A stretch of 64,000 nt of DNA from Thermalbibacter longus (GTDB lineage: Bacteria > Chloroflexota > Chloroflexia > Thermomicrobiales > Thermomicrobiaceae), in contig NZ_JAMSLR010000010.1 of NCBI RefSeq assembly GCF_023806485.1, positions 1 through 64,000 on the forward strand, written 5' to 3'. The translations under genes were made by a program, and so were the position numbers. Below the pieces are notes generated by a model. The model saw nothing but the letters and a program-made list of their open reading frames with translations. It ran no database searches and was not told the origin of the DNA. Position 1 is the stretch's first letter, and the number at the start of each line of letters is the position of its first letter. Positions 1 to 64,000 of this stretch are shown one piece after another.

Positions 1-39
1 TCCACCAACATCATGGAAAAGCGGGAGCGCGCCGCTTGA
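1..39 (+). CDS. Possible 3' end of a gene cut by the window edge
   Basis: The first frame reads twelve sense codons and then TGA at 37-39, ending in a charged tail (EKRERAA). Nothing can be said about its function. It is listed because an open frame running into the window from the left edge is the expected look of a truncated gene. Twelve codons could also be chance. Confidence 0.25.
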   Translation, partial: STNIMEKRERAA

Positions 40-768
40 GCCGGCGATATCACCCGGGTCTTACTCGCTTCTTGGCGACGCGAGAAGAATACTGCGCTGT
101 ATGGCCTGAAGTGTTGATAGGTTAGCGCCTTTGGGCAGCGCAGCCATAGAGGACTACGAGGGGAAGCAAACGAGCTGGCGACGTTTCCCCTGCCAGCCCG
201 CCAAGCACGATTGCCCATGGTACCGCGGGGACCGCATTGCGGTGATCGAGGAGGTCCCGGGCGGTTCGTGGTACACGTTCTGGTATTCTTGCCTTTTGAG
301 CAGTGAGCGACCCCAGGCTCGCTCGTATGGCTCGAGGGTTAGCGCAGCGGATTTGGCACGGTAATCGGCAGGGTGGTGTGGCCCAACTTCCGAGCGTAAT
401 ACCTCACCCGTATTGTCGGACACTTTCCACGGCGGTCCGGGACGAGACTGAGACGGGGTGTCAAGTGGGCGGGTGGTAGTTCCGGATGGATCCTCAGCCA
501 CGGGCGACAAACTGATGCATTCGCAGTCTTTTCAGCCGCATCTCGTTCCAGTTCCCCAGGTGTGTGCCAGAAGTCCGGCGAGCGCCGGTATCGCTAGGCT
601 GGCGCCCTGCGCGATTAGAAGGACGATCAATCCGCCGTGACACGCTGGTTCACTGGATGTAGATCCGGGAGTGTCCCTGCCGAGGTCCTTCGGCTGGATA
701 TTTAGTCCTCGCGACACTGGTGCTTTTATCTCGTCTGCGCATACTTATTCATCGACGAGCGGGGCAAG
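40..768. other. Non-coding or decayed stretch
   Basis: No open frame here has a ribosome binding site, a recognisable domain or gene-like codon use. The base composition looks less biased than that of the neighbouring genes. It lies between the window edge and an integrase relic and is probably the rest of a degenerated mobile element. On the minus strand, around 535-640, a short hydrophobic run could be a remnant of a membrane protein, but I cannot support a call. Confidence 0.4.
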
Positions 769-1080
769 GTGTCCTCAACTCGCTGTCGAGCTCCACGCCG
801 TGGGGAGCTTTACCGTGCTATGGCCGAAGTCGCCTCCTGCGCCTGTATTGCCGGAGTGCGCACTCGACTGGTGGAGCTCACGCCGCTTCATTTCCAGGAG
901 TGGTGCGCGGAAATCCTTGGACGAAGCCGAGTCCGTGGACGGTGGAATTCTATTATGGCGTATTGCCACGAGCGCTTGACCAGGCGGTGAAATGGGGGCC
1001 AGCCGGGCTGTCAACCTGGGTTGGCGCCACCTAGAACCCGTCCTTGCGGCGGTAGATCGAGCCCACAAACCCCCTCCCAG
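769..1080 (+). pseudogene. Decayed tyrosine-recombinase (integrase) core-binding domain
   Basis: Three consecutive blocks in three different frames line up with the N-terminal SAM-like domain of phage-type integrases. The first (about 850-925) reads RLVELTPLHFQEWCAEILG. The second (about 930-1010) contains WTVEFYYGVLPRALDQAVKW. The third (about 1013-1080) contains a tail of the NVAALVDPP type. At least two frameshifts separate the blocks. The catalytic domain with its R-H-R-Y residues is missing, and the relic stops about 85 bases before the 3' end of tRNA-Leu, the classic integration site of such enzymes. The similarity is judged by eye from the family consensus, so the exact limits are approximate. 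Confidence 0.5.
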
Positions 1081-1165
1081 CACTGTACCGGTCTTGTACC
1101 GGCGCTATTGAGGCGTCTCGGGGGCTCTTGAAGAGACCGAGGGGCAGGTTTTGGCTTTTCGACGG

Positions 1166-1249
1166 TGCGGAAAGTGGGACTCGAACCCACACGGGGGTTA
1201 CCCCCAGCGGTTTTTAAGACCGCCGCGTCTGCCGTTCCGCCATTTCCGC
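1166..1249 (-). tRNA. tRNA-Leu (anticodon TAA)
   Basis: The reverse complement folds as a class II tRNA. The acceptor stem GCGGAAA pairs with TTTCCGC, the discriminator is A, the anticodon stem GCGGT/ACCGC encloses the loop CTTAAAA, there is a long variable arm with GGGGG/CCCCC complementarity, and the T arm carries GTTCGAGTC. The length is 84 nt and CCA is not encoded. Its 3' end faces the integrase relic. Confidence 0.95.
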
Positions 1250-1390
1250 TCAGAATCGCGCTCGCGCAACGTTGGCTGGCTCCTGCTTCGCCGGCCGTGT
1301 GAGCGACCATCTACCAGAGCGGGGTGCCAGCAGGGCGAAACGGTGCCAGCCTGGCTATCTCGCGTCTATTCTACCGCGGATGCGCACCAG

Positions 1391-1420
1391 AACAAAGAAA
1401 AACGGCCTCGGGTGAGGCCG
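1391..1420 (-). terminator. Rho-independent terminator after tRNA-Gly
   Basis: On the minus strand a perfect CGGCCTC/GAGGCCG hairpin (1403-1420) is followed at once by a T-rich run (complement of 1391-1402). It sits about 20 bases past the 3' end of tRNA-Gly, so it separates this gene from tRNA-Leu. Confidence 0.85.
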
Positions 1421-1438
1421 CTCGTCAGACTCTCGCGG

Positions 1439-1512
1439 AGCGGAAGACGGGACTCGAACCCGCGACCTTCTCCTTGGCAAGGAGATGCTCTACCAATCTG
1501 AGCTACTTCCGC
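1439..1512 (-). tRNA. tRNA-Gly (anticodon GCC)
   Basis: The reverse complement gives a standard cloverleaf. The acceptor stem is GCGGAAG/CTTCCGC with discriminator T, which is usual for bacterial tRNA-Gly. The anticodon arm CTCCT-TGCCAAG-GAG carries GCC and the T arm carries GGGTTCGAGTCCC. CCA is not encoded. Confidence 0.95.
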
Positions 1513-1884
1513 CTGCCCGGCGGTCTTCCTTCCGCCGCACAGAGAAGTGTACTCACCATCGCATCGGCTGTCAAGCATGTCTCGCCAGGTCACCCGCTCG
1601 GCTGGTCGTCTGCCTAGTCGCACCTGGCCCGCAGACAGGCCAGACTGGCCAGTACCTCTCCGGCTCTGTGGCATACCTCGAAGACTGACCGGTTCCACCT
1701 GTGGCCGATTGGAGGTACACGGTTCCGGCCATCGGAGCGGGCATGGCCGCGTTGAGATCTCAGCCCCACCTCGGTGTCCCGCCCCGGAAGCACTCCCACC
1801 TGACCAAACGCACCCCAAGCAAATACGGCAACAGGGCTCGTGGCGTTGCGACAGTAGGTCTAGATGGCCGTTCTTCCAGTGTAG
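1513..1884. other. Gene-free stretch upstream of tRNA-Gly
   Basis: This stretch lies between the tRNA-Gly gene and the end of the AhpD-like gene. It must contain the tRNA-Gly promoter. I see no convincing coding frame, repeat or RNA motif in it. Confidence 0.5.
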
Positions 1885-2475
1885 TTATGGTCCGTGAGCT
1901 TCTGCTGTGCGTCGAAATAAACCGTCTGAGCCAATTCTCAGGGATCGAGCCTGCATGTTGAAATAGTTCTCTACGGCAACTAACCAGATAAGTTCCACAA
2001 CCTCCTCGTCAGAGAAGTGCTGACGGCATAGTTCGAAGGTCGATTCGCTCAAATCATGATTTCTGGTAACCTCGTCCGCCAGCGCTAGCGCCGCTCGTTC
2101 TCGTTCGTTGAACGCTTCGCTCTCTGGCCAGCGATCGAGACCCAGGAACCGCGCATACCCAATCTGTTCCTGAACAGCTCGTGCCAGGTTCAGATCGTGG
2201 CAAAATGCGCAGCCGTTGAGCTGGCTCACCCTCGTGGTCACGAGCATGCGCACCGCAGGACCCACCGCGAGCTTCTTTTCTCGCATCCAATCAATGTAGG
2301 CCGTCAGTGGGATCAATTCTGTCTTTCTGGCATAGATAACCTTGAGGGGAGAAATCACGCGTCCGAAGCGCCTACGCGAGAGCCAGTAGGCCAACCGTAG
2401 CGCGAGGGATCGCGGCCTTTCGATGGGTGCCAGTCTCGCTACTTCCGTTAGAGGCCTCTGACCAGCTTGATCCAT
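1885..2475 (-). CDS. AhpD-like / carboxymuconolactone decarboxylase family protein
   Basis: The 196-aa product has the AhpD/CMD fold pattern. A helical N-terminus precedes the segment around residues 75-105 that carries the redox-type CxxC (Cys89-Ala-Phe-Cys92, followed by His93). An acidic helical C-terminal half follows (residues 125-180). Family members act as alkylhydroperoxidase partners or small-ring decarboxylases; which applies here cannot be told. The ATG at 2475 was chosen because upstream frame residues are low-complexity and overlap the previous gene. It follows the lipoprotein gene by 31 bases and is probably the last gene of the murE operon. The gene is not usually linked to cell-wall genes. 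Confidence 0.75.
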   Translation of the reverse strand: MDQAGQRPLTEVARLAPIERPRSLALRLAYWLSRRRFGRVISPLKVIYARKTELIPLTAYIDWMREKKLAVGPAVRMLVTTRVSQLNGCAFCHDLNLARAVQEQIGYARFLGLDRWPESEAFNERERAALALADEVTRNHDLSESTFELCRQHFSDEEVVELIWLVAVENYFNMQARSLRIGSDGLFRRTAEAHGP

Positions 2476-2506
2476 TGGTCCGCACTCTCTAGCCGAGCGC
2501 GGGGAG

Positions 2507-3520
2507 TTACGGCGCCCACGAGAGTCCCGACGGCGCGTCGATCGCCTCGGCTTCGAATAGCCGCTTGGGCTCCCCAGCGCGCGGCCTGCCGCCAGGCTCC
2601 ACGGTGAACTCGACGTACTGAGCCTCGAACGTGCCTCCATCGAGCTGCAAGAAGGCTATCATCGTCCCATCCGGTGACCAGGTCGGCGAGGCTACGGCGC
2701 CGCTGGTGGTAAGCTGCACTGGCTCTCCGCCGCCGGCCGGCACCACGTAAAGGTTGTTCGCTTCACCCTGTCGTCCAACGTAGGCGATCCAGTTTCCATC
2801 GGGTGACCAGGCCGGCGCGTAGCTGCCATCTCCTCCCTGCACGAGCGGCACCACTTCGCCGGTTGTCAGGTTCAGTATCCACAGGTCCGTGCGGCGGCGC
2901 AGTCCGTCGTCAGACGTCGCGCGGTGCGCGAAGGCGATGCGCGTTCCATCCGGCGAGACGGTCGGTGATTCCACGTTGTCGCCCGGAACCGTTGAAGCCG
3001 GTATCTGTTGTGGCGCCCCACCAGTACTCGGAATGAGCCAGAGGTAGTTCTTGACCGAGTTAAGGTCGCTCGCGTAGACGATCCGCTGGCCGTCCGGCAT
3101 CCATGCCGGATCGAGCGCCCAGACGCTGTTCGCGACGTACGCTTGCGTCCCCGGTTGCAGGGGCGGCTCGTTCTGGGTGAGCTGCTGCATGCCCTGGCCG
3201 TCGGCTCCGGCGACGTAGAGGTCCGAGAAGGCATCTCCGAAGCGCACGAACGCGAACCGGCTGCCATCGGGTGACCAGCTCGGCGAGGCTGCGTTCCCAA
3301 GCTCGAGTAGGCGCCGAATCTTGCCGTCTTGCCAGAGATAGATATCGCCATGCTGGACGAAGAGGATCCGACCCTTCGGCGCTGCACCAGCGACCCACTC
3401 CGGATTGGCGATCGGATCCGGCTCTCCGCAGGCGGCCGCCAGCAACGCGGTTGCCATCAAAACGCTCAGGAGTAGCCTGGCTACCGCCCCTCGTTGTCTA
3501 CGGTTCGGCTCTCGCTTCAT
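2507..3520 (-). CDS. Lipoprotein with TolB/WD40-like beta-propeller repeats
   Basis: The 337-aa protein begins with a basic segment, a hydrophobic helix and a lipobox ending in Cys31 (LLAAAC), so it is likely an exported lipoprotein. The rest contains at least five PD40-type blades, each with a core of the SPxWSPDGxxIAF kind (for example near residues 79, 138, 188, 238 and 283). This is the repeat found in TolB and in many surface sensors or binding proteins. Its start overlaps the stop of murE by four bases (ATGA), indicating translational coupling, which suggests a role at the cell envelope. No enzymatic motif is visible, and the ligand is unknown. Confidence 0.8.
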   Translation of the reverse strand: MKREPNRRQRGAVARLLLSVLMATALLAAACGEPDPIANPEWVAGAAPKGRILFVQHGDIYLWQDGKIRRLLELGNAASPSWSPDGSRFAFVRFGDAFSDLYVAGADGQGMQQLTQNEPPLQPGTQAYVANSVWALDPAWMPDGQRIVYASDLNSVKNYLWLIPSTGGAPQQIPASTVPGDNVESPTVSPDGTRIAFAHRATSDDGLRRRTDLWILNLTTGEVVPLVQGGDGSYAPAWSPDGNWIAYVGRQGEANNLYVVPAGGGEPVQLTTSGAVASPTWSPDGTMIAFLQLDGGTFEAQYVEFTVEPGGRPRAGEPKRLFEAEAIDAPSGLSWAP

Positions 3521-5043
3521 TCACCCTCGTTTCGGTAGCCGAGTTCAGCTAGCGCCGAGAGCGCCTCGGCCGACTCGTCCCAGGGACGACGCTCTGAGCC
3601 GTAGATAATACATCGCTCGTGGCCCTTGCCGAGTAGCAGGACGGCGTCGCCCGGCGTGGCCCGCCGCAGCGCCTCGCGGATCGCCTGCGAACGGTCTTCG
3701 ATGCAGAGAAAGTCGCGGCCCTCTATGGCACCTGCGCCTCGCGCGCCCTCGGCGATCTCGTCGATGATCCGCTCCGGATCCTCGAAACGAGGATCCTCCG
3801 ACGTGAAGACGGAGAAGTCTGCGAGGCGGGCCGCGATAGCGCCTTGCAGAGGCCGCTTGGCACGGTCACGCTCGCCCGCGCTGCCGAACACGGTGATCAG
3901 GCGGCCCGGAACTAGTTCCCGGACAAGCTCGAGGACACGTTGCAGCGCCTCAGGCGTGTGCGCGTAGTCGACGATCACCGTGAAGGGCTGGCCGGCATCG
4001 ATCCGGCGCAGACGACCGGGTACATGGTCCAAGCTTTCCAGGCCGCCCGCGATCTGCTCCGCCGTCAGGCCGAGCAGATACCCGGCGGCTGCCGCCGCCA
4101 ACGCGTTCTCCACGTTGAACCGTCCGAGCAACTTCAGCCTGACCAGTGCCGAACCGGTTGGGGTGACTAGCTCGAAGTCGGTCCCAGCGTTATGAGGGTG
4201 GATGTTCCGCGCCGTGATCTCGGCCTCGGTCGCGTCCACCCCGAACCAGATCACCGGCGCTGATCCGGCATAGGCAGCGATCGAGCGCGCGCCCTCGTCG
4301 CCGGCATTGAGGACGACACCGCGGGGATAGGGCCGAAGGTCATCGCGCTGGGCGACGAACTCGAGCAAGCGCGCCTTCGCTCTCCGGTAGGCTTCGATCG
4401 TGCCGTGGAAATCGAGGTGCTCGTGCGTGATGTTGGTCACCACGGCGAGGTCGAACGCGCAACAGTCTAGCCGGTGCATCGCGAGCCCGTGAGAGGTCGC
4501 CTCGAGTACGGCCCACTGCACACCCTCGCGTCGCATGTTCGCCAGCAGCCGCTGAAGATCCAGGGATTCAGGGGTGGTCTGGCGCGTATCGTGCTCGACC
4601 ACGCGATCACCGACCCTGACAGCTACGGTGCCCACTAGCCCGGTGTGATAGCCCGCCGCGCGCAGCAGGGCGTCGATCAGGAACGTTGTGGTGCTCTTGC
4701 CATCGGTTCCGGTCACACCGATCACGCCGAGGTCGTTCGATGGATTTTGGAAGAACGCGGCAGCGACACGAGCGAGGGCCGCGCGGGTATCGACCACCTG
4801 GACCGCCGCCGGGTAGTCATCGAGCGCGTTGCTCCACTCTTCAACCAGGGCGGCGACCGCGCCCCGGCGACGGGCATCCTCGAGGTAGCGATGACCATCG
4901 GTATAGCTTCCGCGCAGGGCAACGAACAGCGCTCCCGGCAGTGCCTGGCGTGAGTCGTAGCACACCTCGGTGATCGGTATATCGAGGTCGCCGGCCGCGC
5001 GTTCGATCGCCAGTGCATGCAGGAGCGACCTCAGGGGGAGCAT
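3517..5043 (-). CDS. murE: MurE-type UDP-N-acetylmuramoyl-tripeptide synthetase
   Basis: The 508-aa protein is a Mur ligase that adds the third residue to UDP-MurNAc-Ala-Glu in the cytoplasm. Domain 1 covers residues 1-105. The ATP loop GVTGTDGKST is at 109-118, TTPES at 156-160, and the lysine expected to be carbamylated is in EAYRRAK near 223. The C-terminal domain has the VDYAHTPEAL signature (358-367). The specificity motif, DNPR in diaminopimelate-adding MurE, reads EDPR here (416-419): the arginine is kept but the first two residues differ, so the residue added may not be diaminopimelate. It lies 3 bases after the FemAB gene and overlaps the lipoprotein gene by 4. Confidence 0.92.
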   Translation of the reverse strand: MLPLRSLLHALAIERAAGDLDIPITEVCYDSRQALPGALFVALRGSYTDGHRYLEDARRRGAVAALVEEWSNALDDYPAAVQVVDTRAALARVAAAFFQNPSNDLGVIGVTGTDGKSTTTFLIDALLRAAGYHTGLVGTVAVRVGDRVVEHDTRQTTPESLDLQRLLANMRREGVQWAVLEATSHGLAMHRLDCCAFDLAVVTNITHEHLDFHGTIEAYRRAKARLLEFVAQRDDLRPYPRGVVLNAGDEGARSIAAYAGSAPVIWFGVDATEAEITARNIHPHNAGTDFELVTPTGSALVRLKLLGRFNVENALAAAAAGYLLGLTAEQIAGGLESLDHVPGRLRRIDAGQPFTVIVDYAHTPEALQRVLELVRELVPGRLITVFGSAGERDRAKRPLQGAIAARLADFSVFTSEDPRFEDPERIIDEIAEGARGAGAIEGRDFLCIEDRSQAIREALRRATPGDAVLLLGKGHERCIIYGSERRPWDESAEALSALAELGYRNEGE

Positions 5044-5046
5044 CAG

Positions 5047-6081
5047 TCAGCCCTCCATCGGACGCAGCCGGCGCCAGAGCCACACCAGTGGCCGGGAATA
5101 GACGCGCTCGTAGACACCGGGGTACGAGTACACCTCACCGCCGAAACCAGCTTTGAAGCGGTAGACACCCCACAGGCCCTGGCGTACGTTGAGCTGATCA
5201 TCGGGAACATCGTCGGGCGGCTCATCGGTTGGCGGAATCCCCCACAGGTCATAGAACCGGCAGCCACGGTCCCTAGCCCAGCGCATGGCTGCGAACTGCA
5301 CCAGATAGGATGCCATGTGACGCTGGTGACGTGCCGCAGAGGCGCCGTACAGGTACACAGCCTCGGCACCGAAGCGAACGACCAGAGCTCCGGCTGCCGG
5401 CTCTCTGTCCTTCTCGGCCAGGATCAGCGCTGCATCTTCTCCGAAGGTATCCAGAATATCGCGGAAGTATTCTATCCGGTGAATCCCGAACCCATCTCGC
5501 TCACTGGTCTCGCGCAGCAGGTCGTAGAACACCGCCAGGTCAGCGCGGCTGCCCAAGCGAACTTCAACTCCCCTCCGCTCTGCGAGCCGAATGTTGTACC
5601 GGGTCTTCGGCTTCATCCGCGCGAGAAGCGTCTCGTCGTCGACATCGATCGCCACGCGGACTGTGCGCTGGGGCTGGATCACCGTGTGGCTGCGCCGCCA
5701 GCCGCTCGCGCGCGTAAGTACCACGCACGCGCCTTCGTTCTCGGGCTCGGCGAGGACGCAGATCGCCCGCTCACGACGGGCAACCCAATCGATGACGTGA
5801 GTGTAGGCCCGGTCGTCGGCACTGGACGCGGTTCCCACGGCGACGAGTGGGCCCCGGGGAACGTACCCCAGGCTCAGAGGGCCGACCCGGCGAAAGAGAA
5901 GCTGCGCGGCGATGACCGGATGCCCTTCCGGGTCGAACCAGGCGATCCGGACCGGCTTCCACCCGTGCCGACTCTTCAGTTCTCCCCAGCGCCAGCCCTG
6001 CAGCAGCCGTCCGCCTAGCTGCTCGATCAACGCGTCCCAAACGCGCGCGTCGTCGATACGGTGACAAGTGGGTGAGCTCAC
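5047..6081 (-). CDS. FemAB/FemX-family peptidyltransferase
   Basis: The 344-aa protein shows the double GNAT organisation of Fem transferases, which use aminoacyl-tRNA to build the interpeptide bridge on lipid II or its precursors. Visible family marks are QGWRWGELKS near 28-37, the KPKTRYNIRLAERRGV block near 178-193, the alanine-glycine-rich GASAARHQRHMASYLVQF block near 277, and a C-terminal FKAGFGGE motif near 313. The start is GTG at 6081, two bases after the HEAT-repeat gene. Direct linkage to murE supports a role in peptidoglycan cross-bridges; the amino acid attached is unknown. Related proteins in other Chloroflexota are also annotated as GNAT transferases. Confidence 0.85.
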   Translation of the reverse strand: MSSPTCHRIDDARVWDALIEQLGGRLLQGWRWGELKSRHGWKPVRIAWFDPEGHPVIAAQLLFRRVGPLSLGYVPRGPLVAVGTASSADDRAYTHVIDWVARRERAICVLAEPENEGACVVLTRASGWRRSHTVIQPQRTVRVAIDVDDETLLARMKPKTRYNIRLAERRGVEVRLGSRADLAVFYDLLRETSERDGFGIHRIEYFRDILDTFGEDAALILAEKDREPAAGALVVRFGAEAVYLYGASAARHQRHMASYLVQFAAMRWARDRGCRFYDLWGIPPTDEPPDDVPDDQLNVRQGLWGVYRFKAGFGGEVYSYPGVYERVYSRPLVWLWRRLRPMEG

Positions 6082-6083
6082 GT

Positions 6084-7073
6084 CTACGGCCAGAGTCCGG
6101 AATGAAGCGGGTCCTCCTCGTAAACCGCCTGCGTTAATGCCTCCTCAGCGGCCTCGCGCACAACCGGGTCAGCCGACCGAGCGAGCCGCCGCAGGACGTT
6201 GATCGCGACCGGGCCACCGATCTGACCCAGCGCGCCGATTGCCGCGGCCTGCACCTCTCGATCAGGGTCGTCAACCAGTGCGATCAGGGGGTCGACCGCT
6301 TCCGGCACGCCGAACTCGCCGCATGCCCGCGCGGCCTCGTAGCGGAGCTCCGGCTCTTCGCTCTCGAGTTCAGCCAGCACGTGCGGTAGCCAGCGACGGT
6401 CTAGGCTCTTCCCCATCGCGTAGATGGCGCTGACCCTCAGCTCGTGCTCCGGAGCGTCGTACGCCTCTGTGATCAGCTCGACGATGTCTGGGTCGTCTCC
6501 GAAATAGCCGATGGCTTCAAGAGCGCGGCGGCGCACCGCGATTGCCGCGTCGTCGCGCGCCAGCGCGAGGAGGGCCTGGCGCAGGCGACGCGTGCGAGGC
6601 TCGTCGAGCTGTCCGACCGAGGCGAGATAGCTGAAGCGGCCGAGCAGAACGGCGATCGCCTCGCGGACGGGTTCTTCCTCCTCAGCGGGCAGGAGGTCGA
6701 GCAGCCGATCGAGAAGCTGCGGATCGTCTTCCTCCCAGAGACCAGACACCGCCCGGGCCCGGACTTCGGGATCGGGGTCGCGGAGTGCGATCTCGAGCAC
6801 GCGGCGGAAGTTCAACTCGACATTGGTCTCCGCCATCTCCTCCATCAGTGTCACCAGATACCGCCGGGTCGAGACCGGGGAAGAGGCCCAGAGATCTTGA
6901 AGCGCTGGCACCAGCGCGCGGCTGAGGTCAGAGAGCTGCGCCACGTCGCTCGCCGCGGGCCGCGGCGAGCTGTTGAAGCGCTGGAAGAGCTCGCCGAGCG
7001 CTCGCTGCTCTTCCGGTGAAGCCGGCCTGTCTAGGCTGGTGTTGAGCCAGTTGTGCTCACGGCGATGGGGCAT
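6084..7073 (-). CDS. HEAT-repeat protein
   Basis: The 329-aa product is built almost entirely of short helical pairs with the HEAT/PBS-lyase pattern. Recurrent units of about 30 residues contain a DPDPEVRARAVSGL-like core; clear copies are near 97, 133, 165, 193, 225 and 255. Such solenoids serve as protein-protein scaffolds; no catalytic motif is present. Two in-frame ATGs exist. The one at 7073 is preferred, since a GAGG lies about 12 bases upstream, whereas for the ATG at 7085 the GAGG abuts the start. The gene overlaps the end of the preceding 548-aa gene and runs into the FemAB-murE operon, so it may scaffold an envelope complex (inference). Confidence 0.7.
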   Translation of the reverse strand: MPHRREHNWLNTSLDRPASPEEQRALGELFQRFNSSPRPAASDVAQLSDLSRALVPALQDLWASSPVSTRRYLVTLMEEMAETNVELNFRRVLEIALRDPDPEVRARAVSGLWEEDDPQLLDRLLDLLPAEEEEPVREAIAVLLGRFSYLASVGQLDEPRTRRLRQALLALARDDAAIAVRRRALEAIGYFGDDPDIVELITEAYDAPEHELRVSAIYAMGKSLDRRWLPHVLAELESEEPELRYEAARACGEFGVPEAVDPLIALVDDPDREVQAAAIGALGQIGGPVAINVLRRLARSADPVVREAAEEALTQAVYEEDPLHSGLWP

Positions 7074-8703
7074 AGTACAGCACATCCTCGGCGTCTGGGT
7101 CGATGCTGAACTGCGGGTAGTCGGGCGATTCGGCGATCTGCCGGATCAGCTCTGGCGTCATCGGTCGCTCGACGTTCGCTGCAGCGACCAGATCGTCGAG
7201 GAGCGCCATGTATCGCGGCGCGTCCGATGTGCCGATCTGCTCGCCGACGCGCTCGAACGTGGCGGCGAGGACCAGGTCCGGGTAGCGACGGGTCCGGTCG
7301 TCGAGCGGCTCCTGCCCGGCGAAGCGGGGGAAGCGATTCTCAGTGAGGAGCATATTCTCCTGTACCGCGCAGTAGTAGGTCGTCGGGCGGAAGATGTACC
7401 GGCGGTTCTTCTCGTCCAGATCGAGCAGCCGGCGCTCCTGGCCCGACACGCGCAGATAGTCGATAGTGTAGTGACCAGGCGTGTCTGTCCGCTCGATCGT
7501 AATTAGCGCGCCCGGCACCAGGCTATCGCGGAAGAAGGCGTCGAAACCGGCGAGATAGCCGCCCCGGTTGCCGGACGGGTAGCGCAGCTCGACGAGGAAC
7601 GTCTCGTACGTTTGTGGCGACTCGAACGTCAGCACCGCGACACGCTGATCGGCCAGCACCTGAGGCGGAAGCACGCTCGCCAGAATCGCGTTGTACGGCA
7701 AGACGCCGAGGTAGTGCTCGTAGAAGGTCAAGACGTGATCTGCGACCTGCTCGCTCAAGGGGATCGCCGCCAGGGCTTCCTCGATGAGGAAGCGGTAGTC
7801 CTGGCCGATATCGGCCGCACGGCGCTTCGTGGTACCGATCGCTGGCAGTCCCTTGGTGGACCAGAGATAGTTGCCTGGAACGCCGACGAATTCGAAGTCC
7901 TCCTCCTGTGAGAGGCGGACATTGAGCGCGAATCGCTGGACCTCGTAGTCAGGAGCCGAGCGTCGGACTCCGAGCACGACCTCGACCAGCTCCGTGTCCG
8001 GCAAAGGTTGCCCGCGCTCCAGGATGTACTCGCGCAGACGCCGGAGGTTTCCTCGGCTCAGCCGCGGGACGTCTTCATCCAGCATCCAGCGGTCGGCGAA
8101 GCCGGCAACCTCCGGCATGGTCGCGAGTTCAGCAGCGACCAGTGCCTGCAGCACGTCGTCACCGATCTGGGACAGATCGACGACCTGGATCTCCGACGGA
8201 GCTGGGATGATCTCAACTGGTGCTGCGGCAGCTTCCGCTGGCTCAGGCGCTGCCGAGGCAACCGCCTCGGCAGCGAGTTCCTCATCGGCAGCGGGACGAG
8301 CGACTGCTACCGGCCGCCGGCGCGCAACAGGCGGTGCGACAGTCGGTGGCTCCTGGAAACGCCGGGGCAACATGTGCGCCGCGTCGACCTCTTCGACTGG
8401 CCGCGGTGGCCTCCCCTCGCGGGTGGTGGCGACATACAGGACCCCATCGCGCTCTTCCAGGCTGAAGACCGCGTCGTTCGCCTCGACAGCCAGCTTCAGC
8501 GCGGCGGCCCAGCCTTCTGCATCCCGCTGCTGGTCGAGTCGGGCCAGGTGTTCGGCCAGAGCCTGTAGCGGCATGCGGATCGGAGCCGTCAGCGCGAAGA
8601 AGCGTCCGGCCGTCCGCATGATCGCGAAGACCCGGGCCGCGAGCTCGCGCTCTTCTGGGCTGCCGTTGAATTCGATCTCCAGCCTGGGCTCGATGGTCTG
8701 CAT
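7057..8703 (-). CDS. Conserved-looking protein of unknown function, 548 aa
   Basis: I do not recognise this protein. Residues 1-110 look like a compact alpha/beta domain. Residues 115-170 form an Ala/Pro/Glu-rich linker. From about 175 to 545 there is a larger domain, beginning with a helical segment (DDVLQALVAAELATMP near 187) and continuing with mixed strand and helix. No signal peptide or membrane helix is visible, so it is probably cytoplasmic. A good GGAGAC ribosome site lies 8 bases before the ATG. It sits between a 44-aa helical protein and the HEAT-repeat gene, which it overlaps. The chain of tight spacings argues for co-expression with the peptidoglycan genes. Confidence 0.6.
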   Translation of the reverse strand: MQTIEPRLEIEFNGSPEERELAARVFAIMRTAGRFFALTAPIRMPLQALAEHLARLDQQRDAEGWAAALKLAVEANDAVFSLEERDGVLYVATTREGRPPRPVEEVDAAHMLPRRFQEPPTVAPPVARRRPVAVARPAADEELAAEAVASAAPEPAEAAAAPVEIIPAPSEIQVVDLSQIGDDVLQALVAAELATMPEVAGFADRWMLDEDVPRLSRGNLRRLREYILERGQPLPDTELVEVVLGVRRSAPDYEVQRFALNVRLSQEEDFEFVGVPGNYLWSTKGLPAIGTTKRRAADIGQDYRFLIEEALAAIPLSEQVADHVLTFYEHYLGVLPYNAILASVLPPQVLADQRVAVLTFESPQTYETFLVELRYPSGNRGGYLAGFDAFFRDSLVPGALITIERTDTPGHYTIDYLRVSGQERRLLDLDEKNRRYIFRPTTYYCAVQENMLLTENRFPRFAGQEPLDDRTRRYPDLVLAATFERVGEQIGTSDAPRYMALLDDLVAAANVERPMTPELIRQIAESPDYPQFSIDPDAEDVLYYAPSP

Positions 8704-8780
8704 GCTCTCTCGTCTCCTTCGCGATCTTCACGGCGCGTATCGTCATCGCGACACCGCGCGTGCTGGTACTGGAGAGCCGT

Positions 8781-8915
8781 CTATCCGGCTCGCTGCTGAG
8801 CTGCCTCCCTCAGGGCCGCCGCCAGTTCCTCTGTCGTCAGCGGACGCTTCGCTTCACGCAGCAGAGCAAGGAGCACGGCACGGTGTTGCTCGCTCAAACG
8901 CAGTTCGGTGCTCAT
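8781..8915 (-). CDS. Small helical protein, 44 aa
   Basis: The start at 8915 is set by a very strong GGGAGGAGGG ribosome site 5-6 bases upstream; the longer upstream frame is arginine-rich and unlikely to be translated. The product has two helices with a turn (HRAVLLALLREAKRPLTTEELAAAL), the look of a minimal helix-turn-helix or winged-helix fragment. It could regulate or dock onto the 548-aa protein encoded 77 bases downstream. Its function is unknown. Confidence 0.6.
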   Translation of the reverse strand: MSTELRLSEQHRAVLLALLREAKRPLTTEELAAALREAAQQRAG

Positions 8916-9075
8916 CCAGACCCTCCTCCCGCAATGCCGGGGAGTAAGTCTACCGTTTTTGCCATCCCGACGGCAATCGAAACGATCACGCTCTGTTCTC
9001 GTCCGCCTCACGTGGGGAGAGATCGCAGGCTGCACGTGAAGTGACGGTGGGCTGGGACGAACCGCAACGCCGCGC

Positions 9076-10086
9076 TCAGACGCGACCGCTGTAGGCGAGC
9101 GCTAGCGCGACCGCTCCCAGGATGATGGCATCGCCGCCGAGCTCCGCTGTGGTGAGCCGGACGCTTCGGAGCGAGGCCGGGTAGGCATATTGCCGCACGC
9201 GAGCCTGCAACGGCTCCATGAGCAGTGGGCCGACCTCGGCTACCGGGCCGCCTAAAATGACCGCCTCGGGGTTCAGCACGGTGATCAGGTTCGCGATCGC
9301 CAGGCCGAGTGTCTGCACTGTCTCCCGAACGATCTGGTCAGCGACTGAGCTGAACGCGGCCGCCTGGAAGATCTGTCTCAGGGTCGGCTGTCGGCGGCCG
9401 AGCGGCACCCGAGCCGGATCATCGGGGGACTCGGCGAGCCGCTCACGCAGGCGGGCCTGAATTGCCGGAGCGGCGGCGAAGGCCTCGAGGTGCCCGGGCT
9501 TGCCACAGGAACAAAGCGGGCCGCCGGTCGAGACGACCATGTGCCCGATCTCTCCCGCGGTGCTACTGGCGCCGTAGAGGAGCCGGCCGTCGACGATGAT
9601 GCCCCCGCCCACCCCCGTAGCGAGATGCACATACACCAGGTTCTGGCAGCCGCGGCCGGCCCCGAACGCCGCTTCGCCGAGCGCCGCTGTCCTTGCATCG
9701 TTATCGAGCACCGCAGACAGCCCGAGCCGCTCTTCGATGAGGGCGACGAGCGGGAACTGTTCAAAGCCAGGTGCCCGGTGAGAGAGCAGCGTCAAACCAC
9801 GATGGGGATCGACCGGTCCACCGAAGGCGATCCCCGCTGTTTCGATTCGACCGAGCGGCACGCCGGCCTGTTCACATGCCTGTTCGGCGAGGTGGTGCAC
9901 CGTGAGGACGACGGTGAGCGCATCGGCCTTGCCGTCGAACGCCTGGGCCTGCCCGCGGATGCGCCCGCTGCCATCGGCCACGACGACACGCTGGCCATGC
10001 CCGCCGATCTCGATGCCGATCACGAGATGATCGACCGCTGGCGGCCGTCGCCAGAAGCTGCTGACGTTGACATCTACCACAGCCAC
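9076..10086 (-). CDS. ROK-family sugar kinase or regulator-like protein
   Basis: The 336-aa protein has the ROK architecture. A phosphate-1 loop lies near 24-33 (GIEIGGHGQR), DND with the catalytic Asp130, an adenosine/phosphate-2 loop ATGVGGG at 157-163, and the ExGH motif at 179-182. The zinc motif, normally CxCGxxGCxE, reads C192-S-C194-G-K-P-G-H199-L-E, so histidine replaces the third cysteine. There is no N-terminal winged helix, which favours a kinase (glucokinase or N-acetylmannosamine kinase type) over a NagC-type repressor. The start is GTG at 10086. It is monocistronic and divergent from an EamA transporter. Confidence 0.85.
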   Translation of the reverse strand: MAVVDVNVSSFWRRPPAVDHLVIGIEIGGHGQRVVVADGSGRIRGQAQAFDGKADALTVVLTVHHLAEQACEQAGVPLGRIETAGIAFGGPVDPHRGLTLLSHRAPGFEQFPLVALIEERLGLSAVLDNDARTAALGEAAFGAGRGCQNLVYVHLATGVGGGIIVDGRLLYGASSTAGEIGHMVVSTGGPLCSCGKPGHLEAFAAAPAIQARLRERLAESPDDPARVPLGRRQPTLRQIFQAAAFSSVADQIVRETVQTLGLAIANLITVLNPEAVILGGPVAEVGPLLMEPLQARVRQYAYPASLRSVRLTTAELGGDAIILGAVALALAYSGRV

Positions 10087-10143
10087 CCCATCCAGCGATC
10101 CATGCCACGGCCCGCTACCAGGTCAGACCCGAACGAGCTACGC

Positions 10144-10152
10144 ATTGTAGCA
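10144..10152 (-). promoter_or_regulatory. Extended -10 promoter element of the ROK gene
   Basis: On the minus strand the sequence TGCTACAAT matches an extended -10 (TGnTATAAT). It would start transcription near 10137, giving a leader of about 50 bases. No clear -35 hexamer accompanies it. Confidence 0.45.
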
Positions 10153-10199
10153 CGACGTCTCGGGCGCCTCGCCTGTTTGCGGTACGGAGACGCGATGGG

Positions 10200-11171
10200 A
10201 TGGTAGTCTACGTGATGGAGTCGAGCGCGAGGGGGACAGGCGCCACGATGACGGATGGCGGGACCGCATCGGTGATCCGGCCAGTTGCGCCAGAGCGCAT
10301 CAGCCTGGCCGGAGTGGTGCTCGCGCTGGTGGCCGTACTGAGCGTGTCGACCAGCGCGGTCTTCATTCGATTGGCTGGACAGGTCAGCCCCTACGAGATC
10401 GCGTTCTGGCGACTGGTCGTGGCGTCGGCGGTGCTGGCTCCAGCCGTGTGGCTGACGGGAGCCTGGCCGGCTGTCCGCGCTGTCGGCCTGCGGCGCTTCG
10501 CGCTCTACGGAGCTATCCTCTCGGCCCACTTCATCACCTATAACCTGGGACTCCGCTACGCGCCGGTCGCCCACGTTCTGCCGCTGATCTACATGTCGAC
10601 CATCTTCATCGCGATTCTCTCGGCCGTCGTCCTTCGAGAGCCGTTACGCCGGGCACAGCTCGCCGGGATCGGAGTCGTGATCGCTGGCGCGGGGATCCTG
10701 GCCGGGTTCGAGCCGCGGTTCGACCCGCGGGTTCTGCTCGGCGATGGGTTTGCCGTGCTCTCGGCCATCACGTTCGCGCTGTATTCGATGGTGGGCCGGC
10801 AACAGCGGCAGCGCGTGCCGCTCTTCGGTTATGCCGTGGGCGTCTACGCGATGGCCGCGCTGTGGACGGCGCCACTCGCGGCTCTGGCGGCCTGGTCTGC
10901 CAGCGACGCGGGAGCCGCGAGCTCTCGCTACTCCCTGCAGGTCGTGCTCTCCCTGCTGGCGCTCGGCCTGGTCCCGAACGCGATCGGCCACACGCTGTAC
11001 AACGCTAGCGTGCGCCGGTTGAACGCGGCGGTCGCCAACGTCCTGTTCACCCAGGAGGTCACCGGTGCCATCGTGCTCGCCTGGCTCATCCTCGGTGAGA
11101 CACCGACGACCAACGCGCTCGTGGGTGCGGCAGTGATGCTCGCCGGCATCCTGGTGGTGCTGTTGCGCTGA
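10200..11171 (+). CDS. EamA/DMT-family transporter
   Basis: The protein of about 323 aa has ten hydrophobic segments in two EamA repeats, as in RhaT/YdcZ-type exporters of the drug/metabolite superfamily. The first repeat covers about residues 40-165 and contains PYEIAFWRLV; the second covers about 185-320 and contains the LGETPTTNALVGAAVM signature. Three in-frame starts are possible (10200, 10215, 10248), and none has a clearly better ribosome site; the mature protein begins near 10300 in all cases. It is convergent with moeA. The substrate cannot be predicted. Confidence 0.85.
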   Translation: MVVYVMESSARGTGATMTDGGTASVIRPVAPERISLAGVVLALVAVLSVSTSAVFIRLAGQVSPYEIAFWRLVVASAVLAPAVWLTGAWPAVRAVGLRRFALYGAILSAHFITYNLGLRYAPVAHVLPLIYMSTIFIAILSAVVLREPLRRAQLAGIGVVIAGAGILAGFEPRFDPRVLLGDGFAVLSAITFALYSMVGRQQRQRVPLFGYAVGVYAMAALWTAPLAALAAWSASDAGAASSRYSLQVVLSLLALGLVPNAIGHTLYNASVRRLNAAVANVLFTQEVTGAIVLAWLILGETPTTNALVGAAVMLAGILVVLLR

Positions 11172-11183
11172 GGGGCAGTGTCT

Positions 11184-12503
11184 TCACGGTACGCACCAGG
11201 GATCGAGAAGCTGGACGTCGACGATGGCGCCTGCTGGTGCCTCGTTCCACTGCTCCGGGATAACGGCTAGCCCGTTGGCCTGGGCTACGGAGCTGAGGAT
11301 GCCGGAGCCCTGCTCGCCGACCGGCCGCGCAACGTACTCGTCCCCTTGGCGCTCCAAGCGTACCCGGACAAAGTGGCGTCGTTGCCCGCGGTTCTCGCAC
11401 GGTGCCAGTAGCCTCGCGCGCACGGTGGGGAGCGCCCAGTCCTCGTAGCCGAGCATTTTCAGGATCGCTGGCCGGCCGAACTGCAGGAAGGCCACGTAGG
11501 CCGCTACCGGGTTCCCCGGTAGTCCGAGCATCGGGACTCCGCCGATCCACCCGAAGGCCATAGGTTTGCCTGGCTTGATGCGAACCTGCCACAGCTCGAC
11601 CCGTCCCTCGGCCTGCAGGACATGCTTGACGAGGTCATAGTCCCCGATCGAGACCCCGCCTGACGTCAGGATCAGATCGGCGCCGCGCGCGCTCCGGAGC
11701 CTCGATCGGATCTCATCCGGGTCGTCGCGCACGACGCCGAGCAAGATCGGCTCGCCGCCGCACTGTTTCACCAGGGCCGCCAGCGTGTAGTTGTTACTGT
11801 TGCGGATCTGGCCGGGCAGGAGCTCCGGTCCCAGGTCGATGACCTCGTTGCCAGTGGCAAGAATGGCAACCCGCGGTCTCCGGTGAACCGTCACCCACCG
11901 CTGGTTGAGCGATGCGAGCACGCCGATGCAGGCCGGTCGCAGCACGGTTCCGGCCGGCAGGACCTCCTGCCCGGCTGCGACGTCCTCACCGGCGAGCCGA
12001 ACGTTCTCCCCGGGCTTGGCTGGGCGGAAGACCCGGATCTCAGCCCGCCCGCGTCTGTGCCCGGAAACGGTGCCAGGTTCCCACTCATCCGTCTCTTCGA
12101 AACGGACGACCGCGTCTGCGCCCTCGGGCAGCACAGCCCCGGTCATGATGCGCGCCGCCTGCCGAGGGCCGATTGAGACGGCACAGCGCGAGCCTGCGGG
12201 TACCTCGCACACGACCGTTAGGGCCACTGGGTGATCGTAGCTCGCGCCGGCCGTGTCGGACGCTCGCACCGCATAGCCGTCCATGGCGGAGTTGGTGAAG
12301 GGTGGGACATCATGCCCCGCGACGACCGGCTGTGCCAGCACCAGTCCCAGCGCATCGAGTAACGGCACGCGGACTGCCGGCAACGGGCCCACTGCCGCTA
12401 GGACTCGCTCGCGTGCCTCGTCGACGCTCAAGAGCGACTCGACGTCTTCCCAGAGGCGATCGGTTCGAACTCGCGCGGATGACGGGCCTCGGGAGGTCGT
12501 CAT
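11184..12503 (-). CDS. moeA: Molybdopterin molybdenumtransferase MoeA
   Basis: The 439-aa enzyme inserts molybdate into adenylylated molybdopterin, the last step of molybdenum-cofactor synthesis in the cytoplasm. Recognisable features are FTNSAMDGYAVR near 67, the ILATGNEV block near 207, the SGGVSIGDYD motif near 272 (MoCF-binding domain), KPGKPMAFG near 304 and GLPGNPVAAY near 319. A GGAG lies 6-7 bases before the ATG at 12503, inside the end of mdh, so mdh and moeA are likely one transcript. It is complete and of normal length. No other moa or mob genes are in view. Confidence 0.95.
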   Translation of the reverse strand: MTTSRGPSSARVRTDRLWEDVESLLSVDEARERVLAAVGPLPAVRVPLLDALGLVLAQPVVAGHDVPPFTNSAMDGYAVRASDTAGASYDHPVALTVVCEVPAGSRCAVSIGPRQAARIMTGAVLPEGADAVVRFEETDEWEPGTVSGHRRGRAEIRVFRPAKPGENVRLAGEDVAAGQEVLPAGTVLRPACIGVLASLNQRWVTVHRRPRVAILATGNEVIDLGPELLPGQIRNSNNYTLAALVKQCGGEPILLGVVRDDPDEIRSRLRSARGADLILTSGGVSIGDYDLVKHVLQAEGRVELWQVRIKPGKPMAFGWIGGVPMLGLPGNPVAAYVAFLQFGRPAILKMLGYEDWALPTVRARLLAPCENRGQRRHFVRVRLERQGDEYVARPVGEQGSGILSSVAQANGLAVIPEQWNEAPAGAIVDVQLLDPWCVP

Positions 12504-12515
12504 GTCGATCTCCGG

Positions 12516-13550
<1,035 letters not shown>

Positions 13551-13605
13551 GCTGGTCGTAGCGTATGCGAGGGGTTACCCGCGCACGCGAAGCGAGAGAC
13601 GACCA

Positions 13606-15270
13606 GTGATCGACACGGTACCACGTCGCGTTATCCTGATCGGGTTGAGCGGGACCGGCAAGACCAGCCTGGCTCCGCTGGTGGCGGAGCGACTGGGCTT
13701 CGATCCGGTCGACACCGACGCGCAGGTGGAAGCACGCTTCGGTTGCTCGATCCCGGAGATCTTCGAGCGTTACGGCGAGCCGGTGTTCCGTGCCGCCGAG
13801 CGACAGGCACTCCTCTCGGCATGCGCTCGGGAGCGCGTGGTCGTGGCCACCGGCGGCGGGGTGGTTCTTGACGAGGCGAACTGGGTCGCGATGCGCCCGG
13901 CCAGCGTCATCGTCCACTTCCAGGCCAGCCCGGACACGATCGTCGAGCGGTTGCGCCGGCAATGGGGGCACGATCCCCGTTCGGTGAGGCCACTGCTTCG
14001 CGGTGATGATCCGGAAAGACGCATCGAGACGCTCTGGTCGGAACGCGCCACGCTCTATGCCCGGGCGGACCTCACGGTGCAGACGGACGGGAAGTCGCTC
14101 GAGGAGATCGCCCGCGAGGTGGAGGCGGGCGTGCGGGCGCACGCGCAACGGGGGCTCGTACCGGTCGCTTCGATCGGTGGAGCGACGGGCCGGTCGGATG
14201 TGTTCGTCGCGCCGGGCCTCCTCGCCGAACTGGGACGTTTGGCCCGCTCGCGCTGGCCGATGGCGCGTACCGCCTTCGTCATCGGCGACGCAGCGGTGTG
14301 GCAACACTGGGGCAAGGAGGTGAGCCAGGCGCTGTCCGAGGCTGGCTTCCAGGTGCGGTCAGCGACCGTGCCTCCGGGCGAAGAGAGCAAGTCGCTCGCT
14401 GAGGTCGAGCGGCTACTGGGCTGGCTGCTCGAGCACCGGATCGATCGGGGGGATATTGTCGTCGCGGTCGGTGGCGGCGTGGTGGGTGACCTCGGTGGGC
14501 TGGTGGCCTCGCTGATCCTCCGGGGCGTCGGGCTGGTGCAGGTGCCGACCAGCCTGCTGGCCATGGTCGACGCGAGCGTCGGCGGGAAGACGGCCGTCAA
14601 CCACCCGCGCGGGAAGAACTTGATCGGCACCTTCTACCAGCCCCACCTGGTCGTGGCCGACCCGCGGGTGCTCGACACCCTCCCCGCGGCCGAGCTGCGC
14701 TCCGGCTGGGCCGAGGTCGTGAAACACGCGATGATCGAGGTGACCGCGACCCGGCAGTATCCGGGCGTCTTGCTGCCCCTGCTCGAGGCGGCGCCGTTAG
14801 AGCGGGATACGCTGGATCCAGCCTGGCTCACGCAGGTGATCCGGCGGAACATCGAGATCAAGGCGGCGGTCGTGCAGGCCGACGAGCGGGAGGCTGGACT
14901 GCGGCGGATCCTGAACTATGGCCACACCCTCGGGCACGCCATTGAGGCCGCTGAATACCGTTACCGGCATGGCGAAGCGGTGGCGCTGGGCATGCGGGCA
15001 GTGGCCTGGATGGCAGTTGCGCTCGGCCTGGCAGAGCAGGAGCTGTCGGAGCGCCAAAACCAGCTGCTCGATCGGCTGTGCTTGCCCAGGCACTTCGAGG
15101 GGAACGCCGATCTGGTCTTCGAGCGCCTGGCCTACGATAAGAAGGCGGTGCGTGGAGAGCTCACTTGGATCCTACCAGTCAAGCCAGGCGAGGTCGTGGT
15201 CACGCGTGAGGTGCCGCGTGATCTAGTTCTGGCTGCGCTCCATGCTTTGCAGGCGGGAGCACCACGCTGA
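13606..15270 (+). CDS. aroKB: Shikimate kinase / 3-dehydroquinate synthase fusion
   Basis: The 554-aa bifunctional enzyme covers two shikimate-pathway steps. Residues 1-170 are shikimate kinase, with ATP loop GLSGTGKT (13-20), substrate Asp at 36-38, FRAAE near 61-65, GGG at 83-85 and a lid arginine segment near 129. Residues 185-545 are 3-dehydroquinate synthase, with GEESKS near 258, NAD-binding GGGVVGDLGG at 289-298, DASVGGKTAVNHPRGKN near 322 and SGWAEVVKHA near 366 with its zinc-ligand region. Both active sites look intact. The GTG at 13606 was chosen from the promoter position and the start of the kinase fold. The order in the fusion differs from the pathway order (synthase is step 2, kinase step 5). 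Confidence 0.93.
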   Translation: MIDTVPRRVILIGLSGTGKTSLAPLVAERLGFDPVDTDAQVEARFGCSIPEIFERYGEPVFRAAERQALLSACARERVVVATGGGVVLDEANWVAMRPASVIVHFQASPDTIVERLRRQWGHDPRSVRPLLRGDDPERRIETLWSERATLYARADLTVQTDGKSLEEIAREVEAGVRAHAQRGLVPVASIGGATGRSDVFVAPGLLAELGRLARSRWPMARTAFVIGDAAVWQHWGKEVSQALSEAGFQVRSATVPPGEESKSLAEVERLLGWLLEHRIDRGDIVVAVGGGVVGDLGGLVASLILRGVGLVQVPTSLLAMVDASVGGKTAVNHPRGKNLIGTFYQPHLVVADPRVLDTLPAAELRSGWAEVVKHAMIEVTATRQYPGVLLPLLEAAPLERDTLDPAWLTQVIRRNIEIKAAVVQADEREAGLRRILNYGHTLGHAIEAAEYRYRHGEAVALGMRAVAWMAVALGLAEQELSERQNQLLDRLCLPRHFEGNADLVFERLAYDKKAVRGELTWILPVKPGEVVVTREVPRDLVLAALHALQAGAPR

Positions 15271-15299
15271 TTGTCCCCGGCCAAACGGTATGGTATATT
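15271..15299 (+). promoter_or_regulatory. Promoter of the mtnA-ahcY-metK operon
   Basis: TTGTCC (15271-15276) and TATATT (15294-15299) are separated by exactly 17 bases, directly after the aroKB stop. Transcription would start near 15306, just before the SAM riboswitch. Confidence 0.7.
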
Positions 15300-15320
15300 C
15301 GCGCAAAAGCGAATAGGGCT

Positions 15321-15480
15321 CCTCTTATCCAGAGTGGTGGAGGGAACGGCCCGAGGAAGCCCGGCAACCGGCAGCCAGCCTGCACGGTGCCAATTCCGCC
15401 GACGGCGCTCGTGAGACGCTTCGAGCGAGGCGTGGGTCTTGCCAGAGGAGCCGCGCCGCGACCCGTCGGGAGATGAGAGG
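15321..15480 (+). ncRNA. SAM-I (S-box) riboswitch
   Basis: The sequence follows the S-box consensus. The 5' P1 strand CCTCTTATCC is followed by AGAGTGGTGGAGGGAACGGC, CCGAGGAAGCCCGGCAACC, and the GTGCCAATTCC segment after P3. The closing P1 strand is GAGATGAGAGG. It binds S-adenosylmethionine. The 3' P1 strand can instead join an antiterminator: 15475-15486 pairs with 15494-15504 across a 7-base loop. That structure is incompatible with the terminator hairpin just downstream, which is the expected OFF switch when SAM is abundant. Confidence 0.95.
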
Positions 15481-15494
15481 GAGCCGCAGTATAC

Positions 15495-15522
15495 GGCTTC
15501 TCTCGGGGGAGAAGCTATTTTT
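15495..15522 (+). terminator. Riboswitch-controlled intrinsic terminator
   Basis: The perfect stem GCTTCTC/GAGAAGC (15496-15502 with 15509-15515) is followed by TATTTTT. Its 5' arm is shared with the antiterminator of the SAM riboswitch, and it ends just before the mtnA start. Confidence 0.85.
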
Positions 15523-15539
15523 GCGTGAAGAGCGGGGGC

Positions 15540-17950
<2,411 letters not shown>

Positions 17951-18039
17951 GTGGCGCGGGGCAGCGGAGCACTGGGGGCGAGTGATCCGCCCGCCGGCTA
18001 GGACCCGGTCGAGGCACGCGCCGGAGTGAGAGGACGACC

Positions 18040-19263
18040 GTGACGACGAGCATGATGCGCGCAGCGCAGACCTTCTTCACCTCCGAGTCGGTGACCGAAG
18101 GGCATCCGGACAAGCTGTGCGACCAGGTCTCGGATGCCGTGCTCGATGCCATCCTGGCTGAGGATCCGGACGGCCGCGTCGCATGTGAGACGGCGACGAC
18201 GACCGGGCTCATGATCGTGATCGGCGAGATCACGACCTCGGCATGGGTCGACATCCCACAGATTGCCCGGCGCGTGGTGCTCGAGGCCGGCTACACCGAT
18301 TCGGCGTACGGCCTGGACGGCCACACGATGGGGGTGATTACCTCCATTAAGGAGCAAGCGCACGAGATCGCGAGCGGGGTCGACCAAGCGCTCGAAGTGC
18401 GGAGCGGTCTCGCTACCGACGCATTCGACCGCATCGGCGCTGGCGACCAGGGCATGATGATCGGCTTTGCCTGCACCGAGACGCCGGAGCTGATGCCGAT
18501 GCCGATCGCACTGGCGCACGGCTTGACGCGGCGACTGGCGCAGGCGCGCAAGGCTGGGATCCTTCCGTACCTCCGACCGGACGGTAAGAGCCAGGTCACG
18601 GTCGAATACCGGCGCGGCGTGCCGGCCCGTGTCGATACCGTCGTGCTCTCGGCCCAGCACGACCCTGACGTCGACCCGGATCGCCTGCGCGAGGACTTGC
18701 TGGAAGTCGTTGTCCGGGAGGTCATCCCTGGCGGGTTGCTCGATAGCAACACGCGTATCCTGATCAACCCGAGCGGAAGCTTCGCAGTCGGTGGTCCGAT
18801 GGCCGACGCCGGCATGACCGGACGCAAGATCATGGTGGATACCTACGGGGGCATGGCTCGCCACGGCGGCGGGGCCTTCTCCGGCAAGGATCCGACCAAG
18901 GTCGACCGCTCCGGCGCCTATGCCGCGCGCTACGTCGCCAAGAACGTGGTGGCGGCCGGTCTTGCCGATCGCTTCGAGCTCCAGATCTCGTACGCCATCG
19001 GCGTGGCCCGTCCCCTAGCGATCCACATCGAGACCTTCGGTACGGCTCACGTCGAGGAGGAGCGCATCCTGGAGCTCGTGAATCGCCACTTCGACCTCCG
19101 CCCCGCGGCCATCATCCACGAACTCGACCTGCTACGCCCGATCTACCGCCAGGTGGCAGCCTATGGTCATTTCGGGCGACCCGATCTCGATCTCCCGTGG
19201 GAGCGGGTTGACAAAGCCGAGCTCCTGCGCTACGAAGCGGGGTTGGCGCAGACCCGGGCGTGA
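18040..19263 (+). CDS. metK: S-adenosylmethionine synthase
   Basis: The 407-aa enzyme makes SAM from methionine and ATP. GHPDK with the triphosphate-binding lysine is at 21-25, the GAGDQG signature near 133, and the glycine-rich [16 protein letters not shown] loop near 279. It is of normal length with a GTG start at 18040 behind GAGAGGACG. It lies 89 bases after ahcY with no terminator in between, so SAM feeds back on its own synthesis through the upstream riboswitch. Confidence 0.96.
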
Positions 19264-19298
19264 GAACGGGAGACTGGCGCTGACCGGAGGTCGATGGG

Positions 19299-20270
19299 GT
19301 GAAACGCGCTCTGATAACCGGGGCCTCTGGCTTCGCCGGCCGGCACCTGGCCCGAAGGTTGACGGAGTCCGGTACCTGGGAGGTCATCGGGCTCTCGGCG
19401 CGCCCACATACCCCAGGGTCCGAACTGCATCACCATCTGGTCTGTGACTTGCTCAATGCAGAGCTCACGCGCCGGACGCTGTCCCACTGGCGTCCCGACG
19501 TCATCTTTCACCTGGCTGCGGCGAGCTATGTGCCCCGATCTTTCGCCGACCCAGCAGGCACACTGGTGAACAACGCTGTGGGGCAGATCAACCTCTTGGA
19601 GGCTGCCAGGCTGCTCGACCCGATGCCGACAGTGTTGATCGTGAGCTCGTCGGACGTCTACGGCCTGGTTCACCCTGACGAGCTGCCGGTGACCGAAGCC
19701 CAGCCCTTCCGCCCCCTCAGCCCGTACGCCGTGAGCAAGGTCGCGCAGGACATGCTCGGGTTGCAGTATCACCTGAGCTACGGGATGCCGGTGGTTCGCG
19801 TGCGGCCGTTCAGCCATATCGGCCCGGAACAGAGCGACCGCTTCGCCATTGCGAGCTTCGCTCGCCAGATCGCCGAGGCGGAGGCTGGGCTTGCTCCACC
19901 GGTCCTCCTGGTGGGCAACCTCGACGTCGAGCGGGATTTGCTCGACGTGCGCGATGTGGTGCGGGCCTACGAAATGGTGGCCACGCCCGGACTTGCGGGC
20001 CAGGTCTTCAACATCGCTGGAGGTAGATCCTGGCGCCTCCGTGACGTCCTGGAGCGTCTCCTTTCGCTATCTTCGATCTCGATCGAGGTTCGCCAGGACC
20101 CATCCCGCCTGCGGCCAGCGGATATCCCCATGCTTCGCGGCGATGCGACCGCACTGCGGCAAGCCACAGGTTGGGTGCCGGAGATCCCCCTGGAACAGAC
20201 GCTGGCTGATACGCTCGAGTACTGGCGGAGGTCCGTCCGCGGATGCCGCGGGGGCCGCTCCCGCCGCTGA
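19299..20270 (+). CDS. NAD-dependent epimerase/dehydratase (GDP-mannose dehydratase/reductase-like)
   Basis: The 323-aa extended short-chain dehydrogenase has a GASGFAG nucleotide loop at 8-14, a serine-rich IVSSSDVYG strand near 113, and the catalytic YxxxK in LSPYAVSKVAQD near 143-147. The RPFSHIGPEQ segment near 169 is typical of GDP-4-keto-6-deoxymannose reductases and GDP-mannose 4,6-dehydratases, so a role in deoxysugar-nucleotide synthesis for surface glycans is likely. The start is GTG at 19299, 35 bases after metK. Whether it belongs to that operon is unclear. Confidence 0.8.
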   Translation: MKRALITGASGFAGRHLARRLTESGTWEVIGLSARPHTPGSELHHHLVCDLLNAELTRRTLSHWRPDVIFHLAAASYVPRSFADPAGTLVNNAVGQINLLEAARLLDPMPTVLIVSSSDVYGLVHPDELPVTEAQPFRPLSPYAVSKVAQDMLGLQYHLSYGMPVVRVRPFSHIGPEQSDRFAIASFARQIAEAEAGLAPPVLLVGNLDVERDLLDVRDVVRAYEMVATPGLAGQVFNIAGGRSWRLRDVLERLLSLSSISIEVRQDPSRLRPADIPMLRGDATALRQATGWVPEIPLEQTLADTLEYWRRSVRGCRGGRSRR

Positions 20271-20320
20271 GGCTCGACAGGCAGCCGGCCGGACCCTCCG
20301 GGGTTCCGGGTGAGATGGCC

Positions 20321-21262
20321 CTAGTTGGGTGGCAGCTCGACCTCTGCCACGAGCACGCCATCGCGCAATGGCAACAAGGATCCTCGCAGCACAAGCGCGT
20401 GCTCACCTGCTTCGCGAGCGGTGCGACACCAGCGGAGCAGCCGGCGCACGGCGACCAGGTCTCCGTCCGGAGAGCGGTAGACAGGCTGGTAGCCCAGCGG
20501 CAGGACCCCGTTCAGGAAGTGAACGGCGCGCCACGCCGGCCAGTCCGGTCCAATCTCCAGGTCTTCCGCACGCGGCCAGGAGAAGTAGCTCGCCTGCTTC
20601 TCTGGTTGAGAAAACGGCCTCGCCCGGCCCTCGGACAGGGCATGGATCGCAGTGACCAGCAGGCTGCCCCCGATCCGGGCAGCTTCGCGTTCGAGCCAGT
20701 CGCCTGGTAAACCGAGCGGCAGGTCGAAGACGGACTGCTCGACGATCGGTCCGGCGTCGAGCTCGGCTGTAAGCTGGTGAATTGTCACCCCAACGCGCAG
20801 TCGTCCATGGCGATAGATCCAGAACAGCGGGTCGGGGCCCCGGTATGCCGGCAGCGCCGACGGGTGCAGGTTGAGCCCGCCTAGGGGCGCGAGCGCGACG
20901 AGCTCGTCGGGGACACGCCAGGGAAAGCAGGAGACGACCAGCATGTCCGGCTCGAGCTGTCTCAACCTCTCCAGCACCTGGGTGTGCCGGAGCGTGCTGG
21001 CTTCGAGGATCGGAATCCGACGGTGACTGGCGATCTGCTCCAGCGCCGGCTCGCGGTCGGCCAGAACTACGGGGAGCGAGAGCGACCTGAGGCGGACAGC
21101 AGCCGCGCCGTCCCTGCGCCGCGCGGGGACGACGACCGCCACGACCGGAATGCCTGACTCGATCAATGCTTGGAGCGGGAGAGCGCTCAGCCGGCAGGGT
21201 CGCCCGAAGAAGAGCACTCTGGGTCGCTCTCTCGCCGTCGGGCATGAGATGCGGTTTGACAC
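20321..21262 (-). CDS. Formyltransferase-fold protein (Fmt/ArnA-like)
   Basis: The 313-aa protein resembles methionyl-tRNA formyltransferase and sugar-nucleotide formyltransferases that use 10-formyltetrahydrofolate. The catalytic triad is conserved: Asn131 and His133 in LNLHPSALPAYRG, and Asp169 in TAELDAGPIV. The N-terminal Rossmann strand is VLFFGRP. The C-terminal 70 residues (near 215-290) are shorter than and unlike the tRNA-binding domain of Fmt, so a small-molecule or sugar substrate is more likely than initiator tRNA. The start is GTG at 21262 with an AAAGGAG site. It is convergent with the epimerase gene and divergent from the YggX gene. Confidence 0.75.
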   Translation of the reverse strand: MSNRISCPTARERPRVLFFGRPCRLSALPLQALIESGIPVVAVVVPARRRDGAAAVRLRSLSLPVVLADREPALEQIASHRRIPILEASTLRHTQVLERLRQLEPDMLVVSCFPWRVPDELVALAPLGGLNLHPSALPAYRGPDPLFWIYRHGRLRVGVTIHQLTAELDAGPIVEQSVFDLPLGLPGDWLEREAARIGGSLLVTAIHALSEGRARPFSQPEKQASYFSWPRAEDLEIGPDWPAWRAVHFLNGVLPLGYQPVYRSPDGDLVAVRRLLRWCRTAREAGEHALVLRGSLLPLRDGVLVAEVELPPN

Positions 21263-21324
21263 GTGATCGCCGCTCCTTTAGGCTTGCAACGGTTGCCGGA
21301 ATGTGAGCTTGCGAGGTGACATCG

Positions 21325-21639
21325 ATGCCCCGCATGGTTCAGTGTGCCAAGCTCGGTCGCCTGTTGCCCGGCCTGGAAAAGCCACCGTTCCCGGGCCCGC
21401 TCGGGGAGCGGATCTATAACGAGATCTCCCAGCAGGCCTGGGAGATGTGGCGCGAGTACCAGACAATCGTCATCAACCACTATGGCTTGAACCCGGCCGA
21501 CCCCGACGACCGCAAGGTCCTCCGTGCCGAGATGGAGGAATTCTTCTTCGGAGAAGGGGCCGCGATGCCCGAGGGCTGGGTACCCGAAGGCACGCGGGGC
21601 GGCGCGCCAGCTAAGGGCGCTCCTGCCAGGAAGAAGTAG
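21325..21639 (+). CDS. YggX-like Fe(II)-trafficking / oxidative-damage protection protein
   Basis: The 104-aa protein matches the YggX family. An N-terminal Cys7 is followed by a conserved core with PGPLGERIYNEISQQAW, a middle motif with INHYGLNP, and EMEEFFFGEG at the end of the fold. Family members protect iron-sulfur proteins and are linked to iron handling. An added basic, Ala/Gly/Lys-rich tail of about 25 residues follows the core. The ATG at 21325 has GAGGTGA five bases upstream. It stands alone between a divergent formyltransferase and a convergent ATP-grasp gene. Confidence 0.85.
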   Translation: MPRMVQCAKLGRLLPGLEKPPFPGPLGERIYNEISQQAWEMWREYQTIVINHYGLNPADPDDRKVLRAEMEEFFFGEGAAMPEGWVPEGTRGGAPAKGAPARKK

Positions 21640-21653
21640 GCTGCCGGCGAACG

Positions 21654-22916
21654 TTACGGCCTCATCGCCGTTACCGGTTGCAGGCGGATCTCAGGCGTGA
21701 TCCGGAACACGAGCTGGCGATGGGCAGCGCGTAGCGCCTCTTCCACCTCGGCAGGCGTCCGGGCACGGGCGAAAATGAATCCGAGATAGCTGGCTCCTTC
21801 CGGCAGCGGCACGAGCGGATGGTTCAACTTGGCGGTGATCTCGATTCCGAGAATACCGGGCACTGTTCGGGCCTCTTCGATCCCCTCGACCCGCCGAAGA
21901 ATCCCAGAACGGGGTATCGGGATCATCATGACTCCCACGGCCTCGCCGCGCCGCTCGAAGGAGGTGATCGGCTCACCGATGGCGTGCGTCAGGATCAGCT
22001 CCTCGAGCGTCATGCCGGTACCGAACTCGAGGATGGTCGAGCAGAGCCCGCCGATCGAACGGCCGGCGACCTCGATCAGCCACGGCCCCTGATCGTTGAC
22101 CCGCAGCTCAGCGTGGATGGGGCCGGTACGCAGCCCCAGCGCCGCGGCAGCGCGGCCAGCGCACTCCGCGACCGCCTTCTGTGTCGTCTCGGTGAGGCGA
22201 GACGGGGTAACGTAGATCGTCTCCTCGAAGAAGGGGCCATCCAGCGGGTCGGGCTTGTCGAAGAGCGCCAGCACCTGGAGCTGTCCCTCAGTCAGAAGCC
22301 CTTCGAGCGCCACCTCGAATCCGGGAACGAAGCGCTCGACCAGGATCACCGCCCTTTCCAGGTCGCCCCCGTCGCTCGCGATGATCCGCCGCACGCGCTC
22401 GAAAGCCGCGACGAACTCGCTCGGATGGTCGGCACGGATCACCCCGCGACTCCCGGACAGCAGCGTTGGCTTGACCACGCAGGGATACTCGATCTCCTGG
22501 GCGATCGAGCGCGGGTCGATCGCTGCCGGGTAGGGCCTGAACCTCGGGACTGGAACACCGTGCGCGTGAAGTCGCTCCCGCATGCGCAGCTTGTCGCGTG
22601 CGGCCAGGGCTGCATCCGGATCGTTATGCGGCAGCCCGAGCCGCGAGGCGACCAGCGCCGCCAGCAGCGTGGCGCTGTCGTCTACGGGCACGACCGCGTC
22701 TACCGGTCGCTCGCGTACCAGTTCGACGATGCGCGCAGCGGCTGCCTCAGACTGGCTGAAGTCGATCGCCTCGGGTCGGCGCCACTCGCGCGCAAGAGCC
22801 TCTGGCGTGTCCACGATGTGGATCACTTCGAGCTTCAGTCGCTCGGCAGCGGCGAGAAATGCCGGTGTCCGGTAGCTGGTAGGGGAGGAGAGCAGCGCGA
22901 TGCGGCGGTGTCGCAT
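21654..22916 (-). CDS. ATP-grasp carboxylate-amine ligase-like protein
   Basis: The 420-aa protein has an N-terminal Rossmann-like preATP domain (residues 1-100) and a central ATP-grasp fold. The grasp fold has DKLRMRERLHAHGVPVP near 107, CVVKPTLLSGSRGV near 145, the ERFVPGFEVALEG block near 194, and a metal-binding segment with HAELRV and LIEVAGRSIGG near 262-285. This arrangement is seen in PurK/PurT-related enzymes and L-amino-acid ligases (BacD type) that join a carboxylate to an amine. The substrate is unknown. ATG 22916 is preferred over 22940 because GGAG lies 7 bases upstream. It has no co-directional neighbour close enough to infer a pathway. Confidence 0.75.
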   Translation of the reverse strand: MRHRRIALLSSPTSYRTPAFLAAAERLKLEVIHIVDTPEALAREWRRPEAIDFSQSEAAAARIVELVRERPVDAVVPVDDSATLLAALVASRLGLPHNDPDAALAARDKLRMRERLHAHGVPVPRFRPYPAAIDPRSIAQEIEYPCVVKPTLLSGSRGVIRADHPSEFVAAFERVRRIIASDGGDLERAVILVERFVPGFEVALEGLLTEGQLQVLALFDKPDPLDGPFFEETIYVTPSRLTETTQKAVAECAGRAAAALGLRTGPIHAELRVNDQGPWLIEVAGRSIGGLCSTILEFGTGMTLEELILTHAIGEPITSFERRGEAVGVMMIPIPRSGILRRVEGIEEARTVPGILGIEITAKLNHPLVPLPEGASYLGFIFARARTPAEVEEALRAAHRQLVFRITPEIRLQPVTAMRP

Positions 22917-23100
22917 TCCTTCGCTCCGTGATTCGATCATGCCTGGTATGTTGCTCCGTCCAGCCTGTTGCGATGCTCCAGGCGCGCCGCGCTAAGTCTA
23001 TCGCGGAAGCGGGGCGCGGAGCCGCCCGCCTCTTGTTCGTGGTCCGCTGGACGTGGGCCTGCTGGACAGCCGGAGGCACGCCGGCTGCTCGGGATCGCGG

Positions 23101-23964
23101 CTATAGCCGGATCCGGGAGAGGAAAGGTGGTCGTCCCTGGATCCCGGGACGCAACCGGAAGAGAGCGCCGGCACCAGGCCCTTCGACCGGTTTGTTGTCT
23201 CCACCAGCGGTGGTGACGTAGACATCGCGGTAGTCCGGTCCCCCGAAGACCACGCTGGAGACTTTCCGCGCCGGGAACTCGATGCGCTGGTCGACCTCTC
23301 CGCTGGGAGTGTAGCGGTAGAGCGCGCCGTCGTCCCAGCGGGCCGACCACACGTACCCTTCGCTGTCCACGGTGAGCCCGTCGGGAACCCCTCGATCGCG
23401 CGGAGTCTCGATCCATACGCGCTGGTTCGAGAGCGCGCCGGTCGCCTGGTCGTAGTCGAAGAGATGGATCGCCCGGCTAGCCGAGTCGGTAAAGTACATC
23501 CGGGTCAGATCGAGCGTGAAATCCATACCGTTGGGGATGCCGACCGCGTCGAGCATCACGGTCAGCGAGCCGTCGAGGTCGACCCGGTAGAGGCGGCCCG
23601 GGCGATCGGCAGTGGCCATCGTCCCACCGTACACGCGGCCGGCCGGGTCGGCTACCACGTCGTTGAAGCGGGTGTGACGCTCTTCCGGAATCTCGTCGAT
23701 GATCGTGGTCACCTGGCCGGCACGCCAAGTCTTGATCGCGCCGCGAGCCATGAACAGGAGGAGAGACCCGTCGGCCTGTACCGTGAACCCGCCGATTGCC
23801 TCGCCGGCCTCGTAGACGTGCTCGTGCTTGCCGGATGCGGGGTCGAAGCGAAAGAGCTTGCCCATCGGGATATCGAGCCAGTAAAGACACTGCTCGAGCG
23901 GATGCCACATCGGCCCCTCGCCGACCACGCAGCCGTAATCCGCAATGAGCTCGATCTCCGGCAC
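23101..23964 (-). CDS. SMP-30/gluconolactonase-family lactonase
   Basis: The 287-aa six-bladed propeller has the four metal-site residues of the family: Glu16 (GEGPMWHP), Asn101 (TRFNDVVADP), Asn145 (GIPNGMDF) and Asp195 (VPDGLTVDSEG). Members hydrolyse sugar lactones. Here it is divergent from uronate dehydrogenase, whose product is an aldarolactone, so the likely job is opening that lactone to the aldarate. The GTG start at 23964 was chosen where homology begins; longer frames upstream overlap the promoter region. A GGAAGG lies about 9 bases before it. Confidence 0.85.
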   Translation of the reverse strand: MPEIELIADYGCVVGEGPMWHPLEQCLYWLDIPMGKLFRFDPASGKHEHVYEAGEAIGGFTVQADGSLLLFMARGAIKTWRAGQVTTIIDEIPEERHTRFNDVVADPAGRVYGGTMATADRPGRLYRVDLDGSLTVMLDAVGIPNGMDFTLDLTRMYFTDSASRAIHLFDYDQATGALSNQRVWIETPRDRGVPDGLTVDSEGYVWSARWDDGALYRYTPSGEVDQRIEFPARKVSSVVFGGPDYRDVYVTTAGGDNKPVEGPGAGALFRLRPGIQGRPPFLSRIRL

Positions 23965-24093
23965 GCTTCCAGTCCTTCCACTCTTCTCGCTCGGTCGTCC
24001 CACGCGACGCTCTCGGGAAGCTGTGCTATTATCGCGCGCTAGTATCGGCTTGCCTAGCATGCACGAGACGCGGACGCCCTTGCGGAGGTGGCG

Positions 24094-24339
24094 ATGCACG
24101 AACCGGGGATCTATCACCTGGACGAGCAGTACGCGGCGGCCTTGCTGCGGCCCCTGCTCTCGACGCTGCGCGAGCTCGAACATCGAGTAGCGCATTACTG
24201 GGTTCACCTTCGGTTGCCGGCCGAAGATCGTGCAGCGATCGAGTCAGCGGGCCAGGTGCTCGCGACAGCTCGCAGCGAGCTGGAGCGACTCTGGCAGGAG
24301 CAGGTCGAGGCCGGTCGGTGGAAGCAGGCAGCGGGGTAA
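24094..24339 (+). CDS. Small helical protein of unknown function, 81 aa
   Basis: This is a mostly helical, acidic/basic mixed protein with no cysteine, signal or membrane helix. It has GGAGGTGG close before the ATG at 24094 and ends 5 bases before the uronate dehydrogenase start, so the two are clearly co-transcribed. Long amphipathic helices (about 10-35 and 45-75) suggest a coiled-coil or helper role. I do not recognise the family. Confidence 0.6.
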   Translation: MHEPGIYHLDEQYAAALLRPLLSTLRELEHRVAHYWVHLRLPAEDRAAIESAGQVLATARSELERLWQEQVEAGRWKQAAG

Positions 24340-24344
24340 CGGCC

Positions 24345-25070
24345 ATGGCGGAGCGCAAGAAGCGTGTCCTGATCACCGGAGCGGCTGGCAGGATCGGCAG
24401 CGAGCTCGCTCAGCGGCTGCGCGACCGATACGAGCTGCGCCTGCACTTCCATCGCACGATCCCGGAGGCTCTGCGAGACTTTGACCACGTCGTCGCTGAC
24501 ATCGCAGATTTCGGCGCTATCGCGCCGGCGTTGAGAGATGTGGACGCGGTCGTGCACCTGGCGGCCGACCCGAGCCCGTATGCGACCTGGCAGAGCGTCC
24601 TGCACTCGAACATCATCGGGACATACAACGTCTTCGAGGCCGCGCGCCTGGGTGGCGCGCGGAAGATCGTCTTCGCGTCGACCAACCACGTCATGGGCAT
24701 GTATGACCGCGACCAGCAGTGGCCGGTCTACTCCCACCAGCCGGTGCGGCCTGACTCGCTGTACGGCGTGTCCAAGGCGTTCGGGGAGACGCTGGGTCGA
24801 TACTACGCTGACCGGTATGGAATCTCGGTCATCTGCCTGCGCATCGGCTGGTTCCTGCCCGAGCCGCGTGACGAGATCAGCCGGTGGATGTGGCTGAGCC
24901 CACGGGACTGTGCCCAGGTGGTGTGGCGCGCGATCGAGAGCGAGCTCGATTTCGGCATCTTCTATGCCATCTCGGCGAACTCGCGCCGTCACTGGGATAT
25001 CACCGACACGATCGAGAAGCTCGGTTACCGGCCAGAGGACGACGCCGAGCGCTACTTCGGGCCGGAGTGA
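24345..25070 (+). CDS. udh: Uronate dehydrogenase
   Basis: The 241-aa extended short-chain dehydrogenase oxidises glucuronate or galacturonate with NAD to the aldarolactone. GAAGRIG is at 12-18, Ser112 sits in FASTNHVMG, and the catalytic pair Tyr140/Lys144 is in RPDSLYGVSKAFGE. The NIIGTYNVFEAARL and LRIGWFLPEP segments, together with a WxS-containing stretch near 182, are characteristic of bacterial uronate dehydrogenases. It is translated from ATG 24345, next to the small 81-aa gene and divergent from the SMP-30 lactonase. With the enolase-superfamily dehydratases nearby this gives an oxidative uronate route. Confidence 0.85.
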   Translation: MAERKKRVLITGAAGRIGSELAQRLRDRYELRLHFHRTIPEALRDFDHVVADIADFGAIAPALRDVDAVVHLAADPSPYATWQSVLHSNIIGTYNVFEAARLGGARKIVFASTNHVMGMYDRDQQWPVYSHQPVRPDSLYGVSKAFGETLGRYYADRYGISVICLRIGWFLPEPRDEISRWMWLSPRDCAQVVWRAIESELDFGIFYAISANSRRHWDITDTIEKLGYRPEDDAERYFGPE

Positions 25071-25236
25071 CGTTGGCATCTGCGCCCGCTGGCGGGTGCA
25101 TGGGCCGAGCGTCTCTGTGTCCAACAGCGGGCATGGAACGACGGCCAGCAGGGGCGACTACTGGTTCGTCCCTGCGCGCCGATGGATTCGCCCTTCGGCA
25201 TCTCCGCCGATCAGCTCGAACAGGATCGCCAGCCGG

Positions 25237-26289
25237 CTAGGTCGTCGCTTCGCCGCGGGCGAGCGCCCGTACCCCCTCCTGCAAGCCGCGCATGTAGCCG
25301 ATCGCGTAGAGCCGGCCTACCATCTGGTATCCGGGCTGGTCGTTCGGCTCCCCTTCCATGGTCGGCACGTGGTCGGGGCGCATCACGCCGGTGAAGCCCA
25401 CCTCGTAGTAGGTGCGCATAGCTTCGAACATATCGGTCTGGCCATCGTCGTGGAAGGTTTCGACGAACTTCTCCGGCCGGCCACGGACATCGCGGAAGTG
25501 GACGAAGTGGATGGCTCCACGCCGGCCGAAGTGCCGGATCCAGGTGGGGATGTCGACGCCCATCGTCGAGAACGTGCCTTGACAGAAAGTTATCCCGTTG
25601 CACTGGCTGGGCACCAGGTCGATGGCGCGTTGCATCGCCTCCGGCGTGGTCAAGATCCGGGCGATGCCACGGAGCGAGGGGACTGGTGGGTCATCCGGGT
25701 GGAGCGCAAGCTTCACACCAGCCTCCTCGGCTACCGGCACCACCGCCTCGAGGAAATAGGCGAGCGTGTCCCAGAGCTGCTCAGCGCTCACCTCGCCAGC
25801 CTCGGTCAGCCCGGCGCGCTGCATCAATTCGTGGTCATAGCTGGTCACGAGCGCGCCGCCCCGGGTGGGTGTGGTCGTCGATGTGCGTGCCCAGTTGATG
25901 ACGGCCATCCAGTTCCAGCAGAGGACCGGGATGCCGAGGCGGCCCATATTCCGGATCAGTGCCTGGAACCACTCGATCTCCTCGTCGCGGCCGGGCAGCC
26001 CGAGCCGGGCCCGGTGGAGAGGCGGCGACGACTCGATCACGCTGACCGTCAGACCTGCGTCGGCGAAGCGCTGCAGCATGTGCAGGAGCGGTAGATAGTC
26101 CCAGGGGCGCTGCTCGGGTGGCGGGACATCGCGCGGCACGATCGGCTGTGGCGCGCCGGGTTGCGACCAGGCCATGTGGGCACCGGTGACCGGGAACGGC
26201 AGCGTCGTGACGACGTGGGTGACCCCGAGCTGCAGCGCCAAGCGCCAGCGCTCGTTGGGATACGGCTGAAGGATCAACGCGAGCTCCAT
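25237..26289 (-). CDS. uxuA: Mannonate dehydratase, UxuA family
   Basis: The 350-aa TIM-barrel enzyme dehydrates D-mannonate to 2-keto-3-deoxygluconate, using a divalent metal. Family marks are HPDDPP at 197-202, the CNGITFCQGT block at 230-239 with a metal-ligand cysteine, HFVHFRDV at 261-268, FHDDGQTDM at 279-287, and RPDHVP at 304-309. The ATG at 26289 has GGAG 11 bases upstream. It follows the enolase-superfamily gene by 22 bases and is the last gene of the minus-strand transport/catabolism operon. The protein is shorter than E. coli UxuA (394 aa), as in many non-enteric members. Confidence 0.88.
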   Translation of the reverse strand: MELALILQPYPNERWRLALQLGVTHVVTTLPFPVTGAHMAWSQPGAPQPIVPRDVPPPEQRPWDYLPLLHMLQRFADAGLTVSVIESSPPLHRARLGLPGRDEEIEWFQALIRNMGRLGIPVLCWNWMAVINWARTSTTTPTRGGALVTSYDHELMQRAGLTEAGEVSAEQLWDTLAYFLEAVVPVAEEAGVKLALHPDDPPVPSLRGIARILTTPEAMQRAIDLVPSQCNGITFCQGTFSTMGVDIPTWIRHFGRRGAIHFVHFRDVRGRPEKFVETFHDDGQTDMFEAMRTYYEVGFTGVMRPDHVPTMEGEPNDQPGYQMVGRLYAIGYMRGLQEGVRALARGEATT

Positions 26290-26311
26290 CGTGCAGTGCT
26301 CCAGTTCTCCC

Positions 26312-27487
26312 TCAGGACATGCTCTCCCCGAAGAACGTCGAGCCTGGCTTGAGGTGGGCGCGGGCCACATCCTCGTTCAGCTCCAGCCCGTGCCCGGGCT
26401 TATCGGTGAGATGGATGAATCCGTCCTTGATCACGGGCCCGCCGGTGACCAGATCGTCCCACCAGGGGACATCCATGGCGTGGAACTCGAGGACGAGGAA
26501 GTTCGGGATCGCCGCGCAGACGTGCGCTGCCGCGACTGTTCCGATCGGGCTGGAGACATTGTGCGGCGCGATCGGCATGTAGTAGGTGTCTGCATGGTCG
26601 GCGACCTTGCGGGCCTCGAGGAGCCCACCCATCTTCGGGATATCGGGCGAGACGATGTCGGCCGCCTGCTTCTCGATCAACTCACGGTAGCCGTGCTTGC
26701 GGTAGAGGTTCTCACCCGTGCAGATGGGAGTGCTGGTACTCGCGGCGACCTTGGCCAGCGCGTCGATATTCTCGGGCGGAACCGGGTCTTCGAGCCAGAG
26801 CAGGTCGTAGGGCTCGAGCGCGCGAGCGAGCTGGATGGCATCGCTGACGTTGTACTTCCAGTGACAGTCGACTGCCAGCATGATGTCGGGGCCGACCGCT
26901 TCCCGTATGGCAGCGACCCGTTCCTCCATGAACCGGCGTTCGGCCGTGGAGATCGTCCGGTTGTAGGGCTCGTACCACCAGCGCCGAGGATCAGGGTCGT
27001 CGGAGACATCGCGCGTAAAAGGATTGGGGATGTCGAGGTCGAACTTGAGCGCAGTGAAGCCAGCAGCGACCACGCGGCGCGCCTTCTCGGCGTCAGATTC
27101 AGGCGTGCCCTCGTCACCGCAGTGGCAGTCTGCATAGATGCGGATCTTGTCGCGAAACTGGCCGCCGAAGAGATTGTAGATGGGCGTCTCGAGCGCGCGG
27201 CTGACCAGATCCCAGAGCGCGATCTCGATCCCGCTGATCGCGGTGACAGTCGCGCCAGCCAGCGAGCCAGCGCCGGAGAGCCCGCGGATCATCTTCTCGT
27301 AGAGCCGCGCAATGTTGAAGGGGTTCTCGCCGACGATCAGGCGCTTGGCCGCATGGATCAGCTCCTCGACTCCGGCGCCCCAGTAGGCCTCTCCCAGTCC
27401 CGTGAGGCCCTCGTCGGTATAAACACGGACGAGGATCCAATCGAAATTGCCCTCGATCACGGCCGTCCTGACATCGGTAATCTTCAA
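26312..27487 (-). CDS. Enolase-superfamily sugar-acid dehydratase
   Basis: The 391-aa protein belongs to the mandelate racemase/muconate lactonising group. The barrel carries LKFD (Lys148, Asp150) on strand 2, metal ligands Asp207 (with His209 in VDCHW), Glu233 (LEDP) and Glu259 (GEN), and the catalytic His309 in the APHN motif. The Asp-x-His pair on strand 3 plus the later His is the pattern of galactonate/gluconate-type dehydratases, so an acid-sugar dehydratase acting on an aldonate or aldarate is likely. It is 226 bases downstream of the ABC permease gene and upstream of uxuA. Confidence 0.85.
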   Translation of the reverse strand: MKITDVRTAVIEGNFDWILVRVYTDEGLTGLGEAYWGAGVEELIHAAKRLIVGENPFNIARLYEKMIRGLSGAGSLAGATVTAISGIEIALWDLVSRALETPIYNLFGGQFRDKIRIYADCHCGDEGTPESDAEKARRVVAAGFTALKFDLDIPNPFTRDVSDDPDPRRWWYEPYNRTISTAERRFMEERVAAIREAVGPDIMLAVDCHWKYNVSDAIQLARALEPYDLLWLEDPVPPENIDALAKVAASTSTPICTGENLYRKHGYRELIEKQAADIVSPDIPKMGGLLEARKVADHADTYYMPIAPHNVSSPIGTVAAAHVCAAIPNFLVLEFHAMDVPWWDDLVTGGPVIKDGFIHLTDKPGHGLELNEDVARAHLKPGSTFFGESMS

Positions 27488-27713
27488 CGGTCACTCCCTT
27501 CCGCTCAGCACCCTTCGACATTCCTTGCCCTTACGATCGCGAGGCTCCGTCCCGCGCCCTCGGACAGGGACACCGGAGACGCTGTGGTCTTCCGAGCGCG
27601 GGTTCGGTCAGCTTCTGCTTGCCTCCCGAGCTGCGTCGGGCCGGTGTCTCTCCGGTCAGGGACGACGATGGTAGCAAGCCTGGCCTAGTTCCGCCGAGAT
27701 GAGCTCTCATCAC

Positions 27714-28553
27714 CTAGACCGTCCGGCGAGTCCTCGGGTTCGCCAGTTCATCCAGACCGGCCGATATCGAGAACAGGCCGACGAAGACCATGATGATGAT
27801 CACGACAGGTGGCATGAACCACCACCACATGCCGTGGAGGAGTGCGGCATAGTAGGTCACCCAGTAGATCGTCATGCCGAGGGTATTGGCCTCGATCGGG
27901 CCGAGACCGATGACCTCCAGACCGATGGATGCCAGGATAGCCGCTCCAACTGCTCCAACGAAGGTAGCCGCCAGATACGGTAAGAGGTTCGGCATGATCT
28001 CGAAGAAGATGATCTGCCGGTTGCTCGCACCGGACAGCCTGGCCACCTGGATGTAGGCGCGCTCTTTGATCGACAGAACCTGTGACCTGATCGTGCGGGT
28101 GGGCCAGAGCCAGGACAGCGAGGCCACCACCAGCGCCATCTGGCTCACCGAGAGGCTGGAACGCACGGAGACTGCCAGTAGGATGAGGACGAGGAGCGTC
28201 GGGATCGTCAGACCGACGTCGACCACGCCTCGGATGAGACTATCGACGACTCCACCGTAGTAGGCACCAGTCAGGGCGAGCACTGTGCCGATCGCCACGC
28301 CGATGAAGCCGGCCAGGAGTCCGATGTACAGCGTAAGCGGCGTGCCGACGATCATCACGGCTAGCAGATCACGGCCCTGCCGGTCGGTACCCAGCGGATG
28401 CTCCCATGACGGCGGGCGATTCGGCGGTGCCGACAGCGGTGCTGCCAACGACGTGTCCCAGAGCAGCCGGCCGAGACCGGCGAAGAGCAAGATCAGCAGG
28501 ATGAGGCACAGCCCGACGACGAGGCTCCGATTGCGGCGCATGTAGCTCAGCAT
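27714..28553 (-). CDS. ABC transporter permease, DppC/OppC type
   Basis: The 279-aa inner-membrane protein has about six membrane helices. The N-terminal first helix lies near 13-33, a periplasmic stretch containing HPLGTDRQGRD follows (a hallmark of OppC/DppC), and the cytoplasmic EAA loop reads RLSGASNRQIIFFEIMPN near 172. It pairs with the DppB-type permease encoded 15 bases upstream and the lipoprotein binding protein before that. Although the family is named for peptides, many members import oligosaccharides or sugar acids, and this operon's enzymes point to uronates. Confidence 0.9.
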   Translation of the reverse strand: MLSYMRRNRSLVVGLCLILLILLFAGLGRLLWDTSLAAPLSAPPNRPPSWEHPLGTDRQGRDLLAVMIVGTPLTLYIGLLAGFIGVAIGTVLALTGAYYGGVVDSLIRGVVDVGLTIPTLLVLILLAVSVRSSLSVSQMALVVASLSWLWPTRTIRSQVLSIKERAYIQVARLSGASNRQIIFFEIMPNLLPYLAATFVGAVGAAILASIGLEVIGLGPIEANTLGMTIYWVTYYAALLHGMWWWFMPPVVIIIMVFVGLFSISAGLDELANPRTRRTV

Positions 28554-28568
28554 CGCTCGGTCTCCGTC

Positions 28569-29573
28569 TCACGCGCGGTGATACGTAATGCGCGGATCGA
28601 GCAGTGGATAGATGAGATCCAGTATCAAAGTTGCGATGGTCACTCCGAGCACGATGGTAAAGACGATTCCCTGGATCAGGAAATAGTCGAATTGTCGGAT
28701 CGCATGGTAGAGTGTCGTGCCGATCCCCGGGTAGGAGAAGATCACTTCGACCAGCAGTGCTCCGGAGAGGATATGGCCGAGCGCCAGACCGAGCGAGGTG
28801 GTCTGGGGTAGCAGCGCGTTCCGAATGGCGTAGGTGAAGAAGAGCGTGCTACTCTTCAAACCCGCCGCCTCGGCGAAAGTCATGTAGTCCTCTCCCTCGA
28901 CGGTGACCATCATTCCCCGCATGCCCAGCGCCCAGAACCCCAGCGAAGCGAGCAGAATGGACAGGGCGGGAAGGAACGAGTGTTTGAGCACGTCCAGCGC
29001 GAAGCCCAGGTTCAGCGCTGGGAAGGTTCCCGGCGTGTAGCCTCCGAAGAGGGGGAACCACTTCAGCCGGAACGCGAACAGGTAGATCAGGCACAGACCG
29101 AGCAGGAAATAGGGAATCGCCGATAGGGTCAGCAGTGGTGGGAAAAGGTACTGGACGAAGCGCGGCGATTTGCGCCAGGCGAGGAGCGCGCCGAGGATCG
29201 AGCCGATAGCGAATGCCAGGAGGGTGGTTGTGAGCAGCAACCCGACGGTCCAAGGGAGCGAGTCGGCCATGATGCCCATGACTGTCCGTGGATAGTTGGC
29301 AATCGAGTATCCGAAGTCCAGCCGCGCGACATCGCCGAGATAGGTCAGGTATTGTTGCCAAAGCGGCTTATCGAGCCCGAATTTCCGCTCGTACTCCTCG
29401 ACCATCTGCTGGATACCGGTGTGGACGTACCCACCGGCGGCGGCCTGCTGCAGCAGCTTGTCGCGGATCGGGTCTTTGCCCGAAAGCCTGGGTAGGAAGA
29501 AGTTGAGCGTCGCCGCGGCCCACACGACGATGACGAAGAGCACGAGACGCCTAACGATGTAGTCGAGCCGCAT
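28569..29573 (-). CDS. ABC transporter permease, DppB/OppB type
   Basis: The 334-aa integral membrane protein has an N-terminal helix (about 8-28) followed by a long periplasmic loop (30-100), typical of OppB/DppB, then five more helices. The EAA loop (DYMTFAEAAGLKSSTLFFTYAIRNALLP near residues 230-257) contacts the ATPases. It is followed within 15 bases by the DppC-type gene. The ATP-binding subunits are in the divergent operon that starts at 31820. Confidence 0.9.
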   Translation of the reverse strand: MRLDYIVRRLVLFVIVVWAAATLNFFLPRLSGKDPIRDKLLQQAAAGGYVHTGIQQMVEEYERKFGLDKPLWQQYLTYLGDVARLDFGYSIANYPRTVMGIMADSLPWTVGLLLTTTLLAFAIGSILGALLAWRKSPRFVQYLFPPLLTLSAIPYFLLGLCLIYLFAFRLKWFPLFGGYTPGTFPALNLGFALDVLKHSFLPALSILLASLGFWALGMRGMMVTVEGEDYMTFAEAAGLKSSTLFFTYAIRNALLPQTTSLGLALGHILSGALLVEVIFSYPGIGTTLYHAIRQFDYFLIQGIVFTIVLGVTIATLILDLIYPLLDPRITYHRA

Positions 29574-29644
29574 GGTTCCTGCCTGCCCCCGAAGCTGTCA
29601 CGCTCACCGGATGCACAGCCTGTGGCCGCCCATCCGGATCGGGA

Positions 29645-29697
29645 GACGACGGCGGCGAGGGCCCGGGTCTTTGCTGGGCCCGCCGCCGAGCGTCGTC
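29645..29697 (-). terminator. Large stem-loop between binding-protein and permease genes
   Basis: GACGAC plus GGCGGCG plus GGGCCC on one side are complementary to GGGCCC plus CGCCGCC plus GTCGTC on the other, with one small bulge and a loop of about 10 bases. No T-run follows in the direction of transcription. In ABC operons such a hairpin commonly blocks 3' exonuclease or partly ends transcription, so that binding protein outnumbers permease. That function is inferred here. Confidence 0.6.
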
Positions 29698-29735
29698 CTG
29701 CTTGCCCTGATCTGCTTCACCGCCGCGCTTGCGCC

Positions 29736-31601
29736 CTACTGAGTCGGCTCGAGCTCGTTGAGGATAAGCTGGAACGTCAGGTGCCAGAAGGCACCATTCA
29801 CGTACGGGTTATCGCGGGTCGGCCAATTCTGCCAGTAGGTCGTGTTCATCGGGATACGGTGGAACCACTTCTGGATCGGGATATCCGGCAGCTCCGGCAG
29901 CCAGATCTCCATGGCGCGGCGCCACTGATCCATGATCCGATCGGTCTCCTCTGGTGGCGTCACGGCCATCTCGTCGACGATCTTGTCGAACTGATCATTG
30001 CGCCAGCGCGAGAAGTTGACCTGGTGGCCGCCGGGCACCGCTTCGGTCACCGACTGGTAGAGCCGCAAGGTGAAGTACGGGTCGACTCCGATACTGCCGC
30101 CGTGGCCGAAGAGCGATGCGTTGTAGTTTCCCTGGCCGAATCGGTCGAAGAAGTCCGGCGGCATCGCGTACGACGACTGGACACCCTGTCGCCGCAGCAT
30201 CTCGGCGACCACCGGCCCGATATCGGCCATCACGGTGAAGCTCTCGATCGGGACGTCGAGTACCTGGCCGTCCTTCTCCCAGAAGCCGTTGGCGTTCTTC
30301 TGCCAGCCCTTGCTCTGGAGCAGCGCGGCTCCCTTCGCCGGGTTGAACTCGTTCGTCGGGTACTGTTGCAGGAGATCCTGCACCGCATCGAAGTACGGCA
30401 ACAGACCGGGATAGGTTGGCATCGGCAAGACGGCCGGCTCGCCGGCGCCGCCGAGCGCCACCTCGATGAGCTGCTGGCGGTCGATAAAGTAGCTGAGGGC
30501 CCAGCGGACGTCCTTGTCGGTGTACGGCTCGCGCTCGCAGTTCACGTACAGGGACGTGGGCCACCAGTCCTCGTACCCGTACGGGGGATCCTTGAACGTG
30601 TGGGTGATGATAGCAGGGTTCTGAACGAGGATCGTCTCCATCGTCAGGGGACGCAGGTCGAGCGAACAGTCAATCTCGTTGGCGATCAACTGCTGCGCCA
30701 CCTGGGTCTCCTGAGTGAACGGGAGATAGATGACGCGCTCGACGCGGGGCTTCTGCCGAACCAGCCCCTGCTTGACCGCCCACCATTCCTCCTCGCGGAG
30801 ATCGATCACTTTCTGCTCGGGGGACGAAAAGACCACTCGCCAGGGTCCGGTCGTGACCGGCCAGCCCTTGTTCAGGTCATACGCGGTGAACGTCGTCCAG
30901 TCCTGGCCCTCGAAGATGTGCTTAGGGACGATATAGACGCCGATATCGTACTTGTATGTCATGAAGTAGAAGAAGCGTGGAGCCGGAACTTTGAATTTCA
31001 CGCGCACCACGTTGTCGTTCTCGGCGACGGCCTCGTCGACGAACTGCTGCACGTCGACACCCCACCGCACTTCTGGGCCGAGGTCGCGCAGCGAATTGAG
31101 CGTGAACGCGACGTCTTCCGCCGAGAACGGAGTGCCATCGCTCCAGGTAATCCCCGAACGCGTCGTGATGGTTAGTTCGGTGTAGTCCTGGTTGTACTCC
31201 CAGCTCTCCGCCAGCCAGGGGTACCACTTGTCGGCGAAGGCGGAGTAATAGGCGAGCGGCTCGTAGAGGATACCCAGCCCGTTTTGGTGGTTGGCGCCGA
31301 TGGCGTAACCGTTCCACAGCTCCCAGTCGATGTGCCGGCCTTCCTGGCCGCCCCAGCGCAGAATCAGCGTGCGGTTACGGGGTACTTCCCGGAGTTGCCC
31401 CGTTGGGGCCGGGGTCGTCACGACCGTTGGCGTGGCCACCGCTGCAGGAGTCCCTGCGCTGGGAGCCGGTGTCTGGCCGCTCGGAGCCGGCGTTGCCGCT
31501 TGGCGTCGGCAGGCTGCCAGCAGAGCTGAGGCTCCCGCGAACGAGATGCTCACTCGCAGGAAGTCACGCCGGGACAGTCTGCGCGAAGTGTTGTCAAGCA
31601 C
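29736..31601 (-). CDS. ABC transporter substrate-binding lipoprotein, family 5
   Basis: The 621-aa extracellular solute-binding protein has a signal region with a twin-arginine motif (SRRDFLRV near 10-17), a hydrophobic stretch and a lipobox ending at Cys31 (ALLAAC), so it is probably a Tat-exported lipoprotein. A Pro/Thr/Ala-rich tether follows (33-70). The family-5 fold shows ITWSDGTPFSAEDVAFT near 150 and conserved blocks in the middle and C-terminal lobes. It opens the minus-strand operon with two permeases, an enolase-family dehydratase and uxuA. A ligand of the uronate or oligouronide kind is inferred from context only. Confidence 0.9.
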   Translation of the reverse strand: MLDNTSRRLSRRDFLRVSISFAGASALLAACRRQAATPAPSGQTPAPSAGTPAAVATPTVVTTPAPTGQLREVPRNRTLILRWGGQEGRHIDWELWNGYAIGANHQNGLGILYEPLAYYSAFADKWYPWLAESWEYNQDYTELTITTRSGITWSDGTPFSAEDVAFTLNSLRDLGPEVRWGVDVQQFVDEAVAENDNVVRVKFKVPAPRFFYFMTYKYDIGVYIVPKHIFEGQDWTTFTAYDLNKGWPVTTGPWRVVFSSPEQKVIDLREEEWWAVKQGLVRQKPRVERVIYLPFTQETQVAQQLIANEIDCSLDLRPLTMETILVQNPAIITHTFKDPPYGYEDWWPTSLYVNCEREPYTDKDVRWALSYFIDRQQLIEVALGGAGEPAVLPMPTYPGLLPYFDAVQDLLQQYPTNEFNPAKGAALLQSKGWQKNANGFWEKDGQVLDVPIESFTVMADIGPVVAEMLRRQGVQSSYAMPPDFFDRFGQGNYNASLFGHGGSIGVDPYFTLRLYQSVTEAVPGGHQVNFSRWRNDQFDKIVDEMAVTPPEETDRIMDQWRRAMEIWLPELPDIPIQKWFHRIPMNTTYWQNWPTRDNPYVNGAFWHLTFQLILNELEPTQ

Positions 31602-31704
31602 CGTGGCTCCTCCTCACCGTGTGATCCATCCGCACGATCCATCCTGATGCCCCAACCGCCCTCACTCCAGTTCCGGTCATGCGGCGGCACGCTACACCAG
31701 AAAC

Positions 31705-31723
31705 TCATCGTGTTGTATGATGA
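31705..31723. promoter_or_regulatory. Inverted repeat in the shared control region of the ABC importer
   Basis: The perfect arms TCATC and GATGA flank a 9-base centre containing TTGTAT. It lies between the divergent importer operons, downstream of the predicted minus-strand start and overlapping a possible plus-strand -10 (TATGAT, 31716-31721). It is a candidate operator for a GntR-like or other dimeric regulator; no regulator gene is present in the cluster. Confidence 0.4.
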
Positions 31724-31743
31724 CCTTGTGACTTCGTAGCTTC

Positions 31744-31773
31744 AGTCTAACGTCTTGCTCGGCGACGTGTCAA
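31744..31773 (-). promoter_or_regulatory. Promoter of the binding-protein operon
   Basis: On the minus strand a consensus -35 TTGACA (complement of 31768-31773) lies 18 bases from TAGACT (complement of 31744-31749). Transcription would start near 31737, giving a leader of about 135 bases that includes the inverted repeat. Confidence 0.55.
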
Positions 31774-31819
31774 GCAGGTGACGCCAGGCGAACCGCCTTC
31801 TACGGGGGAGAGCTACCTG

Positions 31820-32773
31820 ATGGCCGAAGTGCTCCGTGTCGAGGACTTGCGGGTCTACTATCACACCGAAGCTGGTCCAGTGAAGGCCGTCAACGGTGTG
31901 TCCTTCGCTCTCAAGCCCGGTGAGCGCTTCGGCCTGGTCGGGGAATCCGGGAGCGGGAAGTCCACCATCGCGCTGGCTCTCCTCCGCTTGATTCGTCCAC
32001 CAGGGCGGATCGAGGGGGGAGCGATTTATCTCGATGGGGTCAATCTGGTCACGCTCGACGAAGAGGAGATGCGCCGGCTACGCCTGGCCCGGATCTCACT
32101 GGTGGCCCAGGGGGCTATGAATTCCCTCAATCCTGTCAAGCGGATCGGTGAGCAGATCGAGCTCGCGCTGCGAGACCACGGCGTCCAGATGTCGCGCATC
32201 GAATTCGATCGCTACGTGGCGGAGCTGCTGCAGCGGGTCGGCCTGCGGCCCGAGGTTGCCAAGATGTTCCCCCACGAGTTGAGTGGCGGCATGAAGCAGC
32301 GGGTCTGTACTGCTATTGCGATTAGCCTGGAGCCGCAGGTCATCGTGGCGGACGAGCCGACCAGCGCGCTCGATGTCGTAGTCCAATGGCAGGTCATCGA
32401 TACCTTGCGACGGGTGCAGGAGGAACTGGGAGCTGCCGTCATCCTGATCGGGCACGACATGGGCCTGATGGCGCAGACGGTGGATCGGATCGGCGTGATG
32501 TATGCTGGGAAGCTCGTGGAGATCGCTCCGACCAGAGAGCTCTTTCGAGAGCCTTTGCACCCATACACCCAGCTTCTCATCGCCAGTTTGCCCTCGCTCG
32601 ACGGAAAGGGGGAGCTGCGCGGCATCCCGGGTCTCCCACCGTCTCTCTTGAATCCGCCGCCAGGGTGCCCGTTCCACCCGCGCTGCCCGTTCGTGATGGA
32701 GCGTTGCCGCGTCGAGGAGCCGGTACTACGCGAGGTCCTGCCCGGACATTGGGTGGCCTGTCACTTGCACTAG
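31820..32773 (+). CDS. ABC transporter ATP-binding protein, DppD/OppD type
   Basis: The 317-aa ATPase has Walker A GESGSGKS, signature LSGGMKQR, Walker B VIVADEPTSALD, and the C-terminal oligopeptide-transporter extension with a cysteine cluster (CPFHPRCPFVMERC then a later Cys), which in OppD-type subunits holds an iron-sulfur cluster. ATG 31820 is preferred over GTG 31778 because GGGGGAG lies about 8 bases upstream and the protein fold starts there. It is divergent from the binding protein, and its partner ATPase follows after 9 bases. Confidence 0.9.
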   Translation: MAEVLRVEDLRVYYHTEAGPVKAVNGVSFALKPGERFGLVGESGSGKSTIALALLRLIRPPGRIEGGAIYLDGVNLVTLDEEEMRRLRLARISLVAQGAMNSLNPVKRIGEQIELALRDHGVQMSRIEFDRYVAELLQRVGLRPEVAKMFPHELSGGMKQRVCTAIAISLEPQVIVADEPTSALDVVVQWQVIDTLRRVQEELGAAVILIGHDMGLMAQTVDRIGVMYAGKLVEIAPTRELFREPLHPYTQLLIASLPSLDGKGELRGIPGLPPSLLNPPPGCPFHPRCPFVMERCRVEEPVLREVLPGHWVACHLH

Positions 32774-32782
32774 GATGGTGCT

Positions 32783-33871
32783 ATGACTGCATTGCTCGAG
32801 GCCAGGCACGTCACGAAGGTCTTCGGTGGTGGGCTGCTGCGCAAGACACAGACGGTGGCGCTGGAGGATTTCTCCTTCCAAGTGAGTGGAGACACTCCGC
32901 GCATTACGGCCATCGTAGGCGAAAGCGGCAGCGGCAAGACGACGCTGGCTCGCCTGCTGCTCGGCCTGGTCAGCCCGACCAGAGGACAGATCCTCTATCG
33001 GGGGAAAGATCTCCAAAAGCTCTCGGGCGAAGATAGGAGGGCCTTCCTGCACGATGTGCAAGCCGTTTTTCAGGATCCCTTCGAGGTCTACAACCCCTTC
33101 TACAAGGTCGATCATGTCCTTCGATTGCCGATCAAGAACTTCGGGCTCGCGCGCAGCCGGCAAGAGGCGCGGGCGATGATGGAGGAGGCGCTACACGCAG
33201 TCGGGCTGCGCCCGGAGGAGACGCTCGGCCGCTATCCGCATCAGCTCAGCGGTGGGCAACGCCAGCGAATCATGGTTGCCCGGGCTCTGTTGCTTCGCCC
33301 ACGCCTGATCATCGCTGACGAGCCGGTCTCGATGGTCGATGCCTCTCTGCGCGCGACCATTCTGGGGAGCTTGCTCAAGCTCAACCAGGAGTTCGGGATC
33401 TCCCTGATCTATATCACGCATGATCTCACCACAGCGTACCAGGTGAGCCAGGACATCATCGTTCTCTACCGGGGCTCGGTCGTCGAAGCTGGTGACGTCG
33501 AGCAGGTAGTGCGTGATCCGCAGCACCCATACACCAGACTGCTCGTTGGATCGATCCCGTTGCCGAACCCGGACCGCGTTTGGCAGGGCGAACGGGTGCT
33601 CGGCCGGCCGGCTGGAGATCTGAACCCGGTCGGATCCTCGTACTGCAAGTTCCACGAGCGTTGTCCCTTCGCGATGCCGATGTGTGTCGAGCAGGCACCA
33701 CCACTGTTCCAGACTGATCCGCGCCGGGTGACGGCGTGCTACCTGTACCGGGACGCGCCCGCTATCGGACCGGAGGAGCTCGTCCACGTCTTCGCGAACG
33801 GTTACCAACCGCAAGCGGCGAGGCAGCCAGAGGTTCACCGGGAAAGCGGAGCCGGCGAGTCCGGTTCGTGA
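32783..33871 (+). CDS. ABC transporter ATP-binding protein, DppF/OppF type
   Basis: The 362-aa second ATPase of the importer has Walker A GESGSGKT near 47-54, signature LSGGQRQRIMVARAL near 157, Walker B LIIADEPVSMVD, and an H-loop ITHD. The C-terminal zone again has a cysteine set (CKFHERCPFAMPMC and a later Cys), followed by an extra tail of about 35 residues rich in charged residues. Together with the upstream ATPase, the two permeases and the binding protein this completes a five-subunit importer. manD follows in the same direction 160 bases downstream. Confidence 0.9.
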   Translation: MTALLEARHVTKVFGGGLLRKTQTVALEDFSFQVSGDTPRITAIVGESGSGKTTLARLLLGLVSPTRGQILYRGKDLQKLSGEDRRAFLHDVQAVFQDPFEVYNPFYKVDHVLRLPIKNFGLARSRQEARAMMEEALHAVGLRPEETLGRYPHQLSGGQRQRIMVARALLLRPRLIIADEPVSMVDASLRATILGSLLKLNQEFGISLIYITHDLTTAYQVSQDIIVLYRGSVVEAGDVEQVVRDPQHPYTRLLVGSIPLPNPDRVWQGERVLGRPAGDLNPVGSSYCKFHERCPFAMPMCVEQAPPLFQTDPRRVTACYLYRDAPAIGPEELVHVFANGYQPQAARQPEVHRESGAGESGS

Positions 33872-34031
33872 GGGCTCTCCCGGGTCGACTGGCCAGCCGC
33901 TCGACCCCGCTTCATCGTCGCCGCTTGAGCGAAGACGGCAGCACTGGTCTCGCCCATGGCGCCGGAAGCCCTCGTGGAGTGGTGCGGAGGCGGTGATCAA
34001 TGAAGGCACTGAGGCCATGAAGGGAGGAGGT

Positions 34032-35303
34032 ATGTCGTTGGCAGCACCCGGACCGACACCGTTGTCGCCGACAGCACCGCCGTGGGAGCCAACCGGCGGA
34101 ATGCCTCGCATCGTCATTACCGATGTGCGCGCGATCTGCACTGCGCCTGACGGCATCCGGCTGGTAGTCGTCAAAGTGGAGACGAGCGAGCCAGGACTCT
34201 ACGGACTCGGCTGCGCTACCTTCACCCAGCGGCCGCTGGCCGTCGTCGCCGCGATCGAGCAGTACCTCAAGCCGTTCGTGGTCGGCCGCGATCCCAACGA
34301 CATCGAGGACATTTGGCAGGCAGCCTATGTCAGCTCCTACTGGCGCAACGGGCCGGTGCTCCACAACGCGCTCTCCGGCATCGACATGGCGCTCTGGGAC
34401 ATCAAGGGGAAACTGGCCAATATGCCGCTCTACCAGCTCTTCGGTGGGAAGTGCAGGCAGGCGGCGGCGCTCTATGCCCACGCGAGCGGGAGAGACTTTC
34501 AAGAAGTCGAAGAGGATGCTCGTCGGTACATGGAGATGGGATACCGCTACGTTAGGTGCCAGGTAGCCGTGCCGGGCCAGTCGACCTACGGCGCGCGCGG
34601 CGACGACACGGGGCGCGAGATCTGGGAGCCGAGCGTCTACTGCCGGCTCGTCCCTCGCCTGTTCGATTACCTGCGTAGCCGTCTCGGTGAGGAGGTGGAG
34701 CTCTTGCACGACGTGCACGAGCGCGTCCCACCGATTCAGGCGGTCCAGCTCGCGAAAGACCTCGAGCCGTACCGCCTCTTTTTCCTCGAAGACCCGTTTG
34801 CGCCCGAGGACATCGAATACTTCCGGATCCTGCGGCAGCAGGCAGCCACACCGATCGCGATGGGCGAGCTCTTCGTGAACCCGTCGGAGTACGTGCCCTT
34901 GATCCGCGACCGGTTGATCGACTTCATCCGGGTTCACATCTCGGCGATCGGCGGCCTGAGCATGGCTCGGAAGTTGGCGGCATTCTGCGAGTTCTTCGGG
35001 GTGCGGACGGCATGGCACGGCCCGGGTGACGTTTCGCCAGTCGGACACGCGGCCAACCTGCACCTCGATCTGGCCTGCTACAACTTCGGCATTCAGGAGC
35101 AGCACGTGTTCGGGGAACGAACGCGCGAGGTCTTCCCCGGTTGCCCCGAAATCCGCGATGGGATGCTCTGGCCGAACGACAAGCCCGGCTTGGGAGTCGA
35201 CATCGACGAGAAGCTCGCGGCGAGATACCCGTTTCCTGAGCACCCCTTGAACGGCGGCTGGGCTCCTGTTCGGCGCCTGGACGGTACCGTCATCCGGCCG
35301 TGA
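34032..35303 (+). CDS. manD: D-mannonate dehydratase, ManD/RspA type (enolase superfamily)
   Basis: The 423-aa protein shows the marks of the RspA/ManD branch: the YWRNGPVLHNALSGIDMALW segment, metal ligands in HDVHER (Asp and His on strand 3), LEDP and GELF, and the highly characteristic AWHGPGDVSPVGHAAN stretch. It would convert D-mannonate to 2-keto-3-deoxygluconate, as does UxuA, but with an unrelated mechanism. Some RspA proteins are low-activity or act on gluconate. The start at 34032 follows GGGAGGAGG. Upstream in-frame ATGs at 33993 and 34017 are possible; the first 23 residues are a Pro-rich extension in any case. Confidence 0.87.
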   Translation: MSLAAPGPTPLSPTAPPWEPTGGMPRIVITDVRAICTAPDGIRLVVVKVETSEPGLYGLGCATFTQRPLAVVAAIEQYLKPFVVGRDPNDIEDIWQAAYVSSYWRNGPVLHNALSGIDMALWDIKGKLANMPLYQLFGGKCRQAAALYAHASGRDFQEVEEDARRYMEMGYRYVRCQVAVPGQSTYGARGDDTGREIWEPSVYCRLVPRLFDYLRSRLGEEVELLHDVHERVPPIQAVQLAKDLEPYRLFFLEDPFAPEDIEYFRILRQQAATPIAMGELFVNPSEYVPLIRDRLIDFIRVHISAIGGLSMARKLAAFCEFFGVRTAWHGPGDVSPVGHAANLHLDLACYNFGIQEQHVFGERTREVFPGCPEIRDGMLWPNDKPGLGVDIDEKLAARYPFPEHPLNGGWAPVRRLDGTVIRP

Positions 35304-35339
35304 TTCGGCCGGCGATGCGGCGTCCTGAAGCGCACGAGG

Positions 35340-35380
35340 TGCGCCTGGCCGGCCACCGGTAGACGCGCACGGGTTTTTTA
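35340..35380 (+). terminator. Possible terminator after manD
   Basis: TGCGC (35340-35344) and GCGCA (35365-35369) bracket a GC-rich palindromic segment and are followed by six Ts. The stem is imperfect, so the call is tentative. The remaining bases to about 35568 hold no gene. Confidence 0.35.
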
Positions 35381-35568
35381 TACCTCGGGAAGGCGCCTGG
35401 TCCACTCGCTCGTCGCGGATTTCACCACCCTCGGTCAATCGAAACTCGCCAGCTAGCGACGCTGTTCGACTATTCTGAATCTCGCTCTTGCGGGAACCCG
35501 GCACTTGTCGCGATAATGCTCTTCAAGTTTCGGCCACGCGTATTCGGCACAGTATTGCGGTAGTCGAG

Positions 35569-35961
35569 ATGTCTTCGCGGGGCAGCTCGCCTACGGGGGA
35601 AGTGCGCGGCGGAAAAAGTATTCATGCCTCTTGCGTGGGGCGCGTCGACGACATGTTCATCGTCCAGGGCGTGAACGTCTTCCCGAGCGCGGTCGCCGAC
35701 GTCATCGCATCGTTCAAGCCCCGCACGACGGGTGAGTTCCAGATTCGCTTACCGGCCAGCGGCACGCGAGTCGATCCGCCGGTGCCGATCCTCGTGGAGT
35801 GTGGCCCACAGGCTGGGGATCTCGACGAGCTGAAGCGGGCGCTTCAAGAGGCCATCCGGATGAAACTCATCTTCCGAGCCGATGTGGCCCTCGTGCCACA
35901 AGGGGAACTCGCCCCTACGGGAGCAATGAAGCGCAAGGTAGTGGTGCGTGCGGATGGTTAA
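35569..35961 (+). pseudogene. C-terminal fragment of a phenylacetate-CoA ligase-like enzyme
   Basis: The readable part begins with GRVDDMFIVQGVNVFPSAV and continues for about 105 residues through VPILVECGP to an APTGAMKRK end. This is the C-terminal domain of PaaK-type acyl-CoA ligases. The ATP-binding and adenylation parts (about 300 residues) are absent. The residues before the GRVDD block, including a possible ATG at 35569, show no similarity to the family. The frame is intact, so a free-standing domain cannot be excluded, but a truncated relic is likelier. It ends 51 bases before the amidohydrolase gene. Confidence 0.65.
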
Positions 35962-36012
35962 GCCTTGCCGGGTCGAAAGGCTTCATACTGCTGAAATAGG
36001 GAGGGAGACAAA

Positions 36013-36858
36013 GTGATCGAATTTATCGACGCGCACGTGCATATCCGCACGGGCGACAAGGCTCGGCTGAGTTCGGATCCGTACGTGATCGCGAACCCTG
36101 AGGGCATGAGCGACCATCCAGATGCCATGGCCGAGATGTACCGCGAGCTCAAAGGCATGGCGGTGGTGTTCGACATCGACGACGAAACGCGCACCGGCCT
36201 CAAGGCGTCGAACGAGGAGCTCGCTGGATGGGTGCGCAAGCATCCGGACGTCTTCATCGGCTTCGGCACGGTGGACCCGTGGAAAGGACGAGCGGCCATC
36301 CGGGAGGTCGAGCTGTGTCATGATCTCGGATTGCGCGGGGTCAAGTTTCATCCTGCAGTGCAGGATTTCGCCCCGAATGACCCGCGCTTCTTCCCGCTCT
36401 GGGAAACCTGCGCTCGCCTCGGGCTGGCTGTCCTGTTTCACACGGGCACAACGATGGCTGCCGCTGGCCAGCCGGGCGGGGGAGGCATCCGGCTAGAATA
36501 CGGGCGGCCGATCCCCTACATTGACGACATTGCCGCGCGGTTCCCCGACCTGCGCATCATCATGGCCCATCCGGCGTGGCCCTGGCACGAGGAGCAGCTC
36601 GCCGTATTGCGCCACAAGCCCAATGTGGCGATGGATCTGTCCGGCTGGGCTCCGAAATATATCCCGCAGAGCGTCATCCACTACGCGAACACGCTCGTGC
36701 AAGACAAAGTCTTCTTCGGCTCGGACTTCCCGATGCTCACACCACAGCGCTGGCTCCGCGAGTTCGCCGAGTTGCCGATCAAAGATGCTGTTCGGCCGAA
36801 GATCCTGCGCGACAACGTCGTGCGCTTCCTGGGCCTCAGCGATCTGGTCAGGGGGTGA
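36013..36858 (+). CDS. Amidohydrolase family 2 (TIM-barrel metal-dependent hydrolase)
   Basis: The 281-aa protein has the amidohydrolase-2 layout. An N-terminal DAHVHI is at 7-12, GVKFHP lies near 113 at strand 4, FHTGT near 145, a histidine-rich MAHPAWPWHEEQ near 184, and the catalytic Asp in FFGSDFPML near 239. Relatives are decarboxylases and lactone or pyrone-dicarboxylate hydrolases. In this catabolic island it may hydrolyse a lactone or handle a downstream acid; the exact substrate is unknown. The GTG start at 36013 follows AGGGAGGGAG. Confidence 0.82.
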   Translation: MIEFIDAHVHIRTGDKARLSSDPYVIANPEGMSDHPDAMAEMYRELKGMAVVFDIDDETRTGLKASNEELAGWVRKHPDVFIGFGTVDPWKGRAAIREVELCHDLGLRGVKFHPAVQDFAPNDPRFFPLWETCARLGLAVLFHTGTTMAAAGQPGGGGIRLEYGRPIPYIDDIAARFPDLRIIMAHPAWPWHEEQLAVLRHKPNVAMDLSGWAPKYIPQSVIHYANTLVQDKVFFGSDFPMLTPQRWLREFAELPIKDAVRPKILRDNVVRFLGLSDLVRG

Positions 36859-36950
36859 GGGCTCCGCGCGGCTCCGCGGCGCGAGCATAGCGAGGTAGCT
36901 CTCACCGAACCGAGATCGAGCGGCGCAACGAAAGGGGAACTCAGGGCGGT

Positions 36951-38111
36951 TCACCAGTTGGTAACGGAGCCGTCGCGCCGGAACCAGTGCGGGGCCTCCC
37001 AGAACTCGAAGGCATGGGCCGTCGCTGCCTCCTCATCGAAGCTCACTCCGAGGCCGGGAGCATCCGGCAAGGGGAAACTGTCTCCCGAAATGGTCGGGAA
37101 GGACGGGAACAGGTCGCGCGGGTACTGCTCCGCTACCTGGCTCAGGTATTCGAGCTGGGCGAAGTTGCTGATCGACGCGCAGAGGTGCAGGCATGCCGCG
37201 GTGGAGACTGGGCCGAGCGGGTTGTGGGGCATCACATCGATGTAGTGCGCCTCGCACCAGCCAGCGATCTTCTTGGCCTCGGTCAGGCCGCCGACGTTGC
37301 AGACGTCGATGCGCGCGAAGTTGAGGAGCCCCTCCTCGATGAAGGGGAGAAACTCCCATTTGTTCGAGAACTCCTCGCCGATCGCGAAGGGGATGCGGGT
37401 CATCTCGCGGAGCTGCCGGTACGCCTTGGGGTTCTGCGCGCGGATCGGCTCTTCGAGGAACATCAGGCCCACATCCTCGATTTTCTGGCAGAAGAGGGCG
37501 GCTTCGGCGACCGAGAGGCGGTGATGGAAGTCGATTCCCAGCGCGATCCCTGGCCCAACGGCCTTGCGCACCTCCCGGATCCAGTGGGCCGCCAGCTCGA
37601 TCGACTCCATCGGCTCGTACACCGAACCGTGCCCGCCGGTCCAGCCAGGCTCGGCCATACCGGTGGTGAACCGGAGCGAGCGCCAGCCCTGGGCAACGGC
37701 CGCTTTCGCTCGTTCGAGACAGTCGGGGCCGGTGAGCGCGGCGGGAGTCGCGAAGCACTGGATGCGTTCGCGACAGGCGCCGCCCAGGAGCTGGTAGACG
37801 GGCACGCCGAGTGACTGGCCGAGGATATCCCACAGTGCGATGTCGATGGCGGAGATCACGGCGCCGAAGATCTTGCCACCCTCGAAATACTGGCTGCGAT
37901 ACAACCGCTGCCAGATGTGTTCGATGCGGCGAGGATCCATTCCGACCAGCACGCGGGCGTAGTGTTCGAGCGCGCCCTGCATAGCGAGCTCGCGGCCAGA
38001 CATGCCCCCTTCGCCGAGGCCAGCGATGCCGGCGTCAGTTTCGACCTTGACGATGAAGACGTTCCGGTGCCCGCAGCGCACAGGGAATCCCTTGACTGCC
38101 GTGATCTTCAC
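36951..38111 (-). CDS. Enolase-superfamily dehydratase (galactonate dehydratase-like)
   Basis: The 386-aa protein has metal ligands Asp194 (in IDFHHR, with His196), Glu220 (LEEP) and Glu246 (GEEF), and catalytic His296 in MPHNPLGPV. This Asp-x-His plus His pattern is that of D-galactonate dehydratase. At the strand-2 position a basic residue is Arg147 (LRF) where lysine is common. It is the third enolase-superfamily enzyme of the island, on the minus strand and convergent with the amidohydrolase. It probably dehydrates an aldonate or aldarate produced by uronate oxidation. Confidence 0.85.
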   Translation of the reverse strand: MKITAVKGFPVRCGHRNVFIVKVETDAGIAGLGEGGMSGRELAMQGALEHYARVLVGMDPRRIEHIWQRLYRSQYFEGGKIFGAVISAIDIALWDILGQSLGVPVYQLLGGACRERIQCFATPAALTGPDCLERAKAAVAQGWRSLRFTTGMAEPGWTGGHGSVYEPMESIELAAHWIREVRKAVGPGIALGIDFHHRLSVAEAALFCQKIEDVGLMFLEEPIRAQNPKAYRQLREMTRIPFAIGEEFSNKWEFLPFIEEGLLNFARIDVCNVGGLTEAKKIAGWCEAHYIDVMPHNPLGPVSTAACLHLCASISNFAQLEYLSQVAEQYPRDLFPSFPTISGDSFPLPDAPGLGVSFDEEAATAHAFEFWEAPHWFRRDGSVTNW

Positions 38112-38437
38112 GCTGCCACCTCCCTCGCCGTCGTGGGACAGCGACTACTTGGCTGGTCGGCGTGAGCTCGCTGTGATGTCAACCGTACTCCGGTCGCGCT
38201 GTTCGTGGCGCGTTATTGCCCGGTCGACGGAGACAGCCCCATGACAGAAGAGCAAGGCGCCGTCGAATAGCGCACCGGGATGCGTCACTCGGCTCTCACC
38301 CAGCTTAGCCAACTTAGGCGAAATCTGGAAGTGAGAGTTGTCGCTTGCCAGAGTAAGCGCTGATCAGCCGGGATGAGATCGTTCGGTTTTACACCACGGT
38401 TCCTTCTACAGCGCTGCACCCTGCCGGCGTTCGGCTC
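38112..38437. other. Gene-free stretch between sugar-acid island and SRA-helicase module
   Basis: I find no credible coding frame. The stretch holds the upstream region of the galactonate-dehydratase-like gene and the downstream side of the SRA-like gene. No convincing terminator, repeat of tRNA-Asp or other attachment-site trace is visible. Confidence 0.5.
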
Positions 38438-38875
38438 TCATCTCATGCCATCAGCGGCGGTCGTCTTGCCTCCGGCGGGAACCAGGCGAAAGATGATCGC
38501 GCGTCGTAGACGTCCCTCACGATCGGGAACATTCTCCTGCATCTCAAAACCGTCGAGCGTCATCTCCCCGACATACCGGTACCAGCCGGGACGTACCCAC
38601 TCGAAGAGATGGAGGGCTTTCCCCGTACGCTGGTGATCACGAATTGCCTTGTTGCCACGCACGAACTCCATGTTGCCCGTCTGTCCCTCGCCCGTGAAGA
38701 GGTAGTGGGACCGATCCGAAGACCAGCCGTCGCGATACCCATAGAGCGAGCCATTTGGTGATGAGAACAGCAAGATGAAGCTCTGACCGTGCGGAGTGCT
38801 GATCCCGCCCTGTGGCTGCCCGCCGTATTTGAGATGAATCTCGGCGCGCCGGTACTCTGTGCCGGGACTGAACAT
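38438..38875 (-). CDS. Stand-alone SRA-like (ScoMcrA-type) DNA-modification reader domain
   Basis: The 145-aa protein consists of one domain with the consensus seen next to HNH nuclease domains in ScoMcrA-type modification-dependent enzymes. It has IHLKYGGQPQGGIS at 13-26, YGYRDGW at 45-51, and a YLFTGEGQTGNMEFVRGNKA stretch from 58 onward leading to IRDH. SRA domains flip and read modified cytosine; in ScoMcrA the SRA sits beside a phosphorothioate-binding domain. No nuclease domain is attached here. The ATG at 38875 follows GGGGAGG with 5-base spacing. The gene lies 76 bases after the NERD-helicase gene on the same strand. Confidence 0.7.
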   Translation of the reverse strand: MFSPGTEYRRAEIHLKYGGQPQGGISTPHGQSFILLFSSPNGSLYGYRDGWSSDRSHYLFTGEGQTGNMEFVRGNKAIRDHQRTGKALHLFEWVRPGWYRYVGEMTLDGFEMQENVPDREGRLRRAIIFRLVPAGGKTTAADGMR

Positions 38876-38951
38876 CTGCACCTCCCCGTGAGAGCATAAG
38901 CTTCCGATATGGTCGCGGTCGATCCTCCCCAGTCGAGTCTCCTTGCTCGCC

Positions 38952-40640
38952 CTAGACGACAGGCAGTTCGCCGAGCACGATCAGATGCGAGCGCGCTCGC
39001 GACAGGCCGACGTAGAGAAGTTGCTCAGCGCTCGCTGGATGGACTCTGTCCAGTTCGGTGAGGATGACGACAGGCTTCTCCAGTCCCTTGAACGCGTGGA
39101 TGGTGGAGACCTGCACGCGATCCGGTTGACTGCCCATCCGATCCCACGAGAGTCGCCACTTTCCGACCTGTCGGAGCGCGTTGAGCCCGCTCTCCCTCCG
39201 CACTGGCGTCAACACCACGACGTCGGTGATGGGAATCCTCTCTTCGTCGAAGAGATAGTCGAGCTTCAGGCGTAGCGCGGTGGGCAGGTCGGTGTCGCCG
39301 AGCGGGACATGCTCGACCTCCGGCCCGTCTGGCCCGAGACAAACCGGGGGTTCCGATCCGTGGTAGTACGGGCGGAAACGCTCGAAGATCTGGCGGGTGT
39401 TGCGGATATTCTCGTTGAGGACGTAGGGCTCGCCTTCGATCGGAATACGGACTTCCTGCTGGTAGATGCGCTGGTTGTCGTCGTAGAAGGCATAGAGGAT
39501 ACCCTGGTCGGGGTCGGCCAGCATGGCGTGGAGGCTTACCCACCATTCCTCACAGAAGTCCTGCGCCTCGTCTACGATAACCGCGTCGAAACGGTCGGGG
39601 ACGCGATCCAGCGCCTGCAGCATGAGTTCGGGCGCCTCTTCGCGGTAGAAGCGGGTTGTCTCGGCCGGCGACTCGGAGTCATCAGGTTCGTGAAATGGGA
39701 TTCCCCCTCTCGCGCAGAGTTGCCGAGCCAGCTCGTGATAGTGCAGCACCACCAAGTGGTAATCGCTGTCGTCAGAAGGCCACCCGTACCCTTCGCGGGG
39801 CGAGAAGTTCTGCTGCATCCAGCTCGCTAGGCTGGCATTGAAGCAGGTCAACAGTACCCGCAGGCCCTGTTCGGTCAGCCGCCGCGCTTTCTCCATCGCA
39901 AGCATCGTCTTACCGGAGCCAGCGCAACCGGCGATCTTAGCCCGGCGCTGGCGCCCGAGGAACTTCAGGATCCGGTACTGGGCCTCGGTCAACTGCAGGA
40001 TTGAGCTCTCGGTCTGGCGCAGGGCGAAGCCGAGGCTGGGGCGTCGGATCTCTATGCCGGGACTCAGTGCGTGGACGAGGGCCTCGAGGGCCAGCGGCCC
40101 GATGCGCGAGTCATGGGCAGGCGGGCCCAGGGCGCGTTCGATCGCTCTGGGCAAGTTCTGCATGGCGGGGCCGTCGATCACGAGGTCAGGGTCGCACCCT
40201 GGTCCAAGATACTGCTTGCCTACTGTACAATCGGGAAAGGCCACCGCGTGCCGGACCTGGTAGTGGAAGGCTCTGGTGCGCGGCGTCTCGTTCAGCTTCT
40301 CCACCAGTGCAAAACGGTTCCGTTGGGCCTGGCGTAGCGGATCGTCGATCTCGTGCTTCTGCTCGTCGGCATCGATCGAGTACCACCTGCCACTGCGCGA
40401 GTCCCGCAACACGCCACCACCCTTGACCTCGAGGACGAGCACGCCTCGATCCGGATCGATGACGATGAAGTCGATCTCGCAGTTGATCTCCTTCCGTTCG
40501 CCCGGGCGCAGCAGGATCGGGACGCTGTGCATCACGACCACGCTATCGGGCAGTTGGCGCTTCAGCTCATGGTAGAGCGTTCGCTCTGCGTCGCTCTCGA
40601 AACTGCAATAGGCAGGGTGCTCCGGATACATCTTTGCCAT
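38952..40640 (-). CDS. NERD nuclease-domain / superfamily-1 helicase fusion
   Basis: The 562-aa protein has two parts. Residues 15-140 are a NERD domain of the PD-(D/E)xK nuclease class: Glu20, Asp57 (EIDF), Glu71-x-Lys73 (LEVKGG) and the PLRQAQ motif near 101-106. Residues 215-560 are a UvrD/PcrA-like ATPase: GCAGSGKT 238-245 (motif I), VIVDEAQDF 354-362 (motif II), YAFYDDNQ 383-390, STIHAFKGLE 512-521 and YVGLSRAR 543-550. All key residues are present, so both activities look functional. The ATG at 40640 follows GGAGGT. The coupled SRA-like gene downstream suggests a role in recognising and destroying modified foreign DNA (inference). Confidence 0.88.
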   Translation of the reverse strand: MAKMYPEHPAYCSFESDAERTLYHELKRQLPDSVVVMHSVPILLRPGERKEINCEIDFIVIDPDRGVLVLEVKGGGVLRDSRSGRWYSIDADEQKHEIDDPLRQAQRNRFALVEKLNETPRTRAFHYQVRHAVAFPDCTVGKQYLGPGCDPDLVIDGPAMQNLPRAIERALGPPAHDSRIGPLALEALVHALSPGIEIRRPSLGFALRQTESSILQLTEAQYRILKFLGRQRRAKIAGCAGSGKTMLAMEKARRLTEQGLRVLLTCFNASLASWMQQNFSPREGYGWPSDDSDYHLVVLHYHELARQLCARGGIPFHEPDDSESPAETTRFYREEAPELMLQALDRVPDRFDAVIVDEAQDFCEEWWVSLHAMLADPDQGILYAFYDDNQRIYQQEVRIPIEGEPYVLNENIRNTRQIFERFRPYYHGSEPPVCLGPDGPEVEHVPLGDTDLPTALRLKLDYLFDEERIPITDVVVLTPVRRESGLNALRQVGKWRLSWDRMGSQPDRVQVSTIHAFKGLEKPVVILTELDRVHPASAEQLLYVGLSRARSHLIVLGELPVV

Positions 40641-40679
40641 CGTCGACCTCCAAGCGTGGGGTCAACTGTGACGTAGTTC

Positions 40680-40739
40680 GCGACCGTACTCGAGCTGCCG
40701 GCGACCGTATGTCATACAGGACGTTGCCCTCCGGCGCAA
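40680..40739 (-). promoter_or_regulatory. Promoter and candidate operators of the helicase-SRA module
   Basis: On the minus strand TTGCGC (complement of 40734-40739) and TATGAC (complement of 40711-40716) are 17 bases apart. The -10 is embedded in an 11-base palindrome, GTATGTCATAC (40707-40717). Two direct repeats of GCGACCGTA (40680-40688 and 40701-40709) lie 21 bases, two helical turns, apart at and after the predicted start. This layout is that of a repressed promoter. Confidence 0.5.
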
Positions 40740-40920
40740 CTGGCGCATGCCTGCTGGCGAAGCCGTCGACGCGCGCGGATCAGAGACGTAGCTGGCTCCG
40801 GAGGAGTATCCTCGCAGACGTCGCTTTCCGTCCGCCGGCTAGGCCTGCCGACCGCACGGCATGCTGACCCGGGTTCCTCTCCCGTGGCTCAAGCTCATCG
40901 GGTGTATCCCGGAGCGTCGA

Positions 40921-41643
40921 TCAGCCTGTGTCAGGCAGACCGTAGTGGCAGCGAAGGCGGTCGACCCAGCCGCGGACGGTGGTCTCTGGCTGCCGACCGA
41001 GCCAGTCGATGGTCTCCTGGGGCATCGATAGCCACCCGGCCACCTCGACGACCGTCGAGGCTGGCACGACGAGCGAGTCCGCCACGCCCGCGCGCAGCGC
41101 CGCGCCGACGAGTGCGGGCGCGAACATCGCCAGATCCATCTCCACGAGCAGGGCTGCAGGCTCGACCCGCTCCATGAGTCGCCGTACCCGCTCGACCCAC
41201 CCGAGCAGGGTAGTGGCTTTCTGCCTGTGAAGATGTTCGCGGATCTCCTCCGGGAGTCGAGCCAGCCGCGCAGCTCGGGTCGCGACTTCCGTAGACACCT
41301 GCACCGACGTCGCTTGTTGCTGCACGACCACCGCGGCGAGGCCGAGCCAGAAGTTGTGGAGTTGTGCGCGGTAGAGGCCGTGGCGAATCTGCTCTTCGTC
41401 GAGTTTGGGAAATCGAAACAGCCCGGCTGACGCTTCGTGCAGTAACTCGTCGAGCGTGAGGGGCTGAGGGTCGTTTAGCGACGAAGCTTGCGAAGTCCGA
41501 TCGCTGGGCGCGGTAGTAGATTGTGTGCGGTTCCCGCTCTGCTCCTGAGGTGGATCGTCCATAAGCGCGCGTTGGACGACCACGTCGAACGGTGAGATGA
41601 ACCAGGGAAGTGGCCACTTGTCCTGTGAAGAACCGTGAGACAT
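40921..41643 (-). CDS. Protein of unknown function, 240 aa
   Basis: The start at 41643 is set by an AAAGGAG site 6 bases upstream. The first 65 residues are polar and Ser/Gln/Thr-rich. From about 65 to 240 the protein is helical, with several repeated-looking helices (LARLPEEIREHLHRQKATTLLGWVERVRRL near residues 127-156). No signal peptide, catalytic motif or zinc site is seen; a hydrophobic patch near 96-106 is too short for a clear membrane span. It is upstream of the helicase-SRA pair by 280 bases on the same strand and could be either a separate gene or part of that accessory region. Confidence 0.6.
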   Translation of the reverse strand: MSHGSSQDKWPLPWFISPFDVVVQRALMDDPPQEQSGNRTQSTTAPSDRTSQASSLNDPQPLTLDELLHEASAGLFRFPKLDEEQIRHGLYRAQLHNFWLGLAAVVVQQQATSVQVSTEVATRAARLARLPEEIREHLHRQKATTLLGWVERVRRLMERVEPAALLVEMDLAMFAPALVGAALRAGVADSLVVPASTVVEVAGWLSMPQETIDWLGRQPETTVRGWVDRLRCHYGLPDTG

Positions 41644-41949
41644 GCGGAGCTCCTTTCGTAACCGATCGCCCGAACCAGAGGTCGACCACGTAGGGAGCGG
41701 CAACGTGGACAGCGTACGACCTCGCGGGGAACCATGGGGTTCCCGGCCTCGCGGGCGTTCGGGAGACGAGCGAATAGGGGAGATTCCGGATCGATCTCGT
41801 TGGCAAGAGGAGTGGTGGGGCGTCGAGCCGGCGGGAGGATCGGATGCGAGCGCTCGAGCGGGCGCGCAATGCGGCAGAGCGAGGCAGCGGATGTGCCCAC
41901 TCTGCAGCACCGCTGGGCGGGGAACAGGGCGGGTCGCGACTGGCGAGGG
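41644..41949. other. Gene-free stretch beside tRNA-Asp
   Basis: This stretch contains the upstream region of the 240-aa gene, with its ribosome site at its edge, and the end of the tRNA-Asp transcript. I see no coding frame with support and no integrase trace. Confidence 0.5.
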
Positions 41950-41984
41950 CGAGAAACGAACCAGCGCTCCATGCGGAGCGCTGG
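41950..41984 (-). terminator. Rho-independent terminator after tRNA-Asp
   Basis: On the minus strand the perfect ten-base stem CCAGCGCTCC/GGAGCGCTGG with a four-base loop is followed by a TTCGTTTC tract. It lies about 16 bases past the tRNA. Confidence 0.75.
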
Positions 41985-41999
41985 TAGACCATCTTTAGG

Positions 42000-42073
42000 C
42001 GGAAGCGACGGGATTCGAACCCGCGATCTCGGCCTTGACAGGGCCGCGTGTTAGGCCTCTACACCACGCCTCC
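42000..42073 (-). tRNA. tRNA-Asp (anticodon GTC)
   Basis: The reverse complement folds with acceptor GGAGGCG/CGCTTCC (one G-T pair) and discriminator G, anticodon arm CGGCC-CTGTCAA-GGCCG, and T arm GGGTTCGAATCCC. The full CCA end is not clearly encoded. Confidence 0.95.
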
Positions 42074-42347
42074 ATTGTCACGAGCCATAGGATGCCACAG
42101 AATTGCCCGCTGTGTCAAGAATCCCAGAACAGCGCCCAACGCCCGAGCAAGATCGATGGTTAACGTACATATCCGGGCGGACCGTGCTGTCGCCCGCGAT
42201 CACAACGCTCTTGCCAGAGCGCGATCTCGCCGTTTGCGCATCTCGAAATCCAGTCACCCGATGTGCTAGGCCTGGTCCCGAGCCAGGACGGCGAACTGCG
42301 GTAGAGCTGGGCAGGCCCGGGCATTGCCGCGTTGCGGGCGGCGAGCC

Positions 42348-43016
42348 TCAGTCGATCCCGAGGAGGCTGGGTAGGCCTGTTAGATCGGAAATTTCGTCAT
42401 ACGGTCCGAAAGCGGGATCGCCGGCTCTCCCCTGGCGATTGACCCACACCCGTGCCCATCCCAGATAGTGCGCAGGCCAGATGTCGTACTCGAACCCCTG
42501 AGCCACGTGAAGCACGTCGTCCGCCTGGCAGCCCAGATCCCGGAGCGTATGCTGAAAGATCGCGATATTGGGCTTGTACGAGCGTGCCTGCTGGGCCGTG
42601 ACGACGCGGTCGAACGGCACGCCGATGCGCTCCAGGTTGCCGGCGATGAGGTCATCGTCGGTGTTGGAGATGATGGCGATCTTGCAGTGCTTTCGCACAC
42701 GTTCGAGCACGGCGGGAACCTCTGGGAACGGGCCGAAGGTCGGCACCGCGTCGACGATGGCGTCACCGTCCTCGTCTCTACAGGCCAGTCCGAACTGCTG
42801 CATGACTCGAGCGAGGCTGCGGCGTAGCAATTCGCGGTAGGGCCGGTATTCGCCGAGCACCGCCTCCTGATATCTGATCTTGGTCGCAGTCTGCAAGAAG
42901 CGATCGAGGTCGACCTGCTCGGCTCGTGTCCCGAGTGTTCGAACGATCACGGAGTCGATATCGAAGTCGACAAGCGTGCCGTAGCAGTCAAAAGTGATCC
43001 ACTGCGGACGGTTCAT
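42348..43016 (-). CDS. HAD-superfamily hydrolase (haloacid dehalogenase type II-like)
   Basis: The 222-aa protein has the HAD motifs in order: nucleophile Asp10 in FDCYGTLVD, SNTDDD near 117 (motif II), the lysine in YKPNIAIF near 148 (motif III), and an acidic motif IV near 173-176 (GFEYD). The cap insertion is of the L-2-haloacid dehalogenase kind. Such proteins are often phosphatases or dehalogenases of broad range; no specific substrate can be assigned. It follows the Mur-ligase-like gene by 74 bases and may be in its operon. Confidence 0.82.
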   Translation of the reverse strand: MNRPQWITFDCYGTLVDFDIDSVIVRTLGTRAEQVDLDRFLQTATKIRYQEAVLGEYRPYRELLRRSLARVMQQFGLACRDEDGDAIVDAVPTFGPFPEVPAVLERVRKHCKIAIISNTDDDLIAGNLERIGVPFDRVVTAQQARSYKPNIAIFQHTLRDLGCQADDVLHVAQGFEYDIWPAHYLGWARVWVNRQGRAGDPAFGPYDEISDLTGLPSLLGID

Positions 43017-43090
43017 GGACCGTACTCCTCAGGATCGTCTCGATGGCCCGCAGCTCGCCGTGGGGCACTTCCGCCCTGTCGCCGAGCGGG

Positions 43091-44311
43091 TTATGCGCGA
43101 CCCGATCTTAGGGTCTCGATCGCCTGGTCGACCGTACGGGTGATCACCAGGCAGAGATCACCCTCCCGGAGGAGCTGGAGCGCGTGCTGGATCGCCGTCG
43201 ACTCGTCCGGCTGGGTCACGATCAACGGCGGCATGACGTTTCGAATCAACCCAGCCTTCAAGAGATCGAGGTGCCCGTCGGCGACGACACCGTGGATGAT
43301 GACCACGCCTCCCAGCCGGCCGAGCAGCTTCCCCACCTCCACGGTCTGATCGGGGCTCAGATCCTCGAAGCCATGGGAGACAATGATCGTGCGCCGGTGC
43401 GGCTGCTGGCGTATGCCGCGGATGAGCTGGCGGAGTGTCCACGGGTGGTGCGACGTGTCGAGAATGATAGTCGCACCGCGTCGATCGATAAGGTTGCACG
43501 CGCCAGGGAGCAGGTGCGGGTCGGGCAAAAAGCGCCGCACCGCTCGCTGGATAATTCCGTGCGGTACGCCCAGGCAGAGCGCCAGGGCAGTCGCGCACAG
43601 CACATTCTGTACCTGGAAGGTGAGCGAGCCGCCGAGCGTAAAGGCGATATCCTGCACGCGCAGGATCGGTACGGCCGAGTCCGCGTTCCCGCCTACGACC
43701 ACGCCGTCGTCCAGCCAAACGCCCCGACCGCCGGTAGAGAGATGCCGGCGCAGCGCCGGGTTCTCCGGGTGCAGCGCGAACAGCACGACCTCGGCTGTCG
43801 TCTCTTCAGCGACACCGAGGACCTCGAGATCGTCGGCGTTGAGCACGAGCTGCCCCGTTGGGTGGACGGCCCGAGCGACGATCCTCTGCGCCCGGGCAGC
43901 GTGTTGCGCCTCCGGGCTAATCAGGCAGGCTTCGTTGTTGCCGCAGATCGTGGTCACGGCCGCCAGGCGATATGCCTGCGGCGGTAGCCCGACGCTGGCA
44001 ACCACCGGTGCCTCCAATTCTTGGATCGCGATCGCGAGCTCGCCTCCCTGTAGCGCGTGTAGCACTTCAGTCCACGGTTGGAGCTCACCGGGCTGCCGCC
44101 GGCCGTTGACGAAGACCCCGGCCGAGCACCATAAGCCGAGCGGCCAGCCGAGATCGCTCAGAATATCGTGGAGCAACCACGAGGTCGTCGACTTGCCGCG
44201 TGTCCCAGTGATCGCGACAACCGGTACCGGATCAGCGAGCGGCTCGGGTGAGCCTACTGCGTCATACAATCGGGCCATCGAAGGAACGGCGTCTGTCTCG
44301 CTCGCGCTCAT
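43091..44311 (-). CDS. Orphan Mur-ligase-family protein (CphA/PgsB-like)
   Basis: The 406-aa protein has the Mur-ligase core without a MurC-F N-terminal domain. The ATP loop TGTRGKSTT is at 35-43, an LNADDL motif near 165 marks the central domain, and the C-terminal ligase domain contains ILDTSHHPWTLRQLI near 284. The TRGKST form of the loop recalls poly-gamma-glutamate synthetase PgsB/CapB, and the C-terminal half resembles the ligase half of cyanophycin synthetase. It is not an FPGS or a peptidoglycan ligase by order of domains. ATG 44311 has AGGAAAAGGAAG just upstream; a TTG at 44326 is rejected. The product is unknown, perhaps a poly-amino acid. Confidence 0.72.
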   Translation of the reverse strand: MSASETDAVPSMARLYDAVGSPEPLADPVPVVAITGTRGKSTTSWLLHDILSDLGWPLGLWCSAGVFVNGRRQPGELQPWTEVLHALQGGELAIAIQELEAPVVASVGLPPQAYRLAAVTTICGNNEACLISPEAQHAARAQRIVARAVHPTGQLVLNADDLEVLGVAEETTAEVVLFALHPENPALRRHLSTGGRGVWLDDGVVVGGNADSAVPILRVQDIAFTLGGSLTFQVQNVLCATALALCLGVPHGIIQRAVRRFLPDPHLLPGACNLIDRRGATIILDTSHHPWTLRQLIRGIRQQPHRRTIIVSHGFEDLSPDQTVEVGKLLGRLGGVVIIHGVVADGHLDLLKAGLIRNVMPPLIVTQPDESTAIQHALQLLREGDLCLVITRTVDQAIETLRSGRA

Positions 44312-44389
44312 CTTCCTTTTCCTCAATCATTTCGATCACAGCTCCACGGCCCCACGAAGGAGGCAATCGGTGCCGCTCGGCATGGCCGG

Positions 44390-45061
44390 CTACGGGATGC
44401 CACCATCGTCTTTGTCACGTCCATCGGGCTCTCCAGCCGAAGCTGCCCGTTCACTCGACTCCTCCCGGTCCAGCCACGCGTGCAGTGCTTCGATCACCTG
44501 TCGCAGCGCCTGCGCGCGATGGCTCACGCGGTTCTTCTCCTCGAGAGTCATTTCGGCAACCGTGCGATTCTCGCCTAGGGGCTGAAAGACCGGATCGTAG
44601 CCGAACCCTCCTTGCCCGCGCGGCGCGTGCACGATCTGTCCCTCGAGGACTCCCTCTCCCAGAAACTCGCTACCGTCAGGGACCACCAGCGCTACCACCG
44701 CTCGGAAGCGCGCGGTACGGCGTCCCTCCGGCACCCCGTCGAGCCGATTCAATAGCAGCGCGATGTTGGCGGCATCGCTGGCACGCGGGCCAGCGTAGCG
44801 TGCCGAGCGCACGCCCGGCTCGCCGCCGAGCGCGTCGACCTCGAGCCCGGAGTCGTCCGCGATGGCGATCAACCCCGATTGCTGGGCAGCGGCCCGCGCC
44901 TTCAGCAGGGCATTCTCGGCGAAAGTCGAGCCCGTCTCGGGAGGCAGCGTCACGCCCGCCTCCGCGGCTGATACGACCTCGACCTCCGGTGGTAGGAGGC
45001 TCTGGAGCTCGCGGAGCTTCCCGGGGTTGGAGCTCGCCAGCACGATGCGACGCTTCGTCAT
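44390..45061 (-). CDS. rdgB: XTP/dITP diphosphatase (RdgB/HAM1)
   Basis: The 223-aa house-cleaning pyrophosphatase removes non-canonical purine triphosphates. The signature blocks are SSNPGKLREL at 10-19, the TFAENALLKARAA segment near 46, DDSGLEVDALGGEPGVRSAR near 68, and FGYDPVF near 149. The last 25 residues form a polar tail. Its start overlaps the stop of tatD by four bases (ATGA), so the two are translationally coupled downstream of glmS. Confidence 0.93.
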   Translation of the reverse strand: MTKRRIVLASSNPGKLRELQSLLPPEVEVVSAAEAGVTLPPETGSTFAENALLKARAAAQQSGLIAIADDSGLEVDALGGEPGVRSARYAGPRASDAANIALLLNRLDGVPEGRRTARFRAVVALVVPDGSEFLGEGVLEGQIVHAPRGQGGFGYDPVFQPLGENRTVAEMTLEEKNRVSHRAQALRQVIEALHAWLDREESSERAASAGEPDGRDKDDGGIP

Positions 45062-45897
45062 AGCTCGCCGACCTCTATCGACCGGGCCGTTATCTCTACG
45101 CCAGTTCCCTCGCCGAGATCGAAGGGGAGGCCGAATAGCCTCACGGCGTTCTCCGTGGTGACGCGAGCGACCTCCTCGCGGGAAACGCCGCGGAGCATGG
45201 CCAATTTGTCCGCGACAATCGGCAGGTAAGCCGGCTCGTTGCGCTGCCCACGATACGGCACGGGCGGCAGATATGGCGAGTCGGTCTCGAGCACCAGGCG
45301 GTCGAGCGGAGCCCAGCGCAGGGCCTCCCGCACGTCGTCGGCCCGCTTGTACGTCACCACCCCACCGACACCGAGGTACATGCCCAGGTCCAGGCAGGCG
45401 CGAGCATACGCCAGGTCGCCGGTGAAGCAGTGCATGACACCGCGATGCGGCGGCCCCGCCTCGCGCAGTACGGCGATCACGTCCCCGGCAGCGTCGCGCT
45501 GGTGGACGATGAACGGAAAGCCCAGTCGCTTCGCGAGCAGAACCTGCCGCAGGAAGACCTCGCGCTGAACTTCTCGCGGGGCTGTATCCCAGTAATAGTC
45601 GAGGCCGATCTCTCCGATCGCGCGTACCCGAGGGTTCCCGGCTGCCTGGAGCAGCGCGCGCTCGAGCTCGTCGTCGTAGCGGGCAGCCTCGGTTGGGTGC
45701 AATCCGACGGTGGCGAAGACGCCAGGCGTCGACTCCGCGAGTGCCGTGGCCGTGCGCCAGCGCTCGGGCGCGAAGCCGATCACGAGGAAGGCACCAACGC
45801 CGGCTGATCGCGCACGGGCGATGACCGCCTGCCGGTCTGCGTCGAAGACCTCCAGGTCGAGGTGGCAATGCGTATCGATCAGGATCGGCTCGTCCAC
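45058..45897 (-). CDS. tatD: TatD-family metal-dependent deoxyribonuclease
   Basis: The 279-aa TIM-barrel protein has the TatD metal motifs: DTHCHLD near 8-14, GLHP near 65, GEIGLDYYW near 92, HQRDA near 128, HCFTGD near 152, and ETDSPYL near 204. The family has 3'-5' DNase activity and is involved in DNA quality control. It lies one base after glmS and overlaps rdgB by four, so glmS, tatD and rdgB form one operon. Confidence 0.92.
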   Translation of the reverse strand: MDEPILIDTHCHLDLEVFDADRQAVIARARSAGVGAFLVIGFAPERWRTATALAESTPGVFATVGLHPTEAARYDDELERALLQAAGNPRVRAIGEIGLDYYWDTAPREVQREVFLRQVLLAKRLGFPFIVHQRDAAGDVIAVLREAGPPHRGVMHCFTGDLAYARACLDLGMYLGVGGVVTYKRADDVREALRWAPLDRLVLETDSPYLPPVPYRGQRNEPAYLPIVADKLAMLRGVSREEVARVTTENAVRLFGLPFDLGEGTGVEITARSIEVGEL

Positions 45898-45898
45898 G

Positions 45899-47680
45899 CT
45901 ACTTCACCGTCACGCTCTTGGCCAGATTTCTCGGCTTGTCCGGGTCCAGCCCCTTGCGCACCGCCAGGTAATAGCCGAGGAGCTGCGCCGGGATCACGTT
46001 GACCAGCGGCGACGCATCCCCGACTTCGGCTACTGGCAGGTGCACATCGAACACTGCCTCGTCCTCTGGCGAAACGCCGATGATCCAGCCACCCCGGCTC
46101 TGCAGCTCCATGGCGCCAGACAGGATATCCGCGCGCGTCTCGTCGAGCGGGGAGAAAACAAAACACGGTACGCCAGGCTCTACGAGCGCGATCACACCGT
46201 GCTTCAGCTCACCGCCGGGGAAGCCTTCGGCGTGCAGGTAGCTCACCTCTTTGATCTTCAATGCCGCCTCTAGCGCCGTCGGGTAGGAGAGGCCACGACC
46301 GATGACGAAACAGTGCTGGTGGTCGGCGAGGCGATCGGCCACAGCCTTGACGCGATCCTGAAAGTCCGGCGTCAGTGCCCTCACCATCCCGTCCACCGCG
46401 CGCCAGAGCAGATCGAGGCCGACGTGCTCGCTGCCGTTGAGGATGTGTGCCGTCAACAGCAGCAGAGCGAGCTTGGCGGTGTACGCCTTGGTCGAGAGCA
46501 CGCTCTGCTCGGGCCCCGCGAGCAGCGGCAGGGTGAAGTCGGCCAGCCGGTCGAGCGTGGAGCCGGTCACGTTCACCAGCGCGGCGACTCGCGCGCCCCG
46601 GCGCTTGGCCGCCAGCACGGCCTCGATGACGTCCACGGTCTCGCCGCTCTGCGAGAGCGCGATGACTAGGCTGCGCTCGGTGAGGAAATGCTCCTGGTAC
46701 TTGAACTCGGAAGCGACCACCGAGTTCACGTGGCGCCGCGCGATGCGCGAGAAGAGGTACGATCCGGCCAGCGCCGCGTAGCCAGCGGTGCCGCAGCCGA
46801 CCAGGAAGGTGCCGTAGGAGCGGCTGATCAACTCGGCGAGTTCGCGGGCCTGCGCCGGGTGCTCGCGGATGATGCGCTCGAGAACCCGCGGCTGCTCGTG
46901 GATCTCCTTGATTAGATAATGTGGGAATCCGTCCAACGACGTGTCGGCTGACTTGAGTGCTAGCGCTTGCCAGCGTGGTTCGCGCGCCGCTCGGCGCGAT
47001 CGGTCATAGAGGTGCAGCCCGTCGGCGCGGATAGCGGCGACCTCGTCGTCCCCGAGGTAGTGCACCTGTTCGGCCAGGCCGACAAGGGCTACGGCATCCG
47101 AAGCGACGTATGTTCCCGTCGAGCCGATCCCGATCACCAGGGGAGAGATCGACTTGACCGCGATCAACTGCTGTGTCGGGTAGTGCAGTACGATGAAGGC
47201 GTTGAGCCCCTCGATCCGCTCGAAGGCTGCCTGCACGGCGCGTACGACCGTTTCAGGATCCTGGGCCTCCGACGCAGCGAGGATCTGCTCGACGAGGTGG
47301 GCGAAGACCTCACTATCGGTGTCACTGCGGAAGCGGTGACCGTCGGCCTCCAGCTCGCAGCGCAGCTTGCGGAAATTCTCGATGATGCCGTTGTGGATGA
47401 CGGCAAGCTGGCCAGTACAGTCGAGGTGCGGATGGGCATTGACATCGGTCACGCCCCCGTGCGTGGCCCAGCGGGTGTGGCCGAAAGCAATCGAGCTGGC
47501 AGGGAGGTCGGGCGTCGTCGCGGGGATGCGCCCCGCCCGCTTGACGACGCTGATGTGACCGTTGATGCCGATGCCGACGCCCCAGGAGTCATACCCACGG
47601 TACTCGAGCTTGCGCAGCGCGTCCACTACAGTCCCGGCGCACACCGCGCGTGTCGTCACGTACCCGAAGATGCCGCACAT
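45899..47680 (-). CDS. glmS: Glutamine--fructose-6-phosphate aminotransferase
   Basis: The 593-aa enzyme makes glucosamine-6-phosphate, the entry to peptidoglycan amino-sugar synthesis. The N-terminal glutaminase starts MCGIFGY with the nucleophile Cys2 exposed after Met removal, followed by EYRGYDSWG and GHTRWATHG. Two SIS domains follow, with GCGTAGYAA and ALSQSGETVDV in the first, and the C-terminus ends in the family's KSVTVK form. The start at 47680 is fixed by Cys2; a longer frame upstream is ribozyme leader. The transcript begins near 48015 and carries a glmS ribozyme, so glucosamine-6-phosphate should trigger self-cleavage and loss of the message. Confidence 0.97.
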   Translation of the reverse strand: MCGIFGYVTTRAVCAGTVVDALRKLEYRGYDSWGVGIGINGHISVVKRAGRIPATTPDLPASSIAFGHTRWATHGGVTDVNAHPHLDCTGQLAVIHNGIIENFRKLRCELEADGHRFRSDTDSEVFAHLVEQILAASEAQDPETVVRAVQAAFERIEGLNAFIVLHYPTQQLIAVKSISPLVIGIGSTGTYVASDAVALVGLAEQVHYLGDDEVAAIRADGLHLYDRSRRAAREPRWQALALKSADTSLDGFPHYLIKEIHEQPRVLERIIREHPAQARELAELISRSYGTFLVGCGTAGYAALAGSYLFSRIARRHVNSVVASEFKYQEHFLTERSLVIALSQSGETVDVIEAVLAAKRRGARVAALVNVTGSTLDRLADFTLPLLAGPEQSVLSTKAYTAKLALLLLTAHILNGSEHVGLDLLWRAVDGMVRALTPDFQDRVKAVADRLADHQHCFVIGRGLSYPTALEAALKIKEVSYLHAEGFPGGELKHGVIALVEPGVPCFVFSPLDETRADILSGAMELQSRGGWIIGVSPEDEAVFDVHLPVAEVGDASPLVNVIPAQLLGYYLAVRKGLDPDKPRNLAKSVTVK

Positions 47681-47825
47681 TGCACAGCGTCCCCCTATGC
47701 GACCGCCTGGCCCTTCGAGGCCATGCCGGCCGCTCCCTTCGTGCACTCGCCTCTACCTGTGGCCTGTGCCGAGCTGAACGCTGGAGTGCTTAACGCTCTC
47801 CGTCCGGGGGAGCTGTCCTCGCACG

Positions 47826-47968
47826 CCGGCCAGCCTTTGTCTCGCCGATCGCTCGACGCCTTTGCTCTGGCCGTCACGACCGTGCCAGCCGGGAGGCCAT
47901 CCGCCGAATCTTTCGACCAGCCTCCACCTCGTCGGCTTGCCGCCTCCCTCGACAAGCCCAGGCGCTAC
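47826..47968 (-). ncRNA. glmS self-cleaving ribozyme
   Basis: On the minus strand, about 290 bases upstream of glmS, the sequence follows the glmS ribozyme core. TAGCGCC is at the cleavage site (cut expected between 47966 and 47965), then GACGAGGTGGAGG, TCGAAAGATTCGGCGGATG, and GCCTCCCGG, which pairs with GGAGGC. A CTGGC/GCCAG hairpin follows, and then ACAAAGG at the 3' side, as in the Bacillus and Thermoanaerobacter elements. It uses glucosamine-6-phosphate as cofactor for cleavage, giving feedback control of glmS. The 3' limit is approximate. Confidence 0.9.
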
Positions 47969-48021
47969 TCAGCTCGCTCCTCTTTTCGCCCCCTTCTCAG
48001 CTACGAGCACCGGCCAGGCAC

Positions 48022-48051
48022 ACTATACCCTGCTGGCTCACTTACTGACAA
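48022..48051 (-). promoter_or_regulatory. Promoter of glmS
   Basis: On the minus strand TTGTCA (complement of 48046-48051) and TATAGT (complement of 48022-48027) are 18 bases apart. Transcription would start near 48015, about 50 bases before the ribozyme cleavage site. Confidence 0.65.
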
Positions 48052-48164
48052 CTCGGTGCAGGCCAGCGTGTCGTTAAAACCGGTAATTTCAAGGATCGCT
48101 GGGGAATCGACCCGCCTGGCATCGATAGGCGTGCTGCGCCTCTCCGCGCGATCGCGAATGCGTA

Positions 48165-48170
48165 TATAAT
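48165..48170 (+). promoter_or_regulatory. -10 element of the purine operon
   Basis: A perfect TATAAT precedes a leader of about 195 bases before purB. No matching -35 is clear. The leader contains a GGGGCCTGCCCC hairpin, and a segment complementary to the purB ribosome site (about 48335-48370), but no known riboswitch motif that I recognise. Confidence 0.5.
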
Positions 48171-48372
48171 CACCAGGGAGACACCGGGTGGGCGCGGGCG
48201 AGCAGACAGCAAAACGCATCGACCTTGCACGCGGGCTGCGGGAGCAGGGCAGTGCCTTGCCCCTCGTTATGCCAATGCCCCAGCGGTTCAGCCTCCCTGC
48301 GTGTGACTCGTTCCTCTGCCGGCTTCCTATCGTAGCTTCTGGGGCCTGCCCCGCCTCAGGAGGAGGGGAGCG

Positions 48373-49692
48373 GTGATCCCTCGCTATACCAGGCCCGAGA
48401 TGGGACGCATCTGGAGTGAAGAGCACAAGATCTCGCTCTGGCTTCGTGTCGAAATCGCGGTCGCCGAAGCCTGGGCGACGCGCGGCGTCATCCCGCCCGG
48501 CGCGATGGAGCGCATCCGCGGCGCGAAGTGTGACCTCGAGCGGATGCGCCAGATCGAAAAAGAAGTCGACCACGATGTTATCGCTTTCCTCCGGGCGACG
48601 GGTGAGTCGGTCGGGGAAGCGGCCCGCTTCATCCACCTGGGGCTGACCAGCTCCGACGTCATCGACACCGCGCTGGCGCTCCAGCTCGTCGAAGCAGCCG
48701 ACCTTCTGGTGGCTGATTTGGACCGGCTGATCGAGGTGGTAGGCCGGCGGGCGATCGAGCATCGACGCACGGTGATGATCGGCCGGACGCACGGGGTGCA
48801 CGCCGAGCCGATCACCTTCGGCTTCAAGCTCGCTGGATGGTACGCCGAATTGAAGCGGGCGCGCGAGCGGCTGCTAGCGGCACGCGAGGAAGTCCGCGTC
48901 GGCAAGATATCCGGGGCCGTCGGTACCCATGCGAATGTGCCTCCAGATCTCGAGGAAGAGGTCTGTCAGCGGTTGGGCCTGCGCGCCGACCCGGCTTCGA
49001 CCCAGGTTGTCTCGCGTGACCGCCACGCTTTCTTCGTCGCCGCACTGGCGATCCTCGGCTCGACGCTCGACCGGTTCGCGACAGAGATCCGTCACCTCCA
49101 GCGAACCGAGGTGCGCGAGCTCGAGGAGCCGTTCGACCCGAGCAACATGGGCTCTTCCGCCATGCCGCACAAGCGTAACCCGCACGAGAGCGAACGGATC
49201 AGCGGGCTCGCCAGGCTGCTCAGGAGCTACGTGGGGCCGGCGCTCGAGGACATCGCCCTCTGGCACGAGCGGGACATCAGCCACAGCTCGGTCGAGCGGG
49301 TCGTGCTGCCGGATGCGTGCATCCTGGCAGACTACCTGCTGGCACTCATGACCGAGATCGTCGAAGGCTGGGTCGTGTACCCCGAGCGGATGCGGCAGAA
49401 CCTGGATGCGACGGCCGGAGCGATTTTCTCGCAGCAGGCTATGTTGCGGCTCGTCGAAGCAGGCCTGGATCGGCAGGACGCCTACCGCATCGTCCAGCGC
49501 CTCGCTCGCCAGGCCTGGGAGACCGGTACTCACCTGCGCGAGCTCCTGCTCGCGGACCAGCGGGTCCGCGCGCATCTTTCCCCTGAACAGATCGACGCGA
49601 TCTTCGACCTCGAGCCGCACCTGCGCTACGTCGACGAGACGTTCCGCCGGGTGGGACTGCCGGTTAGCGCGCCGGAGGCTCTGAGCGCATGA
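48373..49692 (+). CDS. purB: Adenylosuccinate lyase
   Basis: The 439-aa enzyme performs two fumarate eliminations in purine synthesis (SAICAR to AICAR, and adenylosuccinate to AMP). Typical elements are the TSSDVIDTA block near 95, GRTHGVHAEP near 138, and the flexible signature loop containing SSAMPHKRNP near 261 with the catalytic serine. The start is GTG at 48373 with a GGAGGAGGGGAG site. It opens the pur operon and overlaps purC by four bases. Length and residues are normal. Confidence 0.96.
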   Translation: MIPRYTRPEMGRIWSEEHKISLWLRVEIAVAEAWATRGVIPPGAMERIRGAKCDLERMRQIEKEVDHDVIAFLRATGESVGEAARFIHLGLTSSDVIDTALALQLVEAADLLVADLDRLIEVVGRRAIEHRRTVMIGRTHGVHAEPITFGFKLAGWYAELKRARERLLAAREEVRVGKISGAVGTHANVPPDLEEEVCQRLGLRADPASTQVVSRDRHAFFVAALAILGSTLDRFATEIRHLQRTEVRELEEPFDPSNMGSSAMPHKRNPHESERISGLARLLRSYVGPALEDIALWHERDISHSSVERVVLPDACILADYLLALMTEIVEGWVVYPERMRQNLDATAGAIFSQQAMLRLVEAGLDRQDAYRIVQRLARQAWETGTHLRELLLADQRVRAHLSPEQIDAIFDLEPHLRYVDETFRRVGLPVSAPEALSA

Positions 49693-50597
49693 CCGCGAGA
49701 GCCGTGCTCGAGGTGGAGATCCCGGAGCTGCCGCGCTTCCGGCGAGGCAAAGTGAGGGAAACGTTCGACCTGGGCGATCGCTTGCTGATGGTGGCGACCG
49801 ATCGCCTCTCGGCGTTCGACGTGGTACTTCCGACCGGTATCCCTGGCAAAGGGGTGGTATTGACCCAGCTCTCGCGCTTCTGGTTCGAGTGGTTCGGTCA
49901 CCGCATTCGCTCGCATTACGTGACCACCGATCTGAGCAACCTGCCGCCAGCAGTGCAGCGTCACCGCGTGGTGCTGGAGGGACGATCGATGATCGTTCGC
50001 CGCGCTGAGCGGATCGACGTCGAGTGCGTGGCGCGCGGCTACCTGAGCGGCTCGGCCTGGGCCGAGTACCGCGAGAGCGGCACGGTTGCGGGCCAGCGGC
50101 TGCCGGCGGGGCTGGTCGAGAGCGACCGGCTTCCCGAGCCGCTCTTCACGCCAGCGGTCAAGGCTGAGAGCGGCCACGACCGCAACATCAGCTTCCCTGA
50201 GCTGGTCGATCTGGTGGGCGAGGAACTAGCCACCAGATTGCGAGAAGAGACGCTGGCAATCTACCGGGCGGCCGAGCGCTACGCGCTCGACCGGGGCGTC
50301 ATCATCGCGGATACGAAGCTGGAGTTCGGCTGGATCGACGGGAAGCTGGCGGTGATCGACGAGCTGTTGACGCCAGACAGCTCACGGTTCTGGGACGCGG
50401 AGCGCTACAGCCCGGGTAGAGCACAGCCCTCGTTCGACAAGCAGTTCGTGCGAGACTGGCTGCTCTCCTCGAGCTGGAACCGAGAACCACCGGGGCCGGC
50501 CCTCCCCGACGACGTCGTAGAGGCTACCCGGCGTCGCTACTTCGAGGCGTACGAGCGGCTGACCGGACAGGTGCTCCGGTTGCCCGACGATGAGTAG
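49689..50597 (+). CDS. purC: Phosphoribosylaminoimidazole-succinocarboxamide synthase
   Basis: The 302-aa SAICAR synthetase joins aspartate to CAIR with ATP. GKVRETFDLGDRLLMVATDR near 18, the LSAFDVVLPTGIPGKG block near 38, IDVECVARGYLSGSAW near 108 and DTKLEFGW near 204 identify it. The length is that of the longer, yeast-like class. It is translationally coupled to purB (ATGA overlap) and followed by purS after 9 bases. Confidence 0.96.
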   Translation: MTARAVLEVEIPELPRFRRGKVRETFDLGDRLLMVATDRLSAFDVVLPTGIPGKGVVLTQLSRFWFEWFGHRIRSHYVTTDLSNLPPAVQRHRVVLEGRSMIVRRAERIDVECVARGYLSGSAWAEYRESGTVAGQRLPAGLVESDRLPEPLFTPAVKAESGHDRNISFPELVDLVGEELATRLREETLAIYRAAERYALDRGVIIADTKLEFGWIDGKLAVIDELLTPDSSRFWDAERYSPGRAQPSFDKQFVRDWLLSSSWNREPPGPALPDDVVEATRRRYFEAYERLTGQVLRLPDDE

Positions 50598-50606
50598 GCG
50601 GGCGAG

Positions 50607-50870
50607 ATGACCAGCGAAAAAGCGTGGCGAGCCGACGTGTACGTGGCGCTCAAGGCGGGCGTGAACGACCCCCAGGGCTTGGCTGTGCGGGATGGCCTGC
50701 ACCGGTTGGGTTACGATGAGGTGTCACAGGTGCGGGTGGGGCGGTACATCCAGGTCTGGTTGGAGGCGCCGGACGAGGAAGCGGCAGCGGCGCGCGTTCG
50801 CGAGATGTGCGAGCGGTTGCTGGCGAACCCAGTGATCGAGGAATACCGGTTTCATGTGGTTCGAGCGTGA
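50607..50870 (+). CDS. purS: FGAM synthase subunit PurS
   Basis: The 87-aa subunit bridges PurQ and PurL in the three-part formylglycinamidine synthase. The VYVALKAGVNDPQGLAVRDGL start and the Arg-Val-Gly-Arg-Tyr strand (VRVGRYIQVWLE) are typical. It sits between purC and purQ in the order expected for the purSQL group. Confidence 0.93.
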   Translation: MTSEKAWRADVYVALKAGVNDPQGLAVRDGLHRLGYDEVSQVRVGRYIQVWLEAPDEEAAAARVREMCERLLANPVIEEYRFHVVRA

Positions 50871-50906
50871 CGCCCAGCGCTGGGCGGGGTGTGGACGGAA
50901 CCAGGC

Positions 50907-51614
50907 ATGCGTTTCGCAGTGATCACGTTTCCTGGCAGCAACGGTGACCACGACGCGCTGATGGCGATCCAGATGGGACTGGGGCAGCCCGTGGAGCTCG
51001 TCTGGCATACGGAGACCGATCTCTCCCGCTTTGACTGCCTGATCATCCCGGGTGGGTTCTCCTACGGCGACTATCTTCGCGCGGGCGCCATCGCGCGCTT
51101 CGCGCCGGTCATGGAGTCCGTTCGGGCGTTCGCTGAGGCAGGTGGCCCGGTACTCGGCATCTGCAACGGGTTCCAGATCCTTACCGAAGCTGGCCTGCTG
51201 CCGGGCGCGCTGCTGCGCAACGCCTCGCTCTCGTTCGAGTGCGCCTGGGTACACGTACGGGTGGACAACGACCGGACGCCCTGGACACGCGCGCTCGCCC
51301 CGGGGACGATCCTGCGGCTGCCGATCGCCCACGGCGAGGGGCGCTACTACGCGGACGACGCGACGCTCGAGCGGCTCGAGCGCGAAGGCCGGGTCGTGTT
51401 CCGCTACGTCGACGCCGACGGCCGGGTCACCCCGGAGGCGAACCCGAATGGCTCGCTGAACAACATCGCTGGGGTGTGCAACGAGCGCGGCAACGTGGTG
51501 GGCCTAATGCCGCACCCCGAGCGAGCCTACGACCGGCTCATCGGTGGAGATGACGGTCTGCGCGTGCTGTCCGCCGTGCTGCGGGCTGGGGTCGCGGCTG
51601 CGAGCCGCTCATAG
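50907..51614 (+). CDS. purQ: FGAM synthase glutaminase subunit PurQ
   Basis: The 235-aa class I glutamine amidotransferase supplies ammonia to PurL. The oxyanion and nucleophile strand is GICNGFQIL (Cys at the elbow). [17 protein letters not shown] is a family mark, and the catalytic His-x-Glu is in MPHPERAYD near 210. ATG 50907 starts the fold; GTG 50889 would add six residues. Confidence 0.95.
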
Positions 51615-51689
51615 GGAACCCCAGCCGGAGATGAAGATCGGATTCTGGTAGGAAACGGGCGGTGGGAAACGCCGAAGAGGCAGGGGCGC

Positions 51690-53897
51690 ATGCAGGTTAC
51701 GCCTGAGATCCTGGCTGAAGTCGCCCTGACCGAGGACGAGTACCGGCTGATCGTGGAGCGGCTGGGCCGCGAGCCCAACCCGGTCGAGCTGGGTATGTTC
51801 GGGGCGATGTGGAGCGAGCACTGCGGCTACAAGAACTCGCGGCCGCTCCTCAAGCGGCTGCCGACGAGCGGCCCGCGGGTCGTGCAGGGGCCCGGCGAGA
51901 ACGCCGGCGCGGTGGACATCGGTGAAGGGCTGGTCGCGGTGCTCAAGATCGAGTCCCACAACCATCCCAGCGCGGTCGAGCCCTTCCAGGGCGCCGCTAC
52001 CGGCGTCGGAGGCATCGTGCGCGACATCTTCACCATGGGCGCGCGGCCGGTGGCCATCCTCGATTCGCTCCGCTTCGGGCCCCTAGAGGAGCCGCGCAAC
52101 CGCTACTTGTTCCACGGTGTCGTTGGTGGGATCGGCTGGTACGGTAACTGCCTAGGTATCCCCACGGTGGCGGGGGACGTCTTCTTCGACCCTGGCTACA
52201 GCGCGAACCCGCTAGTCAACGCGATGTGCGTCGGCGTGGCCCGCCGGGACGCGCTGGTGCGCGCGAGGGCGACCGGGCCGGGGAATCTCGTGCTCCTGGT
52301 GGGCGCCGACACGGGACGGGACGGGATCCACGGCGCGACGTTCGCTTCCGTCGAGGATCCGGAGAAGTCTCATCGCGGCGTGGTGCAGGTGGGGAACCCG
52401 TTCTTGGAGAAGCTGCTGCTGGAAGCCTGTCTCGAAGCGCTCGAGAGCGGTTGCGTCGTGGCGATGCAGGATCTCGGCGCAGCCGGGCTGACCAGCTCGA
52501 CGGCGGAGACCGCGGCCCGCGGCGGGGTCGGCATCGAGATCGACGTCGCCAAGGTACCACGCCGCGAGGCAGGCATGACGCCGTACGAGGTGATGCTCTC
52601 GGAGAGCCAGGAGCGCATGCTGGTGATCGTCGAGCCATCGAAGCTGGAGGTGGTCGAGGCGATCTTCCGGCGCTGGGAGCTGCACGCGGCGGTCATCGGC
52701 CGGGTGACCGGCGATGGGATGCTCCGGGTGCTCGAGGACGGCCGGCCGGTGGCCGAGGTGCCGGTACGCCTGCTGACCGATGCACCCACCTACGTGCGCC
52801 AGGGCCGTGAAGACCCCGAGATCGCCGCGCTGCGGAATCGCGACCTCTCGGCAGTGCCTGACCTGGGCCGCTCGCCGGAGGAAGGATTGACCGCGGGGCA
52901 GGCCCTGCTCGCGCTGCTCCGCTCGCCGAACATCGCCAGCCGGCGTCCGGTGTACAGGACGTACGACCACACGATCCTGACCAACACCGTCCTGCCGCCG
53001 GGCGAAGGGGATGCCGCGGTGTTGCGCATCAAAGGCACCCGGCTCGGACTGGCAGTGAAGACCGACTGCAACCCGCGCTATTGCCTGCTCGATCCGTATC
53101 TGGGTGCCCAGCACGCGGTGGCGGAGGCGGCGCGCAACGTCTCCTGCGTCGGCGCCGAGCCCGCCGCGATCACCGATTGTCTCAACTTCGGCAACCCGGA
53201 GCGTCCCGGGGTCTATTACCAGCTCTCGCAAGCCATCGAAGGGATGGCAGTGGCCTGCGAGGCGCTCGGCATCCCGATCGTGAGCGGCAACGCCAGCCTG
53301 TACAACGAATCCGGCGGCCGGGCCATCCCGCCGACCCCGACGATCGGTATCGTCGGGGTCTTGGACGACGTTACCCGCCATGCCGGGCTGGCCTTCGCCA
53401 GCCAAGGAGTGGTCTATCTCATCGGGCCGGCACAGGCCACGCTGGGGGCCAGCGAGTACTTGGCGCTGCTCCACGGGCTGACTGCTGGCTCGCCGCCGTC
53501 GTTGGATCTGGAATTAGAGCTGCAGGTGCAGCGGGCCGTACGAGAGGGCATCGCCCGGGGCGTGGTGCGCGCGGCGCACGACTGCAGCGAAGGCGGCCTC
53601 GCTGTGGCGCTGGCCGAGAGCTGCATCGCTGGCCAGGTCGGTGGCCGCTTCGAGATCGAGCCGCTCATCGAGGCCAACGCCGGACGACTCGACCGGGCGC
53701 TGTTCGGAGAAGCGGGCTCCCGCGTTCTGGTTCAGGTCGCTCCCGGTGACGAGGCCAACCTTATCGCCCTGCTCAATGGCTATCGGCTCCCGTACCTGCG
53801 GCTGGGAGAGACCGGCGGGGACTCGCTCGTCCTCGGGGATGCGCTCGCGATTTCGCTCGGCGAGCTGCGAGCAGCCTGGTCCAGCGGGCTGGGCTAG
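51690..53897 (+). CDS. purL: FGAM synthase subunit PurL
   Basis: The 735-aa small-type PurL works with PurS and PurQ to amidate [22 protein letters not shown] near 31, the [20 protein letters not shown] stretch near 87 with metal ligands, [16 protein letters not shown] near 202 and the [13 protein letters not shown] block near 632 are in order. It is complete. It follows purQ after 75 bases and precedes purF by 61. Confidence 0.96.
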
Positions 53898-53958
53898 ATG
53901 CTCTCCGTTTTTTGAAGCGCGTGTACGTTCGGCCCTGTGTGTTACACTCGGGCTGAGT

Positions 53959-55380
53959 ATGGGCACCGGTCAGGAGCGGGCCGTGCAGTGGGAGAGTCCG
54001 CGTGAGGAGTGCGGCGTCTTCGGGATCTATGCTCCCGGCGAGGACGTCGCCAGGCTGACCTTCTTCGGCCTCTACGCGTTGCAGCACCGGGGACAGGAGA
54101 GCGCTGGCATCGCGACCAGCGACGGGCAACGGCTCTATCTGCATACGCGGATGGGTCTGGTCAACACAGCCTTCACCGAGGAGGACCTACGGCGTCTCCC
54201 CGGTCACATCGCAATCGGCCATACCCGGTATTCGACCACCGGGAGTAGCGTGGTAGTGAATGCAGGGCCGTTCCTGGTACAGGAGGGGATCGAGCCGGTT
54301 GCGGTGGCCCACAACGGCAACCTCGTCAACTCTGAGCAACTCCGCCAGGAGTTGCTCGCTCAGGGGATTCGGCTGGCCGGTACCACGGATACCGAAGCGC
54401 TCACCTGGGTGCTGGCGCTCACCCCTGGCTCCGACCTCGCCACTCGGATTCGTCGAGCGATGGCTCGCTTTCTCGGCGCGTACAGCCTCGCGATCTTGAC
54501 GCCAGGGGCGCTAGCAGCGGTGCGTGACCCGCTCGGCATCAGGCCGCTGTGCCTGGGGCGACTGGGAGCGGGCTGGGTGGTCGCGTCGGAGACCTGCGCG
54601 CTGGCGACCATCGGGGCCACCTTCGAGCGCGAAGTCGAACCCGGAGAGATCGTGGTGATCGATTCGGAGGGTCTCCGCAGCTATCCTGCTCCTGAACTGG
54701 CCGAGCGACAGGCGACCTGCATCTTCGAGTTCATCTACTTCGCCCGGCCGGACAGCCAGATGATGGGGCGCCGGCTGCACATCGTTCGCCAGCGCATGGG
54801 CATGGAGCTCTGGCGAGAGCACCCGGCCGACGCCGACGTCGTCGTCCCGTTGCCCGATTCGGCAGTGCCGGCCGCGATCGGCTACTCGAGGGCCTCAGGT
54901 ATCCCCTACGCCGAGGCGCTCATCAAGAATCGCTATATCGGTCGCACCTTCATCCAGCCCGACCAGCGGCTGCGAGAGCAAGGAGTCAAGCTCAAGTTCA
55001 ACGCGCTCCCGGAAGTATTGGAAGGCAAGCGCGTGGTGCTGGTCGACGACACGATCGTCCGGGGCACGACGAGCCGGCCGATCGTCGAGTTACTACGCCA
55101 GAACGGCGCCAGAGAAGTGCACATGCGGGTGCACGCGCCGCCGATCATGTGGCCGTGCTACCTGGGCGTCGACATGGCTACGCGCGAGGAGCTGATCGCG
55201 GCGCGCCTCTCGGTCGAGGAGATCGGCCGGGCTATCGGCGCCGACTCCATTGGCTATCTGAGCCTCGAAGGGTTGCTCCGCGCCATCGGATTGCCACACG
55301 ATCGGTTTTGTACCGCATGCCTGACCGGGCAGTACCCAGTACCCGTGCCGACAGTCGCGGCGGTCGTGGCGAACCGGTAG
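53959..55380 (+). CDS. purF: Amidophosphoribosyltransferase
   Basis: The 473-aa enzyme catalyses the committed step of purine synthesis (PRPP plus glutamine to phosphoribosylamine). A 17-residue propeptide precedes the nucleophile Cys18 (EECGVFG). QHRGQESAG, GHTRYSTTG and the PRPP loop VVLVDDTIVRGTTS are present. Four cysteines at the positions known to bind a [4Fe-4S] cluster in the Bacillus enzyme are conserved (CIFEFIYFARPDS, WPCYLG and FCTACLTG), so this is the oxygen-sensitive iron-sulfur type. A TACACT hexamer lies 10 bases before the ATG, and there is no ribosome site, hinting at a separate short or leaderless transcript. Confidence 0.95.
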   Translation: MGTGQERAVQWESPREECGVFGIYAPGEDVARLTFFGLYALQHRGQESAGIATSDGQRLYLHTRMGLVNTAFTEEDLRRLPGHIAIGHTRYSTTGSSVVVNAGPFLVQEGIEPVAVAHNGNLVNSEQLRQELLAQGIRLAGTTDTEALTWVLALTPGSDLATRIRRAMARFLGAYSLAILTPGALAAVRDPLGIRPLCLGRLGAGWVVASETCALATIGATFEREVEPGEIVVIDSEGLRSYPAPELAERQATCIFEFIYFARPDSQMMGRRLHIVRQRMGMELWREHPADADVVVPLPDSAVPAAIGYSRASGIPYAEALIKNRYIGRTFIQPDQRLREQGVKLKFNALPEVLEGKRVVLVDDTIVRGTTSRPIVELLRQNGAREVHMRVHAPPIMWPCYLGVDMATREELIAARLSVEEIGRAIGADSIGYLSLEGLLRAIGLPHDRFCTACLTGQYPVPVPTVAAVVANR

Positions 55381-55489
55381 GCAATGCCCCGTGCCCGAAG
55401 GAGCCGAGGTCGCGTCCGATGCCAGCAGAACGTCCGGCTGCTCCGCCGGGCATCAGCCGCACGTCTGGGATCTCGCTGACAGAGTAGCG

Positions 55490-56932
55490 ATGTCGATCAG
55501 GTCTCCTGGATTCGATCCAAGCGGGCGATATCGCTTCAGCACGTCGCCGTCGGTCAGGCGGCGGGCGTGGTTCGGCGCGTATCCCGAGTCACAGGTGGCA
55601 CTCGTCGGCGCTGCCTGCACGCTGTGCATCCTGCTCGTGCTCCTGCTCACGACGGCACGCGCTGATGCCGCGATGTACACATTCAAGTCCCTGCGAGAGA
55701 TGGTCCGCAATTCTCGCCTCTTCCACGAGGTGATCCCGACCGCCGTCGTGCTCCCTTCGATCGCCTATGCCGTGCTGGCGTGGGGCTGTGTCGCGCTGCT
55801 CTGGATGGTCTACGTCCCGCTCAACCTCCGCTTGGTAGGGCATCGGCTCGACTTTCGACTGATCGCTCGGTGGACGATGGCCCTCGCGCTCGTCGCACTG
55901 GCCATCCCGCCGATCTTCTCGACGGATGTATTCTCGTACTCGCTGTTCGGTCGCCTCGGTGCGGTCTACGGTTTGAACCCGTACATGGCCACCGGCCGCG
56001 ACCTTTCCGGGAACGATCCGCTGCTGCCGTATCTCTACTGGCGCGACATTCCTTCTCCGTACGGTCCCGTGTGGACGATCATCTCGATCATCGTCGCGGC
56101 CGGGCCGGACGCGTCACCGCTCGAGCTGGCGCTTCGTTTCAAGCTGCTGTGCCTGGGCGCGTTCGTGATCAGCGGGTGGCTGATCTACCGGTTCGTGCAG
56201 GAGCGCTGGCCCGAGCACGCCGCCTGGGCCTATCTCGCGTTCACATGGAATCCGCTGGTGATCGTGGAGGGCCTCATCGCCGGGCATAACGACACGGTGG
56301 TGCTGGCCCTGCTGCTCACCGGCGCCTGGCTGCTGCTGAGCGGGCAGCCGGCGCTCGGCGCTCTCGGCTTGACCGCCTCCGCGCTCATCAAGTACTCGAC
56401 GCTGCCAATCCTCGGGCTGGCCGGTTTGGCTGCGCTCGCAAAGGCTCCTCCGTCCCAGCGTACTGGCACGGCAGTGCGCCTAGGTGGCGCGATCCTCGGG
56501 TCGATCGTGGTCGCCTTTGCGCCGTTCTGGGTCGGCATCGAGGTGCTCACCAGCACGCTCAACGAGCCCGGGCGAGGGATAAACAATCTCCTGATTCGCG
56601 GATTGGGCTGGCTCGTCACCGAGGCGACGGGAGGGCGGGTCGACGCGCTGGCGCCGGCCGGAGCCGTGGGGCTAGCGGTGGTGCTTTTCCTGCTGTGGCT
56701 GCTCGTCGGTTTCCGACGCCGATTGAGCGCCCTACCGGACTGGACGGTCCATGATCAGCTTGCGGCGTGGAGCCAGATTCTCCTCGCGTTTCTGGTGGTC
56801 TGGCCGCGGATCCATACCTGGTACTTCCTCTTGCCGCTCGGGCTCGCGCTCGCTGCCGGACCCGATCACCGCCGCTCGTTCTGGGCAGCGCTGATCGCAG
56901 CCATGGCCTCCTATACGTCGTACCTGCTTTGA
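55490..56932 (+). CDS. GT87/MptB-like integral membrane glycosyltransferase
   Basis: The product of about 480 aa has 11-13 membrane helices and the STDVFSYSLFGRLGAVYGLNPYMATG segment near 140 with an aspartate on the first outer loop, followed by a WRDIPSPYGPVW motif. This is the layout of GT-C polyprenol-phosphate-mannose-dependent mannosyltransferases (GT87, MptA/MptB relatives). It likely extends a membrane-anchored glycan outside the cytoplasmic membrane. The start is uncertain: ATG 55490 is where membrane-protein-like sequence begins; GTG 55391 would add 33 residues directly after purF. No partner genes of glycan synthesis are adjacent. Confidence 0.75.
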   Translation: MSIRSPGFDPSGRYRFSTSPSVRRRAWFGAYPESQVALVGAACTLCILLVLLLTTARADAAMYTFKSLREMVRNSRLFHEVIPTAVVLPSIAYAVLAWGCVALLWMVYVPLNLRLVGHRLDFRLIARWTMALALVALAIPPIFSTDVFSYSLFGRLGAVYGLNPYMATGRDLSGNDPLLPYLYWRDIPSPYGPVWTIISIIVAAGPDASPLELALRFKLLCLGAFVISGWLIYRFVQERWPEHAAWAYLAFTWNPLVIVEGLIAGHNDTVVLALLLTGAWLLLSGQPALGALGLTASALIKYSTLPILGLAGLAALAKAPPSQRTGTAVRLGGAILGSIVVAFAPFWVGIEVLTSTLNEPGRGINNLLIRGLGWLVTEATGGRVDALAPAGAVGLAVVLFLLWLLVGFRRRLSALPDWTVHDQLAAWSQILLAFLVVWPRIHTWYFLLPLGLALAAGPDHRRSFWAALIAAMASYTSYLL

Positions 56933-56983
56933 ACCTGCCTTTGCGAAGGCTGACCGCTCCAAGGGATTGCCCGTTCAGGAATG

Positions 56984-57013
56984 TTGACCGCTTCCGATCG
57001 GCATGGCTAGAAT
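56984..57013 (+). promoter_or_regulatory. Promoter of the gcv operon
   Basis: TTGACC (56984-56989) and TAGAAT (57008-57013) are 18 bases apart. Transcription would start near 57020, about 30 bases before gcvT. There is no room for a glycine riboswitch. Confidence 0.6.
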
Positions 57014-57049
57014 CGGCTGATCGAGCAATGGTGGCGGAAGGGGGCTCGA

Positions 57050-58162
57050 TTGACGGAACTGAAGCGGACCCCGCTTGCGGAGCGGCACCAGCAGCTCGGT
57101 GCCCGCATGATCGAATTCGCCGGCTGGTACATGCCCGTCCAGTACAAGGGCATCATCGTCGAGCACCAGACCGTCCGCACGATCGCCGGGCTGTTCGATC
57201 TAGGTCACATGGGTCAGGTTGAGGTGGGCGGGCCCGACGCGCTGGAGTTCCTGCAGTACGTCTCCCCGAACGATGTGGCCCGGTTACGGCCGGGAGAGGC
57301 GCAGTACTCGATGCTCCTCTACCCGAACGGAGGCGTGGTCGACGATATCTTAATCTACAATCGCCCGGCGGGCGATGGCTACTTCGTGGTCGTCAACGCC
57401 GCCAACACCGAGAAGGACGTCGCCTGGCTCAACGAGCAGCGGACGCAACGCTCAGACCTCAAGGTTGACGTGATCGATGTCTCCGACCGGACCGGGATGC
57501 TCGCGATCCAAGGCCCGCAGGCGGAGGCGATCCTGCAACGCCTCACGCGCGCCGATCTCTCGGAGGTGGAGTACTTTCACGCCATCGAGACCGACGTGGC
57601 CGGGGTGCCGGCAATGGTGGCCCGGACGGGATATACCGGGGAGGACGGCTTCGAGCTGTACTTTCCGATCGAGCATGCGGTCGCCCTCTGGGATCGACTG
57701 CTCGAGGCCGGCACGCCGGACGGCATGCTGCCGATCGGGCTCGGCGCGCGCGATACGCTGCGGCTCGAGGCCTGCCTGCCCCTGTACGGCAATGAGCTGT
57801 CGGCAGAGATTACGCCACTGGAGGCCGGCCTGAGCTGGGTGGTGAAATTCGACAAGGGCGACTTCATCGGGCGGGAGGCGTTGCTCCGGCAGAGGAGCGA
57901 AGGAATTCCCCGCAAGCTCGTGGGGTTCAAGATGGTGGAGCGCGGTGGAGTGCCACGCTCGCACTGCGAGGTGCAGGTCGATGGCAAGACGGTCGGGTTC
58001 GTGACCAGTGGCACGTCGTCTCCGACGCTGCGTGAGAACATCGGGCTCGCCTTGGTCGCTCGAGAGTATGCTGGAGTCGGCCGGCCGCTGGACATCGTGA
58101 TACGTGGCCGTCCAGTGCGGGCCGAGCAGGTAAAGACGCCGTTTTACAAGCGGGCACGATAG
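57050..58162 (+). CDS. gcvT: Glycine cleavage system T protein
   Basis: The 370-aa aminomethyltransferase passes the methylene group from the lipoyl-bound intermediate to tetrahydrofolate. EFAGWYMPVQY near 23, the DLGHMGQVEV block near 50, GRTGYTGEDGFELY-like residues near 189, and GARDTLRLEACLPLYGNEL near 226 are typical. The start is TTG at 57050 with GGAAGGGGG upstream; no in-frame ATG is near. gcvH follows after 27 bases. Confidence 0.95.
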   Translation: MTELKRTPLAERHQQLGARMIEFAGWYMPVQYKGIIVEHQTVRTIAGLFDLGHMGQVEVGGPDALEFLQYVSPNDVARLRPGEAQYSMLLYPNGGVVDDILIYNRPAGDGYFVVVNAANTEKDVAWLNEQRTQRSDLKVDVIDVSDRTGMLAIQGPQAEAILQRLTRADLSEVEYFHAIETDVAGVPAMVARTGYTGEDGFELYFPIEHAVALWDRLLEAGTPDGMLPIGLGARDTLRLEACLPLYGNELSAEITPLEAGLSWVVKFDKGDFIGREALLRQRSEGIPRKLVGFKMVERGGVPRSHCEVQVDGKTVGFVTSGTSSPTLRENIGLALVAREYAGVGRPLDIVIRGRPVRAEQVKTPFYKRAR

Positions 58163-58189
58163 TCGACATAAAAGGAGGTCGTGAGCAGC

Positions 58190-58588
58190 ATGGTACAGGT
58201 CGAGCAGGGGCTGCGGTATTCGCGCACGCACGAGTGGGCCAGGATCGAGGGCGATGTTGCCACCGTCGGCGTTACTGACTACGCCCAGTCCGAGTTGGGC
58301 GATATCACCTACCTCGAGTTGCCGCAACCGGGCACGCAGGTCAAGCAGGGTGAGCCGATGGGCGTCATCGAGTCGGTCAAGGCCGCGTCTGATATCTATT
58401 CACCGGTCAGCGGTGAAGTGATCGAGGCGAACCAGGGAGTGGTCGATGCGCCGGAGAAGGTGAACCAGTCACCGTACGGGGAGGCCTGGCTGGTCAAGAT
58501 CCGGCTCAGTGACCCATCCGAGGTAGAGAACCTGATGGATGCCACTGCCTACGAGCAGTTCCTGGCTGAAGAGGCAGCCGCGCGATGA
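58190..58588 (+). CDS. gcvH: Glycine cleavage system H protein
   Basis: The 132-aa lipoyl carrier shuttles the aminomethyl group between the P, T and L proteins. The lipoylated lysine is Lys64 in VIESVKAASD, preceded by GDITYLELPQPG. The ATG at 58190 has AAAGGAGGT about 10 bases upstream; GTG 58181 is too close to it. A slightly longer C-terminal tail is present. It lies between gcvT and gcvPA. Confidence 0.96.
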   Translation: MVQVEQGLRYSRTHEWARIEGDVATVGVTDYAQSELGDITYLELPQPGTQVKQGEPMGVIESVKAASDIYSPVSGEVIEANQGVVDAPEKVNQSPYGEAWLVKIRLSDPSEVENLMDATAYEQFLAEEAAAR

Positions 58589-58769
58589 CGGCCGGTTAGG
58601 CAGTGCTGGGTTGATCAGGTGCGGAAAGGCGATCCTGGCAATAAACCCGCCCGGCCGCAGGTACTGCCGCTGGCGTAGAGGACGTAGTGCCTGAGCGCGT
58701 CCAGAGGTAGGACACGGTTGAATACTCTGGACGTGCTCATGAGAACTAGCACGAGCGGGAGAGCGAGCG

Positions 58770-60116
58770 ATGACGTTCAGCCCACATACGCCTGAAGACC
58801 GCAAGGCGATGCTCGAGGCGATCGGAGTCAGTAGCGTCGCTGAACTCTTCGAGGTGGTGCCCGAGGAGCACCGTTTCCCGTCGCTCGACCTTCCGCCGCG
58901 CCTCTCCGAGGCCGATGCGTACCGCGAGCTGGTCCGTCTCGCCGAACGCAACGTGAACGCCAGCACGGCGGCCACCTTCCTCGGTGCAGGTTCGTACAAT
59001 CACTACGTGCCGGCAACAGTGCAGCAGATTCTCTGGCGTGGCGAGTTCTACACGGCTTATACGCCTTACCAGCCCGAGGTTGCCCAGGGTACCTTACAGG
59101 CGATCTACGAGTTCCAGTCGTCAATCTGCCTCCTGACGGGCATGGAGGTCTCGAACGCGTCCCTGTACGACGGTGCCACCGCGCTGGCGGAGGGGGCGCT
59201 CCTTTCGGTTTCGCTCCCTCGCCAGCGCACGAAGATCGTGGTCGCCGGCACAGTCCACCCGTATTACCGATCCGTGCTGCAGACCTACACCCGTGGGCTG
59301 CTCGTCACGGTCGAAGAGCTGCCGCTGCCGCACGAGACGCTGCTCACGACGCCGGAGATGGTCGCACCCTATCTCGACGAGCGTACCGCCTGCCTGGTCG
59401 TGCAGTATCCGAACTTCTTCGGGCGCATCGAGGACATCGCGGCGTTCGCCGAGATGGCTCACCAGGCCGGCTCACGCTTGCTGGTGTCCGTCTATCCGAT
59501 CGCGCTCGGGCTGCTCAAAGCTCCGGGGGAACTCGGGGCCGACATCGTTACGGGAGAGGGCCAGAGTCTCGGCATACCCCAGTCGTTCGGTGGCCCGGTG
59601 CTGGGATTGTTAGCGACCAAGCGCGAACTCGTGCGGCAATTGCCGGGTCGCCTGATCGGGATGACGCAGGACAGCGAGGGCAAGCGCGGCTTCGTGATGG
59701 TGCTGCAGACCCGCGAGCAACACATCCGGCGCGAGAAGGCAACGAGCAACATCTGCACCAATCAAGGGTTGATGTCGCTTGCGGCGACGGTTTATCTCTC
59801 GTCGCTCGGGAAGCAGGGACTTCGCCGCGTCGCGGAGCTGTGCTATCACAAGGCCCACTATCTCGCCGAGCGGATCGCGGCGCTCGATAGGTGGGAGGTC
59901 GTCGGCGCAGGCCCGTTCTTCAACGAGTTCGCAGTGCGGACGCCGATTGCGCCCGAGGAGGTCAACCGCCGGTTGCTCGACGAGGGCATTATCGGCGGTT
60001 ACCCGCTCAACCAGGTCGACCCGCGGCTGAGCGACCTCATGCTAGTCTGCGCGACCGAGCAGAACACCCGGGAACAGATCGACCACTTCGTCTCGGCCCT
60101 GGCATCCATGGCGTAG
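58770..60116 (+). CDS. gcvPA: Glycine dehydrogenase (decarboxylating) subunit 1
   Basis: The 448-aa protein is the N-terminal half of the split P protein, a pyridoxal-phosphate-type fold that decarboxylates glycine together with GcvPB. The FLGAGSYNHYVPATVQQILW block near 70, YTPYQPEVAQGTLQAIYEFQ near 96, and NASLYDGATALAEG near 128 are family marks, and the C-terminal TSNICTNQGL block near 325 is present. The lysine that binds the cofactor is in the other subunit. gcvPB is not the next gene and is not in the window, which is unusual. Confidence 0.95.
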   Translation: MTFSPHTPEDRKAMLEAIGVSSVAELFEVVPEEHRFPSLDLPPRLSEADAYRELVRLAERNVNASTAATFLGAGSYNHYVPATVQQILWRGEFYTAYTPYQPEVAQGTLQAIYEFQSSICLLTGMEVSNASLYDGATALAEGALLSVSLPRQRTKIVVAGTVHPYYRSVLQTYTRGLLVTVEELPLPHETLLTTPEMVAPYLDERTACLVVQYPNFFGRIEDIAAFAEMAHQAGSRLLVSVYPIALGLLKAPGELGADIVTGEGQSLGIPQSFGGPVLGLLATKRELVRQLPGRLIGMTQDSEGKRGFVMVLQTREQHIRREKATSNICTNQGLMSLAATVYLSSLGKQGLRRVAELCYHKAHYLAERIAALDRWEVVGAGPFFNEFAVRTPIAPEEVNRRLLDEGIIGGYPLNQVDPRLSDLMLVCATEQNTREQIDHFVSALASMA

Positions 60117-60391
60117 GGCGTTCAGGTCTTTCTCGCCGTCCCTCTCCGTTGGCCCGGCGCCTTCGACACTCGGGGTGGGGAGCCGAGCACGAGGTGCGCG
60201 CCTTGCCGGCCCGGCGTCTCGACCTGCCCCGGCCGGCAGGATAGCGCTGCGCAGGGCTGTGTGGAGATTCGGGTCTGTTCAGCAGGTGCCGTGCCGCAAC
60301 GCCTCAGATTTCCCGGGCTTGCCACCGGGCGAGTAGCCTGCTATCTTTGATCGATATGTGCGTTGGAGATAGTCGCATCGGAGGTAATTCG

Positions 60392-60484
60392 GTGACACAA
60401 CAGAAGAGCGGCGCGAACCGGCGATGCAGCAGAGTGGACGCGCTCATGTACGGTAGGTCCGAGCGCATCGAGCACTGCGCATGA
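60392..60484 (+). CDS. Small ORF (30 aa) coupled to padR
   Basis: GTG at 60392 has a consensus GGAGGT six bases upstream. The frame runs 30 codons and its TGA overlaps the ATG of the PadR gene (ATGA). The product is basic at the N-terminus, with two cysteines and no known domain. The perfect ribosome site and stop/start overlap suggest a leader peptide or small protein that couples translation to the regulator. It may alternatively act only in cis. Confidence 0.5.
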   Translation: MTQQKSGANRRCSRVDALMYGRSERIEHCA

Positions 60485-61089
60485 GTGGCGACCGGAATCG
60501 ATCACTGTCCGATAACGGCTATGCCCTGCTCGGCCTGCTGGCCGTGCTCGGAGAACGTAGCGGCTACGAGCTGAAGAAGGTCGCGGATCAGAGCCTGCGC
60601 TACTTCTACTGGAGCCCATCGCGCAGCCAGGTGTACCGAGCCCTGCGCAGGCTGGAGCAGCTCGGTTACGTGACCGCTCGCGAGGTGGAGCAGGAGTCGC
60701 TGCCAGACAAGCGTCTGTACCGCATAACCCCATCCGGCGAGTCGGCCCTCAGAGCCTGGCTGACCCGCCGGCCGCTGCCGCCGGACGATATCCGTAGCCC
60801 AGCGACCCTGGTCATCTTTTTCGGCGACCTCGTGCCACGGGAGATCCTGCTCGAGCAGCTCCAGGAGCTCCGCCAGCGCGCGCAGGCCGACCTCGCTCGG
60901 TTCGACGAGATCGAGGCCAGGATCGGGTCTGACCCACGAGCGCTGTTCCGCCGCCTAGTCTTGCGCCGCGGCATCGCTGACGCGCGGGAGACGATCGCCT
61001 GGGTCGACGAGGTGCTCGCCACTCTCGTCCGGACCGAGCTGGAGACGGACGCCGGGTGTAGCGTCGTGACGGCGGACGAGGAGTTATGA
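60481..61089 (+). CDS. PadR-family transcriptional regulator
   Basis: The 202-aa protein has an N-terminal winged helix with the PadR pattern (ALLGLLAVLGERSGYELKKV near 15, SQVYRALRRLEQLGYVTAREV near 48, and the wing YRITPSGESALRAWL near 80). A C-terminal coiled dimerisation region follows (105-190). PadR proteins repress efflux or stress genes and often sit beside the ABC exporter they control; here the ATPase and permease follow after 60 bases. The effector is unknown. Confidence 0.88.
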   Translation: MSGDRNRSLSDNGYALLGLLAVLGERSGYELKKVADQSLRYFYWSPSRSQVYRALRRLEQLGYVTAREVEQESLPDKRLYRITPSGESALRAWLTRRPLPPDDIRSPATLVIFFGDLVPREILLEQLQELRQRAQADLARFDEIEARIGSDPRALFRRLVLRRGIADARETIAWVDEVLATLVRTELETDAGCSVVTADEEL

Positions 61090-61149
61090 GGCGCGATCGG
61101 CGGAAGCGGTGTCAACAGCAACGTCATCGGCTGAACGGAAAGGAGCGAG

Positions 61150-61968
61150 ATGGTGAGAGAGCCATCTGACCGCCTTCAGAACGAGCCATTTCGTCGGCTG
61201 GGCAGAAGGAGAGAGGCAGCGGGGACTGCTGGTGAGCAGCGGTCCTCGACGTCGCTACTCGAGGCCACGGAGCACGACCTGATCATCCAGGCCGTCGGAG
61301 TCGTGAAGACGTACGACACGGGCAAGATTCGGGTGCCAGCGTTGCGCGGCATCGATCTGCAGGTGCGGCGCGGCGAGATGGTCGCGGTGATGGGGCCCTC
61401 GGGCAGCGGCAAGACGACGTTGCTCAACTGTCTCTCCGGGCTCGATACGGTCGACGCTGGAACAATTCTGATCGCTGGCCGAGAGCTGGCCAGGCTCTCG
61501 GACAACGAGCGCAGCGAGTTTCGTTCTCGGCACATGGGATTCATCTTCCAGCTCTTCAACCTGATCCCCGTCCTGACCGCGGTCGAGAACGTCGAGCTAC
61601 CGTTGCTGATAGCCGGGGTCAAACCGGCTGAGGCGCGCCGGCGGGCGATGGAGGCACTGGACCAGGTAGGGCTGACCGATCGAGCCGGGCACAAGCCGGC
61701 CGAGCTCTCCGGCGGCCAGCAACAGCGCGTCGCCATCGCGCGGGCCCTAGCGAACCAGCCGGAAATCGTGTGGGCCGACGAACCGACGGGCAACCTCGAC
61801 ACGCAAAACGCCGAAGAGGTGCTGGCCTTGATGCGCGAGCTCAATCATCGCAACCGCCAGACATTCGTGATCGTCACGCACGATCCGCGGATCGGAGCCG
61901 CCTGCGACCGGGTGATTCGAATGCAGGATGGGCTGATCGTCGACGATGGCCACGCGCTAGCAGAGTAG
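61150..61968 (+). CDS. ABC transporter ATP-binding protein, MacB/LolD type
   Basis: The 272-aa ATPase has Walker A GPSGSGKT at 82-89, signature LSGGQQQR, Walker [13 protein letters not shown] and an ITHD-like H-loop (VTHDPR). The spacing and the [20 protein letters not shown] segment are those of the MacB/LolD/FtsE class, which power mechanotransmission rather than import. An unusual arginine-rich N-terminal extension of about 43 residues precedes the fold; an internal start is not obvious. The AAAGGAG site supports ATG 61150. It is paired with the permease that follows. Confidence 0.9.
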
Positions 61969-61987
61969 GCCAGGAGGGACAGTCACC

Positions 61988-64000
61988 GTGAACGAGGTCT
62001 TCGGCATACCGATGTCCAGCCTGGCGACTGTGCTGGCTGTCGCCTTTTTCTTCTGCCTCGCAATCTCGGGAGCAATATGGGTGCGCCGGCCGATTCTGGC
62101 CCGCATCGGCATGCGTAACATCCCGCGCCGGCGAGTGCAGACTGCGCTCGTGATCGTTGGTTTGATGCTGAGCACGCTCATCTTTGCCGCCGCTCTGACC
62201 ACTGGCACCACCCTGAACCGCAGCATCACTTCGGACGTCTATCGCCTGAGCGGCGACGTGGATGAGCTGGTGGTGCCCTCTGGCGGCGAGAGTGAGTTCG
62301 CTGGTCCATCCCCCGGCGTGACGTTCCCAGAGGACGTCACAGCTACGATCCGCCAGGTGGCCGACGAAGAGCCGCTGATCGACGCGGTCATACCAGCCCT
62401 GTGGCAGCCGGTGCCAGCGCTCAACCCGCGAACCGGGCTGAGCGAGCCGGTCGTCAACCTGATCGGGCTCGATCCAACGTCGATCGAGTCTATCGGCAGC
62501 CTCCGCGACGTCGATGGACAGCCGATCGACCTAGCGGGACTACCGCAGGACGGGGTCGTGCTCGGCGAGAGCACGGCGCAGCAACTGGATGCCCAGGTGG
62601 GTGACCGGTTGACTCTCTACGTCGAGAGCGCGACGGTCGACGTCAACGTGGCTGCCATCGCCCCGGACTGGGTGTTGACCGGCACGCTGTCGACCGGCGG
62701 TGAGAGTGGACTCGCTATGCCGCTCGCGCGGGCGCAGGAGTTACTGGGGCGTCCAGGCGAGGTCAGCTTCATCGCCGTCAGCAACCGGGGCGACGCGCGG
62801 GGAGGGCTTCAGCACTCCGACGACGTGACCGCGCGGCTGAACCGGGCGCTCGAGGGCACGCCGTACCGCGCTATCCCGGTTAAGCAGCGATCGGTCGAGC
62901 AGGCGGAGCAGGCCGGCGAGTCGTTCGCCAGCTTCTTCTTGATCTTCGGGCTGTTCTCGGTCGCGGCTGGACTGCTCCTCATCTTCCTGATCTTTGCCCT
63001 GCTGGCCGCTGAGCGCAAGCCAGAGATGGGCACGCTGCGGGCGTTGGGAATGAAGCGCCGTCACCTGGTCGCCGTCTTTCTGCTGGAGGGGTTAGGCTAC
63101 AACCTGATCGCAGCCCTGGTCGGAGCGGTGCTAGGCGTCCTGGTGGCCTTCGGCATTGCTGGCATCATGGCGCAGCTCATCGGCGAGTTCCTGGCCATCG
63201 AGCCGGCCTGGCGCCCCCGTGACCTCGTCGTGGCCTACACGCTCGGCGTCGTCGTGACGTTCCTGACCGTGGCCGTGGCGGCCTGGCGGGTCAGCCGGCT
63301 GAACATCGTATCGGCCGTGCGGGATCTGCCCGAGCCATCGCTGCCCCGTGCCGGGCGACGCTGGCTGGTCTTCGGAGTACTGGGCCTGCTGTTGGGCGGC
63401 CTCATGCTCTGGGGCGGCAAAACGGCCGATCAACTCTTCCTGTTCGCCTTCGGAATGTCGCTGTTGCCGTTGAGCCTGGCAGCGATCTTGCGCCGCTTCG
63501 GTGTCCCACCCCGGCCCCTCTACAGCCTGGCCTCAGCGCTCGTACTCGCCTACTGGCTCTTGCCCGACTCGCTCCATAACCGCCTCTTCGGCCGCATGGA
63601 GGGGGACATCGAGATGTTCTTCCTCTCCGGCGTTATGATGGTTGCGGCCTCGACCGTGTTGATCGTCTGGAACGCCGATGTGCTCACGCTGCTGGTGGGT
63701 GCCTTCGGCCGTTCCTTCCGGAGCTGGTTACCGGCGGTCAAGATCGCGGTCGCGTACCCGCTCGCCAGCCGTGGCCGCACGGGCCTCACCATCGCGATGT
63801 TCAGCCTGATCATCTTCTCGCTGGTGGTGATGTCGACCATCAATGCCAACTTCATGGCGCTCTTCGCGAGCGACCGGGCCGGAGCCGGCTGGGAGATCGC
63901 CGCCAGCAAGCCTCCGACGAATCCGATCCCCGACTTTCGCCAGGCGCTCGCGGATGCCGGGATCGACACCGGTGGCATCACGGCGGTGGGCCGAGTGCTC
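61988..64000 (+). CDS. FtsX-like ABC permease (3' end beyond window)
   Basis: At least 671 codons are in the window, with no stop reached. The start is GTG at 61988, 19 bases after the ATPase stop. A membrane helix near 13-32 and another near 46-66 (ALVIVGLMLSTLIF) are followed by a large outer domain (about 70-300) and then an FtsX block with ESFASFFLIFGLFSVAAGLL near 302, RKPEMGTLRALGMKRRHL near 336 (the coupling helix), and further helices. A second helical block starts near 400. This is the double-FtsX organisation of the 800-900-aa exporter permeases of Gram-positive-type bacteria. The substrate is unknown, perhaps a lipid, peptide or drug. Confidence 0.88.
   Translation, partial: MNEVFGIPMSSLATVLAVAFFFCLAISGAIWVRRPILARIGMRNIPRRRVQTALVIVGLMLSTLIFAAALTTGTTLNRSITSDVYRLSGDVDELVVPSGGESEFAGPSPGVTFPEDVTATIRQVADEEPLIDAVIPALWQPVPALNPRTGLSEPVVNLIGLDPTSIESIGSLRDVDGQPIDLAGLPQDGVVLGESTAQQLDAQVGDRLTLYVESATVDVNVAAIAPDWVLTGTLSTGGESGLAMPLARAQELLGRPGEVSFIAVSNRGDARGGLQHSDDVTARLNRALEGTPYRAIPVKQRSVEQAEQAGESFASFFLIFGLFSVAAGLLLIFLIFALLAAERKPEMGTLRALGMKRRHLVAVFLLEGLGYNLIAALVGAVLGVLVAFGIAGIMAQLIGEFLAIEPAWRPRDLVVAYTLGVVVTFLTVAVAAWRVSRLNIVSAVRDLPEPSLPRAGRRWLVFGVLGLLLGGLMLWGGKTADQLFLFAFGMSLLPLSLAAILRRFGVPPRPLYSLASALVLAYWLLPDSLHNRLFGRMEGDIEMFFLSGVMMVAASTVLIVWNADVLTLLVGAFGRSFRSWLPAVKIAVAYPLASRGRTGLTIAMFSLIIFSLVVMSTINANFMALFASDRAGAGWEIAASKPPTNPIPDFRQALADAGIDTGGITAVGRVL

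Follow-up and report, generated by a model that had tools for sequence, protein, structure and literature searches.

SauUSI carries a PLD nuclease, an SF2 motor and an SRA domain in one chain, and recognition of 5mC or 5hmC by the SRA triggers ATP-driven translocation and cutting (PMC7913695). McrBC follows a comparable reader, motor and nuclease logic with an AAA+ GTPase motor and the McrC nuclease. ScoMcrA and TagI have an HNH nuclease fused to the SRA and no motor, and ScoMcrA reads sulfur through a separate sulfur-binding domain (SBD). In TagI, Tyr55, Asp58 and Tyr67 are the residues of the flipped-base pocket (PMC6212794). TALON, ARMADA and DISARM are systems of YprA type (PMC12458937); in Chloroflexota, TALON joins YprA to a NERD nuclease (PMC12458937), and ARMADA-II carries a UvrD helicase. 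The NERD-UvrD helicases listed by PADLOC (RTasNERD-Hel in DRT loci, and C3a187) are found with reverse transcriptases or in uncharacterised contexts. Lastly, PDC-S41 is a PADLOC candidate that combines PD-ExK with a Schlafen group 3 helicase. A literature search found no description of PDC-S41 or of a NERD-helicase/SRA pair.

The present analysis concerns two adjacent genes in the window, the 64,000-nucleotide stretch of Thermalbibacter longus DNA that was analysed. The first gene, at 38952..40640 on the minus strand, encodes a 562-aa NERD nuclease-UvrD (SF1) helicase, identified by Pfam and PADLOC. Pfam assigns NERD (E 3e-13, residues 17-136, 40233..40592 by the Pfam boundaries), UvrD_C_2 (6e-10) and UvrD_C to the ORF, and in PADLOC it matches RTasNERD-Hel (4.6e-65) and C3a187 "NERD+UvrD" (1.3e-33). 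An alignment of 14 diverse helicase relatives (29-80% identical) was used to examine the motifs, all on the minus strand. Invariant positions include the PD-(D/E)xK residues Asp57 (40470-40472), Glu71 (40428-40430) and Lys73 (40422-40424), and the glycines, lysine (K244) and threonine of the Walker A sequence or helicase motif I (GCAGSGKT, residues 238-245, 39906..39929). D357, E358 and Q360 of motif II (DEAQ, residues 357-360, 39561..39572) are also invariant, as are G519, S547 and R548 in the C-terminal UvrD-like part with motifs V and VI (residues 511-555, 38976..39110, Pfam UvrD_C_2). Because the catalytic residues are invariant across the 14 homologues, the NERD nuclease and the SF1 motor are probably both active. 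The AlphaFold model of the NERD-helicase (three input sequences) had a pLDDT of 54 and a pTM of 0.35 and was set aside. The protein thus belongs with the PADLOC NERD-UvrD helicases, since it joins NERD and SF1 helicase parts in one chain and keeps their motifs intact, but the link to an SRA is found at the window and not in the PADLOC contexts. The ORF list of the window and the Pfam scan of the neighbours show no reverse transcriptase gene adjoining the helicase, which separates the locus from DRT.

The second gene, at 38438..38875 on the minus strand, encodes a stand-alone protein of 145 aa. Its best start is the ATG at 38875, directly preceded by a GGGGAGG ribosome-binding site. The protein had no match in Pfam or NCBIfam, so its identity as an SRA came only from PDB, PADLOC and fold searches. 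A single-sequence phmmer search of the PDB matched residues 13-98 to ScoMcrA (5zmn, E 4e-5), and a profile of the 14-member family matched ScoMcrA at 2e-9. Second in the profile search was the plant SUVH5 SRA at 0.037, with the common signature GYxD...YTGxG...GNxA. PADLOC mREase_IV matches the protein at 3.7e-5. The AlphaFold model (pLDDT 89, pTM 0.83) compares best with the ScoMcrA SRA (5zmm, Z 14.1), followed by the SUVH5 SRA with methylated DNA (Z 12.3), TagI (Z 10.5) and the SauUSI SRA (Z 9.4). ScoMcrA is thus closest in both sequence and fold, and on the strength of the model the small protein is a complete, single SRA domain of ScoMcrA type. The preliminary description had recognized a NERD domain fused to a UvrD-like motor with all catalytic motifs, followed on the same strand by a ScoMcrA-like SRA; these domain calls are right, and the profile check assigns the small protein to the SRAs and not to an unrelated family. 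As a single domain with no nuclease, it differs from the HNH-SRA enzymes ScoMcrA and TagI, whose SRA subtype it shares.

The predicted flipped-base pocket of the SRA spans 38696..38737 on the minus strand. Y47 (38735-38737) and D49 (38729-38731) are invariant among 25 aligned SRA domains, and residue 60 (38696-38698) is F where Tyr is almost always present in the others. These positions line up with the SUVH5 motif GYND...IYTG, and the two aromatics and the carboxylate fit the parts assigned to the pocket residues of TagI (PMC6212794). Modified cytosine is the predicted target, judging from the fold, from the pocket residues and from how ScoMcrA and TagI behave (PMC7461809, PMC6212794). The SRA fold by itself is no proof of binding, because an SRA variant in HHPV4I was reported to be inactive (PMC10101028). 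Phosphorothioate DNA, which the preliminary description also listed for a restriction test, was rejected as a target; ScoMcrA reads sulfur with the SBD, a different domain that is missing from the small protein.

The two genes are co-directional and separated by 76 bp (38876..38951, minus strand), and a terminator scan of this gap found no terminator-like site between the helicase stop and the SRA start. They are probably co-transcribed in Thermalbibacter longus. Our best explanation, held with slightly less than even confidence, is a helicase-nuclease of defence type that has, as its targeting subunit, an optional reader of modified cytosine. The NERD-UvrD protein would be a self-contained ATP-driven DNA translocase carrying a PD-(D/E)xK cutter. 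The SRA protein would act on incoming DNA, flip out its 5-methyl- or 5-hydroxymethyl-cytosine and, at the modified site, recruit or license the NERD-helicase, which would then translocate and cut. Such a mechanism would amount to SauUSI-like logic split across two chains and could restrict modified phage DNA. This partnership is supported by the intact domains, the close co-directional spacing and the SauUSI precedent, as well as by the ancestry of the pair and the analogues elsewhere described below.

The preliminary description considered the partition of these parts to be unlike known type IV enzymes. The pair does differ from SauUSI, McrBC and ScoMcrA, but the combination of reader, motor and nuclease has a precedent in SauUSI, where an SRA reader is likewise coupled to a nuclease and a translocase driven by ATP. 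SauUSI is one polypeptide with SF2 and PLD domains, whereas the window has an SF1 motor, a NERD PD-ExK nuclease and a reader on a separate gene; the pair thus lies outside the SauUSI family, whose members carry a PLD nuclease, an SF2 ATPase and an SRA on a single polypeptide. The same SF1 and NERD domains separate the pair from McrBC, although its SRA subtype also occurs in haloarchaeal McrB-like proteins.

The pair was then compared with the orthologous loci of two sister species in the genus (G002 and G003), which share with the window an unknown gene upstream and a mandelate-racemase family gene downstream. The upstream gene of the window (40921-41643) encodes a 239-aa protein with no Pfam match that is 51-58% identical in the two sisters. 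In both sisters the helicase is 79-80% identical with an open reading frame, but one shared deletion has cut the SRA down to residues 86-134. The remnant is a decaying 3' piece with stops and frame changes that sits at exactly the place of the window SRA. Since both sisters keep it at the identical place, the pair is the ancestral state of the genus, and the SRA has been lost in two of the three species of this one genus that carry the helicase locus. The helicase is under purifying selection, with a dN/dS of 0.16 between G002 and G003 and of 0.12-0.14 against the window. Because the SRA deletion is common to both sisters, this selection acted mostly after SRA loss, and an omega of 0.16 between SRA-less sisters indicates that the helicase has an SRA-independent job and does not need the SRA. 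The SRA gene is thus an optional extra rather than one of the two parts of a conserved machine, contrary to the module first proposed. A C5-cytosine methylase had no match in the host genome, so a 5mC reader would spare the host's own DNA. However, this argument is weak because G002 likewise has no C5 methylase and yet lost its SRA. The SRA may have been lost after gain of a C5 methylase, which fits G003, where the methylase is present, but not G002.

These results also bear on a credible though rather doubtful alternative, in which the two genes are independent neighbours, the NERD-helicase acting on phage DNA by itself or together with other systems in trans and the SRA being an orphan reader with its own role. 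Two sisters that dropped the SRA and kept the helicase are what this alternative predicts, but same-strand adjacency at 76 bp is improbable by chance for two rare genes. Outside the genus the alternative gains further, since about 47 NERD-helicase loci were examined there and no SRA gene adjoins any of them. Nor do the families clearly co-occur. Among 98 relatives outside the genus, 13 have the SRA, 17 the NERD-helicase and three both (p 0.40); among 398 phylum genomes (a sample of 400 minus two of this genus) the counts are 11, 37 and three (p 0.07). The gene pair is therefore confined to one genus in the neighbourhood survey, and for this exact pair the two-gene module fails the check on conservation in other genomes that the preliminary description itself set. 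In addition, the scanned genes around the window pair (genes of the mandelate-racemase family, one of the Mur ligase family, a HAD hydrolase and tRNA-Asp) include no defence island and no mobile element. The SRA loss in the sisters, the lack of SRA neighbours and of clear co-occurrence, the orphan SRA relatives noted below and the absence of an island all weaken the idea of a targeting partnership.

The lack of an island or mobile element and the stable synteny within the genus could also fit a role in genome maintenance, in which the helicase-nuclease would act in DNA repair and the SRA would sense damaged or modified bases; the repair factor MrfA is among the YprA relatives (PMC12458937). 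This explanation is very unlikely. The NERD-helicase is patchily distributed (20 of 101 relatives and 39 of 400 phylum genomes), the PADLOC families that it matches are defence families, and relatives occur on plasmids and viral-type contigs. A scan of viral contigs with the helicase alignment gave two intact relatives and one partial match, and scans with single helicase sequences gave nothing useful.

A YprA-family helicase adjoins 11 of the approximately 47 NERD-helicase loci outside the genus (about a quarter), several in operon order, and also a NERD-helicase on a viral-type contig (L184). These YprA neighbours either carry a fused MZB domain or are split YprA-DUF1998, as in DISARM. Together with the TALON pairing of YprA with a NERD nuclease (PMC12458937) and an SRA gene located behind the UvrD helicase in one ARMADA-II-like operon (below), this raises the alternative that the NERD-helicase is the effector of a DISARM, ARMADA or TALON type system encoded elsewhere or lost, and that the SRA replaced or supplements the YprA partner as target finder. 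We consider this unlikely, since no YprA-family helicase lies next to the window gene or at the orthologous loci of both sisters and most NERD-helicases in the class stand alone. The window locus also has no SNF2 or PglX gene, unlike TALON, ARMADA and DISARM. Because the neighbours vary (YprA types, a sacsin/NO VEIN type) and are never an SRA at the loci examined outside the genus, the NERD-helicase is a mix-and-match defence effector.

Several other NERD-helicase loci were observed. Besides its orthologue, G003 has another, diverged NERD-helicase, which directly precedes a YprA-type helicase that carries an MZB domain (L144, G003:C97). On a viral-type contig (L183:271-7722), a 1907-aa protein with a Sacsin domain and a NO VEIN C-terminus is encoded immediately 5' of the NERD-helicase, and in Sphingomonas naphthae (L121) a DUF3883 protein occupies the equivalent position. 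In another genome (L138, G063:C2) the NERD-helicase is directly upstream of ORFs that resemble, by eye, type I CRISPR cas genes.

SRA genes in other genomes also bear on the targeting partnership. The ScoMcrA-type SRA family is widespread but sparse, and its members are mostly fused to HNH, or else to a predicted PD-ExK domain or a haloarchaeal McrB-like protein, or stand alone. Close relatives of the window SRA, 55-59% identical to it, are orphans that lack a helicase in their neighbourhood, and many stand-alone SRAs of related families have no obvious partner. Orphan SRAs in these related families are under purifying selection (omega 0.13-0.16, two pairs tested), as would be expected if the window genes were independent neighbours. 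Against that alternative, nuclease-free SRAs repeatedly adjoin helicase-nucleases in other genomes. A hand count outside the genus gave about 18-19 independent SRA genes that carry no nuclease, and five of them adjoin a helicase-nuclease, a helicase or a nuclease on the same strand; for 5 of 19 the probability is 3e-5 if the base rate is 2% or less, but the partner categories were picked post hoc and defence genes tend to cluster.

For example, PDC-S41 adjoins a nuclease-free SRA in three unrelated loci: in Bacillus MRMR6 (L018) on the same strand with a 1-bp gap, in a Chloroflexota genome (L078) with the genes overlapping, and on a viral-type contig (L118) with a gap of about 12 bp and type I R-M-like genes alongside. 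A related case is a natural Chloroflexota fusion (L152:2-2107, G156:C130), in which a canonical SAD_SRA domain (5.9e-48) is joined to a helicase of Schlafen group 3; a PD-ExK-like stretch lies between them, which places reader, nuclease and motor in one chain. PDC-S41 differs from the window protein in its helicase family and PD-ExK domain, and it is absent from the window. In G582:C10 (L211/L216) an SRA lies 142 bp downstream of an operon in ARMADA-II order (SNF2 helicase, PglX-like, YprA, RelE-like/UvrD; the SNF2, PglX and RelE parts were assigned by eye), the one case in which an SRA follows ARMADA-II. This SRA, possibly a decaying copy, lacks about 11 residues, among them the second aromatic of the pocket. 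In G504:C1 (L212:5449-6828) a stand-alone SRA is followed 25 bp on by a stand-alone NERD nuclease, with a PLD-SF2 helicase upstream.

These adjacent pairs and the G156 fusion indicate that SRA readers do team with helicase-nucleases, and these independent cases (PDC-S41, ARMADA-type UvrD, NERD nuclease and the SRA-helicase fusion) lend support, by analogy, to the broader idea that a stand-alone SRA can serve a helicase-nuclease. The partnership proposed for the window is reasonable for the same reason, yet this particular pairing is evolutionarily shallow, and overall the preliminary interpretation is partly supported. It is a fair but tentative possibility that ScoMcrA-type stand-alone SRAs are plug-in modified-cytosine readers recruited independently by NERD-UvrD, PDC-S41, ARMADA-II and stand-alone NERD proteins. 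The outcome would be modification-dependent restriction by two components, powered by ATP and different from that of McrBC and SauUSI, with the window pair as one such recruitment, lost again in the sisters. Detachable SRA readers beside helicase-nuclease systems are a more interesting lead than the window pair. If the partnership is true, modification sensing would be a detachable subunit able to retarget generic helicase-nucleases, which would explain the spread of immunity to modified phage DNA among otherwise unrelated systems and open the many orphan SRA genes to testing. If the partnership is false, the case shows how two defence-type genes can lie side by side in one genus without being a system.

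Other SRA loci were also recorded. On the viral-type contig noted above, the SRA and PDC-S41 genes are followed by an ADP-ribosylglycohydrolase-like ORF and the type I R-M-like genes, assigned by eye (L118/L146). An orphan SRA relative in G011 (L024:8178-8669) is broken by one in-frame TAG. On three haloarchaeal plasmids (L082, L083, L084) the ScoMcrA-type SRA lies inside an AAA_5 (McrB-like) protein of about 1210 aa, and an overlapping, unannotated gene of about 450 aa comes next, in the McrC position. Lastly, gene 63 of Gordonia phage Sidious (L087:2986-3882) encodes a phage SRA with a long C-terminal extension, beside two annotated methyltransferase genes.
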